A DNA stretch of 64,000 nt from Blepharisma japonicum (Eukaryota; Ciliophora; Heterotrichea; Heterotrichida; Blepharismidae): the NCBI GenBank assembly GCA_949751835.1, contig CATKHK010000045.1, forward strand, positions 1 through 64,000. The letters run 5' to 3'. The position numbers and the translations under genes were made by a program. Shown here piece by piece: positions 1 to 64,000 of the stretch. The notes beneath the pieces were generated by a model. That model was not told the DNA's origin. It worked only from the letters and a program-made list of their open reading frames with translations, and ran no database searches. Position 1 is the stretch's first letter. Each line of letters begins with the position of its first letter.

Positions 1-125
1 TAACTCTAAAAATTTTGGAAGTTTCTGAATATATCCAAACTGTAATGAATCACAGCTGCCATACAAGGTGTTATATTAATAATACTCTGTCAGAAACATT
101 AATTAAAAAGAAAAACAGGAAAAAA

Positions 126-446
126 TTATCAGTTACAAATAAAAATAAAGTCAAAAAGAATATGAACAATGCAAACAATAAGGGGAGCTTGGGCATATGC
201 GCGGACTTCAGCCATGTCTCTGTCAGAAATATGTTTTAGAAAGATACCTCTATTTGGAAAATTCGTAGCTAAATTATCATAATGGTTGCAAGCTATCTTC
301 AGAAGAATTTCTTGTTGCTTTAATAAATCAATTTCTAGCTTATTAGCCTCAATAAGGTGGATAAGCTTTGACCTGAGATTGACTGCAGCTACTTCTAAGC
401 TACTACTTTGATCAAGACTTTTTATTAGCTCTAAATAAATTTTCAT
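126..446 (-). pseudogene. Truncated copy 1 of the dynein stalk/MTBD-like family
   Basis: This encodes 106 residues from the ATG at 446 to a TAA at 126-128, reading one TGA as Trp. The first 80 or so residues match the coiled-coil start of the intact copies downstream (LIHLIE, QQEILL, ACNHYD). After the point where those copies run on with VAEA, this one diverges and stops within about 15 codons, so it lacks nearly all of the putative microtubule-binding domain. It is either a frameshifted pseudogene or a short coiled-coil product. The truncation is visible in the sequence; loss of function is inferred. Confidence 0.6.
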
Positions 447-475
447 AATAATTATTTAATTTTGTATAAGAATTT

Positions 476-601
476 TTAATAATCAATTTCTTGTTTAGCA
501 TTCTCAATGAGGTGGATAAGTTTAGACTCGAGATTGATTGCAGCTGCTTCTAAGCGAATACTTTCTTCAACACTTTTTATTAACTCTAAATAAATTTTCA
601 T
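476..601 (-). pseudogene. N-terminal fragment of the dynein stalk/MTBD-like family
   Basis: Only the first 41 codons of the family are present, from ATG (599-601) to TAA (476-478), just upstream of copy 1. The first 40 residues closely match the family N-terminus, and then the match ends. This looks like the scar of an unequal exchange or partial tandem duplication. It is unlikely to be a functional gene on its own. Confidence 0.6.
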
Positions 602-1184
602 AATAATTATTATAAAACTTTCAGCTTAATAGAGAAACAATAAATAAAATTTAAACTTATTATTTCAGAAATTAAATAATGATCACAGTTCTGTGATTTG
701 AGGGGTATAAAATAATTTCTTCCTTAGTGGATGTTCGATTTGATCTCTTTTCAGATTAATAGCGGGATTTGAATTGAGTTTTTCTATTCAAAATTGGAAT
801 AGAAGGTGGTCTTGTAGTTTGATAGTAAAAACTTCTTTTTACCAAAATGGAAGTATAATAGCTCAAATTAGTGAAGTATGTCAAATAAGGTTAATTGAGA
901 GTCGCTGCTCATGACCTAAAGCTTCTGACTAATAGTGAAAGATTGTTTACATTTTATAAACCATTCGCTTATTAATTTCAATTAGGTCTTGTTAATAATA
1001 TCCAACTTCTCATCTCACCCTTCATCCCCTATCTAGGATCATAGATCAGTCTCTATCCCCTCTTAATGTGCAAGATTTTTTTATTAAATTGCATATTTTA
1101 ATAATTCACTTAATAAGATTATACACAAATCATTATTTTTTAGAAATAGGGATTTGCATCCTTTAATTTAAGATTAAAAAATAT
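602..1184. other. Spacer of the tandem array
   Basis: No gene is seen. The spacer carries blocks that recur upstream of the other array copies: a stretch around 690-760 that recurs near 1,980, 4,500, 5,660 and 7,590, and a C-rich pyrimidine block at about 1,010-1,065 that recurs near 2,756-2,800 and 6,210-6,265. Confidence 0.6.
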
Positions 1185-1895
1185 TTAAGTTTGTCCTAAA
1201 ATTTTTATGATAATTGGAAGCTCAATATTTTCTAATAAATCAAGTTCTACTTCTTTATTTTTTATCATAGCACTGACTACTTCCAAATGGTTATATTCCA
1301 ACATATCTTTATCTACCAGCTTATCAATTACTTTAAAACTTGAAAGATTTGGGAAATGATCTCTAATTGTAATGGCTCGATCATAAGTAGTTACTAACCA
1401 GCTAAATAAGCCAGTAGCAGCTAAGGAATATCTGTGTAGTATGTTGATATTATTTCTATGAGCATTTACAATTACTCCTAAATCCTGTAGGGTTTGATCA
1501 GAAAGATCATTATAATCAACATTCATTAAAGTTGATCTAAAGGAGAAAAGCTTTCCATAAAAACTCTGTCATTTTTCTTGTATATTTAGAAATGTGCTGA
1601 TTGCTTCTGCAACAATGCATATACTAAGATGAGGACAGGGTAATGAGCGGAGCTCACGCATGTCATTTCATTCAGAAACATTGTTTAAAAAACCGCTTCT
1701 GTCTGGAAAATTCTGAGCTAAATCATCATAATGGTTACAAGCAATCTGGAGAAGAATTTCTTGCTGTTTTAATAAATCAATTTCTTGTTTAGTAGTCTCA
1801 ATAAGGTGAATAAGTTTAGACTCGAGATTGGCTGCTGCTACTCCTAAACTACTATTTTCTTCAACACTTTTTATAATCTCTGAATAAATTTTCAT
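1185..1895 (-). CDS. Standalone dynein stalk/microtubule-binding-domain-like protein, copy 2
   Basis: An intact 236-aa protein running from ATG (1895) to TAA (1185), with in-frame TGAs at residues 76 and 109 read as Trp. Residues 1-75 are predicted coiled coil. Residues 78-182 follow the order of dynein heavy-chain MTBD signatures: D-M-x-E-L-R-S, a proline pair, V-A-E-A, W-x3-Y-G-K, then S-L-A-A-T-G-L-F-S-W-L (157-167) and YDR (171-173), with a proline at 182. Residues 183-236 are again charged and helical, like the returning stalk helix. No AAA+ motor, tail or linker is present; a complete heavy chain exceeds 4,000 residues. It belongs to a minus-strand tandem array. Dynein homology is read from motif order by eye and needs a profile search. 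A microtubule-binding role is inference. Confidence 0.72.
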
Positions 1896-3700
1896 AATAA
1901 TTATTATAAAAGTTTTAGTTTAATAGAGAATCAATCAATTAAAAAAACCCCATTATTTCAGGAATTAAATGAATATCACAGTTCTGTGATGTGAAGGGTA
2001 TAAAGTTATTTTTCTCTTAGTGGACGTTCAATTTAGTCTCTTTTCAGATGAGATTATCTGCTTTGAATCAAGTTTTTAGCATGAAAAAGTTTGAATAGGT
2101 GGTGTTGCGGTTTTGATAGTAAAAATTTTTTTTTCCAAAAAGGCAGTATTTTAGAATTTAGATCCCTAATGGGGTCAATATCTTCCTTAAACAAACCATT
2201 CCCTTAATGAAATGATTTATTCATTTTATTTTTCTACATGTGCTTTATGTTGATTTTCCAATATTTGCTCGACTTTCCAACTAAGCTAAACGATTTCTGT
2301 CAAGCTTAAACTTCCTAGATTCTCCCTCATCACATTTCTCAGATAATTAATTATTTTAATTCTGCTCTTCAAATATAGTTCACATTTTACTACATTCCAC
2401 AATATTAACAGTTAAAAATACATTATAATAGCACAAATTACTGAAGTATGATAAATAAGGGTACAATTCATGGGTTGATAGCGAAAGATATTTAATCATT
2501 TATAGATCATCTGTTTTATTAATTTAATTAGGTGTGGCAATAATTTCAATACATAATCAGTTACTTCTTTATGCCAGAAAGATGTTCAGGATTAAGGTCA
2601 ATTTTCAAATTAAAAAGCTTCATTGTTGTGTTTAAAAATTAAAAATTTTGAATAAGAATTTTATAATAGTTGTTTGATTATTATCTGTGCATTTGCCAAT
2701 TTTGAATAATAACTTATAATAAAATTTTAAGTTTCAACTGTGGATGGTCAAGCACAAATGCCAACCTCTCTCTCCTGTCCCTCCAACCCTCTCTGGATCA
2801 TAGATTCAACCTTCATTTCCAATTAATAAAAAATATCTTGTTTATGAAATTCATATTTATTTTAATAATTAACTTAATAAGATTATTCACAAATTATTAG
2901 AATATTCAGTTTTTGATCTTTAAAGTTTTTGTAAAATGCTATTTATTTATTGATCATAGGATCTTTCAAGCTAAACTCTATATTAAAGATGTCTTTAGTG
3001 AAATATTCATCACTTTTTGCTTTCTTTAAAACAAATTTTTAGGGTCAATTAAATTTTGTAAATTTTAATAACCAGCTGATATTGATTTAATGATTCATAA
3101 GCAAATACAATAAAGGTATGATATCAAGAGGTATAATATTAAGCGATAAATAATGGAATTTTTATACTATTCGATATCTGAAATCTAATTTAAATCTCTA
3201 AATAATATTCAATAGCTCAATTGAATTTAATATTATATTAATTCCAATTTTAGCTTATATTAATTATTTTTATCAAAAATTATTATTAATATTTTTTAAA
3301 GCTATTGAGATAATAAATAAGCCATTTTCCTTATTTCTTAAATAATTCAATTTAAAATAAATCTCATCTTTATAAGCTTTTTGTTTTCAATTCTTGATAT
3401 CAAGTTTCTTATAGATTTATTGTGTGTATCTTTAAAACTTCCTTAACAAATTCTATCAAGAAGCATTTAAGCTTACACTTAAATATTAGTTTATGAATTA
3501 TATTCACGTATTCTAAAATACTAATAATCGAAAATGTGATTAATAAGAGTATTTTATATTTATTACTTACATTGTATATGATAGGAGGCTGGGATAGGGA
3601 TGGGATATATTAAGGAGGTGGAGATGAGATCCATTATTCCAGGGGTGGGGGTGAGATTGGGATCTGTGTCTTTAATTTAAGATAATAAAAAACATATGCT
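1896..3700. other. Long array spacer with C-rich and G-rich blocks
   Basis: There is no convincing gene in about 1.8 kb. A C-rich block at about 2,740-2,830 and a G-rich block at about 3,580-3,660 resemble each other in inverted orientation. The same pair recurs at about 6,190-6,290 and 6,665-6,755 next to copies 4 and 5. The AT-rich interior shares stretches with the second spacer, for example around 2,945 and 6,395. Confidence 0.5.
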
Positions 3701-4405
3701 TTATCCTAAAATTTTCTTAATAATTGGAAGCTGAATATTCTCTAAAAAGTCTAACTCTATTTCTTTATTTTTTATCTTATTACTGACTGCTTCTAAATAG
3801 TTATATTCCAACATTTCTTTATCTACCAGCTTATCAATTTCTTTAAAACTTGAAAGATGTGGGAAATGATCTCTAATTGTAATAGCTCAATCATAAGTAG
3901 TTATTAACCAGCTAAATAAATTACCAGCAGCTATGGACGCATTGCATATATTATTGGCATTATTTCTATGAGCATTTACTATTAATTCTAAATCATGTAG
4001 GGTTTGCTCTGAAAGATCATTATAATCAACATCCATTAAAATCGATGTCCTGCAGATATTAAATTTTCCATAAAAACTCTGTCATTTTTCCTTTATATTT
4101 AGAAATGTGCTGAATGCTTCTGCAACTATGATACAGCTATGGGGAAGTCGATGATATTTATAGAGCTCTAGCATGTCTTTTGAGTCGAAATTTTTAAAAA
4201 AAATACTTCTGCTTGGAAAATTCTGAGCTAACTTATCATAATGCTTGCAAGCTATTTGTAGCAGAATTTCTTGCTGCTTAAATAAATCAATTTCTTGTTT
4301 AGTGGTCTCAAAAAGGTGGATAAGTTTAGACTTGAGATTGTTTGCCGCTAATTCTAAGCTACTACCTTGCTCAACACTTTTAATTAGCTCTGAATAAATT
4401 TCCAT
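3701..4405 (-). CDS. Standalone dynein stalk/microtubule-binding-domain-like protein, copy 3
   Basis: An intact 234-aa protein with start ATG at 4405 and stop TAA at 3701-3703. TGA is read as Trp in EKW and YDW. The layout matches copy 2: N-terminal coiled coil, the D-M-L-E-L segment, V-A-E-A, WQSFYGK, a region around NDLSEQTL, the S-W-L motif followed by YDW and FPHLSSF, then a C-terminal helical segment. The centre is more diverged from copy 2 than from copy 5, which suggests a copy 2/3 and copy 4/5 dimer unit. All three intact copies keep the frame despite divergence, which favours real coding genes. Homology and function carry the same caveats as for copy 2. Confidence 0.7.
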
Positions 4406-4803
4406 AATAATTGTTAATTTTTAATTGATTTTTAATAAAAACTTTAATTCTATAGAATATAAATCAATAATATCTATCTGGAATTAAAGAAAAATAACAT
4501 TTCTGCAGCGTGAAGGGTATAAAGTTACTTTAGCTTTTCCACATGGTCTCTTGCTAGATTAAATTGTCAGCTTTGAATTAAGTTTTTAACATCCACAAAC
4601 CAAAATAAAAGTTCCTCATTGTAATTTTGATACTAAACTTTTTAATTATTTTTCAATAAATCTTTGTCTATGGATATTTTGCAGAAATTTTATGATACTA
4701 ATAATTTATTGAGCTCTTATATAAACTAAGTGATATACATAGAATTGGATTTTTTTATTGGCCTAGCATCCAAAAAATCAGCTGCTTTGGGCTGAAATAG
4801 ATC

Positions 4804-4834
<31 letters not shown>

Positions 4835-4870
4835 CGCTGCCTTTAATTTAAGTTAATTAAAATTATAAGT
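4406..4870. other. Array spacer with TAA microsatellite
   Basis: No gene is seen. It holds the recurrent pre-gene block (about 4,495-4,570), which matches the one upstream of copy 5 more closely than that of copy 2, and a pure trinucleotide run of about ten TAA/AAT units at about 4,804-4,831. Confidence 0.6.
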
Positions 4871-5578
4871 TTATAGTTCTAAAATTTTTTTAATAATTGG
4901 GAGCTCAATGTTTTCTAATAAATTTAGCTCTATTTCTTTCTTTTTTATCATATTATTGACTGTTTCCAAATAGTTATATTCCAAAATTTCTTTATCTACC
5001 AGCTTATGAATTTCTTTAAAACTTGAAAACTGTGGGAAATGATCTCTAATTTTAATAGCTCAATCATAAGTAGCTATTAACCAGCTAAATAAGCCAGTAG
5101 CAGCTAAGGAATATCTGGGTAATATGCTGATATTATTTCGATGAGCATTTACAATTACTCCTAAATCCTGTAGGGTTTGATCTGAAATATCATTATAATC
5201 AACGTCCATAAAAGTAGATGGCCTGAAGGGGTTAAGTTTTCCATAAAAATTCACTCATTTTTCATTTATATTTAGAAATATGCTGATTGATTCTGCAACA
5301 AATCATATACTAGGATGAGGATAGGATTGTGTGCGGAGCTCGCACATGTCTCGGTTAGTAATATTGTTTAAAAATCCACTTCTGTCTGGAAAATTCTGAG
5401 CTAAATCATTATAATGGTTACAAGCTCTCTGAAGCAGAATTTCTTGCTGCTTTAATAAGCCAATTTCTTGTTTAATAGTCTCAATAAGGTGGATAAGTTT
5501 AGACTCAAGATTGGCGGCAGCTTCTTTTAAGCTACTATTTTCTTCAACACTTTTTATTAGCTCCGAATAAATTTTCAT
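4871..5578 (-). CDS. Standalone dynein stalk/microtubule-binding-domain-like protein, copy 4
   Basis: An intact 235-aa protein from ATG (5578) to TAA (4871-4873), with three in-frame TGAs read as Trp (PSIWF, EKWVN, YDWAI). It is close to copy 2 through the SLAATGLFSWL motif. The family order is kept: coiled coil, C-E-L-R, prolines, V-A-E, W, S.AA.GL.SWL, YD, proline, C-terminal coiled coil. Its stop is about 460 bp from the start of copy 3. Read with the standard code it would break into pieces, so it is a good test of UGA=Trp. Confidence 0.72.
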
Positions 5579-6791
5579 AATTATTATATAAAAATTTTAA
5601 CTTAATAGAGAATATATCAATAAATTTAATCTCATTGTTTCAGGAATTAAATGAAGATCACAGTGTGATGTGAAGGTATAAGTTATTTTTCGCTTAGTGG
5701 ATATTCGATTTGATCTCTTTCCAGATTAGATAATGGCTTTGAATTAAGTTTTTAGCAGGCAAAAGTTAGAATAGAAGGCTGTCTTGTAGTTTTGATAGTA
5801 AAAATTTATTTTTTTATTAAAATGGCAGTATAAAGCAAGCTAAAATTCAAAATAGTGAATTATGGCAAATAAGGGTTGCTATTCATATTCATAAAGCTTC
5901 GGACTGATGGTGGTGGAAGATATTTCATCTTTTATAGACTATCCGCCTTATTAATTTTAATTAAGTGTTGAGAATAATCTCAATACATTGTGATCAGTAG
6001 ATTCTTTAGAATAGATAGATATTAAGGATTAATGCCAATTTTTAAATAAAAATGCATGTTCTCAAACAAAATTTAAAAAGTTTAGAAATAAATACCAATT
6101 TTATAATTATGGTTCGATATTACTATGCATTTATAGGCAAACTTTTATTAATTTTGAATAAGTATAAGAGAATTTTAGTTTCAACTGTGGATGGTCAAGC
6201 AGAGATCCAACATCTCACTCCCACCCTTTTCTCTCTGGGATATAGATTCAACCTCTATCCCTTCTTAATGAGAAAATTTTTTATGAAATTTGCATATTTA
6301 TTTTAATAATTAACTTAATGAAATTCTAGCAAATTTATACTTGTTAGAATATTTATAGTTTGATCTTTAAAGCTTTTATAAAATGCTATTTATTTATTGA
6401 TCATAGGATCTTCCAAGTTAAGCACTTATATTAAAGATGCCTTTGGCTATATATTCATCACTTTTTAGTTTCTTTAAAACAAATTTTTGATATCTATCAG
6501 CTTCTTATATACTTATTGTGCGCACCTATAAAACTTCCTTAAAAAATTCTATCAAGAAGTATTGAAGCTTATACTTAAATATTAGTTTATGAATTATATT
6601 CACATATTATAAAATACTAATAATCGAAAATGTGATTAATAAAAGCTTTTTATATATTATATATGATAGGGGTATAGGGAGCGGGGATGATAATGGGATA
6701 TATTAAGGGGGTGTAGATGAGATTGATTATTCCAAGGATGGGGGTGAGGTGGGATATGTGTCTTTAATTTAAGATAATAAAAATCATAAAC
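5579..6791. other. Array spacer, second C-rich/G-rich pair
   Basis: No gene is supported; a short plus-strand frame at 6,052-6,306 crosses repeat sequence and is treated as chance. The C-rich block (about 6,190-6,290) and G-rich block (about 6,665-6,755) are the counterparts of those in the 1.8-kb spacer. Confidence 0.5.
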
Positions 6792-7486
6792 TTATCCTAA
6801 AATTTTCTTAATAATTGGAAGCTGAATATTTTCTAAAAATACTAGCTCTATTTCTTTATCTTTTATCTTATTCCTGACTGCTTCCAAATGGTTATATTCC
6901 AAGAGATCTTTATCTACCAGCTTATCAATTTCTTTAAAACTTGAAAGATGTGGGAAATGATCTCTAATTGTAATAGCTCAATCATAAGTAGTTATTAACC
7001 AGCTAAAAAAATTACCTAAGCTATGCATTCATTGTATATACTATTATTTCTACGAGCATTTATAATTAATCCTAAATCCATAAGGATTTGCTCAGAAAGA
7101 TCATTATAATCAACATTCTTTAAAGTCGATTTCGTCAAGATATTATATTTTCCATAAATAATCTGTCATCTTTCCTTCATATTTAGAAATGTGCCGCTTG
7201 CTTTTGCAATCACGATAATTTCATAGTAAAGTACTCTTTTGAGATGCAATGACATTTCTTTTTGGGACATATTTTCAACAAAAACATTTCTGCTTTGAAA
7301 ATTCTTAGCTAAATCCTCATAATGTTTACAAGCTATCTGCAGCAAAATTTCTTGCTGCTTAAATAAATCAATTTCTTGTTTAGTAGTCTCAATGAGATGG
7401 ATAAGTTTAGACTTGAGATTGGTTGCGGCTGCTTCTAAGCTACTGCCTTGCTCAACACTTTTAATTAGCTCCGTATAAATTTCCAT
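6792..7486 (-). pseudogene. Frameshifted dynein stalk/MTBD-like copy 5
   Basis: The start (ATG 7486) and N-terminal coiled coil are well preserved and close to copy 3. The frame hits TAG at 7016-7018, after 156 residues, just before the S-W-L motif. The rest of the family, including the motif and the C-terminal helix down to TAA at 6792-6794, is still recognisable but out of frame. The full span is 695 bp, not a multiple of three, compared with 705 in copy 3. The GT...AG interval near the break is 13 nt and lies after the stop, so an intron does not rescue it. It is a young pseudogene or encodes a truncated product. Confidence 0.65.
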
Positions 7487-7995
7487 AATAATTCTTAATT
7501 TTATAATTTGTTTTTATTTACAACTCTTGCTCTATAGAATACATATAAATAATATTATACTCAAATTGTTTCTGGAATTATAGAAAAATCGCATTTCTGT
7601 AGCGTGAAGGGTATAAAGTTGCTTTGCCTTTTCTTATGATCTCTTGCCCAATATAAATTATCAGATTTAGTTAAGTTTTTAAACATCCACAAACCAAGAT
7701 AGAAGTCCTCATTATAATTTATTTTTTTCAATGAATCCTCGTCTGTGGATATTTTTTATACTGAAATAATAAAATGATTTGCCAATGGCTTCATTTTTAT
7801 TTTAACACATCAAAAGTTATCAAATAGGTATTTAATAAATGGGGTATCTCTGAGAATTTATTTTAATTAATTTGTGAAAAAAACTGAATATTTTGATTGT
7901 GTTATCTTAAATATTAATTATGAAATTAATAATTAATTCAATAAAATAAATTATCAAATAATAGTAAATTATGAATTAAAACATAAATTCTTGAA
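7487..7995. other. Intergenic, end of the array
   Basis: The first 180 bp or so repeats the pre-gene block seen upstream of copy 3. The rest is AT-rich with no supported gene. Confidence 0.6.
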
Positions 7996-10155
7996 TTATT
8001 GAATTTTTGCATTGGAATTATTTGTTGAACTGCAAGCTGCCAAGTTTATGAGCACAGTTTTCATTTGTGATAGCTTAGATTCAAGCTTTTTCTGCTGGAT
8101 AATAATTTCAGTTCTAAATGCGGTATCTTGAATTTTCAATGTTGATATCCTATTTTCGAATTCTTTTAATACCGATTTCATATTCTCATAGCTCTTTTTC
8201 TGTGTTGAAACAATCCATTTATTAAATCTTGTATTTATATTTCTTTCTTGTTTTCCTTGAATTTTTGACAAAAAGCAGATAAATTTAACAATCCCAAAAT
8301 TTTTTTCATGTAAAGTGATAGCACTTAAGTCAAAGACGGAGCTGTTTGATAAATCTCCTCTTAAAGTGGTGACACTTAAAACCTGGTTTTGGGGTGGATT
8401 AGAAGGAGGGATATTTTTTATTGTCACACAAAGCTCACTGGATTTATTGGAAAGTGAGTTTGAGAATCATTTGTAAAGGTATTTTTTAATCAAAAATAAA
8501 ATTCGCTGCCGCCAATGCCTTGTGGTAGCTTTTAGAACTCGAAGGGCATGGGTTTGGAATAATTTCTTTTGTCTTTTTGCAAAGGCGCTGGTTTCGAATT
8601 CTCTTCGCTTTTTGCTGTAATTTTCCTAAATATTTTTTACAATAGTAAGCAGTCCTTGTGATTTTAGTTCCTTGCGTCGTTTTAGCCATAAGATATCTAA
8701 TAAGACTTCCTTTGGGCTTTCATTTCTATCTCTTAAACAATGATGTTTTCATATATAAAAGGCAATTCGATAATTTGATTTTTGAGAATACTTTATCCAT
8801 TGTATCAGAAGATCATTTTTTATTTGTTTCAAAAATCCAGTAATGGTACTATTTTTTGATTGGGTATTTTCAAAGTGAAGAGGCTTATACGGAGAAAAAC
8901 TTTCATCAGGCTCAATTTTCATATCATGAATAGGATCAATTTTTGATACCGATTCAGTGAAAAAATAGTCTTTGGGGATTACTTGGTCAGTCACAAAAAT
9001 TTCATTTTCTTTTGGAGAATTATTTTCATCTCATCCTTTATTATTAATTCCTCCTTCTTCAAGCTGAATAAAGCTCGATTCTGATAGCTTACTAGAAAAG
9101 CAATCCCAGCTTTGGCATCTTTTATCAGCCAAACATTTCAATTTCGCTCCTTGTTTAGTTTCTAAAGAATCAGCCAATTGGCTGAGTTCAAGCCAGCTTT
9201 TTTGAATATGTTTTCCTTCTCTTTCTAAAAAGCTTTGATATTCCTTTAATTCTTCTTCTTTTACTTTAATTTCTTTTTTTTCTCTTGCTAACACTTGATA
9301 TTCTTGCTGAAGTTTTTCTCTGTTGTTTTTTTGTTTTTGCTGTTCTTTGACTAGTTCTTGTTCAAGTGTTTTTAATTTTTCATTAATATCAGTTTTTGGA
9401 GCACTTGCCCAGAAATCAGTGGGATCAGAGCCCCGAAATAGGGTATTTTTAAATTTGTCTAAATTTTCACTTAGTTTGGATGGGCTTTGGAATTGTGCTG
9501 ATTTTGTAGGGAAATGGCCCCTTTGAACATCATCTTCATGTGATCTTTGCCGTTCTAATTTCATTGAGTAATTCATTAAGTTTTCAGTCAGTTTTCTTTC
9601 ATGGGCTTCAATACTTTCATTAATTTGATGTATGTGCTGCATATCATCTTTTTCTGTCCTTCTTCTATTTGAGCGTTTTGTTTTCTCCTCCTTCAGCCTA
9701 ATCCATTCTCTATCAAGCACAAATTTCTTTTGTTTTAAAATCCCCATAAACTGTTCTAATTCAGAAAAAAGTTCTTGGACTGTATTAGTTTCAATATTTG
9801 GCAATTCTAAAGAAATCCGTTCAGATTTGTGAGTGGTATTTTCTTCTGAACTTGAGCTATCTTCATTTTTTAATGCTAAAAAGAGATCTCTATTTTCTTG
9901 CATCAAGCTATCACGCTCTTTTGAGATTTCATCAAGCATTGACTTAAATTTCTGGAACCAGAATGAAGTTCTTGTTTCTTTTCATTTCGCAAAAGCTTCT
10001 CGTCTTGATATACGACGAAAGAAAATATTTTTGATTGTAATTCCAGCTTGCAAAATTTTCACTCCATTTATTCGCTCTTTAGCACTGCGTGTAGGTCAAA
10101 GGTCGTGGGGTTCTTCACTGCTCTGTTGGATGTGAGTTTGGTTAAAGAAGTCCAT
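7996..10155 (-). CDS. Coiled-coil protein, function unknown
   Basis: A 714-aa protein from ATG (10153-10155) to TAA (7996-7998), with TGA as Trp throughout and one 15-nt intron at 8626-8640 that removes an in-frame TAG. The N-terminal 70 residues are basic with several Trp. Residues from about 75 to 370 are dominated by Glu/Lys/Gln heptads typical of a long coiled coil (DEISKERDSL, KTLEQELVKEQQKQ). The middle is acidic and polar. The stretch around the intron is very basic (RVLKATTRHWRQR) and resembles an IQ or basic helix. The C-terminus has a second short coiled coil. No enzymatic domain is seen. It may be a cytoskeletal or basal-body protein, by composition only. Confidence 0.75.
8626..8640 (-). 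other. 15-nt spliceosomal intron
   Basis: On the coding strand it reads GTAAAAAATATTTAG. It contains an in-frame TAG, its length is a multiple of three, and open coding sequence in the same frame lies on both sides. Confidence 0.8.
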
Positions 10156-10549
10156 ATTAATTAAATACTAATACATAGTGAGCCGTTAAAGCTGATATGA
10201 AAAACTTGTTGAGATATTACAGATAATAATCTTTAATTATATTATAAGTTCTTATTATAACTGCTAAAGAAAGCATTATCATTTTTAGAAAAAAATTATT
10301 ATTTAACGATACAAAATTTTGTTTATATCGCCATCCAGAAAAGCATCCCTATTTATCATTAAATTAGCAGCCGTGCAAAATTCTAAAAGAAACCTTCAAA
10401 TCCCAAGGATTTTTTCAAATTCTATCTCAATGGAGCAAGCCTATTTTGCTATTTATTATTTCCCATCTTCATTTCCAATACTCCGAATAATTGACTATCC
10501 AAAATAAAAGACTACCCTCTTCTGTTTACTTATATAGAACTATAATCAT
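10156..10549. other. Intergenic
   Basis: No gene is supported. Short open frames exist on both strands (a plus frame at 10,319-10,507 without ATG, a minus frame of about 46 codons ending at 10,303). Neither has a good start or a recognisable product. Confidence 0.5.
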
Positions 10550-11731
10550 CTACTGCAATAAAATATCATTAAATATATATTGATTAATCCTATCATCACA
10601 CGCAAACACTACTCTTTCGCTTTTCGGGTGCACATCCATATGCAAAATTTCTTCATCAGTATCCGTAACATTTATTCTATTCAAAATTTCTCCCATCCTG
10701 CTAATCATAATCACTTCCGAATACCCCCCAGTCACACAGTACTCTGAGCTCGGAAAATCTTTGACTTCGAATTTCGCACAAATGTCTTGGCTCTGATATA
10801 AATCATTCATATCTCTTTGCAGATTACTCATTACATCCACAATTACAGCAGGGCTGCTACAATTCCTCATATCTCAGTATTTCACTGTAAAATAGTCCCT
10901 AGCGACTATATAGTCCATGCTTTGGCAAAAATCAGCACTTGATATAGCCAGGACCAGTTCGTCAAAAAACCCATTAGATCGAGAAGAATATTTAAAAATT
11001 TCAGCTGGGTTATCACATATACTTCTATCTCGTAAATCGCCGATTCTTATAGTCCCGTTTGTGCTAGTCCACAGGACAATGTGTGAGTTGTTTTGGTGGC
11101 ATTTGACAGAAGTGATTACTTCACTTATTGGCTTAACCGACTCGCGCTGGTCCACTAGTAAAAAAGCTGTGTCATTTCGATTTATATCTCATAAGAAAAT
11201 TTTTAAGTCGTCTGCTGATACAAAATTTTGATAATTTGAGCACAAAGAAACAGAGTTTATGTAGCATTGATGAGCACCCAAAAACTGAGTTACACATTTT
11301 GATTCTAAAGACTCTTGTGAAGATCTTCTTGATGGGATAATTAATTTATTATGTGTTCTACTAAGCCATTCTTCCTCTTCAAGCTGTTCTCCATCTTCTC
11401 AGGTATTAAATTCCGAAATTTTGTTGTGGACTGGAAATATTTTTCACAGTTTTATAGTTTTTTCGTTAGAGGAAAATAAAGAAGCCCTGGAGCCGTGGTT
11501 ATGTAAAAATTCCAGGTTCCTGACACAAGGGGACACTACTGGTTTTTTATAACTATCCAAGTCTGTAGAGTGTGCTTCAATCTGTCCAACCTCTCGAAAA
11601 TCTGATTTCAATAAATGTATTATTCCTTCGCCGTCCCCAATAGCAAGAAGATCTCCATCGCGGCTGAACTTAAGACAAGTTATTATGTCTCCTTTAGTAC
11701 TTGGATTTGTGTTTGACTGTATAGTATCCAT
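10550..11731 (-). CDS. PP2A regulatory subunit B55-like WD40 protein
   Basis: A 393-aa protein from ATG (11731) to TAG (10550). B55/PR55 is the beta-propeller subunit that selects substrates for the PP2A core enzyme in cell-cycle control. The order of signatures fits the family: ITCLKFSRDGDLLAIGDGEG near residues 17-36, then NEKTIKLWK, a histidine-containing INSV strand, SADDLKIFLWDI, EVITSVK, GTIRIGDLR, SICD, and a C-terminal H-P-K-S strand. TGA encodes Trp in KLW, FLW and KYW. It is slightly shorter than animal B55 (about 450 aa). I see no intron. Confidence 0.88.
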
Positions 11732-11784
11732 TATATTACTTATTTATATCTTATAAATATTTTTATGGAAAGACTTAGCTTAGC

Positions 11785-12624
11785 CTATAAAGAGCGAACT
11801 TTTTTTAGTTTGAAAAAATAACTGATCGAGTCGTTTCCATTGAGAAAGTCGGCCGGTAATCTGGTAGAAAGGTCGGTAAGGTCATAGTCTGGGTGAAAAG
11901 CAGGGAAAAAGGTTTTCTCTATTTCGAAGCCATTTTGTGCTGCTGCGGATTGGATTTGCTCTCTTGAATAAATATAGTTTTCGACTGTAAATCTTATCTC
12001 ATCGGCAACGGTGTCGTAAAATCCTCCTACAAGTAAGTGCTGGCCATTAATTTCTTGTAAGTTCAGCAGCCTAAACGATGAAATCTTGGTTTTTTCTTGA
12101 TATTCAGGAAATTCTAATTGAATTCTTGGGTTTGTGGTAATAAAGGCAAGAGTTCCATTTTCCTTTAAATATTTATTGCAAAGGCTAAAAAAGTTGTTTA
12201 ATTCTCCTTCATTATTAGCGTAGCATACCAAAAATATTGAAGTAACTGCATCGAAATAGCCAGCATATTTTTCTAGAGGCAACACTTCTTGCATGCTTTC
12301 AGTGGAAAAGCAATTTGCTTTTGCAAAAAAAAAACGTGATGATAGCTCTGGCTGGCTGGAAAGCAGATCATTACAATCATCAATCATTTTTTGAGAAATA
12401 TCAATACCAGCTGCGAATTGAGCTCCTTTTTGGATCGCATGTGCCACGAATTTTCCTGGTCCACAGCCAAGATCGAGAATTCTGAAATTTTCTAAACAAT
12501 TATCTGAGAATTCTCCATTTACAGATAATTCTTTGACAATGTTGTATTCCTCAAAATAGTATCTATGTCCACTTTTCAAGTGTTCGTTATAACTTGCATG
12601 ATTCGAATTGTACACCTCTTCCAT
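11785..12624 (-). CDS. Class I SAM-dependent methyltransferase
   Basis: A 279-aa protein. The start chosen is the ATG at 12622-12624 (MEEVYN); an upstream in-frame TTG is not a plausible start. The stop is TAG. Motif I LDLGCGPGKF (about residues 50-59) binds SAM, and an acidic residue in GIDISQKMID follows at the expected distance. The fold then shows the AVTSIFLVCY strand and the L-K-E-N-G-T-L-A-F segment of the type 11/25 methyltransferase group. The substrate cannot be told; the family covers small molecules, lipids and RNA. No Trp codon is needed to keep the frame, so this gene reads the same in the standard code. Confidence 0.8.
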   Translation of the reverse strand: MEEVYNSNHASYNEHLKSGHRYYFEEYNIVKELSVNGEFSDNCLENFRILDLGCGPGKFVAHAIQKGAQFAAGIDISQKMIDDCNDLLSSQPELSSRFFFAKANCFSTESMQEVLPLEKYAGYFDAVTSIFLVCYANNEGELNNFFSLCNKYLKENGTLAFITTNPRIQLEFPEYQEKTKISSFRLLNLQEINGQHLLVGGFYDTVADEIRFTVENYIYSREQIQSAAAQNGFEIEKTFFPAFHPDYDLTDLSTRLPADFLNGNDSISYFFKLKKVRSL

Positions 12625-13054
12625 TGATATTAATGGCAAAGATTGGTAGAGTTAATATTAGAAATGTCCATAAATTTGATCAAATAATAGGTATTTCATA
12701 GCCAATATTTTCATATCTATTCTTAATATATATCCTTATATATATCCTTTCACCGAATCCTTAAACATAAATCATTAATCCATTTAAATCCATCATTATT
12801 ATTAAGAATAGCCGATCAATATTTAAATAGATTTATTATCTAATATATTGTTATATTACTAATTTCCTTCTTAATTACTTGTAACTATAAAGAGTTTCTA
12901 CTTAAATCTTTAATTAATAATTTTTTCCATTCAGGAATTCTGCTTAAAACTTTAAAAATTATACTTAAATAGTGCATAGCAATCGAAGAAATAAATCAGA
13001 ATTTTAAATAAAAATTGACAAAACCTTAAAGTCATACTCTTGTTGCATATTAAA
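12625..13054. other. Divergent intergenic region
   Basis: AT-rich spacer between divergently transcribed genes, presumably holding both promoters. No motif is specific enough to name. Confidence 0.5.
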
Positions 13055-13753
13055 ATGTCAACTTACAATAACTCTCAATCCGCTCTTCAAGAGCAAGCCA
13101 TGATGGTTAGAGAGTTCAACCAGCGCATAAAAAAGCTTAAAGATTTATCTGCTCAACTTGGCAGTGCCAAAGACACCCCAAAACTACACAGCTCAATTAC
13201 AAAAGAACGTGAAGATGCAATTGATCTCTGTAAAAGAATCATACGATCTTTAAAAGAAAAACCACCATCCCGTGCTGAAAAACCCCAACATGACAAGCTT
13301 GCCAAGGAATTTGAAGCTTTGTCCAAACAATTCCAAAATCTTTGCCAAGTTTCATTGGAGAAGCAAAAAACATATGTTGAGGAAGAAAAAATGCAGCAGG
13401 GTATTGAGCAAGAACAAGCTGAAGAGTCCTTTAGAAGTGTGGGAGGGCTTGATGAAGCTCTACTTAGAGACAGAATGGATGAGGTACAACAGCTGGAAAA
13501 AGACATGATTACGGTTAATGCTATGTTTAAAGATGTAAGCAATATGGTTGTGGAACAAGGAGCTATGCTGGATTCGGCTGAAAATAATGTAGATGTTGCA
13601 GTAAAAGAAACGGGGAGAGCGGTGGTTGAATTGGATAAAGCAGAAAATTACCAAAAAAAGAGTAAAAACAAGCTTTATTGTATTTTAGGCATTGTGGTAG
13701 TTGTTGTCGCCGTTTTAGCAGCAGTGATCGCTGTGCCTATAGTTTTAGGTTAA
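13055..13753 (+). CDS. Syntaxin-like Qa-SNARE
   Basis: A 232-aa protein starting at the ATG at 13055 (MSTYNN); the two preceding in-frame TTGs are not used. Residues 15-115 form a helical N-terminal region like the Habc bundle (RIKKLKDLSAQLG). The SNARE helix spans about 142-196, with the zero-layer glutamine at Q168 (VVEQGAML). A 24-residue hydrophobic C-terminal anchor lies at 208-231. This is the architecture of endosomal syntaxin 7/12-type Qa-SNAREs, which drive fusion of endosomal and vacuolar membranes. The subfamily is an inference from the N-terminal similarity. Confidence 0.88.
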   Translation: MSTYNNSQSALQEQAMMVREFNQRIKKLKDLSAQLGSAKDTPKLHSSITKEREDAIDLCKRIIRSLKEKPPSRAEKPQHDKLAKEFEALSKQFQNLCQVSLEKQKTYVEEEKMQQGIEQEQAEESFRSVGGLDEALLRDRMDEVQQLEKDMITVNAMFKDVSNMVVEQGAMLDSAENNVDVAVKETGRAVVELDKAENYQKKSKNKLYCILGIVVVVVAVLAAVIAVPIVLG

Positions 13754-13997
13754 ATAAAATTAAAACATTTTGCTGATCTAATAAAGCTATAATTTTATCA
13801 ATTACTCTCAATATTCTCATTTTTTAAATTCCCTTCTTTTAAATTTCCATAATTATCTGAATATAATATCTAGCTCTCTTAATCTCACCAATACACAATT
13901 TTATACCAAATAAGAAAGTTTAAACTCAAAATATAAATCTTTTAAAATGTTGAATTTTTATTTTAACCTCAATTTATAACATGTCGTATCAAATAAA

Positions 13998-14411
13998 ATG
14001 TCTAATTCTCTCCCACTAGTAACATCTGAAGGAAAAGAAAATTCTGACTGGGAATTTGGGCTTTTCGACTGTTGTAAGAATCCTATGATGTTTATATGAG
14101 CAATATGCATTCCCTTTGGAGGGGATTGCATGCAGGCAGCAATAGCACAAACTGCTGATCCTGAAAATAAAAATGCAGCCTGTGTTGCTTGCTTTTGCTC
14201 ACTTGCTTTCTGCTGTTATGGAAGTGTTTATAATACCCATAGGCTGGCAAAAAAATTAGGACTAAAATATAATATATTTACAAGTCTTTTGGCTGCGATA
14301 TTTTGTGACGGCTGTGGAACAACCCAAGAATGGATGGAGACCATGAATAGAGTCAAAGGTAGCCATAAAATAACATTTGCGGAATATTCCAGAGATAGAA
14401 GAAATAAATAG
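13998..14411 (+). CDS. PLAC8-family Cys-rich membrane protein
   Basis: A 137-aa protein from ATG (13998) to TAG, with one TGA as Trp (MFIWAIC). It has the PLAC8/Cys-rich pattern: W-E-F-G-L-F-D-C-C near residue 18, a first hydrophobic Cys-containing segment, AACVACFCSLAFCCYGSVY, and a C-terminal G-C-G-T-T-Q-E region. In place of the usual CPC it has a C-I-P-F-G-G-D-C stretch. In other eukaryotes PLAC8 proteins act at the plasma membrane in metal or Ca2+ handling and organ-size control; the role here is unknown. Confidence 0.7.
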
Positions 14412-14670
14412 GGTTAAATCTTAATTAAATCACCAGTTAAATCATAAAATAAATATCTTAAGAAGCGAAAAAATAAATAATTTAATTAAAAGTTGCAGAA
14501 TTATTAGATTTTTGAATTGTAATAATAATAATAATATCAGATATATCATCATAATTATTGATACTTAATTAATACTCAAGTTAACTTAAAACGCTCACTC
14601 TTTTCAGATAAATAACTACGATTTTAAAGTAAAATTATTTAATATTCTATTAACTGATTTAAATCAAAAT

Positions 14671-17600
14671 CTAAGTATCACACTTTTCCAGACATTGAAT
14701 AGGAATTAACGCTAAAAGTGTGCGCATTTTTTTTAGTTTTTGAGTTTCCCTTCTTAAAAATGGTGCATATACAAAAATATACAAACTTAATAAAAATAGC
14801 ATATAAAATGCTGCTATTCAAATAATAAAAGTAAATTGCTGCTCTATTATTGCTTCAGAATCTGAATCTGATTCATCGATGAATTTATTATAATAGTCAC
14901 GCAATTTATTTATTTCATAATAATCATTTACCCATGTACTGATGTTGTCGTTGGTGTGAGAATACGAATAATATAAAACTTCAAGAGCATGGATGTCCCA
15001 AGACGCATAGGTCCCATAAGTTTCTTTATCTGTTTCTGGATTATCAATTCTCTCATATAATTGTTTTTCCAAGCTTTTTGATAGCAAATCTGAAGTTTTA
15101 GATCTTCTGAGATAATTATTGGTGTCCCTGATACTTCCCATTATTTTCTTAAGTTCATAATCTGCGTTTTCAAATGGATATGAGTCATTAAGATAACTTA
15201 CCAGGTTGTAATCAGAGGCTTTAAATAAATTTTCTCTCCCCCAAAAAGAAAGCTCAGTCACCAATATTCTTCTAGTTATAGCCATTTCTAGCAATTCAGG
15301 TCTTAAATTTAATGAACTTTCACATTCTTTATAAAGGACATTTAAATTTATCATAAAAAAGAGAAACGCGGCAACGAGAGAGATGGATAAACGTATAATA
15401 TAGCTTCAGGCATTTGTGAATTTGACAGCTTGGCTGACTAATTTTTTGCTATTTTCAGGCCTATTAATCATAGCTTGGCCATGAAAGTCAGATAATCTAT
15501 CAATGCAGGCTTGCCGCAAATCAAAATAAGATTGATAAGCATTGCTTTTGATTTTATTCCAAAAAGTGTTTAAAACACTATCAATTGAGAAAATAAAAGA
15601 AATCATAATAATTATACATAACACAAGGACCCCAAATCCAATCCCAAGCAAAAGCGAAGCTTTTACAGTCAATTCATGAACATTGTCCTGTTCACAATTG
15701 ACAATGCTTGACATAGTAATTTTAATTTGCCTATGAGCATTACCAAGACCATTTGCTGTTAAAAATCCAATATACTTTTGATAGTCTCCCCCTTCAAGAT
15801 AGTCACTTAAAAAATCAGTCCCTTTTGCTACAAATTTAGAAATTGTATCAATAAGATTAGCTTTAATAATCACAGTACCCTCTATATCTCATATATCAAT
15901 TTCATTTTGAGTGAAAATTCCTATGCCAGCACATTGAGATCAGGAAGTAACATTTTCAAGAAGATGAGCATTAGTGCTAATTAAATAAACCAGATTGCTA
16001 TGAATGCTATTTTCATAATAGGAGATATGATCTTCATATTTTAATTTTCGTGATAACTCGATAGTCCTAGCTTGATTCGCAGTTGAAGCCATAGATGCAG
16101 CAATTTTCCCAAGCGTTATTAATAAGCTTAAATCTTTAGCCTTCTGAACTTCGGTACTTGTATAGTAGAGCACTATACAATTCGTGGTGATTATTGCTAA
16201 AATCTACATATAAATTACTGATAATACTAGTGTATAATTGAAGATTTTTATTGATCTTGAAGAAATAGCTACTAACTTTTTGCCCAAAATATTCCCTGAG
16301 TTGCTCGAAGAAATGGTCGTTGACTGAAAAGATTTATCATTTTTGTCATTTCCTAGGTTTGCTTTTTTATTTTCATAAGGAAGCATGATGCCAGTTTCAG
16401 AAAATAAATTATTTTGCTCACTTGGATGGACTTTTGTAATATTTTCATCATCAAAATGAGTATCATCATCTACTGAAGTATTGACAAAAGTTGTTTTTTT
16501 ATTCAGCGGTGGAGGACTTGATTCTTCTAATTCGTCTTCTCCATTGTCAAGTTTAACTGGAGATGCTATTGGATCATGCAGCAATTGAATATACTTGATT
16601 TTAATTCCTTCAATTTCTTTACAACTGATAATAAACGTAATTTCTTTTCCATTATTCATAATTTCATAAGGTCGATTTTCAGTAAGCTCAGAAAATTGGA
16701 CATTTGGAAGAAGTATGTCAAGATTTCATCCTTTTAAAAGCTTATTTTCTACTCCAATATATTTTCCAAAAAATTCACTATGGGCTAAGATTTCTCCATT
16801 TTCTGCATAAATTGCAAATTGATAGGTTATTTCTTTTTCCTTAATTAAAAATAGCATAAATTCATTGTTAAATAATGCAGAAACGACAAACTTTATATAG
16901 CACTCTATGATGAGATTATTGCCGTCTAGGACAAATACAGTTTCTGGTAAATAAATTTCTGAATGGCTGAGCTCATTTATGTAAGTGGTTAATGATGATT
17001 GTAAATTTTTATTATAGGGTGGAGGGATAAAAGAGGAGATATTGGCACCCATTATTTGATTCATTTGCTGTTTTAAAATATAAGTGCTTCTGGTATTTGA
17101 AAAATAAACCTCACCAAATGTCTGGTCATCTATTGAAATTAGAAGTATTCCTACAGATTCATCGAAACAGCTGAGTTTTTGGGATTCTCGGAAGAAATTT
17201 CTGGTTTTTTGTAGAGACTCTTGCTTACTTAGCATAGCCATAGATTTTTCCTTGTCTAGCATTATTGTATTTAAGAGGGTCCCATATAAGATCAATGGCT
17301 CAGTGCTAGTGGGAAATTGTGTTAACAGATAAGAGTATATCGTATGAAGTTTTTCAATACCTTCATACACTTTTCCTGTAATTTCAGTTAATTTTGAAAG
17401 ACTTGGACTTTTTGAAGTAACTTCACTCCATATATTTAACAAGTCAAAGCATAAAATTCTATCAGATGTCTTTGCTGTTTCTATTTTTTCTAAAAAAGTT
17501 AAATATTTAGCTTCTTCGCTACTCTCCATTTCAGAAAGTTCCTTTCTACACCTATATTCTTGAAAATCATTTTCCAAGCTTCAATTGCAGTTTTTAGTTT

Positions 17601-18900
17601 TGCACAATTTTACCTTTGCCAAGGTTTCATCTTTCAATGAAAAATGGCAATAATTTGCTTCTCATATAATCATTAATTTACACTCTCGGAAGCCTTTTAT
17701 GTCTGAACATTGTGAAAACAATTTTATTATTTCTTCATTTTTATCAGAATTTCCTTTTATCAAATAATGCCTTATTTTAAGCTCAAAGTCATAAATACTA
17801 CTAAAACAGTTAATATTCATATAGTTCTCAGGTTTTCGAGACTGAATTGAAAATAAGAAAAATTTAACTAAAATAGAGACAGTAGATGGAAGGACAAAGA
17901 TTGATAAATAAACCATCAAAACCGAGCTATCAAAAATTGCCCCTATAAGAAAAATTAGTGCCGCACAAGCTTCAGTGAAATATCTAGCAGCTAAAACAAT
18001 ATTTGCAAATTTTGAAAAATATGGCTGATAGATAAGTGAATTTATCGCACAAAACATAGATGTAATTAATGATATTACTTGGTAAAAAATCAGATGATCA
18101 GGAACTAAAATTGTATTCAAAATAATTAAAAATATTGTAAGAATAGTTGATTTTAGTTCAATTTTTGAGTGCGCTTGTCCATAGATACTTAGCTCAGACA
18201 ATGAATGCCTAATTTCTGCTGAGCATGAGGTTTTGATAAATAAAATTATAGAGAGCAGCAAAATAACGACAGGAATTGAGCATGCAACCCCTAAATTTAC
18301 TTGAAAATCATTATTTGTCACAGGGTATTCATAATCTGAAAGATTACTTTCAGGTTTTATATAATATTTTATAGTTTTACAAAGTATATTTACAGAAGGA
18401 ATAAAAAAAACTGTTGATAATGCATTTAATCATCCCTTTAGCATCTGCAAAACAATTTCAGGAGTTTTGATTCTCCAAAACGTCAAAAGTACAAATGCTA
18501 AGATTAAAAAGAAACTAACCGATATTAAAATAATTGCTCCATAAATGCACTCAGCCATTATATTCAAGTCTGAGCCAATATTGTCTAATCTTAAGTAGCC
18601 AGCTATTTCTCAAATAGTATAATTATTTTTCCAATGATAAATTGGAACATTGGGAATCCACAATAATGTAATAAGTTGAAAGCTCATAAAAAATTGAAGA
18701 AATGCAAAAATAATTTTCTTTTTAAGACTTATCGGCTTAGACGACGGGTGATTAAAATATATCAAATGGAATAATTCAAACATCGAGCTTTTTAAAGTTG
18801 CTCTATTAAGTTTTTTGAGATAAATTTTGTCCAAACCAGACATTTCAGCTTGATCTTCATGTTCTTTGTCTACAGTAGTGCTAACGAAGTCAATTGACAT
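14671..18900 (-). CDS. Multipass TmcB-like protein with PAS-like region
   Basis: A 1,404-aa protein from ATG (18900) to TAG (14671-14673), with many TGA-encoded Trp and one 15-nt intron (16204-16218). The N-terminal 400 residues hold about eight hydrophobic segments (FFMSFQLITLLW, PVVILLLSIILFI, ACAALIFLIGAIF). A cytoplasmic helical and TPR-like stretch follows. Then comes a PAS-like segment with the ciliate hallmark IMGANISSFIPPPYNKNLQ and, about 30 residues on, ETVFVLDGNN. The C-terminal third has further membrane spans enclosing a helical loop and ends in KKMRTLLALIPI. This order matches the large protist family annotated after Dictyostelium tiny macrocysts protein B. The molecular function is unknown; a sensory or signalling role is inference. 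Confidence 0.78.
16204..16218 (-). other. 15-nt spliceosomal intron
   Basis: On the coding strand it reads GTAATTTATATGTAG, phase 0. Removing it eliminates a TAG and rejoins a hydrophobic segment (LVLS|ILAIITT). Confidence 0.85.
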
Positions 18901-19795
18901 AATTTTATTTTTAGTAATATATTTGCCTGTTCTATTTTGGAATTAGTGAGCAAATTGATCAGAATTTATATAATTAATATTTTTTTTATGTTGTGTATGA
19001 GCAGCACAACAAATTAAAGTTGAGTACTGGTAAAATATTTGATAATGGTGATAATCTTAGGAGTCTAAAAAAGAATAAAATGAAATTTATACATAACAGG
19101 GATCAGCTATTTATTATTTCTAAAAATAAGAATAGTTTGGAATTTTATAAGAATCCTTTAATCATTAAAACTTTAGCATGAAAAGGGTAATTTAATTATT
19201 ATATTTTCATGGCAAAAATAAAAAAAAATTGCATTCAATCATGGAGATTTCAATCTTTATAATATTTCCAATTACCAACGAATATATAAATCTTTAATTT
19301 ATATTTTAAAAATAAAAAGCACTTTCTAGAAACTGAATCTTTTAAAGTATATTGCTAACGGACAAGTATTCAAAAATAAGAGTTTTCGAATGGTTTTCTC
19401 CTAACCAAAGAGTGAATAAATCAAAAATACTTTTAGTAATTTGTCTTAAATTTAAAATTTTATAACTTCACAACCCAATCTAAATCAATACTCAAAAAGA
19501 TATTTAATATATATTATTTTGATATTTTTCCCAAATATTTAATTATTTAAAATTCATTTGAATTATAGTTTTTAATCATAATAATTACAATAAAGATAGA
19601 ATATTTTTACATTTATTTTATATATCAACTCATTTAACTTTTAATATCTTCATTCTCTAAGATTATTTTTAAGTAAAATATTAATGATTCCTTTGCAATT
19701 AATTTTTACTCCATTAATAAAAACACTACTTGGTCCTAAACATTTCTTATTTAATCAATATTTTTCAAAGATTATTAAAATAAATGAACTTTAAC
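18901..19795. other. Intergenic, about 0.9 kb
   Basis: AT-rich. A 62-codon plus frame at 18,993-19,181 lacks an ATG at its start and resembles nothing I recognise. No gene is called. Confidence 0.5.
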
Positions 19796-20857
19796 TTAAG
19801 CGTTAGGGAATGAAGGATTCATATTAATTCCACAAATTCCTTTTCCAGGGCTGATTCCAATTCTGATGTATCCTTCCTCACCCCAGCTTGCTCCCCAAGA
19901 ATTTTTAACAATCCAATAAGGTGGTGAATTAGCGTTATTGTATCCAACAACAAGTACAGCGTGGTCAAGATCAGTTCCGCAGTCGCTGGTAACAATTCCT
20001 CCTTTATAAAGTTGCCAAGAAGCTTCGTTACCTTGAACTCCAACTGCAATAGGCTTATTAACAACAGCTGCCATAAGTGCATTTGGTTCATTAGCAGCTA
20101 CAATTGAGTAGCTTGAGATTTTAGCTGCAACTTGGCTGACTTTTGAGGCGTTGCAGGCTGTGACTTTAGTTACATAAGGATAGTTAGCTTCAGTGGTTAA
20201 GCCACTAGCAACAACATATTTGAAAGCGTTGGTAGCGAGACCTCCATCGCATCCTTGATTTCCGTACTTGCTTGAACAATCCATAAGTTCTTGTTCAGAA
20301 AGTGATACTAAGGTGTGGCCTGCAAGGAACCAAGTCCCTTCAACTGCTCCAGTGGTGGCAAATGACCAGCATGATCCGCATTGTCCTTGGTTTTTAACTG
20401 CAGTAACTGCACCTTTGGTTCTCCAGTCAACTTGGGTAGGAACAGCACTGAGGTCTGGGACGAAATCAGCGGTTTCCTCAGATGGGGTATATTTGTTAGG
20501 GGTGTAAAGAGCTGAGAACTCGTCGTGGGATAAGTCAGCAAATTGGGTAATGCCGAGGAGGTATGATCTTCCTAAGGTGTTGTGGACTCTGGCATAGGCA
20601 GCGTTGTCTCTGAAAATTCTGAATCTGGCTTGGAATTCGTCCATATCTTTGTAGACTTTGTTGAATTTGGCAATGAAGCCGAAAAATTCTTGCTCGTCGA
20701 TCTCATATTGCCTAAGGGCATATTCGTTGGATGAGCTGCTAGAAAGAACTGCAACTGTTGCAACAACGCCAACAACTGCGAGAACTGCGATAGCTCCTAG
20801 TAAAACCTTCTTCTTGTTGCTTGGTCTTTCACTTTCTTCGAAATAAAATTTGTTCAT
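19796..20857 (-). CDS. Cathepsin L-like cysteine protease (papain family C1)
   Basis: A 353-aa prepro-enzyme. Residues 18-38 are a hydrophobic signal anchor after a short cytosolic tail. The propeptide carries an ERFNIN-type motif (E74, R78, F82, N85, A89, N93) and a GNFD-like G102-x-T-x-F106-x-D108. The mature domain starts near residue 138 (VPTQVDWR). The catalytic set is complete: oxyanion Q157, C163 in CGSCW, H299 in DLDHAV and N319 in KNSWG. A conserved GCDGG is at 202-206. Papain-family proteases degrade proteins in food vacuoles and lysosomes. The third base of codons is more G/C-rich than in neighbouring genes, which would fit high expression. Confidence 0.95.
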   Translation of the reverse strand: MNKFYFEESERPSNKKKVLLGAIAVLAVVGVVATVAVLSSSSSNEYALRQYEIDEQEFFGFIAKFNKVYKDMDEFQARFRIFRDNAAYARVHNTLGRSYLLGITQFADLSHDEFSALYTPNKYTPSEETADFVPDLSAVPTQVDWRTKGAVTAVKNQGQCGSCWSFATTGAVEGTWFLAGHTLVSLSEQELMDCSSKYGNQGCDGGLATNAFKYVVASGLTTEANYPYVTKVTACNASKVSQVAAKISSYSIVAANEPNALMAAVVNKPIAVGVQGNEASWQLYKGGIVTSDCGTDLDHAVLVVGYNNANSPPYWIVKNSWGASWGEEGYIRIGISPGKGICGINMNPSFPNA

Positions 20858-21513
20858 TTTATTTTTATTATTTCCCCAGTTCTCAAAAATATGGCTTTAT
20901 TACATCATATCTGAGAGGAATTGTTTCCCCAGTTGGAAGATATTTTTGCAATTTGGTAAATTTTGGATATTAGGAAGATAATGAATTTATGTGGATATGT
21001 GCTAAGATATTTATGGTGAATAGTGGTCAATTTTAAATTATATTTATAATTTCATTATTTATACCATATCTAGCTAAGAATTCAAAACTAGAATTAATTA
21101 TAATTAAGAATAGAAGCAGAAAAGATACATTAAGAAAGTTTGAAATTTATTTAGGCTTTTATAATTTAAAGCGATGATAATTTATAATGATCTCTGAAAA
21201 AGATTTAGATTTGGAGAAAAGCAAAACTTGTATTCAATATGCACAAATATTAAAACTGGAAAATGCGTCATCAATCTATGTTTAAAAATATTAAGAAACA
21301 ATAAAATCTTCTTAAGAGCAATTTCACCCAGTAAATGTTATCTGTAAATATTATAATGCCAGAATTTTCAATTCAAGTCTAAGTTAAGCAATTGATATTT
21401 TATAAACTATAAAATTTTCTTTTATTGCTATTTATAATTTATATTATTTGTATAGCTTGTTTTTCTTATTCTCCTAGCGATTAAATTCTAATTATTTTAT
21501 AGAAGGCAACCAA
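20858..21513. other. Divergent intergenic region
   Basis: AT-rich spacer between the protease and the first B-box/WWE gene. Its last 60 bp or so resembles the sequence just upstream of the second array gene, so the promoter appears to have been duplicated with the gene. Confidence 0.5.
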
Positions 21514-22689
21514 ATGAAATGCTATTTTTGTACAGAAGAGACAGAACATTTTTGTATATGTCGAAGTAAAAGTTCAGTTGTCTGTGAAAAGCACGCTTCT
21601 TACCACACAATTGAAAACCCTTTTTCTTCCCATTGATTTGATAAAATTGATTATTATCCAAATGATCAAGAGAAATCCCAGCTTACCGAAGCAATAACCA
21701 AAAACATATCAACTTTGGAAACTATAAAAGAGAATAAAATAAAAGAAAAATACCAAGAAATCGGAGAAATCTTAGGAGAATTAAAAATTTTATTAGAGAA
21801 AGCTGATGAAGATATATCAAATCTTAATTATCTATCGAAACAAGTAATTTCTTCAAAAAGTTTCTCAAAGATTGAGAATTTTCCAATTGTTTCACTGTTT
21901 AATTCTTCGTATGAAGAAGTAATAAAAATCCTTGCAGATAATGGGTGATTAAATTTTCAAAATTTTATTTCAAAAATCAACCCAAAATATACATGTAATG
22001 AAACACAAACTGAAGACTTAGACCAAAAACCTTTGTTCTATTTTCCTATATTTGAACCCCCAAAAGTGCAATTACAATCAAATGATGTTAGTATTCCATA
22101 TAGAGCTCCATTAGTATCGCTAAAATCAAATGTAGTGTGGTCAAAACTCACTGAAGATGGAAATTTTACGCCATATTGCAAAGATGATAACGACATAATC
22201 GAAAGTGCATATCAAAATGGGGATCCTTTTACTTATATAGATGATTCAAATATTATAAATTTAACATACCCAATTTTTGAAGTTCAAAGAACAAAAAGCT
22301 TAATTACAATGGTTTTAAGAAATAATAGGAAAGATACTTTTGATGCTATAGCCAAATTTGAGTCTTGATATTTTAAAGGCGACAAAGGATGGGAAGCAAT
22401 GGCTCCTGATACTTCAAGAATGGCTGAATGGGCACTCCAGAATGATTATAATGAAGCTTTAATTCAATCGAAAAATAAGAAATCATACCGACTTGACTTA
22501 AAAAATATGAAGCAGATTAATCTTAAAACAAATTCTAAAAGAGATATTAGAAGAGGCTATGAGCCAAACATTGTAGAAGAGGTAAAGAATGACATTAAGC
22601 TAACGGGGCTACAATCAAAGCGATTTACTTCCTCAAAATCACCTATACAGATTAAGAGGAGAAGCTCATGAAATTCTGACTATGATTAA
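21514..22689 (+). CDS. B-box-like/coiled-coil/double-WWE protein, copy 1
   Basis: A 391-aa protein from ATG (21514) to TAA (22687-22689), with TGA as Trp at several conserved sites (SHWFD, NGWLN, SWYFK). Residues 1-45 have a Cys/His zinc-binding pattern like a B-box (C-x2-C, C-I-C, V-C-x2-H). A helical coiled-coil spans about 60-120. A first WWE-like module starts at W209 (WSKLTEDGNFTPY). The second, more canonical WWE spans about 285-347 (WYFKGDKGWEAM, then KNMKQINLKTN and R-D-I-R-R). WWE domains in other proteins bind iso-ADP-ribose or mediate ubiquitin and ADP-ribose contacts. No RING or PARP domain is present. First of four tandem paralogues. Confidence 0.75.
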
Positions 22690-23173
22690 TATATTTATTA
22701 CAATGATTTAAAATAAAGCCTCTTATTTTTTGTTATAATCGGGGTTATGTAAAATAATAAATTTAAACCTGAATAAATTTCATTTAGAATGGGAAATCGA
22801 AAGACTCCGATTCATTATAATTTATAAATTGAATAAGGTATGAAGATCTCTAATCAAGATTTACATCCGATGAAAAATAAAAAGAATTTTAATCGATTAA
22901 TTCTATAATATTTAAATTGAGAAGGCTTCATCAAATTATATCTTCACAGAAAAATTTAATTTATTCAGAAGCAATAAAATACTCCCCCAAATATAATTCA
23001 AAGCAAAAAGAGTTTACCTAGATATATTATAATCTTAGAATTGTTAAATTTATTTAATACTTAAACCTAATTATATAAAATTTTCTTTTACGCTCATTTA
23101 TAGTTTCTATAATTTTAACCATCTTACCTTAATTATTAGCTTAATTATTTCATTATATATAGGAAGCTATTAA
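22690..23173. other. Spacer between array genes
   Basis: AT-rich, no gene. The stretch just before the next ATG is related to that before copy 1. Confidence 0.5.
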
Positions 23174-24358
23174 ATGAAATGCTTTTTCTGTACAGCAGAG
23201 ACAGAGTATTTTTGCATATGCCGAAGCAAAAGCTCAATTGTCTGTGAAAGGCATATTTCTTCCCACACAAATGAGAATTCTCAAGTTCATCATAGTCTTG
23301 AAAAGATTGACCATTATCCAAGTAGCGAAGAAAAAATCAGACTTGCCAAAACCTTAAAGGAAAAAATCAGTATATTAGAGATCATAAAAGCTAATAAAAT
23401 AAAAGAAAAATATCAAGAATTTGGAAAAATCTTAAGTGAATTGAAAAAAGTATCAGAAATTATTGATGAAGATATATTAAAGCTTAGCTGTCTTTTAAGC
23501 GCAATATTTTCTTCAAATAAGTTCTCGAGGATTGAGAATTCTGCTATTGTTTTGTTATTTAATTCGTCTTATGAAGAAGCAATAAAAATACTTGAAGATA
23601 ATGGGTGGTTAAATTTTAAAAGTTTCGTTCCCAAAATTAGCTCAACTTATCAGTGAAAGGAAGCACAAGAAACAAGTTTAGGTAAAAAATCTTTAGATTC
23701 AAAGAGTTTATCCTATTCAGAGGATATTGTAAAAATTCCTGAATTCCAGGATAATCAAACCAGTCGTGAAATGCCAAATTCAAATGCAGTGTGATCAAAA
23801 CTCACTGAAGATGGAAATTTTGTCCCATATGGCAAAGCTGATAATGACATAATTGAAAGCGCATATCAAAAAAAGTATCCGTTTGCCATTATAGTAGGTT
23901 CAAATAGTCAATGCTATGTAAATTTAATATCCCCAATGCTAGAAATTCAAGAGGAAAAAAAAGTGGCCACAAGTGTTATTAGAAATAATAGTATAGAGAT
24001 TTTTGATTCTAAAGACAAATTTGTGTCTTGGTATTTTAAAGGCGACAAAGGATGAGAAGAAATGAATGTTGCAGCTTCAAGAATGGCTGAATGGGTATAT
24101 CAGAATAAGTATAATGAAGTACTTATTCAAGGGGAAAATAAGAAGCCATACATACTTGACGTGAAAAATATGAAGCAGGTGAATCCTAAAACAAATTATA
24201 AAAGAAAAATTAGAAGGGGCAATGCGCCAGATAAGGCAGAAGAGATTAAGAAAGGCATTAGAATAACTGCGCCGCTTCCAATACGAAATAGTAGCACAAT
24301 GGCTGAAGAATTAAATCTTAGCATATCAAGTTCTTCAAGCAGTGACTCTGATATTTAA
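23174..24358 (+). CDS. B-box-like/coiled-coil/double-WWE protein, copy 2
   Basis: A 394-aa protein closest to copy 1. The zinc-binding N-terminus (CFFCTAETEYFCICRS) and the coiled coil are conserved. Where copy 1 uses TGA in NGWLN, this copy uses TGG, which is internal support for UGA=Trp. The first WWE-like module begins at WSKLTEDGNFVPY and the second at SWYFKGDKGWEEM, continuing to MKQVNPKTNYKRKIRR. It ends in a basic linker and a Ser-rich acidic tail (SISSSSSSDSD), a candidate phosphorylation site cluster. Confidence 0.75.
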
Positions 24359-24597
24359 AAAAAATTATGATAATTATATATAGCCTTCTAGGGTAGCTTG
24401 CCTTAGTAGAACTTTTTGGTGCAATAAAATCTGACTTTTTGTTTTTCATACAAAAGCTTAATAAAAATATTGTTTTTAGCTCTACCTGTTTCGATGCAAA
24501 CCATTAAATATGTGTATAAATTTTCGATTATATTTCAAAAATCCATATTTTGAAACTTTAACTAATTAAACCCTTCATTTTATAGAATTTGTATTAA

Positions 24598-25704
24598 ATG
24601 AATTGTGCAGTTCTCAGCTGCTCATTTGAGGCTGAATATTTTTGCTCATGTGAAGGAAAATGAACAATGCTGTGCAAAGAGCATGTGCTGTCTCATATTG
24701 GAGATATGCATCAGCCTAGCAATCTTTACTATATCCCAAGCTATAATGAAAGGCATGAGCTGGCCTTAAATTTACATCAAAAAATTAAAAATTTAGAGGC
24801 AAAAAAAGTCAATAAAATAAAAGAAAGCTATCTTGAGCTTGAAAAAATCATTAATAACCTAAAAAACATTGTAGATTCCGTTGAAAAAGACATAGAAAAG
24901 CTCCATAGTTTCATAAAAAAAATAATTGTAGCACCTAAATTCTCAAGGTTTGATAAGACCTGCTATCTATTTAATTCCACTTATGAATCAACTATTAAAA
25001 CTCTAGAAAACTATCAATTCATAAATCCTGAAGAAATAATCTCGAAATTTTCATATATAGACAATCAATTATGCCAAGATTTGCACAATTTAAAAGTAGC
25101 CCAAAATGAAGAGCCTAAAGTTATCTGGTCGAAACTTGGAGAAAATGGAGAATTTGCCCCTTATAGCCAAGCTGAAAATGAAATAATTGAAAACAACTAT
25201 CAAAAAGGTGAGACTCGCTCTTATATAGGAGACAGAAATAGCTCATGCTACATCAATTTAAAATGTCCAACAATCGAAGTTCAAGAAAATTCAAAAAAGG
25301 CTGTAACAGTTATCAGGAATGACAGCACAAGAGCATCTGATTCTTATAAAAGTCTAAACTCAAATCTTGATATACAATGGTACTTTCAAGTCGATAAAGG
25401 ATGGGAAAAAATGACTTCAGAAGCTTCAAGAATAGCTGAATGGGCATTTCAAAATAATTTTCATGAAGCTTTAGTTCAAAACCGCAATTCGTATAAAATT
25501 GATGTGAAAGAAATGAAACAAACTAATTTGCGAACAAATTATAAAAGAGACATCAAAAGAGGAGACAGCTCAGAAAATAAAAGGAACGCTTCAAGAGATG
25601 ATTACAAAACTGATTATAGAAATGTTAGCGCAACGCCAAAAATAGCTAATAAAAGTCGTGAAGAAATGACCAATTCAACAAACACGATCCCTCTTAAGAG
25701 ATAA
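24598..25704 (+). CDS. B-box-like/coiled-coil/double-WWE protein, copy 3
   Basis: A 368-aa protein starting at ATG 24598, with a TGA Trp at residue 23 (GKWTML). Zinc ligands are C3, C8, C16, C18, C26 and H29, with further His downstream (LSHIGDMH). The coiled coil is at about 55-110. The first WWE-like module begins WSKLGENGEFAPY. The second begins IQWYFQVDKGWEKM and reaches MKQTNLRTNYKRDIKR. The tail is polar and basic. It has diverged from copies 1 and 2 and groups with copy 4 (SHIGD, FxFDK). Confidence 0.75.
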
Positions 25705-26461
25705 TATAAACTTCTAAGCTTAATTATAGCCAATTTAATAAAATTTGTTTTGTGTGACTTTTGTAGTAAAACAAATCAAGAGGATTTTGATTCCAGATAA
25801 CAATTGAGCTTTGAGATTTTTAAAATTGACAAAGTTTAGAAATGACTCCTGAAGTTTCAAGAATGGCAGATCGGCATATTTAAACTTAAGCTTAAGATAT
25901 TTACTTCTTGTTTTAGCATCGTGCCCAAGGTACCACCTTACACCTCGCTCTACTGCTTCTCAAGAAAATTAGAAAAGCAAATTATTGGGTTAGCTTCTGC
26001 TGAAAAAGGAAATATGTGGCTAAAGGCGCAACTCCCAGCATCATGTTGGATTCTCCGATTGGCCTAGTAAATACTTAGACTATGCTGGCTTATCCTTCCA
26101 GCCCCGTGAAACTTCCTCCCATGAGGAAAAAAATGAGCTGTGAAAGTAGGCTCTGCCACCCATGAAATTTTTTGCCTGGCTTTGCTGCCTTATTCTGAGC
26201 TATTAAAAATTTTGGTCAGGTATAGTTAAATAATACTCAAAGCTGCCTTCAGGAAGGCTAGGCCAGTCTGAAATACCATATTCAATTATTCAAAATAGAT
26301 ACATCAAAAAAGCACTATAAAGCTTTAATTAAACATAAAATAAGAAATCATCCTATTGGGACTTTTCTATTAGACTAATAAAATATTTTAATTCATTCAT
26401 AAGACTTAATATTTCTTTATAAAATTTAAAAATAATTTACTTATTATAGAAATTATCCAAT
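25705..26461. other. Spacer with a decayed WWE copy and a GC-richer island
   Basis: About 25,755-25,885 is a remnant of another array copy: it still reads MTPEVSRMAD, but with a TAG and shifts around it. It is followed at about 25,915-26,285 by a segment clearly richer in G+C than other spacers here, with no long open frame and with local inverted repeats such as GCTGG...CCAGC near 26,079-26,104. It could be a structured non-coding RNA or an inserted element; I could not match it to U snRNAs, SRP RNA, RNase P RNA or a tRNA. Confidence 0.45.
25755..25885 (+). pseudogene. Remnant of a WWE-domain array gene
   Basis: The sequence aligns by eye with the start of the second WWE domain of copies 3 and 4 (the MTPEAS / MTSEAS segment and the preceding F-x-I-D-K), but carries a TAG and loses similarity at the W-x-F-Q-N position. 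It marks a fifth copy that has almost vanished. Confidence 0.55.
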
Positions 26462-27370
26462 ATGAATTGCTATGAATGCCCTTTGGAGGCTGAATATTTT
26501 TGTTCATGTGAAGAAAAATACACAATCTTATGCAAAAATCACATTTATTCTCATATTGGGGATTTGCATAAGCTTAAAAATCTTCACTTCTACCCAGATG
26601 ATAATGAGAGAGAAGAGCTGGCGTTAATATTATATAGAAAAATTAAAGATTTAGAGTCCAAAAAGGAAGAAAAAATAAGAGAAGCATATCAAGAACTTGA
26701 AAAAATCAAAGATAAGCTAAAAAATACCATAAATTTTATTGAAGCAGATATATCAAGCCTTCAAAATTTAACAAAGAAAATATTCACGACAGTGCAGTTC
26801 TTAGGATTTGATAAAATCTGTAGTTTATTTAAGTGCCCATATGAGAAAGCTATAGAAGCTCTGGAAAGCGAAAAATTCATAAATCCGCAGAATTATTCAA
26901 CAGAAATCATACATTGATCAAAACTCGATAAATATGGAGAATTTGTGCCTTATAGCCAAGCCGATAATAGAGAAATTGAAATTGCTTTTCAAAGTGGTAG
27001 AGATGTCGCTTATATAGGAGAAATGAGCAATCAATGCTATGTAGTTTTAGGAAATCAGAAATTAGAAGCTCAAGAAAGAGAAAAAAGAGTAGTGACTGTT
27101 TTAAGGAATGATGGCTCAGGAAAATTTGACCATTATAAATACCTTAATTATTCTACTGAAGAGCAATGGTGATTCGAAATTGATGATAGCAAATGGGAAA
27201 GGATGACCCCAGAAGCTTCAAGAGTTATTGAATGAGCATTTCAAAACGGATTCCCTGAAGCTATAATCCAGATTCGCAGGTCATATAAAATTGACATTAA
27301 GGGTATGAAACAAACCAACTTGCAAAATTATGGCCAAAGGAATATCAAAAGGGGCTATAGCTATATTTAA
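26462..27370 (+). CDS. B-box-like/coiled-coil/double-WWE protein, copy 4
   Basis: A 302-aa protein, the shortest of the four, because the linker between coiled coil and first WWE is reduced and there is no long tail. The zinc-binding N-terminus is CYECPLEAEYFCSC with C-x2-H downstream. The first WWE-like module starts IHWSKLDKYGEFVPY (Trp from TGA). The second starts EQWWFEIDDSKWERM and ends QTNLQNYGQRNIKR. The stop is TAA. Confidence 0.75.
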
Positions 27371-27494
27371 ATTTAGAATTGAGCAATAATAACTCACACT
27401 AAAAAGCATTAAATCATCTTTTGGCAAGCTCAAAAATAATTTTGTGGTTTATTTAAAGAAGAGATTATTTAAGATTACTAAAATAGTAAGTTTA

Positions 27495-27752
27495 TTAATT
27501 AGCACCCACTAGTTTCATTACTTTTGGCCCTCTACAAATAATTGCAGGGTCTTCATCAAAATACAAGTTTTGTATGTCAGTGGCTCTAAACACAAAAAAG
27601 TCGTAGAATGTCTCGCGTTTGCCCATTCTTCGGACCTTGGAAAGTGTGACGTAGAGACTCCGAGGATTAACTTGGATGATTGTTCCTGAGTATCTTAAGC
27701 CCCTGAATGTGGTGATTTCGATTGTTCTGCCTAGCACGCTGCTTCTGATCAT
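27495..27752 (-). CDS. Mini LSm14/Scd6-type Sm-like protein
   Basis: An 85-aa protein that is essentially one Sm-like domain. The pattern fits the LSm14/RAP55/Scd6 N-terminal domain: G-R-T-I-E-I, then LRYSGTI, VTLSKVR-x-G-K-R-E-T, and FFVFRATDIQNL. Family members repress translation in P-bodies and stress granules through this domain plus FDF and RGG tails. Neither tail is present here, so this is a single-domain form. A diverged paralogue lies 320 bp upstream on the same strand. Confidence 0.7.
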   Translation of the reverse strand: MIRSSVLGRTIEITTFRGLRYSGTIIQVNPRSLYVTLSKVRRMGKRETFYDFFVFRATDIQNLYFDEDPAIICRGPKVMKLVGAN

Positions 27753-28072
27753 TTTTATATATAAAGATCGGTTTAATTGAACTGAAATCCAAAAATGGAG
27801 GCATTAGATTATAGCTCTTAACCTAAAATTTTCTAAATAATAAAGAAATTTAATAATTATTCACATGAAGTGAATGTTTTACTCTGAAGAGACTTAATTA
27901 AGATTAAATTTGGTTTAGGCGCGATCTTTAGTTTTCATATTTTTGGAAGCATTTTATTACGAGAAATGGATTATAAGGCAGACTAAGAAGTCATACTCTT
28001 CTTGACAGAAAATTACAGTCTGAATCCTAGGAGCCCATCCTTAAAGTTTATAAAAAAATTGCATTAGTTTGA
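27753..28072. other. Spacer between two Sm-like genes
   Basis: AT-rich; no gene or repeat is seen. Confidence 0.5.
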
Positions 28073-28288
28073 TTAATCCTTAATGCCTAAATATTTCATT
28101 TCGATTGCTCGAAATACCAAAAAATCGTTAAAAAAGTCTTTGATGTCCTTCTGCTTTACGTTCATAAGTGTCAGTGTCAGTGCTCGTGAATTAATTTGTG
28201 CAATCGTACCAAAATACTTTAAACCTTTAAAAGTTTCAATTTCAGCTGTTTTTCCTAGCACATTTACACTAAGATTTTTATACCCCAT
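28073..28288 (-). CDS. Diverged paralogue of the mini LSm14-type protein
   Basis: A 71-aa protein starting at ATG 28286-28288 (MGYKNL). An upstream in-frame ATG at 28390 is possible but would add a segment absent from the paralogue. It conserves VLGKTAEIETFKGLKYFGTI and DFLVFRAIEM, aligned with ITTFRGLRYSGTI and FFVFRATDI of the neighbour, but has lost the VR-x-G-K core. Function is uncertain. A tandem duplication with divergence is the simplest reading. Confidence 0.6.
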   Translation of the reverse strand: MGYKNLSVNVLGKTAEIETFKGLKYFGTIAQINSRALTLTLMNVKQKDIKDFFNDFLVFRAIEMKYLGIKD

Positions 28289-28507
28289 AATTATTTTTAT
28301 TAAGGAATTTATTATTTTCAAAATCGAGTTTGTTAATAGTTTTAATGATCTTTCAATTTTAATTGCATGCAAATTAGTAGATTTATCCAAAGTCTTTTCA
28401 ATTTATATAATATGAAGATATTATATTAAAATATTCTGAGATTATAAATAAAATATACAAAAATATAAATAAATTTAATAAATTTAATAAATTTAATTCA
28501 AAAAACT

Positions 28508-29656
28508 ATGATATTCTACCTAATTTTATTATGACAAGCTGAAGCAATTGCATTGGTAGAAGAGCAAAGTATCGAAGTATACACTATTTATAGTTTGATT
28601 TCATTAGGACTCGTATTTATCTCTGGCCTTATATCTGGTCTCACAGCAGGTCTTTTATCATTAGACGAATTTTATCTTGAATTAAAGCTTCAATCAGGCA
28701 CAACATCAGAAAAAAAGCAAGCAGAAAAAATATTATCAACTATCAGCAATCATCACTTAATTTTAGTAACTTTATTGCTTTGCAATGCTGCTGCTATGGA
28801 AGCTTTACCTTTATTTTTAGAAGCTCTAGTATCTCCTATATTATCTATAGTAATAAGTGTTCTCTTTGTGATGATTTTTGGAGAAATTTTCCCACAAGCT
28901 ATTTGCACTGGGCCTGATCAGCTAAAAATTGCATATAGGATGTGCCCTGTTGTGAAATTTATAACAGTCCTTTTATTTCCATTGGCTTATCCTGTAGCTA
29001 AACTTCTTGATAAAATATTTGGAATTAAAGACTCAACAAAAAAATTAAAGCATGATGAGCTGAAAACTCTTATTTCACTTCATCAAGCAATTGTTAACAA
29101 TGAAAATGAGAGAAGAAAATCTGGCCTTTTTATTGGACAGATTAAAATAATCCATGGAGCAATGGATTTAGGCAAAGAAATCGTGAAAGACCATATGATT
29201 CCATATCAAAAAATGTATTGTTTAAGCAATGATACAATCTTTAGCAAAAAAAAGCTAAAAGAGCTGCTAATTCAAGGATATAGTAGAGTTCCTATTTATA
29301 ATGGTGAAATTAAAAATGATATCATTGGCATATTGATGGTAAAAACACTTTTAGGGGTCGAAAAAGGAAAAAGTATAAAGGATTTAGAGATTCCTTTAAA
29401 AAATCCATTTTTTGTAAGATCCAGAATGACTTTATTAGAACTGCTACAAAAATTTAAATTTGAAAAAATTCAAATGGCAATTATAAGAGATGATGACATA
29501 GTGGAAGGTCTTATTACATTTGAAGATTTGATGGAACAAATATTAAAAACAGATATATTAGATGAAGATGATTATGATAAACTGACAGGATATGTAGCTG
29601 GGAATATTATTCGGGCACGGACCCAGATAACTAGGCCAGTAAAAACTATGATATAA
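28508..29656 (+). CDS. CNNM/HlyC-CorC family membrane protein (DUF21 + CBS)
   Basis: A 382-aa protein from ATG 28508. The first 15 residues form a signal peptide whose Trp is a TGA. Residues 25-180 are a DUF21-type transmembrane module (SGLISGLTAGLLSLD, then LLLCNAAAMEALP and FGEIFPQAICTGP). A linker and a CBS-pair region follow (GYSRVPIYNG, DIIGILMVK, and EGLITFEDLMEQIL). CNNM/CorC proteins are linked to Mg2+ efflux and divalent-metal homeostasis. The protein stops soon after the CBS pair, without the cyclic-nucleotide-like domain of animal CNNMs. Confidence 0.88.
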
Positions 29657-29768
29657 ATTAAGAAATATTTTGGCTATAATCCTAATAAAAGCTTGGGAAT
29701 TGACATGAAAAATTATTTTATTGAAAATTCCAAAAAAAGCAAAAATAATATTTTATTACAAATTTTCT

Positions 29769-30380
29769 CTAAAAACTTCCTTGTTCTGATCTACACATAG
29801 GGCAGAGTTTTTTTATTTCCAGCCATCCTTCTATGCATTTTAAATGAAACCCATGCCCACATCTTAGAACCACGCTTTCGCCTGCCTCATTTTCTAAACA
29901 AATCCCACATATTTCTACTATCGGAATTTCTGTTTTATATTTATTCAAGATATTTTTAATTTCTTTTGAATTTTCTTTGTTTTTTACTTTCTGTTGGCAA
30001 CAATATAAAATAATAAAAATTGTAAAGATAAAATACCCTAAAAAAGCACTGATAATTAAATAAATCGCCAGTAATCCAGACCGTATATTCATAGTGCACT
30101 CATCTTCCTCAATAAAATTATAGGACATTACAAAAGTAAAAATTGCTCGGAACCTATTTGGATATTACAATTCATATATTAGCTGGCCTACATATATAGT
30201 CCTTTGCGAAATGTTCTGACGAAATAAAAAGGGAGGGATGACAATTAGGCAACTAAAAATTAGCTCATAAGCTTCGCATACACCAATAAGGATAAAGCTT
30301 AATGTAAGGGCTTGTATGCAGGGGTTGCTGTCTCTAATAAGTACAAAAATAATCAATCCTAGCTTAATAGCACTAAACAT
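29769..30380 (-). CDS. Transmembrane RING-H2 protein, probable E3 ubiquitin ligase
   Basis: A 198-aa protein built from two exons joined by a 15-nt phase-2 intron (30154-30168). The stop is TAG. The N-terminal half has three hydrophobic segments (about residues 3-13, 22-48 and 95-120). The C-terminus is a RING-H2 finger: CGICLENEAGESVVLRCGHGFH, then K-C-I-E-G-W-L and C-P-M-C. This is the layout of membrane-anchored E3 ligases that ubiquitinate neighbouring membrane proteins. Without splicing, the membrane part and the RING would look like two separate genes. Confidence 0.85.
30154..30168 (-). other. 15-nt spliceosomal intron
   Basis: On the coding strand it reads GTAATATCCAAATAG. It interrupts a Leu codon (TT|G) and joins the membrane region to the RING exon. 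Confidence 0.85.
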
Positions 30381-30948
30381 TTGGTTGAGAATATTTTAGT
30401 GATTCTATGAAGATTAAATTTTACAGATAAGTAAATAAGTAATTTGCATAAGGCTTTTTTTGCCGTTATTTTAAGTAGGCAGTATGGGACAGTATGAAAA
30501 TTTAGAGCGATTAAAATGCAATCTTATCATTAATAACGATCTAGCTGTAAAGAAATTTTGGGATAAAGAGAGTAAAATACCATTATTTTTTTATTAAATA
30601 TCAAACCAAGGAGTATTTATACAGCTGCAGAAATCTCAAAAAAGATAAAATAAGATAAACTTCATGTTTATGAAGCTTAAATAGGTTTTTATTTTTTATT
30701 ATTATAAAATAAATACTTAATCTGCCAAAACATTGTCTAATTAACATTTTGATGGCTTCTTATTGAATTTAATAATATTAATGATAATGAATCATAATAA
30801 TTATGTTCGAAATTATAAGATTAGTAAAAGGCTCTTTATTAAGGAAAAAATAATTTTTCTTTATTTTCACAGTAAGTATTTATACTTCTCAATATCTTCT
30901 TAATTAAATTCAATCAATTTTCTTATAAATACAATTTTGTTTTTCGAA
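30381..30948. other. Divergent intergenic region
   Basis: AT-rich spacer between divergent genes, with no feature I can name. Confidence 0.5.
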
Positions 30949-32218
30949 ATGGGAGAACTTGATACAAAAAGGTCCGAATCTAACGATTCAGATTTAGAAT
31001 TTTGAACTGAGCTTGATAAGGTATTTTTTGAATCAGAAACCACCATTACAAAATAAAAATTTTGTTAATTTTGCTTATCAACTCTTTTCTCAAAAATCCC
31101 AACAAGTAAAAGATTTAAAGCAAAAATCAAGCAGTCCAGATCTAATATCAGAAATTAGCATTAAAAATACAGCTGAAATAAAATCGAATTGATCAATTGA
31201 GATCCTCAAAGAAAAGCTCACATGAATACGGCAAGCTAAAGATGAAGAATTAGCTGCTAATTCAATTGTGATTCGAAATCGGACTAAAAAGCAATATAAA
31301 GACATGTTCAAAGAGCTTGAAATTAAGTATGCCCAAGACATCGGAGGCTTAATTAACGAATACGAAGAGCTCAAAATGCTAGTTTTCTATAAAGACAAAA
31401 CTATTGCCCAGTTGACTTCAATGATAATCGACCTTGAACTTTTATTTTCCACAGAAAGGCTTGATCCAAAGTCTCTGAGCAGCGATCCTAATAAATCACC
31501 GAAAGAAAATCCTGGCCTACAATTTTCTCAAGAAATTAAAAATTTAACAAACCAAATAGAAAATATGAAAGAGATTTGCCATATATATCAAAAAGATACA
31601 AACAAAGCTAAAGAAAAGGCAAGGAAATCTAAAGAAAAGAAGGAAAAATTAAAAATATTCTACGAAAAAGAAATCGAAAAAATGAAAAATAATTTTGAGA
31701 TGAAGGAAAAAGAATGAGAGGAGGTGAAAAAAATAATGGAAATTGAGTAAAATATAAGCAGATTTGAAAATTATAAAAAAAATGCTGTAAAAGAGCTAGA
31801 AGTAAGGGAACTTATCGATAATAGAGCTAAAGAGAATATTAAGTCGTTGCAGGAAGAGCTTAAAAATGCAAAAATTGTAATGCAGAATCCTAGACTTCGG
31901 ATGAAAATAAGGGAAAAACTAAGTGAGTATATGGCAGATCACGAAAAATCTTTAAATAACTCAATGAGGCCTGCATCTGTTCTTCCCGCTCAAAATTTTA
32001 ACCAACGAAGAATTCACCATGCAAAAAACCGATTATCTGCCAAACAAAATGCCTCCTTCGACCTTTCTACTTCCCTTGAAGAAGACAGCTTATCATTAAA
32101 TGGAATTTTTACTCGAAAAATCTTTACTCCTATCTTTGCCCCTACTTCTCGACGAAAAGCTATCTCTTCCAGCTTCTCCTATGGCTCTACTAAAACTCCG
32201 ACGCCTACTCTTATGTAA
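30949..32218 (+). CDS. Coiled-coil protein, function unknown
   Basis: A 412-aa protein from three exons (30949-31020, 31037-31746, 31762-32218), with introns of 16 and 15 nt and Trp from TGA. Residues from about 95 to 300 are coiled coil rich in Lys and Glu (KEKARKSKEKKEKLK). The C-terminal 100 residues are basic and Ser/Thr/Pro-rich (SSSFSYGSTKTPTPTLM), a typical phosphorylated disordered tail. No catalytic domain is seen. It is followed within 30 bp by a Kelch gene on the same strand. Confidence 0.75.
31021..31036 (+). other. 16-nt spliceosomal intron
   Basis: GTATTTTTTGAATCAG, phase 0. Splicing shifts the frame onto the long downstream open frame, so the 16-nt length is required. Confidence 0.8.
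31747..31761 (+). other. 15-nt spliceosomal intron
   Basis: GTAAAATATAAGCAG. It removes a TAA created at the exon boundary (GA|A) and continues the coiled coil. Confidence 0.8.
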
Positions 32219-32246
32219 CTTTTCCTAAAATTTAACAATAATATAT

Positions 32247-33887
32247 ATGAATTCTTTATTTTGGCACAAACTAAAATCTCAAGGCTCAGTCCCAAGCCCA
32301 CGCGAAGGCTTATCCCTACTCTATACAGCCAGACTTAGAAAATGAGTCCTCTTCGGAGGCACAGGCGACCGAAGATCAAGCGAAGTTTTTATCTATGATC
32401 CAGTTACCGGACAATGGGAATCAATCGAAGCTGAAGGAAATGGTCCAAAAGGCCGTGGTTACCATGTGGCCTGAATTGATGACGTTCACAACGTCATGTT
32501 TGTCCATGGTGGCCAAGGTGACAAAAGAGACTCTTTAAGTGATCTTTATGCTTTAGATTTAGATCAATGGATTTGGAAAAAGCTTTATATCATAGAACAG
32601 CCAAGCGGAAGAGCTCATCATGCCGCTTGTAAGCTAGGAGACACAGTCTTTTTATATGGAGGCTGCAGTGCTCCTGAAAATTTGCTATTAGACGATTTAT
32701 GAAGTTTTGTATTTGTCGATATTGATTGAAGTGCTAGTGGGACTGATGTCCCAGCTCCTAGCTGGGTTAGGCATAAAACTAAAGGATCAAGCCCTGGGCC
32801 TCGTAAAGGCCACACATTATGCAGCTACCAAGACACCTTAATTTTATTCGGTGGAGTGAGTATCCAGAAATACTCCTCAGATCTATATATTTTAAATGTA
32901 AGCGATATGAGGTGGCATCGGGCACAACCCAGAGGCAAAGGACCAAGCCCAAGAGCTTTTCATGCGACTGCAATTTTAGATAACAACTGTATAGCAATTT
33001 TTGGAGGAGTGGAGTCATTAAGAGAAGGAAGAGCAGAAAGGCTTAATATTTTGAATGATTTTTATATATTAGATTTAGAACAAATGCATTGAAGCGTTCC
33101 TATTATGGGAGGATACTGTCCAAGTAGAAGATATGGACATGCTATGTGCTGGGGACAGAGCTCTGAAGATAAATCACAGTTATTGCTATTAGGTGGCCTT
33201 GAGCTAAGCTATTGTCCTATTGAAGTGTATTCACTTGAAAAAACAGAAGTAGGCCCTGGACAAGCTTGGCAAGTTTCGGTATCCCAGCAAGGAGAAAAAA
33301 TTCCTCAAAGCAAAGTTGAGAATACAATTCATGAACAAATGAAAAAAATTAATGAACTGCAAAATCAGCTGTCTATGAATAGAGATAAAATAGTGATTTT
33401 AGAGAATGAAAAACAAGTATTGTCTGACCAAATTGAGCAGGAATCAAGGGAGTCAGCAAAACAAGCCAAAATCCTAACAGAAAAAATTGCAGTTTTAGAA
33501 GCAAGAGATAAGCAGAAAACTGCAGAAATTTCGTCAATTAAAAATTTGTTGGATTTACAGACAAAAAGAGAAAAAACGCTGATTGATAGAACAGATAAGT
33601 TAGAAGATGCAGTAAAAAAGGCTGAAAGCTTGCTGATTACTTTAGACCACTCTTTTGCAGAAATGGTGGCTTTAAATAATCAAGGGCAACTTAGAGGGTT
33701 AACTAAAGAAAGAATAGAAGAAATTTCCCAAAGAAAAAAAAGGCATCAGGAATCACTTGTAAAATTAAGAGAATTTTATATGAAGCACGTCAAAGAGCCT
33801 GAAGAAAACGATAAACAAATTGATGAAAACGCAGAAGAGTCACAAGAAGATAAAGACAGCTTACAGGACTCTTTGGAAGAAGATTAA
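32247..33887 (+). CDS. Kelch-repeat protein with C-terminal coiled coil
   Basis: A 546-aa protein from ATG 32247. Residues 10-360 contain six or so Kelch blades, seen from the recurrent double-glycine strands (VLFGGTGDRR, MFVHGGQGD, VFLYGGCS, LILFGGVS, IAIFGGVE, LLLLGGLE), each preceded by a P-S-x-R or G-R-A-H type turn. Several blade Trp codons are TGA. Residues 370-500 are a coiled coil, and the tail is acidic. This matches Tea1/muskelin-like Kelch plus coiled-coil scaffolds that link to the cytoskeleton. The role here is inferred from architecture only. Confidence 0.87.
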
Positions 33888-33910
33888 GATTTATAAGATA
33901 ATAGATAAAT

Positions 33911-34609
33911 ATGGGTAGCACATCCAGCAAAAAAAGGTCTCAAAATATAACCCTTAGTAAAAGGGTAGAACCTAATAATGAAAATATAAGCCAGCCAAGG
34001 AACAAAATAAAGAGAAGCACAACAGAACTGCCGAGATGTGGGCTGGGAGCCAAAAATTTAAAATCAGCTCATAATCGTAGGCGATCTCTAGATGAAAACC
34101 CAGACATTATTTTTGAAATTGAAAACATAAATAAGCCTGTCCTTCCAGATTATTTAAGTAATATTGACATCACAAATATTTCAGTTTTTTTTACATCTTC
34201 TGAAGTAATTCAAGGAAAATGAAACTACCTATTAAATAAAAGCAGAATTGAGTTTGACGAAAACAGCAATAAAATAATAGAAAAAGCCTTTATCACAGGT
34301 CAAAATTCCTGCAAAATTAAATTAGACCAAAAAGAAGCAAAAATAAAATTTTTGGAAAATAGCCTATGACTGCCAGAAAGCAATGATTCATATAAACTAG
34401 CCAGAGAAAGCTCAGCATCAGAAAGGTTCTGATGGCAAGCTGCTGATGGCTCTTATAGGCCGCTAGTAAAGAAAATCGAAGAAATCCTTACATATACAGA
34501 TGGGGAATTCCCATTTCTGCTTGATGGAGAAGCATTTCATATCAGCATCCACAAGAAAAAACTAGTCGAATTGTGTACAGGGTTAGAACATATTATAACT
34601 CTGAGATAA
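33911..34609 (+). CDS. Putative N-myristoylated protein with two WWE-like modules
   Basis: A 232-aa protein starting MGSTSSKKR, a classic N-myristoylation signal with a polybasic follow-up. The next 80 residues are basic and disordered. From about residue 95 there are two WWE-like modules. The first (KWNYLLNKSRIEFDE, then IIEKAF-x3-QNSCKIKL) and the second (RFWWQAADGSYRPL, then IEEILTYTDGEFPFLL) both show the Trp, the I-E helix and the basic/hydrophobic strand of WWE domains. Four Trp codons are TGA or TGG in key places. Assignment is by motif and needs profile comparison. It starts 23 bp after the Kelch gene. Confidence 0.6.
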
Positions 34610-34616
34610 TTTTTAT

Positions 34617-36665
34617 TTAAATGCATTCTAAAATTATTTCTCCGTATTCACTTTTCCCTATATGTCTTAATTTTGAGTCTAAAATTGTGGCGTGAATTTT
34701 CACTATATAAATTCCTATATTTGTAGGGATAATAGGAATTGTGATATTGCAGACACCAGCTGCTGTCGCTTTTTTTGTGTATGAAAAACTGAATTCAGTG
34801 TCTTTTTCTATTTGAGAACCATTAACGTTGAACTGTAAAAGTGGAGGTTTATGAGAAAGCTCAGTCACTTTTGCAGAAGCTTCTATTAGAAATTCTTTTC
34901 CTCGGTTTATTTTGATCATCCCATCTTGATTCATATCAAGAGAAATACTTATTGGGTTATTAAACTGGAAGAATTGCTTCGGATAATTCATTGGAATATT
35001 TAATACAAAATTCACAACCTCTTCTACAGAATTCCCTACATTTTCAAGTAAAAAGCAAGACTTTGGGTAATATCTTTTCAGCCGAGACTGAAAATCTTTT
35101 CCTTCTTTTATGGAATTTAGGATTAAATAAAGCATCCCTACAATGTCCCTCCATTTTTTTATACATTGTGTGGTGCTTTTTGGTAATTTGAAGAATAAAA
35201 ATAAGAGATTGTTTAGCCTGTTTCTAATATTCACAAATTCAGGAATTACTATAGAAATTTCTAGGTTTGATTGCAAGGACTTAAGATATTGGACTAAGAG
35301 AAGGCGGCATAGTAAAAATTCTGACTGAAAATAAATTTTATGTCCCAAGTCTAAGCAGCCTAAATGAGAAAGCGCAGCAAAACCATCAACAACTCTGTCT
35401 TTACGAGATTCATACTCAGAAATAATTTTTAGTGTACAGAGCCACTCATAGATTTTCTCATTTGAGCCTTTAAATTCTGTTTTAAGCTTGACAAAAAGCT
35501 CTAAGGCTTTAGAATGCAGACCTTCTGCCATCAGCTCACAAGCTACTAAATACTGCTGCCAGGTATCTAACTTGTGTATTATCTCATTTAAAGCGTCAAG
35601 CCAGCCAACTCTGATTATCATAAAGGCAAATTCTAATGTAGCTTTAGAATCAGCTATTTCTAATTTTAATAAGTTTTCTATATAAATCTGAGGCAGTCTT
35701 AACAGTTTTGCCAATTTGCAACAAAAATCTACTTCTTTTGATTTCTCATTTATCAACTTTTCAAGTCTATTCGCGATCCATTCAAAATCGCAATTTTTAT
35801 CTCAATTTTTATAAATTTCTTTATACTCATTTTCCTTTAAGATTTCTTTTTTCAGCATATTTTCAATGCCATTTTCGTCACTTATGCTTTGTGTTTCACT
35901 TCCCTCTTTAAAAATGACCCCTTTAGACCTCAATCTGGTTATATCTTCTTCTCCAAGAACTTCATTAGTCCCATAATGCTTACAAAGTTCTTTCAATAAA
36001 TTGATTTCATTATATTTAATCAAAATTTCTTTGACATGCTTGACTAACCTTTGGCTTCTCAAAGCTAAAAATGACATATGTTCCATCATTTCAGTCTTCT
36101 GGAACCTTTGCACTATAAAAGCATATGCTTTTTTAATGGATTCTTCATCATCTGGCAATACCTGTAGCAGTTTTCTCACACAATGTCTTGATATTTGTTT
36201 GTCAAACACATGTCTAGCAATACTTGGTGCAAAGGAAATAAGTCTTGGCAAAATGCTGCTGGCTGTTTCTCTTACCTGTCTATGTGGGCTTTCTAATGCT
36301 AATAGAATTTTGTGATGGACTTCTAAAAGATCTGTAAGAAGTGGCGCTAAAGATCCTAGAATTTTTAACATGTGGCATTGTGCAACAGGATCATTTTGAT
36401 CCAAAATTGAGGTCAACTGGCGGAAGAAATCGACCTTGGTTTTTATCATACACATCTCAGTGCTGCACTGCTGAAAGAATTGACAGATAAAATGCCTAAC
36501 ATAGTTTGATGATTTTGTGAATTCTACTGCCATGTTCATAGCGACAGTATTGACAAATATAGGTGAAGGCTGAGATTTTACAGCACTTGCAATACGAGTT
36601 ATCCCTGTTATTTGTAAAAAAGGATCACTTGATGATAAAGGTTTTAGATAGTCTAAATATTCCAT
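34617..36665 (-). CDS. INTS7: Integrator complex subunit 7
   Basis: A 682-aa protein from ATG 36665 to TAA. The N-terminal 200 residues follow INTS7 closely: SSDPFLQITGITRIA, PIFVNTVAMNMAVEF, SNYVRHFICQFF, DFFRQLTSILDQNDPVA, LKILGSLAPLL and VHHKILLALES. These are HEAT/ARM-type helices. The middle is helical and the last 130 residues are beta-rich (FNNPISISLD, VCNITIPIIPTNIG), like the C-terminal domain of INTS7. INTS7 is part of the Integrator, which cleaves nascent snRNA and other Pol II transcripts. The protein is shorter than animal INTS7 (about 960 aa). Its stop lies 8 bp from the convergent neighbour. Confidence 0.85.
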
Positions 36666-36678
36666 TTATTTATATTAG

Positions 36679-37158
36679 TTAAAAAATTCTTTTTACCAAG
36701 GATAATTTTGGGTTAATTGGAGTATTTGACCGGAAATGGCATTTAAGCCGCGGTGACGAATTTTTTGAGAAAATTGATCGGCGATTGACATCAGGGGTTT
36801 TGGATATAAAACTATTTGGAGAGCTTTCAAGGGATGCAGAGCTAAAGTCAGAGTCATGCAAAACAGAATGAAGAAGCATAGAAGGAGAGTCTGAGCATGA
36901 ATTTCTTAGCTTGTGTAGCGTAGAGTTTATGCTTGGAAATTCTTTTGGCTGTGGGGTAGAATCACTTGAAAATTTCTTTCTGCGATAATTAAGCAAGGAT
37001 AAAGGAATTTTTATTTTTTCTCGTTTTAACAGCTCCCTTGCTTTGGTTTTTAGGAAGACTTAATAGGAATTACTGCTATCGAATCCTTTAAGTGGCTTTT
37101 TTTTGGGGCTGAAATTTGATATTATCGCGCTCTCATCTTCTTTTATAGCTGGTAACAT
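36679..37158 (-). CDS. Small basic Ser-rich protein, function unknown
   Basis: A 154-aa protein from ATG 37158 (MLPAIKEDES) to TAA, with one 15-nt intron at 37059-37073. It is basic and rich in Ser, Pro and Asn (SMLLHSVLHDSDFSSASLES), probably disordered, with several S/T-P sites. No homologue is recognised. It sits between INTS7 (13 bp away) and the phosphodiesterase on the same strand. Confidence 0.65.
37059..37073 (-). other. 15-nt spliceosomal intron
   Basis: On the coding strand it reads GTAATTCCTATTAAG. Removing it restores GAT AGC A|TC and avoids a TAA. Confidence 0.75.
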
Positions 37159-37185
37159 TATTTTATAAATATTTATTAGTTAGAG

Positions 37186-39150
37186 CTAGGCGTTTTGCAA
37201 TTTTTTCTTCAATAGTGGAGGTGGAGAGTCATCTAGAAGATATTCAGGTCTTCCTTCATCGTATCGCTGGGCTTCGTCTTCCCAATAAGCTAGATTATTG
37301 AATATATTTTTTGTGCATATTTTGATTTCTAAGTCTTCTTTGTCTTGCTCTTCGTTATTGCTCACTACAAATTCTTCATAGCATTCAAATAAGGGCTTTG
37401 CTAAGAAATTCAAAAATCCCATTTGAGATCTAGAAACTACGATATTATTTCGGTCACATAAAGGAGTTACTGTCATTCCTTTTTGCCTTTCTGTATCTCC
37501 TTGTCTGAAAAACTCTTTAGTAATAAGCCCTGACCAAATTTTATGCAAGTCAAGCTTTTTCGAGCCATGGCCAATATCTGCACATTTAAGCGTTGCCTGC
37601 AAAGCCAAAATTCTGAACTTTTCGTCTTCATATTTTGTATGAGCTTTTACACTGGTTTTGAACTCATTGAGAACATCATAATGTCTCTGCAAGTCAGTAG
37701 CAAGAATCGACATAATCACAACTTTTCTAAATCTCAAATAATCAGCTCTTGAAAGTCTATCTATAATATTGCAATCCTCACTTCTTAATATTTTAAATGT
37801 GGAGCAGCTGTGCATATTTTCCAAAACACTTTGATCATTATATTTCAAAGCCAATTTGTCATCTTTTGCTACTAAAAATGCATTATTAAACCCAGGATGT
37901 CCAATATCATGACACAACGCAGCTACAATTAGCGAAAGCACATCAATCGACAGTAAATTTCCACATCTACCAACTCCTTCTCTAATCAAAAATACAGTCG
38001 AAGCTGTGACATCAGCAGAATGTAGTGCATTATGATAGAAATTTGTGGCATTATAAGATCTCTCCACATCAGTTAAAAAACTCAACAACTTATGAGAGTC
38101 TATATGGAATTCTTCAGTCAGCCCCAATGTTTCAAATACATAAAATCCTACTTCAAAAGCTGGCTTATCTGTTAATTCTAATAGTCCTAGCGTATCAAAA
38201 TCCCACATCCCTATTTTTTCCAAATGGCCGCCTAAGTCTTCATTTTCTTCTACAGTGCTTCTCATAACTCCAAAACTCACCCTTGTTGAGCCTAAGCTGG
38301 GAGGTCTTATGTTTGCCCTTTGAGCTTTAAAAATTGCTTCAGAGTTTTGCCCGGTATAAGCTACAGCTTGTGTATACCTTCTTTTTGCTTCTAGACTTAC
38401 ATTAGCCACATCAGGCTCTTCTTTTGGTCTTGACTGTGGCCATAATGCAGTCTCTGTGGTGACTAGGTTATAGATAATATCTTTTATTTCTTCAGAAGAC
38501 AGCCAAAATCTGGTATCAAGAGGTTCATTTCCTTCGGTGTTATTAATTCTGTCATGATTTGCAAATTTTATATCAGGGTCTGTATCTTTCCGCTCCTGTG
38601 TATATTCTACAGAATCTTGGCTTGAAACTGATTTTGTCCCATTGGTTTCTTGCATCAGCTTTAATTTTTTTATAATTCTTCTGACCCTCATTGACAAGTT
38701 TGGCTTGCTTTGTTCCCGTTCTTTTGAAGCTGCAAGTTCCACTTGCAGCTCTTCTAATTTTGTGTGGAGCTCAGATTTGGTATGATGATTGGAATTTTGA
38801 TGTAGAGAGTAAACTGCTACTAAAATGATAAGAATTGATAACTCGATAATGTTTCTATTACAAGTGGTCTTGAGAAGGAACCATAAAATCAGCTTAAATA
38901 TAAGGGTTTTAGGCTCGATTTCTTCAAGTGGAAACAGAAAAGTTGAAAGTATGAGACCAATTTCGAAAATTGATGGGTTTGATGTTGTGAAATAGATGAG
39001 GGAGTAGGTTATATAGTTTTCTGAAATTTTGATGTTGAGATAGGCGAGAGATAAGAGAATAATTGCTTTTGTAAGAGAAAATAAGTCAAAGTTTAAAAGG
39101 AATATCCAAACACTGAAATATCGGTATATGGTGGTTTGGCTTATATTCAT
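37186..39150 (-). CDS. Class I cyclic-nucleotide phosphodiesterase with N-terminal membrane segments
   Basis: A 654-aa protein ending in TAG. The first 118 residues hold several hydrophobic spans (VWIFLLNFDLF, IILLSLAYLNI, ELSILIILVAVYSL). A coiled-coil/basic stretch follows. The catalytic domain (about 330-620) has the metal-binding set: YHNALHSADV (372-381), HDIGHPGFNN (414-423) and KCADIGH (522-528). The enzyme hydrolyses cAMP and/or cGMP to 5'-NMP, here probably at a membrane. Membrane-anchored PDEs are common in ciliates, where cyclic nucleotides control ciliary beating. The nucleotide preference cannot be read from the sequence. Confidence 0.93.
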   Translation of the reverse strand: MNISQTTIYRYFSVWIFLLNFDLFSLTKAIILLSLAYLNIKISENYITYSLIYFTTSNPSIFEIGLILSTFLFPLEEIEPKTLIFKLILWFLLKTTCNRNIIELSILIILVAVYSLHQNSNHHTKSELHTKLEELQVELAASKEREQSKPNLSMRVRRIIKKLKLMQETNGTKSVSSQDSVEYTQERKDTDPDIKFANHDRINNTEGNEPLDTRFWLSSEEIKDIIYNLVTTETALWPQSRPKEEPDVANVSLEAKRRYTQAVAYTGQNSEAIFKAQRANIRPPSLGSTRVSFGVMRSTVEENEDLGGHLEKIGMWDFDTLGLLELTDKPAFEVGFYVFETLGLTEEFHIDSHKLLSFLTDVERSYNATNFYHNALHSADVTASTVFLIREGVGRCGNLLSIDVLSLIVAALCHDIGHPGFNNAFLVAKDDKLALKYNDQSVLENMHSCSTFKILRSEDCNIIDRLSRADYLRFRKVVIMSILATDLQRHYDVLNEFKTSVKAHTKYEDEKFRILALQATLKCADIGHGSKKLDLHKIWSGLITKEFFRQGDTERQKGMTVTPLCDRNNIVVSRSQMGFLNFLAKPLFECYEEFVVSNNEEQDKEDLEIKICTKNIFNNLAYWEDEAQRYDEGRPEYLLDDSPPPLLKKKLQNA

Positions 39151-39434
39151 AGTTTATATATTAAAATTGTGATTATTTATAAGGCAATATCGAAGCCATA
39201 TTTATACTTCATATAAATCTCAAAATTCAGCTTATTTAATTAAATGACTTTATTTTATGAAAAAATTACTTACCTTTAGCTAAAGCTTTTAGTCTTGTTT
39301 TCAAATCCATAGAGATTCTAAATCTTTCTTTAACTAAAAATTCATTATTTTTGACGATATATAGCTTCCTTCCTTAACTTAGATATCTTGCTAAAAGATT
39401 TATCCATTAATAAATATGTGTATTATCTAGTTAT

Positions 39435-42400
39435 TTAATCACGATATCTGAAATAATTGCAAGATTTTTCTATTCCCAAGCACAGCCCAAGATTTACTAC
39501 CAGAACCCCAGCCAGCTGAAACGAGTACTCAATGCTTGGAAATGGAAACAGCTCCAATATTTCAGGCAATGGGTCCACTTGTAAAGCAGCTGCCAAAATC
39601 ACCACAAAATACACCTTCAAGCTTTTAAACAGCCCTGCATTCTCCTGTAGTTTCTTCATAAACGGCTCTCCTTGATAATTAACTAAGAAATTCGCTGCAT
39701 TTATCCAAGAAGTATACAAAAATATTGCCGAGCTCAAAATATTAGGCTTGAACTCTGAATCTGGGTTAAAATCGTCATCTTTAAGTACAAAAGGTTTTGT
39801 TATATAATTTACATATAACAGTCCAATCAGCTGCACTGCAAACTGCCCAAAAACTGAAATAATGATATGAGGCTCAAAAACTGTTGATGGAGGATGATGA
39901 TGGCTTAATTTGTCCATAGGCACAGATCTTGATACAAAGAAAAAGAAAACTGAGATGCAGATCGCACCTATTGTAGCTTGTGTGTCCCCATATTTAATAC
40001 CATCTAAATAGAGGACACTTAAGCTGAATGCAGACATCAGGCAGTTTAAGGCTAAGATCTTATACATTTGGTAGGTTGTTACCAATGTGCATCTTCCTTG
40101 CTGGATTAAATGCTTTACTGCAAGAATTGTGGACTTTTTTGAAGTAAAATGGGCAGCCATTGAGGCATCACCAAGCTCGAGCATTTCAGATGTCAATGAT
40201 GGGATGTTAGGCTTTGTGATGGCAACTGGCTTGTTTAATAAAGCAATACCGGCATGTGCTTTTTTAAGCCCTCCAACGTCATTAGTGCCATCGCCACACA
40301 TAATGGTGACGTGCTTTCTGTTGAATTCGTTCACTATTTGTTCTTTTTGTGCTGGAGAAACTCTAGCAAAGACTTTTACCTTGTAAAATATATCTAAGCC
40401 AATTATCATAGGCAAGGCTTCTCCATTGACACATAGCACACTTTTATCAGAAATTTCTCCTGGGTTTCCTAAGTTGTCAACAACAGTTATTTCATTATTT
40501 TTAACCTCAATAAATCGCAGTTCTTGGCCATAATTAAGTGTTAACGCTACTTCTCCCGCTGTAAAAATATTATCCCCAGTGATTATGACAGATTTATGCC
40601 CAGATGTCAAAATTTCTTGAATTACTGCAGATGTGTCTGGTTTAATAGGACTTTTAAGTACTAAAAGTCCACAATATTGCAGCTTGTTTTCTAGCTCATT
40701 TCTTCCAATATCAGAAAGCTTCATTGTCTCTTCATTAGTTAATTCTCTGAATCCCAAAGCCAAAATTCTTAGCCCTTGTGATGCAAAATGCTCCAGCAAA
40801 GTTTTATAAAAAACTGGAACCTCTTGGAAAAGATTTTGAAGTACTTCAGGAGCGCCTTTTGTCACTAATAACAAAGGTTTTACAGGTCCATTTCCTGAAA
40901 GCCTTATGACAGTGCTCATTCTTTTTAAGTCTGAAGTGAAGCCAAATCTCTTTAAAATTGTTATAGGCAGTCCTTTGAAGTTTATACCATTTTCAGACAG
41001 CTGAGCTCCTATAGTTTTAAATGCTGCTTTTTCAACTGGATCACCAATAAAGTCTCCATTTACAAAGGATAAAGTGTTACACCCTGCGATTACTAAAGAA
41101 GCTTCTCTTGAGGAATCTAGCTGTCTTAAAGATTTTGACTCTGAAAGATTTCCTGAGGCTATGCTGAGTCCTTTTACTTCAAAATCTTGGTCAGTCAATG
41201 TCCCAGTTTTATCAAAACAGCAAATAGATGCTTTTCCAGCAAGAGGGAGTCTAAAAGGCTCAGTACAAAATATTTGTTTGGTTTGAAGAGAAAGGATTGA
41301 AGAGTTTACAGCTAAAGCAAGCTCAATAGGCAGCTCAGGTGGGACCACAGAAGTGATAATTAAAATGCACTTTAAGAGGAGCTTATAAGGGTCTCTTTTT
41401 GGGTCATCCATTGTATAGTAAACTACATAGCCTGTCGCCATCAATGCAAAAACCAATAAAATTGATATAAAGAAAAATGCTTCTTTACTTCCTACAGTCA
41501 GTCTATCTGATGAATATAAAATGGTCCTCATTAATTTCCCTTGGGTTGTATCCCAGCTGGTCCTTAGTACATAGCATCTCATCCCTTGAGTGTCTTTTCC
41601 TAGCTTTACATCTAAAATTTCAGTTCCACCCATCAGCAAATGAGTTTTATCTTGTTTTAAAGATAAACAGTCCTGTGGATGCCTTTGAGAAATATCGTCT
41701 TTCATCTGTGGGACTGATTCTCCAGTTAAAATTGACTCGTCAACTGAGCAGCTTCCATCCAGCAAAAGCATATCACAAGGTAAAACCAGCCTTTGGTCTT
41801 TTTTAGTAATCGACACAATATCCCCAGGGTACAACAAATCTGAGCTGATTTCTCTCCATGCTTTATTTCTTAAAGCTAAAATAGACTGAGGCGGTCTTCT
41901 CATCGCTTTAATTCTTTTCCAGTTCGCAATTCTCTGCATTACCACAGTACTTTCAAACACCACAAGCATAACCAAAGTATAAAATGAAAGCTGCCAATAC
42001 TCGTCAAGCATTCACAATAAAACACAAAATAATTGAAACACAAAGAAAGGAGCCAGTATATGTTCAAGCATTAAGTCTGAAAATGTAGGGATTGGAAGCT
42101 CCATTTTGTTTCCTCCCCACTTAGTTTCTGCTTTGTTTATAAGTTCTTCGCTTAAGGCTTTAGATTCTTTATATTCCTGAAAAGTCAGTCCTATAGGATA
42201 AGGGACTTTATTAAATTGGTTTGTGGAGTCATCAAAAACGTATTTTTTGTGAAAATATTCGAATGATAAAGGATTTCTTTGTAATGGGACGATTTGTCAG
42301 AGACGGTGCTTGTGCTTATGCTTTTTTGACTGGATTAAGATGTGGGTGGAGTTTTCGAGGGTGGTTGAGCTGAAGGCGACGATTCCACGTATGTAATTAT

Positions 42401-42602
42401 TTCAGTGAGTAAAGAGATAAAGGAGAAGCTGTGAAAGAAGAAGAGAAATAGCAATTGAAAAATAAATTAACCCAAAATATTGTTTCTAGATAGGGATTAC
42501 TCAATAAATTCAGATCAGGAAGAGCTGGGAGGCTAGAAAAGGAAAGATGTCATAGCGTAATAAAAGAGGCTTTGGCTTTAGAAATCGCTGATCTAGCTCC
42601 AT
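39435..42602 (-). CDS. P5A-type P-type ATPase (ATP13A1/Spf1-like)
   Basis: A 1,050-aa protein from ATG 42602, with one 15-nt intron (42486-42500) and TGA as Trp. The N-terminal region has hydrophobic segments and the P5A-typical KKYVFDDSTNQFNKVPYP stretch. The actuator TGES is at 288-291, the P5A hallmark PPELPIELALAVN begins at 416, the phosphorylation site DKTGTLT has its Asp at 459, and the hinge is MCGDGTNDVGGL. About six C-terminal membrane spans follow. P5A ATPases remove mis-inserted transmembrane helices from the ER membrane. It is somewhat shorter than yeast Spf1 (about 1,215 aa). This is a single-copy housekeeping gene in most eukaryotes. Confidence 0.93.
42486..42500 (-). other. 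15-nt spliceosomal intron
   Basis: On the coding strand it reads GTAATCCCTATCTAG, phase 0. Removing it eliminates a TAG and links the N-terminus of the P5A ATPase to the rest. Confidence 0.85.
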
Positions 42603-43617
42603 ATTGTTTATTTTAGAAAATTAAAAAGTTTTAAACATAAAATAATTCTTTGATTATTTTTATATAGGATTCAATGCTCTTGAATAAGGATATAAGGAGA
42701 TTAATAATTAAGAATTACTTAAGTGTATTATAATATCTTAGATATAATCATTCTCCTCAATTTGTTTTTTAGTTAAAATTAATTAATTATTTATTTATGA
42801 TAATTTATAAATATACTTGCAAATTTTTAAATAATGAAATATAAGATCTTACTTTTTAAATTTTTAAACAATAGATAAATGAAAAAGGATTGATTATTGA
42901 TTGAAGATTAAATACAATAAAATCAATTTTAGATATAGAGTATATAAAGCCATTTTTAAAAAATAACTTAAAATGGTATTTTTAAATGGAACACAACAAA
43001 TAAAAAATATTAACATAAAAACAATAATTATTTTATGTTATTTCAATTAAACTACAAAGACCATTAAGTATCTTGAAAGATTCTCTTTTATACATCATTA
43101 TTTTCTTTTAAAACCTTGAGAGGCCAGTTTTTTTGATTAAATCCGATTTCTATATAATTTATTAAAAATGCCAACATTTTGGCTACAATTATAGGGAAAT
43201 TGCAATTATTCAACCCAACACATATTAAAAAGCCTATCGCTAAATAATAATGCATAGACAAGCCAAATTTATGTTCTACATATTATTCCCTTTATACTAT
43301 CATATTATAAAGAATTCCAAGATATTATGCTTTTTAATAAATCTTACATCAGATTCAAAGCCCCTTATTGATCATTAGCGTATTTACTTCGAATTGTCAC
43401 AGGCCCTACCATCTAAATGCATTTGTAACCTCAAACTACTTAAGCAAAGATAGCAAACCTACTCGACAGAATTATCATAAATCTTCTAGACAATCTCTAT
43501 TCATCTATTTTAATATTCAAAAGTGCTATAACTGAGCAGCCATTATCCAATTAAAACTTCAGACCTATTTGATTTTGAATTTCATTTTTGCTTGCAGAAA
43601 TCGCTTGTTCAATAAAT
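42603..43617. other. Long intergenic region
   Basis: AT-rich. A frame that stays open from about 43,345 to 43,740 (TGA as Trp) overlaps the next gene in another frame but has no ATG; it may be chance or an unrecognised 5' exon. Nothing else is seen. Confidence 0.45.
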
Positions 43618-44349
43618 ATGTGCTTAATCACCCAGAACCCTGAGCTTTGCAACCATCAGGAGTGTCTTTATTTTTACTCAGCCTTTGCCCAAGGATTGCT
43701 TTCCTGTATGCAGTCTTCAGAAATCGACCAGGCCTACTCAATTGTCAACAACCAAAACACGATGCTACATATGATAATTAACAAGAACTTAGAGACAGAA
43801 ATTATCCTAAATAAGGTTCATTGTGAAGCACAGCAGCTTTCATTGTTTCTATCAAATCCAAGGCACTCTGAAATTATTGTGGAGCAATCTTACGATTCAA
43901 GCGACGTCTTTCGGCTATTAAGATCGCGAAGTAATTTTCAGTATACTTTACATTTGGAATCGGAGCTTCCTCCAATACTCTACAAAGAAAGAGGATTTTC
44001 ATTGGTAGTATCTCTTAGGAATTCTTCCAATGAAAATGTATTTTTAAAAAATCATTCGAGATGCAGGGTGCTACTTTTTACCTCAGACGATGAGCCAAAG
44101 CTACTTAAATGCAATATCAGCGGCAAGAAAATCCTTCGCGGGACAACAGAAGCAGAAATGAGTGAGCCGGGAATAGTCAAGTTTGAAAATATGGTCATAA
44201 ATGAAGTTAGTAGCCATTACACGAATGAAGTTTTTTTATTAGTAGTAATATGCTTAAGTAGCGACGATATCAAACCGCTTGTTATTGAAAACCTAAATGT
44301 CAAGGCAAGAACGATGCAAAAGAAAAACCAGAAATTAGTAAAAAATTAA
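43618..44349 (+). CDS. Protein with putative beta-sandwich domain, function unknown
   Basis: 243 aa from the first ATG (43618). The frame is open about 20 codons further upstream without an ATG, so the 5' end is uncertain. Residues 1-85 are helical with several Cys. From about residue 105 there is a beta-rich domain (FSLVVSLRNSSNENVFL, CRVLLFTSDDEPKLL, ILRGTTEAEM, VKFENMVINEVSSHY, EVFLLVVICL) ending in a basic tail. The strand order (a lower N-terminal strand, a 'G-T-x-E' turn, then an 'F-x-N-x-x-I-x-E-V-S' edge) recalls immunoglobulin-fold DNA- or ligand-binding domains, but I do not recognise the family. Confidence 0.6.
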   Translation: MCLITQNPELCNHQECLYFYSAFAQGLLSCMQSSEIDQAYSIVNNQNTMLHMIINKNLETEIILNKVHCEAQQLSLFLSNPRHSEIIVEQSYDSSDVFRLLRSRSNFQYTLHLESELPPILYKERGFSLVVSLRNSSNENVFLKNHSRCRVLLFTSDDEPKLLKCNISGKKILRGTTEAEMSEPGIVKFENMVINEVSSHYTNEVFLLVVICLSSDDIKPLVIENLNVKARTMQKKNQKLVKN

Positions 44350-44488
44350 CACCTGAATATAGATTTTCATTAATAATTGCGTTTAATTTGATAATTATTG
44401 CTTTTATGTAAAATCGCAAAAATAGAAAAGGATTTTGTATCTGGTAAGTAAAAGTTAAAATGGAGTATAGGAAATGTATATATAATTG

Positions 44489-44533
44489 GCAATCGGAGTT
44501 GTACTAGTTTTTGGTTAATTCTTGCCCGATTGC
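44489..44533. other. Stem-loop (8-bp perfect arms)
   Basis: GCAATCGG at 44,489-44,496 pairs perfectly with CCGATTGC at 44,526-44,533 around a 29-nt loop. The loop holds AGTTTTTGG, which loosely resembles an Sm-binding site. It is noticeably more GC-rich than its surroundings. It could be part of a small RNA gene or simply a transcript-end structure. Confidence 0.35.
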
Positions 44534-44764
44534 TCAAGTTGAATAGCTCATGAAATTAATATCCTATAATTTCTTTTAAATAAAGAAAAATTCATAAAGT
44601 TTAAATTAAGTTCCTAGAATAAAATAATTACCTTCTTCTATAGGCAAACTAAACAATTTCTTTTTCTTTAAGCTACTTTCGATTTTATTTATACAAGAAT
44701 TGCAATGCTTAGAGAGTCAGTTTTTTTTTACTCATATTGTGCATATTTTTGATATAAATAAGGC

Positions 44765-44917
44765 ATGCAATACTTTATTGCTATCGTTTTAAAAAACGAA
44801 GAATTTTTTGATCAGTTGTGCTTAGGTTCAGATATATTAGATTTGCCAACATTTTTATTAATAGCATTACTGACTTATGGATTTTTGCTTCATACACTTT
44901 TAAGCAAAAAATGGTAA
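44765..44917 (+). CDS. Possible 50-aa single-pass membrane protein
   Basis: ATG to TAA, 50 codons: a polar N-terminal half (LKNEEFFDQL) followed by a hydrophobic segment of about 17 residues (FLLIALLTYGFLLHTLL) and a short basic end (SKKW). The layout is that of small tail-anchored subunits of membrane complexes. No homologue is recognised, and the length is within reach of chance. Confidence 0.35.
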   Translation: MQYFIAIVLKNEEFFDQLCLGSDILDLPTFLLIALLTYGFLLHTLLSKKW

Positions 44918-45312
44918 AATACTGACAATAAATGTAATTGTTTGAGATAAAAAAAATAAAATTTTAATTCAAATTAAGCAGTTAAAATTTATGAATATGG
45001 GCAAAGTTAAGATTGCCCTATAATTTTATATAAATGATTTATTTATAAATGTTTATCCTTTATTCTTTTCAATTATAAAGGAAAAATTATGATTAAATTG
45101 GCAAATATAATAAGGATTTAAATTAAGTTCGTAATGCTAAATAAAAAGCTATTAACTTATGCTCTTAAATTAATTTGATGATTTGCATACAAGAATAAAT
45201 TGTCCAGAATTACTATTAAATAAAATTTTCAAAATTTTACTATGTTTGACTAATGCGAATTAATATTCCTTAATAAATAAAGAGATTTCTTAAATAACTA
45301 AAATTTACTCCA

Positions 45313-46080
45313 ATGAAAGCTTCCAAATTTTCAACCTTTGATCCGAAGATTTTATCAACCCACCCTAAAATTCTTAAAAAGCGACTATTAAAAAACAAAA
45401 ATATAAAACCTCTCAAAAAATGCCAAGATAAGCAGCTTCAATTAGAAGTTAATAATTTCCAAACAAAAATTATACCAATTGATACAGGAATCCCTACTTT
45501 TATACATGGCAACTGAAATATTCGAGGACACAAACTAAAAGCAATTTATACACAAGAAAGAAAAACTCATACTCCTCATTTGTCAGGACTTTTCTTAAAC
45601 TTTACTCGACCTGTGACTTCAAGTGCTTTACCTGGTTCAAAACTGAAACATAGGCGATTTACGTCTGTCGAAGTAGCAGGATCCCCAAGTATGAAATCTT
45701 CTAATTTAGCCAGGCCAATTACATCCTTTATGTCATCAAAACAAAGCGAAAAAAATACAAGCTCGAAAATTATACATCAAAGCCGGCCAGCAACTCCTAT
45801 AAAGGCGAAGCCAAATGAAATTTCCGAAGAATTTAGCATACAATCTCCTTTCGTCTATAAAATGAATTCCCCTAAATTAAAAGTCTCGAAGAGAAATGGA
45901 AGAACTTATACTCCATATTCTCATTCTCAAATGACTTCAAATACTCCTTTGCAGATGACAAATAAAACACCAACAGATTTAGAACCGAGAAGAAAGTCTT
46001 TAGGCTTGCAAGTTGATGATCTTGGATATTGGGAATTCCCAGAAGAGGCTTGAAATGTTAATTTTATTGATTTATTATAA
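45313..46080 (+). CDS. Basic Ser/Thr/Pro-rich protein, function unknown
   Basis: A 255-aa protein from ATG 45313 to TAA 46078-46080, with two in-frame TGAs (GNWNIR, EAWNVN). It is strongly basic and low in hydrophobic residues, with repeated R-P-x-T/S motifs (TRPVTSS, ARPITSF, SRPATPI), so it is probably disordered and phosphorylated. Such repeats occur in ciliate microtubule-associated and signalling proteins, but no family is recognised. It ends 225 bp before a kinase gene on the same strand. Confidence 0.65.
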
Positions 46081-46304
46081 TTGCTTAATTTTTTAAAATC
46101 CTCAAAATTTAGGTCATATCGTATTATTCCTAATTTTATTTTGAATTAAGGCGCATAGAGGAATTATATATTATCTTTATAAGAAAATAAATGGAGAGAA
46201 TATTAACTAATATCTTAGCAATTAATAAGAATTTCAGTAGTAAGACCTTTGATAATATCAATAAAGTTGCATGAAACTCCTAATAATTTAAATAAATTCC
46301 CATC

Positions 46305-47777
46305 ATGAATTCGATATTTTTCTCCTCTGACAGAAGATCGAATCCTGGGAAGACCTTTTGGACGCCATTCAATGACACCCACATCCCAGACCTAGCTCAA
46401 AACCTCGTCTTTGCAGGGTCTTTATTCGTCATGAACTCTTCAGGGCAGCTTAAGAAGCGGCGTTTTATTTTAACCAATACAGGACTTTATTATTGCTCTA
46501 ATGCTAAAAGTCCACCAAAGAAAATGTGTATAATTAGTTGGAAAACATTAACAATTTTCACAGAAGATAATGAATCCAGGCCAAGGCTTGGATTTTCACT
46601 TTCCTCTGGAAAAATTAGCAACGATTTTTATCCAGTAACGTCGGTCAAGCTTCAGAAGTGGATAAGGTATCTTTCAACTGTAGTAATTGCAACTGGATTG
46701 CAGGATTATTATACAATAATTCAAGAAGCTGGAAAAGGGTCTACCGCTACAGTTTTTCTTGCTTTGGATAGAGAAACTCAGCAAAAATTTGCAGTGAAGT
46801 CAATTTCGAAGGAAATTTTATTAACAAATAAAAGAGCTTTACCTGCTTTGATAAATGAAATTGAGATCATGAGGGTTTTGTCTCACCCAAGACTAGTAAA
46901 GCTACATAAAATTTATGAAGACGATGAGTTTATTCATTTGATATTGGATTATATGGAAAATGGGGATTTATTTGGTCGAGTCACAAGAAGAGGATCCTTT
47001 CCTGAAGACACTGCTTTGCATTTTATCAAAAATTTACTAGAGGTTCTTGAATACGTCCATTCAAAGAATATTATTCACCGAGACTTAAAACCTGAAAACA
47101 TTTTAATGATGGATAAAGATAATGACACAGAATTTAAAATTGCTGATTTTGGCTTAGCAACTTTATCAAGCAAAGATTTAACTCTAAGATGTGGCTCCCC
47201 AGGCTATGCAGCTCCAGAATTATTATGGAAAAATCCATATGGGATTAAAGTTGATATTTTTAGCATTGGAGTAATACTATATGTGATACTTACAGGAAGA
47301 GCTGCCTTTTATGGGAGAAACGTGCAAGAAGTGCTGCTTAATAATAGAGACTGCAATATAAACTTCTATGAAAAACATTGGAAAAATATTTCAGTTGAAG
47401 CTATGAATATGGTTGTAAAATTGACTGAAAAAGACCCAAATTTAAGATACTCTGCAAGCGAAGCACTAGCACATCCTTGGTTCTTGAAGAAAGAAGCCAA
47501 AAAACGAACCTTAAAGCGGGCCTCATCGAATTTCGTCGAACAAAATCTTAATTACAGCCCTCCATACGGGCATCCTAACACTCCAAATTTCAATAATTTA
47601 AGTCCGCCTTATGGATCGCCTGTTACCTTAAAGCAAAGACTTATGCTAAGCAGAATGAATGTAACAAAGCCACTTAATATAGATGCTGCTAAAGAAGACA
47701 GCCCAAGGAGGGTCTATAAAAATCGAAATGTATTGATCAATTTAAGAAAATTGGATCCAATTGAGTCAAGAAAATAA
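46305..47777 (+). CDS. PH-domain protein kinase (CAMK-like)
   Basis: A 490-aa protein. Residues 32-127 look like a PH domain (AGSLFVMNSSGQLKKRRFIL, ending in KLQKWIRYL). The kinase domain covers about 135-394: glycine loop GKGSTATV (143-150), VAIK-type lysine K165, HRDLKPEN (258-265), DFG (281-283) and APE (303-305). The catalytic core looks CAMK-like (IIHRDLKPENILMM, CGSPGYAAPELL) rather than AGC. The C-terminal 95 residues are basic with S-P-P-Y-G repeats. PH domains recruit kinases to phosphoinositide membranes. No calmodulin-binding site is obvious. Confidence 0.92.
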   Translation: MNSIFFSSDRRSNPGKTFWTPFNDTHIPDLAQNLVFAGSLFVMNSSGQLKKRRFILTNTGLYYCSNAKSPPKKMCIISWKTLTIFTEDNESRPRLGFSLSSGKISNDFYPVTSVKLQKWIRYLSTVVIATGLQDYYTIIQEAGKGSTATVFLALDRETQQKFAVKSISKEILLTNKRALPALINEIEIMRVLSHPRLVKLHKIYEDDEFIHLILDYMENGDLFGRVTRRGSFPEDTALHFIKNLLEVLEYVHSKNIIHRDLKPENILMMDKDNDTEFKIADFGLATLSSKDLTLRCGSPGYAAPELLWKNPYGIKVDIFSIGVILYVILTGRAAFYGRNVQEVLLNNRDCNINFYEKHWKNISVEAMNMVVKLTEKDPNLRYSASEALAHPWFLKKEAKKRTLKRASSNFVEQNLNYSPPYGHPNTPNFNNLSPPYGSPVTLKQRLMLSRMNVTKPLNIDAAKEDSPRRVYKNRNVLINLRKLDPIESRK

Positions 47778-47828
47778 TTGTTTAATTAATTAAAATAATA
47801 GATTATTTCGATAGCATTTAATAATTCA

Positions 47829-48068
47829 TTAGTTGTGCCTAAAGAACTTCATAGAAAGCCAATTGCCATAAACTAGAATAAAAGTGGTAGGAATAATCAT
47901 TGGGATGAGGAAGCAATAGTATCTGTCTTCTCTGATTCAATTGAGGATTGCATTTTCTTCTCTTCCGAATAGAAGTTTAGCCCCTATAATTCATGTCATG
48001 GTTGTTATAAAGAATATTGCACTTGATGCAATTAAAAAATATCCAGCAATCACAGTGGCTAATCCCAT
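47829..48068 (-). CDS. PIG-Y-like subunit of GPI-GlcNAc transferase
   Basis: A 79-aa protein from ATG 48068 to TAA 47829, with two Trp from TGA. It has two hydrophobic segments (residues 3-31 and 50-67) and ends in WLSMKFFRHN, close to the C-terminal signature of PIG-Y (K-L-F-R-H-N). PIG-Y is a small two-span subunit of the ER enzyme that adds GlcNAc to phosphatidylinositol, the first step of GPI anchor synthesis. Ciliates carry abundant GPI-anchored surface antigens. With the standard code this ORF would be broken and missed. Confidence 0.65.
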
Positions 48069-48139
48069 AATTATTATATTTTCTATTTTTCAATTAAAAT
48101 TAAAATAGATCATTATTAAAAATTGTAACAAATTCGTAT

Positions 48140-48760
48140 TTATTTCTTGCGGTTTAATGCTTTTATAATTTTCATCTTAAACCCATCCATTGCATTTTCT
48201 AATCTCTTAATATTTGCTTTTTTATGCTTTCTGTTTAATTTTTTCATAATTTCCTCATTTTCCTTCGTCAGTTTTTCAATTTCTGTTTCAATTGTATTAT
48301 ACTTATGCTCAACTTTTATGAGCTTCATATTTTCTTGAGAAACTTCTAAAATTTCAGCCTGAAGTTTATTTATCAATGATCTTAATGATCTATTTTCTTT
48401 ATTAATTTTCTTAAGCTTTGATTGATCGTTTGGTCATTGACTCATTGTACTAGGTGTTGCATTTCTACTTGGGGATGGATAAGACTTATAAATATTTATA
48501 GCCTGATTTTGTTGCGGTTTATTAGGGCTGGTAAGGGTATGAGATGGAATTTGAAGGCTGAGGAATTGAGGAAATCTTGGTGAATCTTTCCGAGCAGAAT
48601 TCATCAATTCTTCAAAGTCGGGAGTATTACGGAATGAAGCTGGAGAACTTGTGAATAATGCATGAGCGAAAATTGGGTTTGTTTTCATTAAGTCTGGATT
48701 TGATGAAATTTTCGGTATTGTAGGATACTGAGTCAATTGTTTTCTTTTAGATTTTTGCAT
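48140..48760 (-). CDS. Small coiled-coil protein, function unknown
   Basis: A 206-aa protein from ATG 48760 (MQKSKRK), with one TGA Trp (SQWPNDQ). The first 110 residues are Pro/Ser-rich with several S-P sites (SPSRNATPS). The last 95 form a coiled coil (SLRSLINKLQAEILEVSQEN, then TEIEKLTKENEEIMKKLNRK) ending in a basic tail. Its start faces the next divergent gene across a 1-kb spacer. No family is recognised. Confidence 0.65.
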
Positions 48761-49729
48761 GGTTGCTAGTTTAATGAAATGCAAGTCATAAATAGGGATG
48801 TTTTGCTGGATGGTGAAATAAAGAAAATTTTTGTTTTGCTATATAATAATTTCTTTCGCTTTGATAATGCTATTTACTTCAGCAATTTTATTTAAGATTT
48901 CAAATGCATTTAACGATTATTATCAGTGATTTCTAAAAATCTTTTCTTGACAACTTAAACAGCTTAATATATATTCATACGAAAAATACAATTAAACAAA
49001 TATATATTCGATGATATTTTTATGCATTATATCATTCGAGCTCTATATAATTAAATAACAAAAATTTGAAATAGGTTATCAAATATAAAGAATATTACTA
49101 TAAATAAATGGTGAATGACTAAGAATTAGTTATTGAAATAAATAAAAGCTTATAATTATAAGATTTATATTATAACGATATTAGAAAGCGATAAAATCGT
49201 TAAAAATTTTGTTGTTATATATGAAATAATATTGATAATTTAAATTGTATGCAAATTTAATTTTTATTTCAAAAAAGCTTAAGGTTTCGATAATCATTTA
49301 TTACGACAAAAATTAAAGATTAATAAATATATATAATGATTTAGGAATGAATAGAAGAAAAATATTAATAAAAAATGTTCTAGAAACTTAAAAACCAGAA
49401 GAACTTCTCAATAATCTTTATTATAATTGTGTTGAATGATTTTGAATTTTCAAAAAATTACATAAAAATGTTATTTTCTGCAGAATCATAAAAAGTTTTT
49501 CTCAAACGATAATGATTAATTAGATATTGAAGAAATTTTAATTAGATTATGCTATAGATACAGATAAAAAATTTCAACATAAAATTATAAAAATATATAA
49601 ACATTCATTATATTGATTTAAAGCTAAGTAATTTAGAAAAATTTTTATTGTATTGGAAATAAAGAAATTAGCAATTTTTAAAAAAACTTTGTCCTTTTAT
49701 ACCAATCAGAAATGGTTGCATAAAAGAAA
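48761..49729. other. Divergent intergenic region, about 1 kb
   Basis: Very AT-rich, with no gene, repeat or structured element that I can support. Confidence 0.5.
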
Positions 49730-50200
49730 ATGAGTTATCCAAACTATCCAGGCGGCTATCCTCCTCAAGGTGGCTATCCGAATCAGCCTTATCCTCCTCA
49801 GGGATATCCTCCACAGCCCGGTTATCCTCCTCAGCCAGGTTTTATGCCTCCTCAGCCCGGTTTTGCTCCTCCTCATCCTGGCTATGTCCATCCTCAACCA
49901 GGTTATCCTCATCCAGGCTATCCGATGCAACCAGGATATGTAGGCCCACCAATGATGCCAGGAGTCCAAATGTTCCCTCATGTAGGATCTGGTCCATTGC
50001 CTTTTATTCCAAATCCAATGTGCCACAAGTGCAGAGGAACTGGCTATAAGCATCATGGAAGAGCTTGCAAAGCTTGTGCCAAATCAAGAGGACTATGCAC
50101 TCGATGTCTTGGTAGCGGATGGAATTATAAGAAAAATAAACCTTGCAAATGCAGAATCCCAGGGTATGTTAGAAGATACGGAAAGCGTCATCACCACTAA
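49730..50200 (+). CDS. PGY-repeat protein with Cys-rich zinc-binding tail
   Basis: A 156-aa protein from ATG 49730. Residues 1-85 are degenerate repeats of P-x-P-G-Y/F (GYPPQPGYPPQPGF). Residues 96-150 hold four C-x2-C-type pairs in the DnaJ zinc-finger style (CHKCRGTGYK, CKACAKSRGLCTRCLGSGW, KPCKCR), ending in a His tail. The proline-rich half is probably disordered and may bind SH3, WW or annexin-like partners. The zinc part may act in protein folding or protein binding. Codon choice is more G/C-rich than in neighbouring genes. Confidence 0.8.
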   Translation: MSYPNYPGGYPPQGGYPNQPYPPQGYPPQPGYPPQPGFMPPQPGFAPPHPGYVHPQPGYPHPGYPMQPGYVGPPMMPGVQMFPHVGSGPLPFIPNPMCHKCRGTGYKHHGRACKACAKSRGLCTRCLGSGWNYKKNKPCKCRIPGYVRRYGKRHHH

Positions 50201-50329
50201 ATAACCTTTTTTAGATTTCAAATTTCTTAAATGCATTATCAATGTTGATGCTTATTTTGATGAGTAGGTTTCAGCATTTTGATTAAAAAAGCACATTTAA
50301 CTGAATTATTAACCATCAGAAGATGTAAA

Positions 50330-50764
50330 TTATTTCGACATCTTCACGAATTCACTAAAAGTGACAAAATCATTCCCATTTGTGGCGAACTGGATCATGT
50401 TTTCAATATCTGCGTCAGGAATTTCTTCACCAAGGCAATATAGCGCATATTTCAACTCATTTGACCGGATACATCCATCGTGGTCCCTATCTATTGAATC
50501 AAACACTTGTTTCAGCATCCTTTCCTCAGCGCCTTCTTCATAATATTCTTTCATCGATTTTTCAAACTCTCCATATTGAATATTCCCATCTCTATCGGTG
50601 TCAATTTTTTCCATAAATTCTTGAAGCTCTTCTTGTTGGATATTCATTCCTTGGTTGAAAATGAAGGCTTCTACTTCTTTTAGCTCAATTATGTTGTTTC
50701 CATCCCTGTCTATCATCCGAAAAGCTTCCCGAATCCTGAGTTCTTTGTCATCTTCAGATTCCAT
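50330..50764 (-). CDS. EF-hand calcium-binding protein (calmodulin/centrin-like)
   Basis: A 144-aa protein with four EF-hand positions. Loops 1-3 are intact (D19-E30, D55-E66, D92-E103, each with Gly at position 6 and the terminal Glu). Loop 4 (A127-E138) has lost the leading Asp and is probably inactive. Its length and spacing fit calmodulin-like proteins, but it lacks the calmodulin sequence itself. It is a calcium sensor of unknown target. Confidence 0.9.
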   Translation of the reverse strand: MESEDDKELRIREAFRMIDRDGNNIIELKEVEAFIFNQGMNIQQEELQEFMEKIDTDRDGNIQYGEFEKSMKEYYEEGAEERMLKQVFDSIDRDHDGCIRSNELKYALYCLGEEIPDADIENMIQFATNGNDFVTFSEFVKMSK

Positions 50765-50856
50765 TTATTTTGTTTTCATTATTTTGAATTATCTAGAAAT
50801 TTTTATTTAAAATCAATAAATTTACTATAAGATTATTATAGGCCTATAAATAAAAG

Positions 50857-51822
50857 TTAATTGTGAAGCTCAAAATCATAAGGAACGGGATTTATCGAGT
50901 CTTTAACTTCTTTTATCACATCTTCTGCTAAAAATACAGATTTAATTCCTGAGGCCACACTCGATTTTATTGGCAAAAACACAGGATTCACCTCTGACGT
51001 ATATTCCTCATACCCAAACGCAAACATGTGTGCAAAAGCAGCTATAAGCATTTCTATACAAATCAAGAACTCTTGAAGAGTTATAGCAACTTCTTCAGGC
51101 TTCAATCCTACAGTTTCATTAATAAATCCCAGCTGCTGCAAAATATTTATTAAAATACCTTGCCAAAAAGAAAAAAAAATCACTATTTTTATGCATAAAA
51201 ATTTCGGTAATGGTTTATAAGGCTCCAACATTTCTTCAGTAGACACATAAAAAAGTAACAGCCCATACAGTGCTAAAGAAAAGGATACGTTATTTAAGGC
51301 AAATAAATAAAGAAAAGCGTCTTCATAATTGTAAGCATTTTCGTGGTAAATTCCATAAAATTCAAATAAAAGTGTCAGTGCTGAAGATAAAGGCCTGAAT
51401 AGCACAAACTGCAAAGTTCCAGCTTTTACAAGGCGAATAAACATACTTCCAGGGGTAAAACTCTTAAAAAATCAATTAAACGGCCATGGGTGGCTTATTC
51501 TATCTTTAAGCTCTAAATTAATAATCAATTTTCTTTCTCCTCCTACATAGTTCATAAGTAGCATTGTAAAGCTGTATAGCACAAAAGCTTCATAGCAGTC
51601 CCTAAAAATATTAAAAAACGCTCTGTTTGCAGGGTAAAGCATAGAAATCCAAGATGTGATCCCATAGACAGGCACCATAAGTATGATCCTGCATATATAC
51701 ATTTGATAGTCAGGCTTAGAAAAGTGCCAGAAGTGCTGAGCAAGCAGGTGAATTGAGGCTATCAAAGATATGCACGCACAGGTACCTCCGATACTATAGA
51801 GAACAACTAAGCTTTGACTCAT
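50857..51822 (-). CDS. TMEM184/OST-alpha family membrane protein
   Basis: A 321-aa protein from ATG 51822 to TAA, with about seven hydrophobic spans. It carries family signatures: PANRAFFNIFRDCYEAFVLY, GGERKL, HPWPFN, the 'LQFVLFRPLSS' segment, KFLCIKIVIFFSFWQG, and FLICIEMLIAAFAHMFAF. TMEM184 and the organic solute transporter alpha subunit share this fold. In animals it acts in bile acid/steroid transport or membrane trafficking; the substrate here is unknown. It ends 92 bp from the EF-hand gene. Confidence 0.88.
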
Positions 51823-51847
51823 ATTTAAGAAACGAATATTAACAAGT

Positions 51848-52930
51848 CTAGAGACTATTATAAGATTTACTCGCTTTGTGCTTGGAAAACGCCTTAGGGG
51901 CTAGTTTAATGGAATCACGGACGTCTTTGACGCTGCATAAATATTTTAAAAAGGAAAGAACATCTTGGAGTTCGTGATCTGATGTGTCACCATATCAGCT
52001 TGATATTAAAATTCCATTGGATTTTTGGTTGGAAATGGAGTTTCAGGAATTGTCGATAATTATTAAATCTTTTAGGCTTCTGTTAAAAAAAATTCGAAGG
52101 TCTTTAACTTTGAGAGGGCCTTTGTGGATGCAGCTTTCTCGGTAAATTCTTTGAGTGAAAAATATGTGCTCTGGATCTAATAAGTCTAGTATTGGATCAG
52201 CGTAAAGAGCAGTTGAAGCAGTGAAAACTATAACTTCGAAGAGTTGGGTTATTTCTTGTAGGAATTCAGCTGTATGAGGACGAATTTTTACTCCGAAACG
52301 ACCTGTGGGAAAATCTGGCAGCTTGAGTTTTATTACAATGTCATTTTTATCTATGTATTTTGAACAGTGGACGAGTGTTTCATCTAGATCTAGGATGACT
52401 GTTTTTGAAAATTTGCTTGGAGGGAGTGTGATTCTTTTTCTTACAATTTCTTCAAGCTCGCTTTCATAATTTTTATGCTTTTGCGAGCTAATAGCATATT
52501 TTTCTGAGTTATCCACTCTACTATTTTGTTTTTCATTCATTTCTAACTTTGAGCTAAATTTAACAGGCCTAGATATAGTGTGAAGAGGATATTGTTGAGG
52601 CTTATAAAATCCACACAAGGTAATAGATGGCAGGAAACTTTTATCGTTCGTAGTATTTATCTCAGTTGCATTTTCTGAAGGCAGTATTTGATCAGAATAT
52701 TCAGATTTTTCTTCTTGTTCTAAAATATCTGACATTGAGGCAGTTCCTTTTTTCGCTTTTTTCTTCACATCATTTTTATGATGTAGCAGGGGAGACCGAG
52801 AAGATTTCCAGTCTCTTAAGGTTTCATTAGCTTGATTAACCCTAATAAGCTTTGGCTGCCGTTCTTGAGATCTATTTGATAATAAATTAGTCAAACTATG
52901 AGAGTTTCTTCTTGAGTTAAAATTTTCCAT
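51848..52930 (-). CDS. SCP/FCP1-type HAD phosphatase
   Basis: A 360-aa protein from ATG 52930 to TAG 51848, read through TGA (IIDNSWNS). The N-terminal 165 residues are basic, Ser-rich and disordered. The catalytic domain starts at DLDET (181-185, nucleophile D181, general acid D183), followed by IRPHTAEFLQEI, EVIVFTAST and LKDLIIIDNS, then a 65-residue C-terminus. SCP-type enzymes dephosphorylate Ser/Thr residues, classically in the Pol II C-terminal domain. It starts 26 bp from the TMEM184-like gene. Confidence 0.88.
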
Positions 52931-52998
52931 CTTTAAATATCTAATTTCATTGTAAAATCCAATGATTAATGCTAAATTTGATATAAAAACGATTTATT

Positions 52999-53889
52999 TT
53001 ACGACATTACCTTATTCTGCATTACTTTAAGCCTCATAAAGCAGTCAACAGGGTCTTGTGCTTTTGTAAATGTTTTGAAATGGGGTTGATCAGTCCTAAA
53101 ATATGGATTATAAAGCCTCTCTTCTGCTAATAATGATGAGCAAATTAATTTTTTGCTTTCTCTTTGTTCTTTTGCCCATTTTAATTTTTCTTTCAAAACA
53201 AAATTTTCAGGTTCAATCATATGAGCAAACGCAATATTTTCAAGAGCATTAAAATGGCTTGAAAATATTATGGTCTCATTAGGCAAATTCTTCAAAGTTC
53301 TAACAGAATTATAAAGGAGATCATATTTACCTGTATAAGCTTCACCAACCCCTCCAATAAATAGTGTGTCTCCTGGAAAAACGACAGGCGTTTTGGTGGA
53401 TTTTTCTGTAACTTCAGTAATAACATAAGAGATATCATGTTCTGTATGTCCAGGGGTTTTCATACAATAAATGCATAGATCTCCAACATAAATTATTCTC
53501 CCGTCTTCAACTGGCTGAACATATGGAAAAAACTGGCTTCCACCAATTATCTGCAGCTCAGGATGAACTCGATGTCAATCTTTTGCTCCTATACAGTGAT
53601 TATCATGCCCATGAGTTAAAAGTAAAGTATCGAAGCTCCCATTCACCTCTTTGATTATTTGTTCCACATTATATCTACAGGTTCTATAATCGCCGCAGTC
53701 TATTGCTACTAATTTTTTAGTTCTTTTGTCTACGATAATGTATCCACAATATCGACCATTCAGATAAGGATAAAAATAGAGAGATTCCATAATTGTGTGT
53801 TTTTCTGGAACTGTAACTAAAGCAGAAATGAAATCAATTGATTTTGTTGAGTCGATTGTACTTAGACATCTTCTTAAATAGCGCATCAT
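52999..53889 (-). CDS. Glyoxalase II-like metallo-beta-lactamase protein with altered metal motif
   Basis: A 296-aa protein, read through one TGA. The first 17 residues (MMRYLRRCLSTIDSTKS) look like a mitochondrial presequence. The fold and signatures fit hydroxyacylglutathione hydrolase: IIVDKRTKKLVAIDCGD, MKTPGHTEHD, PGDTLFIGGVG and a late H in SSHFNALENIAFA. The metal motif normally reads TH-x-H-x-D-H, but here it is T92-H-G-H-D-N97-H98, with Asn instead of the second-metal Asp. It may bind one metal or be a non-glyoxalase member. Not a beta-lactamase in function. Confidence 0.8.
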
Positions 53890-54215
53890 TTTTATTATAT
53901 CAATAAAGAATCAGATCTGCAATGAATATTGTGTAATAATAAAGATTTTTTGAATTTTATAAGCAGATATCCTAAGTTATGTAGGATTAAATTATTATTC
54001 ATCTTAAACAAATTTGTTTGAAAAATATCACTTTTAATTATAAAAATGAGATAAATAAGACATATCATTTTTATTATTAAAACTTACGATATATTTGTAT
54101 TTTAAATTTTCTTTGGAATTTTTATATCTGAAATAAAATAATAAATATCTAGATGACCTAAGAATCTCTAAGAAAATATGCTGACCTAATTATTCTTTGA
54201 TTAATCACCATAAAT
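53890..54215. other. Divergent intergenic region
   Basis: AT-rich; nothing specific seen. Confidence 0.5.
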
Positions 54216-54620
54216 ATGTCAACTTCAAAGCTTTGGCTTAACCCTCCTCGTGGTGGCGGTGTTGTCTTTGTTGAGCCCACTATTAACAATACAGCCTATT
54301 ACAAATGGGGTAATCATAGGCAAAGAGTGTGGAGATTCCCACAGAATACAGCAACAGACATTCACCCTATGGCTCGTCATTGGCTTATGGACTATACTTA
54401 TGGAAAAGGCTACATCGTTCATCAGCGCTCACATTATACTTTGAACCAGAACTATATTAGGAAACCATTCACAAAAGAGTGGTTACAAGCTATTTATTGG
54501 AAGCAAGCTCCTGGAAAACTTTATGTGATTCCTTGGCTTTTGTTCATATACGGAGCAGGTGCTTGCGGTATGAGAGCTTATGACAACTCAGCTTATGACT
54601 ACTTTTATTTCACTGATTAA
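54216..54620 (+). CDS. Small aromatic-rich protein with one membrane span, possibly mitochondrial
   Basis: A 134-aa protein starting MSTSKLWLNPP. It is very rich in Tyr, Trp and His, with one hydrophobic segment at about 103-118 (LYVIPWLLFIYGAGAC) near the C-terminus. No family is recognised. Composition and size resemble supernumerary subunits of ciliate respiratory complexes, which are poorly conserved outside ciliates; this is an inference. Good codon use, typical of a highly expressed gene, and no TGA codon. Confidence 0.65.
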   Translation: MSTSKLWLNPPRGGGVVFVEPTINNTAYYKWGNHRQRVWRFPQNTATDIHPMARHWLMDYTYGKGYIVHQRSHYTLNQNYIRKPFTKEWLQAIYWKQAPGKLYVIPWLLFIYGAGACGMRAYDNSAYDYFYFTD

Positions 54621-55008
54621 AGCTCTTTAATAAGCTTCTTAAAGTTAAGAAAGAATTGAATAAATCTGAAATAATTTTTAAAAGAGTAAAAGGAAACTTT
54701 CAATCTATTTTATTATTCAATTTTTATTTAGAGGAAATTTGCCTATACATTTAAAAATCTTTTAATCACTTATAGATTTTTGGAGTAAAGAAATGATTTA
54801 TCGAGAATTATTATAGTAAGAATGGATAATTAAGAATATTAAGAATAAACAAATGAATTTAAATTAGGCAGCATTGCAAAGGTTTGTACTTGCTAATGAT
54901 CAATGATGAGGTTGATTTTAATAGTTTAATTACTTTTGAAATTTAATTGTTAAATAATTTTCAATTTTGTAAGAAAATCATTTTATTAATTTTAACTCAA
55001 AATTGAGC
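54621..55008. other. Intergenic
   Basis: AT-rich; nothing specific seen. Confidence 0.5.
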
Positions 55009-56295
55009 ATGACTGATTCAAATCACTCTCAAAGCTCAAAAAGAGCTGTTTCTAAGGGTGCCTTTTCAAATTTACATTACTCTCAAAAAGACTTAAGAGA
55101 CCCTTCAAATACACATAGAAGAGCATCCCCAATCTATTCATCAGATCCTAATACATCACTTTTAGAGCACCTAAAAACTGCAGAGATCTCCAAAAATCTG
55201 TTTGCAAAGCCAATAAATGAATTCTTAAAAGAAACAAATGAAATCCAAGAAGAAATAAAAATTTTAACTGAGATGTGCAGATCTCAAAATTCATCTTTTC
55301 AACCTACTGATGACTGAGACTATATCAATGAATTACTGCTGAAAAATGATTTTGCTGCAATTTTTATAAATTCCTATGGCATTCCTGATATAAAATCCAT
55401 TATAGATGCAATTTTAGCTTTAATTTCAGGATATGAAAAATTGAAATCTCAAAATTATAATGAAAGAACTCCGAGAAATAGCATGAGAGCAAGTTCACCA
55501 ATTCCAGAGTCAAGCTCAACTCCTCGGAATCGATCAAAAAAAGACGATTATTTAAGAGTTTTTTGGAATGTTTTACACAAAGATTACGACAATTCATCAC
55601 ACTATGACCAGTCAGTTCTTTCATATATCTCACAATCTGAAGAGCATAAATTGATATATGAAGGAAAATTAACCTCTTATCAAGACCAAATTTCATTTTT
55701 AAAAAGCCGTCTTAAAGAAGTGGACCAGCGGAACTATTTTTCTTCTCCTGAATCATATGAATCTCCTTATAAAGAATCTACAATTGGGCTCAAAGAAATT
55801 GCTTCAGCTTTAGGTGTTGATTCAATTGATGAAATTTTAGGTGCAATTGAACAAATGAATAAAGTCTTAAAAGTGGTGCCTAACTTAGAAAGGTTTATAG
55901 AAGATGTATGTCAAGAATTATTACCATCTACAGTAAAAGAACAGACTTATGAATCTTATTCTAAAGCATTTGAAGAAGTTATCCCTACCATCAAAGAATT
56001 AAAATCCTTGATAGACCATCTGCATAATTTTAAGCAAAAAGTTTATTCAAGCTTGAAATTACAACTAAATACCCCAGAAAGTGTGGTATTGGACAGCGTT
56101 AAAGCAGTTAGGTATTTTGAAAAACTTTTTGAAGTAAAAATGGGCGATGATGTATTAGGAGTTATGGAGCAGCTGTTTTTATTTGTCCACGAAATGAGAT
56201 TGTTTGTACAAAACATGAAAAATGCTTTGGGTTTGGATAAATCTGAGCCTGTAGGAAAAGTTCTCGAAGCAATTAAGAAAATTATTGTGAAATAA
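55009..56295 (+). CDS. Coiled-coil/helical protein, function unknown
   Basis: A 428-aa protein from ATG 55009; the in-frame TTG two codons earlier is not used. TGA is read as Trp (TDDWDYI). The N-terminal 100 residues are polar. There is a Ser/Pro-rich linker (ASSPIPESSSTPRN), a short coiled coil (YQDQISFLKSRLKEV) and a helical C-terminal half with repeated hydrophobic heptads (GVDSIDEILGAIEQMNKVL). This layout is common in centrosomal and ciliary basal-body proteins, but no family is recognised. Confidence 0.7.
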
Positions 56296-56390
56296 TAAGT
56301 TTTTTTTCGAATTTCTGTTCAGGCTATCCATTTTAATAGTTTTTTTTAATATGTATAGTTATTTATATATTTATATATTCACACTTTTTT

Positions 56391-56966
56391 TTAGCAATTT
56401 GAGTGGGCTTTTTTGATGTGATTTTCCAAAATATATTTATTATATTTCGACACTCCGCAGAATTCGCATACCGCTCGGGTTGATTTTTCATGAACCTGAC
56501 GTTCGTGAAATTTCAGGGCGTGCTTGTGTTTGAAACATTTATTGCATTGTTCACATTGGACTTTTTTCTTTCTATGTACATGAGCCCTTGCTTTATGTTG
56601 CTGTAATCCCTTCAGGCTTTTGCATACTTGTGAACATTTAGGACAGAAAATTTCTGCTTGGAAACTTGGGGTGCTAAATGAACATTTAGTGTCTTCGACT
56701 GGGGTGTTACAGTTGGTTTCTAGGTCTGAAAAACTGTCTCCCCCATATTCAAGATCCAAAAATCCTGCTGCATCGCTATCCAAATTAAACTCATGGATAA
56801 TATGATCCTTAAGTCCTTTACAGCACGCAAAGGACTGATTGCATACTTCACATGTATTGCTGTTTGAGAAAAATTCTTCAAAACTCATTGTTGGGAATGA
56901 GCAGTCTGTGGATGCTTTCGAGTAAGGGGAGTCAGATGGATTTGAAGTTACAATATCGCAGTCCAT
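56391..56966 (-). CDS. C2H2 zinc-finger protein A
   Basis: A 191-aa protein with four C2H2 fingers: CEVCNQSF near residue 39, then FCPKCSQVCKSLKGLQQH, QCEQCNKCFKHKHALKFH and VCEFCGVSKYNKYILENH in the C-terminal half. The first is separated by an acidic segment (LDLEYGGDSFSDLE). The three clustered fingers could bind DNA or RNA. A close paralogue lies 740 bp away on the same strand. Confidence 0.88.
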   Translation of the reverse strand: MDCDIVTSNPSDSPYSKASTDCSFPTMSFEEFFSNSNTCEVCNQSFACCKGLKDHIIHEFNLDSDAAGFLDLEYGGDSFSDLETNCNTPVEDTKCSFSTPSFQAEIFCPKCSQVCKSLKGLQQHKARAHVHRKKKVQCEQCNKCFKHKHALKFHERQVHEKSTRAVCEFCGVSKYNKYILENHIKKAHSNC

Positions 56967-57100
56967 TTTTTATTTACTTATGTTTCTGCTGGACGTTTTT
57001 ACTGATAATGACCTTTTTATTGATCAAAAATGAAATTAACACACTTGGCTTATTAGTTGGAATATTGCCAGCAGTATTTTTCATTTTTGGCATAAATTAA
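56936..57100 (+). CDS. Possible 54-aa two-span membrane protein, antisense overlap
   Basis: An ATG at 56936, inside the 5' end of zinc-finger gene A on the other strand, opens 54 codons to TAA. The product has two hydrophobic segments (FIYLCFCWTFLLIMTFLLI and LGLLVGILPAVFFIFGI) around a short polar turn (KNEINT). A shorter product from an internal ATG at Met25 is possible. It may be a small ER membrane subunit or chance. Confidence 0.3.
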   Translation: MDLKLQYRSPFFIYLCFCWTFLLIMTFLLIKNEINTLGLLVGILPAVFFIFGIN

Positions 57101-57703
57101 AATTCAAATAAAAGGATTTTAAATTGAAAGAAAAATCGAATTAATTTAATGTTTTTTGGTTAACTAGACTTTACTCGAAAAATTAAAATTTTTCTGATAT
57201 AATTCCCATGATATTTTTTAATACAAATTCAAAGGCAATTAAGCTGAAGAAAATAAATTCTTAAAATTCATAAATTTTGGCTAATTAGCTATTTCTTCTA
57301 AACCTTCTTAAGGACAAAATAGATTTTGAATGGCATTCATAACATAATTAAAAAATGTTTTCTTTCTTGTAAAACTGAAACAAAAACTTCAAAAACATTT
57401 CGCGACTTCTCTTAACAACAAAAAAAAAACTTCCTGTTAATTGAATTTTAATTAAATTCCATTAAAAAATATAATTTTAAGTTTTAGTTTAATAAAATTC
57501 GAACTATGATAATTTTTAGTTATAATCCAATTAATAATTATTTTTCAATTAACAGTGAGTGCTTTATTAAACTTTATCAAAATTGCCCATTATAGAAATA
57601 TTTAATTTCTCGCCAGAAAATATGAAACTTTTTATCCACAGAAATGCTTAAATCGACAATAATCAACTGGCAACTCTAGCTGAATTAATTCAAAATTACT
57701 TAA
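57101..57703. other. Intergenic
   Basis: AT-rich spacer between the two zinc-finger paralogues; no gene is supported. Confidence 0.5.
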
Positions 57704-58264
57704 TTATGCCATGCTTTTTGAATGAGCGCTCTCTATATGCGCAGCAAGCATATACTTATTATATATTACTGATCCACAAATTTCACATACCACTCTTGTT
57801 GCTTTTTCATGGACTTGTATTATATGAAATCTTAAAGCATATTTATTTTCATACTTTTTGCCACAGATTTTGCATACACACCTTTTCCTCTTATGTATGT
57901 GAGCCTTCCCTTTATGCTGTTCCAGGCCCTTTTTACTTTTACAAATCTTGGAACATATAGGGCAAACTATACTGGTTTTGGCTTTATTGGCTGTAACTTT
58001 TTGGATTTGGGTACCAATATCATCAGATAAATCAAGGCCTAATTCTAAATTTAAGAAGCCAATACCTTCATTATCGAGTTCCATCTCCTCAAGTAAGTGT
58101 TTTCTGAGCGTGGTTGCCTCAGAAAATATCTTTTGGCAAAGCTTGCAGCGGAAGCAATTGACTTCCAAAGTATTTATTACTTTTGATAAGTCATGGCTGC
58201 CAGTTAATGTGTCAATAGAAGACTTTTCAGTGAAGTCTGCATTCATTGCACTTTCTAACTTCAT
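57704..58264 (-). CDS. C2H2 zinc-finger protein B
   Basis: A 186-aa paralogue of zinc-finger protein A with the same layout: one finger near residue 40 (CKLCQKIFSEATTLRKH), an acidic linker (GFLNLELGLDLSDD), and three C-terminal fingers (VCPICSKICKSKKGLEQH, VCKICGKKYENKYALRFH, VCEICGSVIYNKYMLAAH). The shared KxxC/HxHKRK spacer marks a recent duplication. A DNA- or RNA-binding role is inferred from the fingers. Confidence 0.88.
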   Translation of the reverse strand: MKLESAMNADFTEKSSIDTLTGSHDLSKVINTLEVNCFRCKLCQKIFSEATTLRKHLLEEMELDNEGIGFLNLELGLDLSDDIGTQIQKVTANKAKTSIVCPICSKICKSKKGLEQHKGKAHIHKRKRCVCKICGKKYENKYALRFHIIQVHEKATRVVCEICGSVIYNKYMLAAHIESAHSKSMA

Positions 58265-58846
58265 TAATTATAATTATTTTTTACTGATTAAAATGGAGTC
58301 AGTGCTCATAAGAGTTTATATTTGCATTTCAGATTTTACTTCTTAGACTATATAGTATGCGTATTCTATAAAGAATGACAAATTTGATGGAAAATTTATA
58401 ATGGTAAATTTTAGCTCTACAGTAATGTGGACGCTTTAAATAGTGTTCTTCAATTTGAATTTTAATCAAAAAATCTCAGTTAAGAAGAATATTTTTTAAA
58501 AGAAATGATTCTAACAAATATGAATATCAGAATATTTAAAGGCTTTAAAATTATTTATCTAATAATTAAAATGCTATTAAAATAGATACGAAAAATAAAT
58601 TCATTTTTTAAAATTTATTCAGAAATAAAAAAGTATTTCTACACATCTACTAAAGGGAAATCTGTCTTATGGAATTGGTTAATATAAAGATAAATTGATA
58701 TAAACCTGAAAAATATCAGAAATATTTCAATTTTATAAACAAATAAAATCATATATTTAAATTAACAGTCAAATTAAAACCTTAAACAAAAGCTCGTTCA
58801 TTTCAACTAATTTTAATTTCACAGTTTCAATAAAATATAGGATATC
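58265..58846. other. Divergent intergenic region
   Basis: AT-rich; nothing specific seen. Confidence 0.5.
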
Positions 58847-60235
58847 ATGATTAGTAATAATATGGCATCGCCTAAGGCTCACCCAGATCCTCGATATTTC
58901 TCATCTATTCAAAAAGGAGGCAATATTCTAGCTAAAGCCTCAAAGCTCACAATAGATGTTCCAGAAAATGACGACGACACAGCACCAAATCAGATTTTAA
59001 CTTTAAATAAAAATTCTCCTTCTCATTCAAGGGGAACTTTAAATACAAGCAAAATACCAACAACATCAGGGACTCCAAAACATAGAGTTCCTGCTTCAAA
59101 GCAACAGCAGCCTAAGCAAACTCACAGCGAAGGGAATACTCCCACCTCAAACGATAATTCATTCAATTTTCCTTCAAAAGTCAAAAAATCAGCACATAAA
59201 GCTCCACCGGTTTTCGCAGTAAAAAGTAATTTATTAAGTGCCAAAGGAACATCTCCAAGAAAATCAAGTCAAAAGCCATCAACTCCTACAGGATCCAAAA
59301 ATTCTCCTGGGCTGCCGCCAAGACCTAAAACTGTCACTAATAAAGCTGCAGTACAAAATATTGAAATTAAGCCAGAAACAGGCTCATCCCCAAGTTTAAA
59401 TATTTATGTTACACAGGTGCAAAAGCCTGCTTCAGCTAAGAGAATTAAAAAGCAATTAACTGAAGCTGAAATTGAAGCAAAAAGTGAAGCTTATTATAAA
59501 GAACATCTCTTCCAAACATTTCAATCATTAAAATTAATCAGAAATTTACCACCAGTAGAAATCAGCCAAATTAGAGAAAAAAGATTAAATCTGCCAAAAA
59601 GGCCAGGCTGGGAAAATAAAAAGACTGCGATTTTTGATTTAGATGAAACACTAGTGCATTGTTGTGAGGGAATAGAAGACTGCGATGTAGTTTTACCTAT
59701 AATATTTCCTACTGGAGAAGCAATAGATGCAGGGATTAATGTTCGGCCTTACACTCTTGAGTGTTTAAGAGAAATCAATAAAGAATATGAAATTATTGTA
59801 TTCACAGCCAGCCACCAATGTTACGCAGACGTTGTCTTAGATTACCTAGACCCTAATAAAGAGTTTATACACCATCGTCTATATAGAAATAACTGTGTGA
59901 ATGTAGAAGGTATTTATATGAAAGATCTTCGTATATTTGCAAACAGAAAACTTAAAGATATGGTAATTATCGATAATTCAGCTTACTCATTTGGAAATCA
60001 GCTAGATAATGGAGTTCCGATTATATCATGAATGGACGATTATTATGATAAAGAACTATTTAACCTTATTGATTATTTAAAAGCTTTGGCTAAAGTAGAT
60101 GATATAAGAGATATAAATCGACAAACTTTTCATCTCAGGACGTTTTATGAAGACTATATTCAGGAATTTTTAGCAAACGAAGCAAGAGAAGCAAAACTTG
60201 CAAGAAAAAATAAAAAAGAGCCTGGAGTTGATTAA
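58847..60235 (+). CDS. SCP/FCP1-type HAD phosphatase with long disordered N-terminus
   Basis: A 462-aa protein from ATG 58847, read through one TGA (PIISWMDD). The first 200 residues are basic and rich in Ser, Pro, Lys and Thr, clearly disordered. The catalytic domain begins with DLDET at 264-268 and continues INVRPYTLECLREI, EIIVFTASHQCYAD, KDLRIFANRKLKDMVIIDNS and FGNQLDNGVPIISW, ending in helices and a basic tail. It is closer to canonical SCPs than the other phosphatase in this window, because the full C-terminal D-D-x-x-D-x-E-L segment is present. Likely substrates are phospho-Ser/Thr proteins. Confidence 0.92.
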
Positions 60236-60262
60236 TTGATAATATAGAAAGATTATTGTGTA

Positions 60263-61519
60263 TTATTTCTTAAGTATTTGTTGGAAAACTTCTGGCACCC
60301 CATCAGATATCTCACCATCTTTTCCTTCCGGGGCTTCTTCTTCTTCCTCTTCAGTTTCATCGCCTTTAACAGCATAAGTAGCAGCTTTATTTGCTGAATA
60401 CCCCGTCAATAAATTCACAAGCTTCCCAATTTTTTTCGGGCTTCCTTCAATTGTTTCTTGCAAAGTATTAATTAGCTCCTTTACATTAAGCCTTATAGTT
60501 TCTTCTTCCTCTTCCGAAATAAATGGTGAAATTACAATGGTGAGCTCTCCATGGACTCTTCCTTTTGCGTTTTCTTCTAATTTCATTTCTTCACAGACTT
60601 GTTCAATGCTCCCTCTATAGATTTTTTCGTGGAATTTTGTCATTTCTTGGCCAATAAAAATTTGATGCTTGTTTCCAAAGACTTCTTTTAAGCATTCAAG
60701 GGTATCGAAAATCCTATGTGAGCTTTCATATATAATTGTGGTGCATTCAGTAGATTTTAGTTTTTCTAGCCTAAATATTTTTTCGGATTTTGTTTTGGTA
60801 AGGTATCCTTGATAGAAAAAAGACTGTGTAGGAAACCCAGATGCAGTTAATGCAGTAATTGCAGCAGTTGGGCCAGGAAGAGTGTCTATTTTTACACCTG
60901 CTTTTGCAGCTTCTCTTACCAAGCTGTATCCGGGATCTGAAATTAAAGGTGTGCCTGCATCAGAAACCAGCACAACTTTAAGCCCTGCCATTATGGCTTT
61001 GACAAGTTTTGGGGCTCTGCCTTCTTGGTTATAAGAGTTAATGCTGATCATAAGTCCTCTTCCCCTTTCTTCTCTACTTTTTTTTATTTGTTCAACAGTA
61101 TAAGAAATAAAGTCACCGCTTAGCCCATATGTGTACTCGTCTCTTTCTGGGAAGACTTCGAAATTCTTTGGAGGAAATTCTACATCACGAGGATTTGATA
61201 AATTGTAATTATCTAAAAGCTCTAATAAATGACCACTCACACGGGTATCTTCGCATGCTAAAATATCAGCTGTTTTGATAGCTTGGTATTGGCGAAGGGT
61301 AATGTCTTTTAAATTGCCGATTGGTGTAGGACATAGAGTGAGGGATCCTCGAGAATGGAGCTGGGGGATATCAATTACTTCTTCGTAGTTGTTAAAGAAA
61401 TCAGGATTATTTAAAAATTCTGATTTTTCTTTCTTGAAGCCTTCTTTGTATTTCTCAAAGAGATCTTTTTTGGTGTAGCCTCGGATTCGTGCAAATGGTT
61501 TTAGAATTCTTCCAATCAT
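60263..61519 (-). CDS. RsmI-like rRNA 2'-O-methyltransferase
   Basis: A 418-aa protein. The core (about 60-345) carries RsmI signatures: LTLCPTPIGNLKDITLR, ACEDTRVSGHLL, LVSDAGTPLISDPGYSLV, LPGPTAAITALTASGFP and YESSHRIFDTL. Bacterial RsmI, about 285 aa, methylates the ribose of C1402 in 16S rRNA. Here there is an N-terminal extension of about 60 residues, basic at its start and compatible with mitochondrial import, an insert near 105-155, and an acidic C-terminal extension. It is probably the mitochondrial small-subunit rRNA enzyme; this is an inference. No TGA codon is used. Confidence 0.9.
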   Translation of the reverse strand: MIGRILKPFARIRGYTKKDLFEKYKEGFKKEKSEFLNNPDFFNNYEEVIDIPQLHSRGSLTLCPTPIGNLKDITLRQYQAIKTADILACEDTRVSGHLLELLDNYNLSNPRDVEFPPKNFEVFPERDEYTYGLSGDFISYTVEQIKKSREERGRGLMISINSYNQEGRAPKLVKAIMAGLKVVLVSDAGTPLISDPGYSLVREAAKAGVKIDTLPGPTAAITALTASGFPTQSFFYQGYLTKTKSEKIFRLEKLKSTECTTIIYESSHRIFDTLECLKEVFGNKHQIFIGQEMTKFHEKIYRGSIEQVCEEMKLEENAKGRVHGELTIVISPFISEEEEETIRLNVKELINTLQETIEGSPKKIGKLVNLLTGYSANKAATYAVKGDETEEEEEEAPEGKDGEISDGVPEVFQQILKK

Positions 61520-61922
61520 ATATATTTATTTATCTAATAATAAATAATAGATGCAGTGTTTGGTGATAAGTAAAATGATATTTTTTATTATAAACTATGT
61601 GTTTAAAGAATACAAAAAATTTATAATTTTATTTTGATATTTTAATCTTATTTCTATTCTCAAAATAATTTTATTTTTTATTCTCAACTAAATATTTATA
61701 GTAAAATGTTCCAAAGCATCATATTTGCAGCTGCTAATAAAAATTTCTCTGAAAATTCATAGCTTGTTATTTCTTATATTAAGAGACCCATCCAAAAATT
61801 CTTCACACTTTTTTCTTTGATATTTTGGCAAATATATATAATTGGTTAAAGAAAAAGCTGAAGTTAGCTTTAATATCAGGCTTCAATACATATTGATAAA
61901 ATGTGTTAATATATAAACTGAA
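61520..61922. other. Divergent intergenic region
   Basis: AT-rich; nothing specific seen. Confidence 0.5.
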
Positions 61923-62849
61923 ATGACTGCAGATCCTAGGAAGATGATTTGCTATGTATGGTAAATTTAACACAGCGGAAAACTCATAAATATTTCTTCA
62001 TTAGCTACTCATCAATTTAAATGTGCAAAAATTCAAAGTCCAAGGGAAAATGACAGCAAAGAAAATGCCAAATCAGCTTCAGCGAAAGAAGAGTATATAA
62101 AAATTCAAGAAAATTATAAAAGCGAATCTGAAATGATTGAATGCCCATACTGCAAAAGAAAATTTCTTGAAGGAAGACTTCCAATCCACTTAAAAAGCTG
62201 CACATCTGATCATCCCTATAAGCCTGTGAAATCAAAGGAAAATCAAAGCAACGTCAAAGAATATATCCCAAGTAAATATATGAATAAGCCTCAAGATAAA
62301 GAAAAAAAAGAATCAGAAACACCTAAAAACAGAAAAAGTGAGCCAGCAATGAAAAGTCGGGATAAAGAAACAAAGCAAATCGAGCTAAAACGAAATTATT
62401 CACAGATGCTAAAAGATATCAGATATGCAAGAAAAGTTCAAAAGGCTAAAGAAAAAGGATTGCATCATGCAAGAAGTTTAACACCTCCAGGACTGAAAGA
62501 AATTTTGAAAAAGCACAGGGAAAAAGAATGTCCATTTTGCTATGAAAAAATAGAATTTGGGTTTGAGTTTCATGTAGCTGCCTGTAGAGATGCGACTGTA
62601 AGAGAAAACGAAAAAAAATTAGAAGATTATAAAGAAGAGCATAAAATTTCAGAAAAGTCTAGCAACTCAAATATAAGAAAAAGAAAGTATAAGCCTGCGG
62701 AAATTCAACCTAAAGAAGGGCTTGAAAAGTATAAACAAAATCTACTAGAATCTTCTAAAAAGCAATCATTTTGTCACTTATGTGGAAAGCAATATTTACC
62801 TGATGCAAGATTTTGTGCTTTCTGTGGCCAAGAAAAGGCTAAAATATAA
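61923..62849 (+). CDS. C2HC-type zinc-finger protein
   Basis: A 303-aa protein from two exons (61923-61960 and 61976-62849) joined by a 15-nt intron. The spliced first finger reads CYVCGKLINISSLATHQFKC. Further fingers are CPYCKRKFLEGRLPIHLKSC, CPFCYEKIEFGFEFHVAAC and, at the C-terminus, CHLCGKQY-x6-CAFCGQ. The linkers are strongly basic and charged (KEKKESETPKNRKSE). C2HC zinc modules of this kind are common in ciliary and axonemal proteins of other eukaryotes; localisation here is inference. The first finger only exists after splicing. Confidence 0.85.
61961..61975 (+). other. 15-nt spliceosomal intron
   Basis: GTAAATTTAACACAG, phase 2 (TG|C). It removes two stops (TAA, TAA) and completes a Cys ligand of the first zinc finger. 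Confidence 0.88.
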
Positions 62850-63783
62850 ATAATAAATTAATTGCTTCTAATTCAATTTGGATTAGACTCAAACTTTTAA
62901 TTAAACATTTTATGACAGCTAAAAAGATTAATGCATTGCCCTATTAGAATTTCTTGGATATTATTCGATAAAGTATATGTGCACACTCTCTGTCAAAATG
63001 TCTAGTAGATTATAATAATAAATTATTGAAAATGCAAATTAATCATCTAAATTAAGTCATTTAAAGCAAATAATTACAAGAAAAATTTGTTAAAGTGTAT
63101 ATCGTTGTTAATAAGGCTCCTAATGGATATTTTTTAAATGCATTTTCCTGGCCAAACTCTTAGTCCCATTTTTTCAGGACGCACCTAACTTCATTATAGA
63201 AAGAAAAATATTTAGAATTGCCAAATTGCAAGCTATATTTTTTAACATAAACTAATTACTTATTCAAGTCATCATAAAATGAGCCAATTAGAATCAAGAT
63301 TTTTTCTGTTGAAAAAATATAGTGTTATCAAAAAGTATACAAATGCATTATTGCAAATTATGATTTTCCTAAATTAAATATTTCCTAGCGATTAATCTTT
63401 TTCATTTCGATTTTTTTGTTGAATTGCATAAGGTTCGAAAGTTTTGTATAACTCGATAATTCCATTTTCTTCCATTTTACCTTGTAAATAGATGATTCAG
63501 TTGAATTAATTCAATGGTAATGTAAATTATATCATCAAACAACTCTGAAGAGTTTTCAATGCCTTTATTTTTAAAAAATCATTGATATTAAATTTTATAA
63601 ATTTTTCAAATTAATCAAAATTTTTTTCCAACTAAAATTCAAAATTAACCTAGGAAAATTTTTCCAAACTTGCATAATTTTTATGGCAAGTAATAATGTC
63701 TTTCTCTTTATTCTTTACTGTTACAAAATTACAAAGGTTATTAATGGCTTTGATTTCATTTTTTCGGTATAAATAAACTATTC
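62850..63783. other. Intergenic region
   Basis: AT-rich; no gene or repeat that I can support. Confidence 0.5.
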
Positions 63784-64000
63784 ATGGACAAGTTGTATAG
63801 CTCACAATTAAGCTTTCAGGTCCCAAGAATTATAACCCCTGAAGGTGCTCCTTCCCAATCTAAAACTGATGATTATCCTTTCCAATGCCAAAAATGCAAC
63901 CTTTCCTTCAAATCCGAAGCAGAGTTGGCAGCTCATGATTTCCCAGAAATGCAAGCCGTCAATTGTACTGTCCCGGTCTACAAACCTCCTCTCTCAACCG
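63784..64000 (+). CDS. 5' end of a Cys-rich gene cut by the window
   Basis: ATG at 63784 opens 72 codons that run off the window. The visible part begins MDKLYSSQLSFQVPRI and contains one probable zinc-finger half (FQCQKCNLSFKSEAELAAHD), followed by a further Cys. It may be a zinc-finger gene related to those at 56-58 kb, but only the start can be seen. Confidence 0.55.
   Translation, partial: MDKLYSSQLSFQVPRIITPEGAPSQSKTDDYPFQCQKCNLSFKSEAELAAHDFPEMQAVNCTVPVYKPPLST

Follow-up and report, generated by a model that had tools for sequence, protein, structure and literature searches.

Putative motorless dynein stalk tips encoded by a lineage-specific gene family in the ciliate Blepharisma japonicum

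In dynein, the tip sits at the outermost end of a huge machine that uses ATP, acting through a long coiled coil, to switch its grip on the microtubule. In the genome of Blepharisma japonicum, a row of small genes appears to encode this tip with no motor attached, which raises the question of whether these genes are what they resemble and what their products might do. The analysis described here suggests that dynein's foot may serve the cell as an independent protein. The window is the whole stretch of DNA analysed, 64,000 nucleotides long, and positions are counted from its first letter. Its positions 126-7486 hold six copies of the gene, three of them broken.

1185 to 1895, minus strand: intact free microtubule-binding domain (MTBD) gene, 236 aa, with the MTBD between two short stalk arms
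3701 to 4405, minus strand: intact free MTBD gene, 234 aa
4871 to 5578, minus strand: intact free MTBD gene, 235 aa, the copy modelled by AlphaFold
6792 to 7486, minus strand: broken fourth copy, with open pieces 7486-7016 and 7013-6792
126 to 446, minus strand: 5' fragment of a further copy, 106 aa, homologous part 446-162
473 to 601, minus strand: shorter 5' fragment of a further copy
1896 to 2065, minus strand: 5' flank of the 1185-1895 gene, with the element TTTATACCCTTCACATCACAGAACTGTGAT, recognized by eye; repeat family D6

An earlier note on this DNA had claimed three intact genes of 234-236 aa, and these are confirmed on the minus strand as frames of 236, 234, and 235 aa when TGA is read as Trp (two, two, and three such codons in 1185-1895, 3701-4405, and 4871-5578, respectively). 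The order of motifs that it described is also present, i.e., E-L, a proline, V-A-E-A/S, W...FYGK, S-x-A-A-x-x-L-F-S-W-L, YD, and P, with the G-L of its S-x-A-A-x-G-L motif being N-L in 3701-4405. The fourth copy is interrupted near 7013-7016, between its two open pieces, by a stop and a shift of frame. On the 5' side of the window copies, the TTTATACCCTTCACATCACAGAACTGTGAT element was seen by eye, in varying form, in five of six cases, the exception being the 446-126 copy. Because members of the repeat families across the array are 63-89% identical to their reference without gaps, and two gene-plus-flank pairs share 82% and 85% identity over 1312 and 1003 aligned positions, the window array is, judging by these identities, the product of tandem duplication.

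The relationship of these proteins to dynein emerges from profiles built within the same genome. The earlier note had proposed a check against PF12777 (MT, the Pfam model of the microtubule-binding stalk of the dynein motor), and a Pfam search gave no PF12777 match for five window proteins at E values up to 10; weak Pfam matches of window copies to unrelated families were taken as chance. With a profile made from 12 of the genome's own dynein heavy chains, the three intact copies come first among 326 window frames of at least 60 aa, with E values of 2.3e-9 (1185-1895), 5.9e-9 (3701-4405), and 3.9e-10 (4871-5578), and the next-ranked frame at 0.41. None of 2000 shuffled proteins, which preserve composition and not the helical repeat pattern, fell below 0.41, the best being 0.41. 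As a measure of the noise of this profile, one apparently unrelated frame among 426 from flanking stretches reaches 0.0019 and another 0.02. The similarity to dynein MTBDs is significant over the globular part, beyond the coiled coil, and at the level of sequence the resemblance of the window copies to the dynein stalk exceeds chance.

Four tandem genes on contig C49, encoding proteins of 219-225 aa, all score above the PF12777 cut-off of 24 bits (30.9-63.9 bits, and 25.2-60.8 bits in the genome-wide search). They also have many weak matches to coiled-coil families, all below those families' cut-offs. These paralogues bridge the gap between the window copies and PF12777. The nearest dyneins by PDB matches are DNAH2, DNAH6, and DNAH10, and by best PDB match the chains on C73 and C2 were classed as DNAH6-like and DNAH2-like, respectively. 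The choice of a parent dynein is loose, since only these two have been classed among at least 21 PF12777 places outside C49, the best 12 of which were aligned.

Altogether, ten motorless copies are uninterrupted; they are spread over four contigs, namely the window's own contig C45, C49, C30 (one gene), and C99 (two), and broken copies outside the window occur on C14 and C99 (one). In the Pfam search, the proteins from C30, C99 (both), and C14 (one piece) gave no PF12777 match. A conserved start, M-x-x-Y-S-x-[IL]-[IL]-x-x-[IV]-E, is found in seven of the ten uninterrupted copies; the start of the second C99 copy, C99b, is uncertain, and this copy was used from position 2042 of L010. Contigs C49 and C30 have in common a kinase-MTBD gene order. 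A single origin of the free copies is supported, but less firmly than their homology to dynein; in the tree, the branch that joins them carries no star, and long branches come together. Contig C3 carries a 484 aa UPF0029/IMPACT-type fusion with an MTBD-like region (E 2.8e-14 with the own-genome dynein profile), which falls on a long branch among the dynein chains and outside the free-copy group. No relative was found with the C49 profile in a viral contig collection or with a window-plus-C99 profile in a genome contig collection; because neither collection is meant to contain ciliates, these scans are uninformative on other heterotrichs.

A first AlphaFold model of the window protein had a mean pLDDT of 51.4 and no significant structural match. 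The second, of 4871-5578 and based on window sequences alone, was built with a different first row and an additional fragment; its mean pLDDT is 64.6, with a weak part at residues 100-129. In Foldseek, rows 1-21 for this model are all dynein entries (9e5c_5k and 8bwy_B counted as such by entry title), a single match having E ≤ 0.001. VIA-align places 189-195 residues on the dynein MTBD fold, and three unrelated long-helix rows have slightly higher Z, 10.6-10.8, over 80-86 residues. The second model thus supports, as a prediction, the dynein stalk fold that the earlier note had expected, with a helical MTBD between two antiparallel coiled-coil arms. That note had held that a missing PF12777 match together with an unrelated predicted fold would count against its idea; the first was indeed observed for the window copies, but the second was not. 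Its central claim, free stalk/MTBD modules that lack motor, linker, and tail, is supported by the profiles, the PF12777-passing paralogues, and the predicted fold.

We consider it somewhat more probable than not (roughly 0.55) that the free copies are a family of dynein stalk tips lacking the motor and specific to this lineage, probably passive microtubule binders; their most likely identity is that of putative ATP-independent, dynein-derived microtubule-binding proteins. Each protein is predicted to have an N-terminal helix (a short CC1), against which a C-terminal helix (a short CC2) folds back, and between the two a compact helical MTBD devoid of the H2-H3 flap. The family probably goes back to a single dynein heavy chain, perhaps of a flapless inner-arm type like DNAH2, DNAH6, or DNAH10, and later spread through tandem and segmental duplication. 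Without an AAA+ ring, ATP would not switch the coiled-coil register, and microtubule binding and release would be passive. Binding would occur at dynein's own site, which such a small protein could decorate, space out, or compete for. Those of the C49 and C30 copies in which K3299 is kept would fit this role best, while the window copies, acidic and devoid of K3299, might bind weakly, recognize modified tubulin, or have another partner. A more specific version, tentative and rather doubtful as yet, is that of a natural class of dynein-derived MAPs that sit without ATP on dynein's landing site of cortical or ciliary microtubules and tune dynein-driven sliding, with K3299-less members reading differently modified tubulin.

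The residues that contact tubulin bear directly on this reading. Mouse MTBD numbering is counted here from the motif N-Y-E-I-V-N-R, with E3378 placed where we take it to be, and E3378, R3342, and R3382 are presumably contact positions. Under this numbering K3299 lands on a lysine, in agreement with PMC6629372, which places K3299 near beta-tubulin in the bound mouse MTBD. This lysine is retained in three of the ten free copies (C49_3, C49_4, and C30) versus nine of the 12 own dynein chains aligned; the three window copies have E, S, and N instead, the E in 1185-1895 depending on the alignment placement of an extra residue. The window copies have lost E3378 as well, and their MTBD cores carry net charges of -2, -3, and -2, where those of the 12 own chains range from -1 to +9. 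With K3299 lost and a net acidic core, the window-branch proteins' own binding to microtubules is uncertain as far as their sequences tell, and the loss of K3299 counts partly against the role that the earlier note had suggested, a microtubule binder that could compete with dynein.

These changes are what would be expected if the fold were a dynein-derived scaffold whose surface had been altered for a partner other than the microtubule, e.g., a dynein regulator or a ciliary or cortical protein. This alternative, unlikely but to be taken seriously, also fits the loss of P3311 and R3306 in the C99 copies, the retention of core packing residues in the window copies, and a fast non-synonymous change in frames that are kept open. 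However, K3299 persists in C49_3, C49_4, and C30, some copies, among them ones from the window, still have arginines at the positions aligned with R3342 and R3382, and the genome's own dynein chains vary at several of these positions as well.

The pace of change could alternatively mean that the family consists of drifting duplicates of a former dynein-tip gene with no present role, as the broken copies (7486-6792, 446-126, 601-473, C14, and one on C99) might suggest. By the Nei-Gojobori method, with no codon-bias correction and with C49_1-C49_4 and C49_2-C49_3 left out, dN/dS of intact pairs is 0.48-0.62, which is not low; the more distant pairs C49_3-C30 and W1185-C99a give 0.37 and 0.32, near saturation at synonymous sites. 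In the C49/C30 pair, the neighbouring kinase has a dN of 0.06 versus 0.69 or more for the MTBD gene, and the fast change of the free MTBD genes also fits relaxed constraint. Against decay, each of the six intact pairs tested shows more synonymous than non-synonymous change (Fisher p 0.0003-0.02, on rounded counts), which does not apply to the comparison of the 5' piece of broken 7486-6792 with 3701-4405 (dN/dS 0.90, p 0.38). A neutral simulation with window base frequencies and no indels left only 0-2 of 200 frames open, so selection has kept these frames open. The ten uninterrupted copies on four contigs and the gene order common to C49 and C30 further make a decaying family improbable. From these substitution patterns, the intact copies appear fast-evolving yet below neutrality, and the broken copy tested does not.

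That the copies are exons belonging to complete dynein heavy chain genes, separated through the assembly or through ciliate introns, is very improbable. The window does begin at a contig end, tiny introns occur in such genomes according to PMC9942806, and a 15-base intron would account for the in-frame stop of the kinase adjoining the C49 array. However, a stop precedes the ATG by eight codons or fewer in all eight copies of the window, C49, and C30; frames between stops span 217-244 aa (268 aa for C99b, whose start is uncertain); C45, C49, C30, and C99 yielded no PF12777 match within a long reading frame; and the C49 array and the C30 gene are contig-internal between unrelated frames. On frame lengths and long-frame matches, no AAA+ ring, linker, or tail appears to belong to the same gene, and the copies do not look like the pieces of longer dynein genes that the earlier note had named as a refuting result. 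A resemblance by composition only, of unrelated coiled-coil proteins, has in its favour the missing Pfam dynein match of the window copies, the many long-helix folds at similar Z, and the unrelated frame at 0.0019, but we regard it as refuted by the globular-MTBD profile match, the PF12777 paralogues, and the shuffle control together.

If the reading as motorless stalk tips is true, a natural tip-only family would show that the module can be detached from its motor and put to new use, and its evolved MTBD variants would be at hand for asking which residues set grip and register. It would also provide a possible dynein-site competitor in cells of a particular kind, as the shape changes of heterotrich ciliates rest on sliding microtubules.

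Searches of open-access papers turned up no account of free dynein MTBDs as a family, and the word 'dynein' does not occur in the main text of PMC9942806. With the stalk/MTBD of dynein heavy chains (PF12777) the free copies share profile, residue order, and predicted fold, including antiparallel helical arms beside a compact helical domain. In contrast to dynein heavy chains, their frames contain no linker, AAA+ ring, or tail, the stalk arms are shorter, the window branch is acidic and lacks K3299, and most uninterrupted copies have a start motif of their own. The C3 fusion likewise has an MTBD-like region outside a dynein motor, but differs in N-terminal domain and arrangement. Engineered MTBDs are another close parallel, i.e., SRS-MTBD fusions such as 3err and 3j1t and the disulfide-locked MTBDs of PMC7042235, which are likewise motorless and bear a short piece of stalk. 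Such constructs demonstrate that a piece of this kind can fold and bind microtubules. However, they are laboratory-made and fixed in register, whereas the arrangement in the free copies is natural.

The dynein stalk/microtubule-binding domain (MTBD) occurs in the window as a tandem array of free-standing genes. The earlier note had claimed three intact frames of 234-236 aa, and these are borne out when TGA is read as tryptophan, with 69-78% pairwise identity among the proteins.

Free MTBD copies in the window
1185-1895, minus strand, intact gene, 236 aa, TGA read as Trp
3701-4405, minus strand, intact gene, 234 aa, TGA read as Trp
4871-5578, minus strand, intact gene, 235 aa, TGA read as Trp
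7486-6792, fourth copy, broken near 7013-7016
446-126, 5' fragment of a further copy
601-473, 5' fragment of a further copy

The array has expanded by tandem duplication of a unit comprising the gene and its flank. By eye, five window copies were seen to carry a variable element near TTTATACCCTTCAC..CACAG..CTGTG in their 5' flanks (1896-2065, 4406-4575, 5579-5748, 602-771 and 7487-7656), and none was seen 5' of related copies on other contigs (four on C49, C30, C99a and C14). A cut copy of the array with 78-83% DNA identity lies at the start of contig C87 (L029:261-932), and the assembly may break inside the array repeat at both contig ends (C45, which begins with the window, and C87). Elsewhere in the window (21514-27370), four tandem plus-strand frames of 391, 394, 368 and 302 aa appear by eye to form one family with a Cys-rich start, which looks unrelated to the free MTBD genes.

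The earlier note had likened the window product to Pfam PF12777, the dynein stalk, yet the HMMER/Pfam check left the window copies unrecognised. Their relationship to dynein is seen in other comparisons. A phmmer search of the 1185-1895 protein against PDB sequences gave five matches up to E 10, three of them dynein heavy chains (the DNAH2 stalk region at 0.0021, the others at 0.21 and 0.38) and two being copies of one unrelated enzyme (1.1 and 1.3). A profile built from five free copies (three from the window, two from C99) gave 11 matches up to E 10, eight of them dyneins (best 6.7e-5) and the other three belonging to one unrelated protein (0.06-0.08). In hhalign, the window copies aligned to 12 same-genome dynein stalks over 136 columns (E 7.3e-9, probability 95.8). 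An HMM built from those 12 chains was searched against 326 stop-to-stop window frames of at least 60 aa and 2000 shuffled free proteins; the three copies ranked first (3.9e-10, 2.3e-9 and 5.9e-9), and the best of the other window frames and the best of the shuffles both stood at 0.41. The broken and short window pieces alone gave no meaningful score (E 0.8-7.9). Since, among 426 frames from flanking stretches, one without traceable family relation reached 0.0019 and another 0.02, values near 0.001 carry little meaning with this HMM; those of the window copies lie far below.

A genome search found relatives of the window protein on contigs C99, C87 and C49. The four on C49 form a tandem array, all exceed the PF12777 cut-off of 24 bits, and their profile matches DNAH2 at E 2.4e-18.

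Free MTBD genes on contig C49
110555-111214, 219 aa, PF12777 30.9 bits
112178-112837, 219 aa, PF12777 34.7 bits
113062-113739, 225 aa, PF12777 59.8 bits
114388-115065, 225 aa, PF12777 63.9 bits

Contig C30 carries a single gene (217 aa; E 8e-7 to a dynein chain), for which the Pfam search gave no PF12777 match, and C99 carries two, one of 244 aa and a second with an uncertain start; broken, cut or short copies lie on C14, C87 and parts of C99 and C49. PF12777 occurs at no fewer than 25 places in the genome, four being the C49 genes; the frames that hold the 21 places on the remaining contigs measure 255-4600 aa across the different searches and 352-4600 aa in the genome-wide PF12777 search. 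This last search, whose counts are lower bounds, placed none on C45, C30 or C99 and found no motor gene enclosing any of the ten uninterrupted copies, in keeping with the earlier claim of motorless, stand-alone genes.

On C49 (L025:6406-8215) and C30 (L051:3981-5864), a free MTBD gene lies directly downstream of a kinase gene on the same strand. The two kinases, presumably of AGC type, are paralogous (90% identity, dN 0.06), and the MTBD genes beside them share 34% at best (dN 0.69). Given this shared order, both loci most likely derive from one duplication. A further copy of the kinase gene's 3' tail precedes the second MTBD gene on C49. On C99 (G000:C99:139500-148500), the free genes by eye alternate with a repeated family of 279-287 aa frames and with membrane-protein-like frames.

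A tree built on 118 columns places the ten free copies on one side of a 94/83 branch; that branch is unstarred, and long branches meet in the tree. A single origin is favoured, though not proved. A start M-x-x-Y-S-x-[IL]-[IL]-x-x-[IV]-E is common to seven of the ten (all three window copies, C99a, C49_3, C49_4 and C30) and to the C14 copy, which is broken; it is absent from C49_1 and C49_2, and C99b has an uncertain start. Nei-Gojobori dN/dS was 0.48-0.62 across eight pairs of intact copies from the same array and 0.90 when 3701-4405 was compared with the 5' part of the broken copy. One-sided Fisher tests gave p 0.0003-0.02 in six pairs of intact copies and 0.38 in the pair with the broken copy, and in neutral simulations of six pairs only 0-2 of 200 frames stayed open. 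Selection has therefore most likely preserved these frames, although they change at a high rate.

In the common alignment, the window copies keep E3304, R/K3306, P3311, W3333, S3384, both alanines and W3393 (mouse numbering); R3342 is arginine in all three and R3382 in two, and E3378 is lost. The H2-H3 flap insert is present in none of the ten free copies. According to PMC6629372, K3299 of the mouse MTBD lies immediately beside tubulin D427 when the domain is bound to a microtubule. The three window copies have E, S and N at this position (the E hinges on where one inserted residue is placed), both C99 copies have N and two C49 copies have Q; lysine is retained in C49_3, C49_4 and C30 and in 9/12 of the dynein chains of this genome. 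The net charge of the MTBD core is -2, -3 and -2 in the window copies; it ranges from -3 to +2 among the remaining free copies and from -1 to +9 among the 12 dynein chains.

In dynein, as described in PMC7042235, ATP in the ring moves CC1 relative to CC2 and thereby alters how the tip grips, and microtubule binding alone can also produce the tight register, presumably through induced fit. A free tip lacks the ring, and its register could be set by microtubule binding itself; on these two points, the simplest reading is that the free tips would act as passive, ATP-independent binders of dynein's site. Such a role would be a better match for C49_3, C49_4 and C30 than for the copies in the window.

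A second motorless context is indicated by the sequence of a 484 aa protein (G000:C3:222689-224143, minus strand; L053:2690-4144), whose N-terminal part is of UPF0029/IMPACT type (PF01205, 27.3 bits; cut-off 27) and which also has a dynein MTBD-like part (residues 199-340, E 2.8e-14 with the dynein profile of this genome). C47 holds a weak sister of this protein (L061:1354-2388). The dynein MTBD as a domain is well known. We found no description of a multiplied stand-alone MTBD gene family in the open-access literature searched.

The assembly comprises 45.2 Mb in 224 contigs, the window being the start of C45, and contains 77 forward and 91 reverse matches to CCCTAACA telomere repeats (control, 0). 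The kinase gene beside the C49 array has an in-frame stop, which a 15-base intron would account for. The assembly is larger than the 41 Mbp published for B. stoltei; it agrees with Blepharisma, as described for that species in PMC9942806, in the reading of UGA as tryptophan, in CCCTAACA telomeres and, through the putative kinase intron, in introns that are mostly 15 and 16 bp long in B. stoltei.
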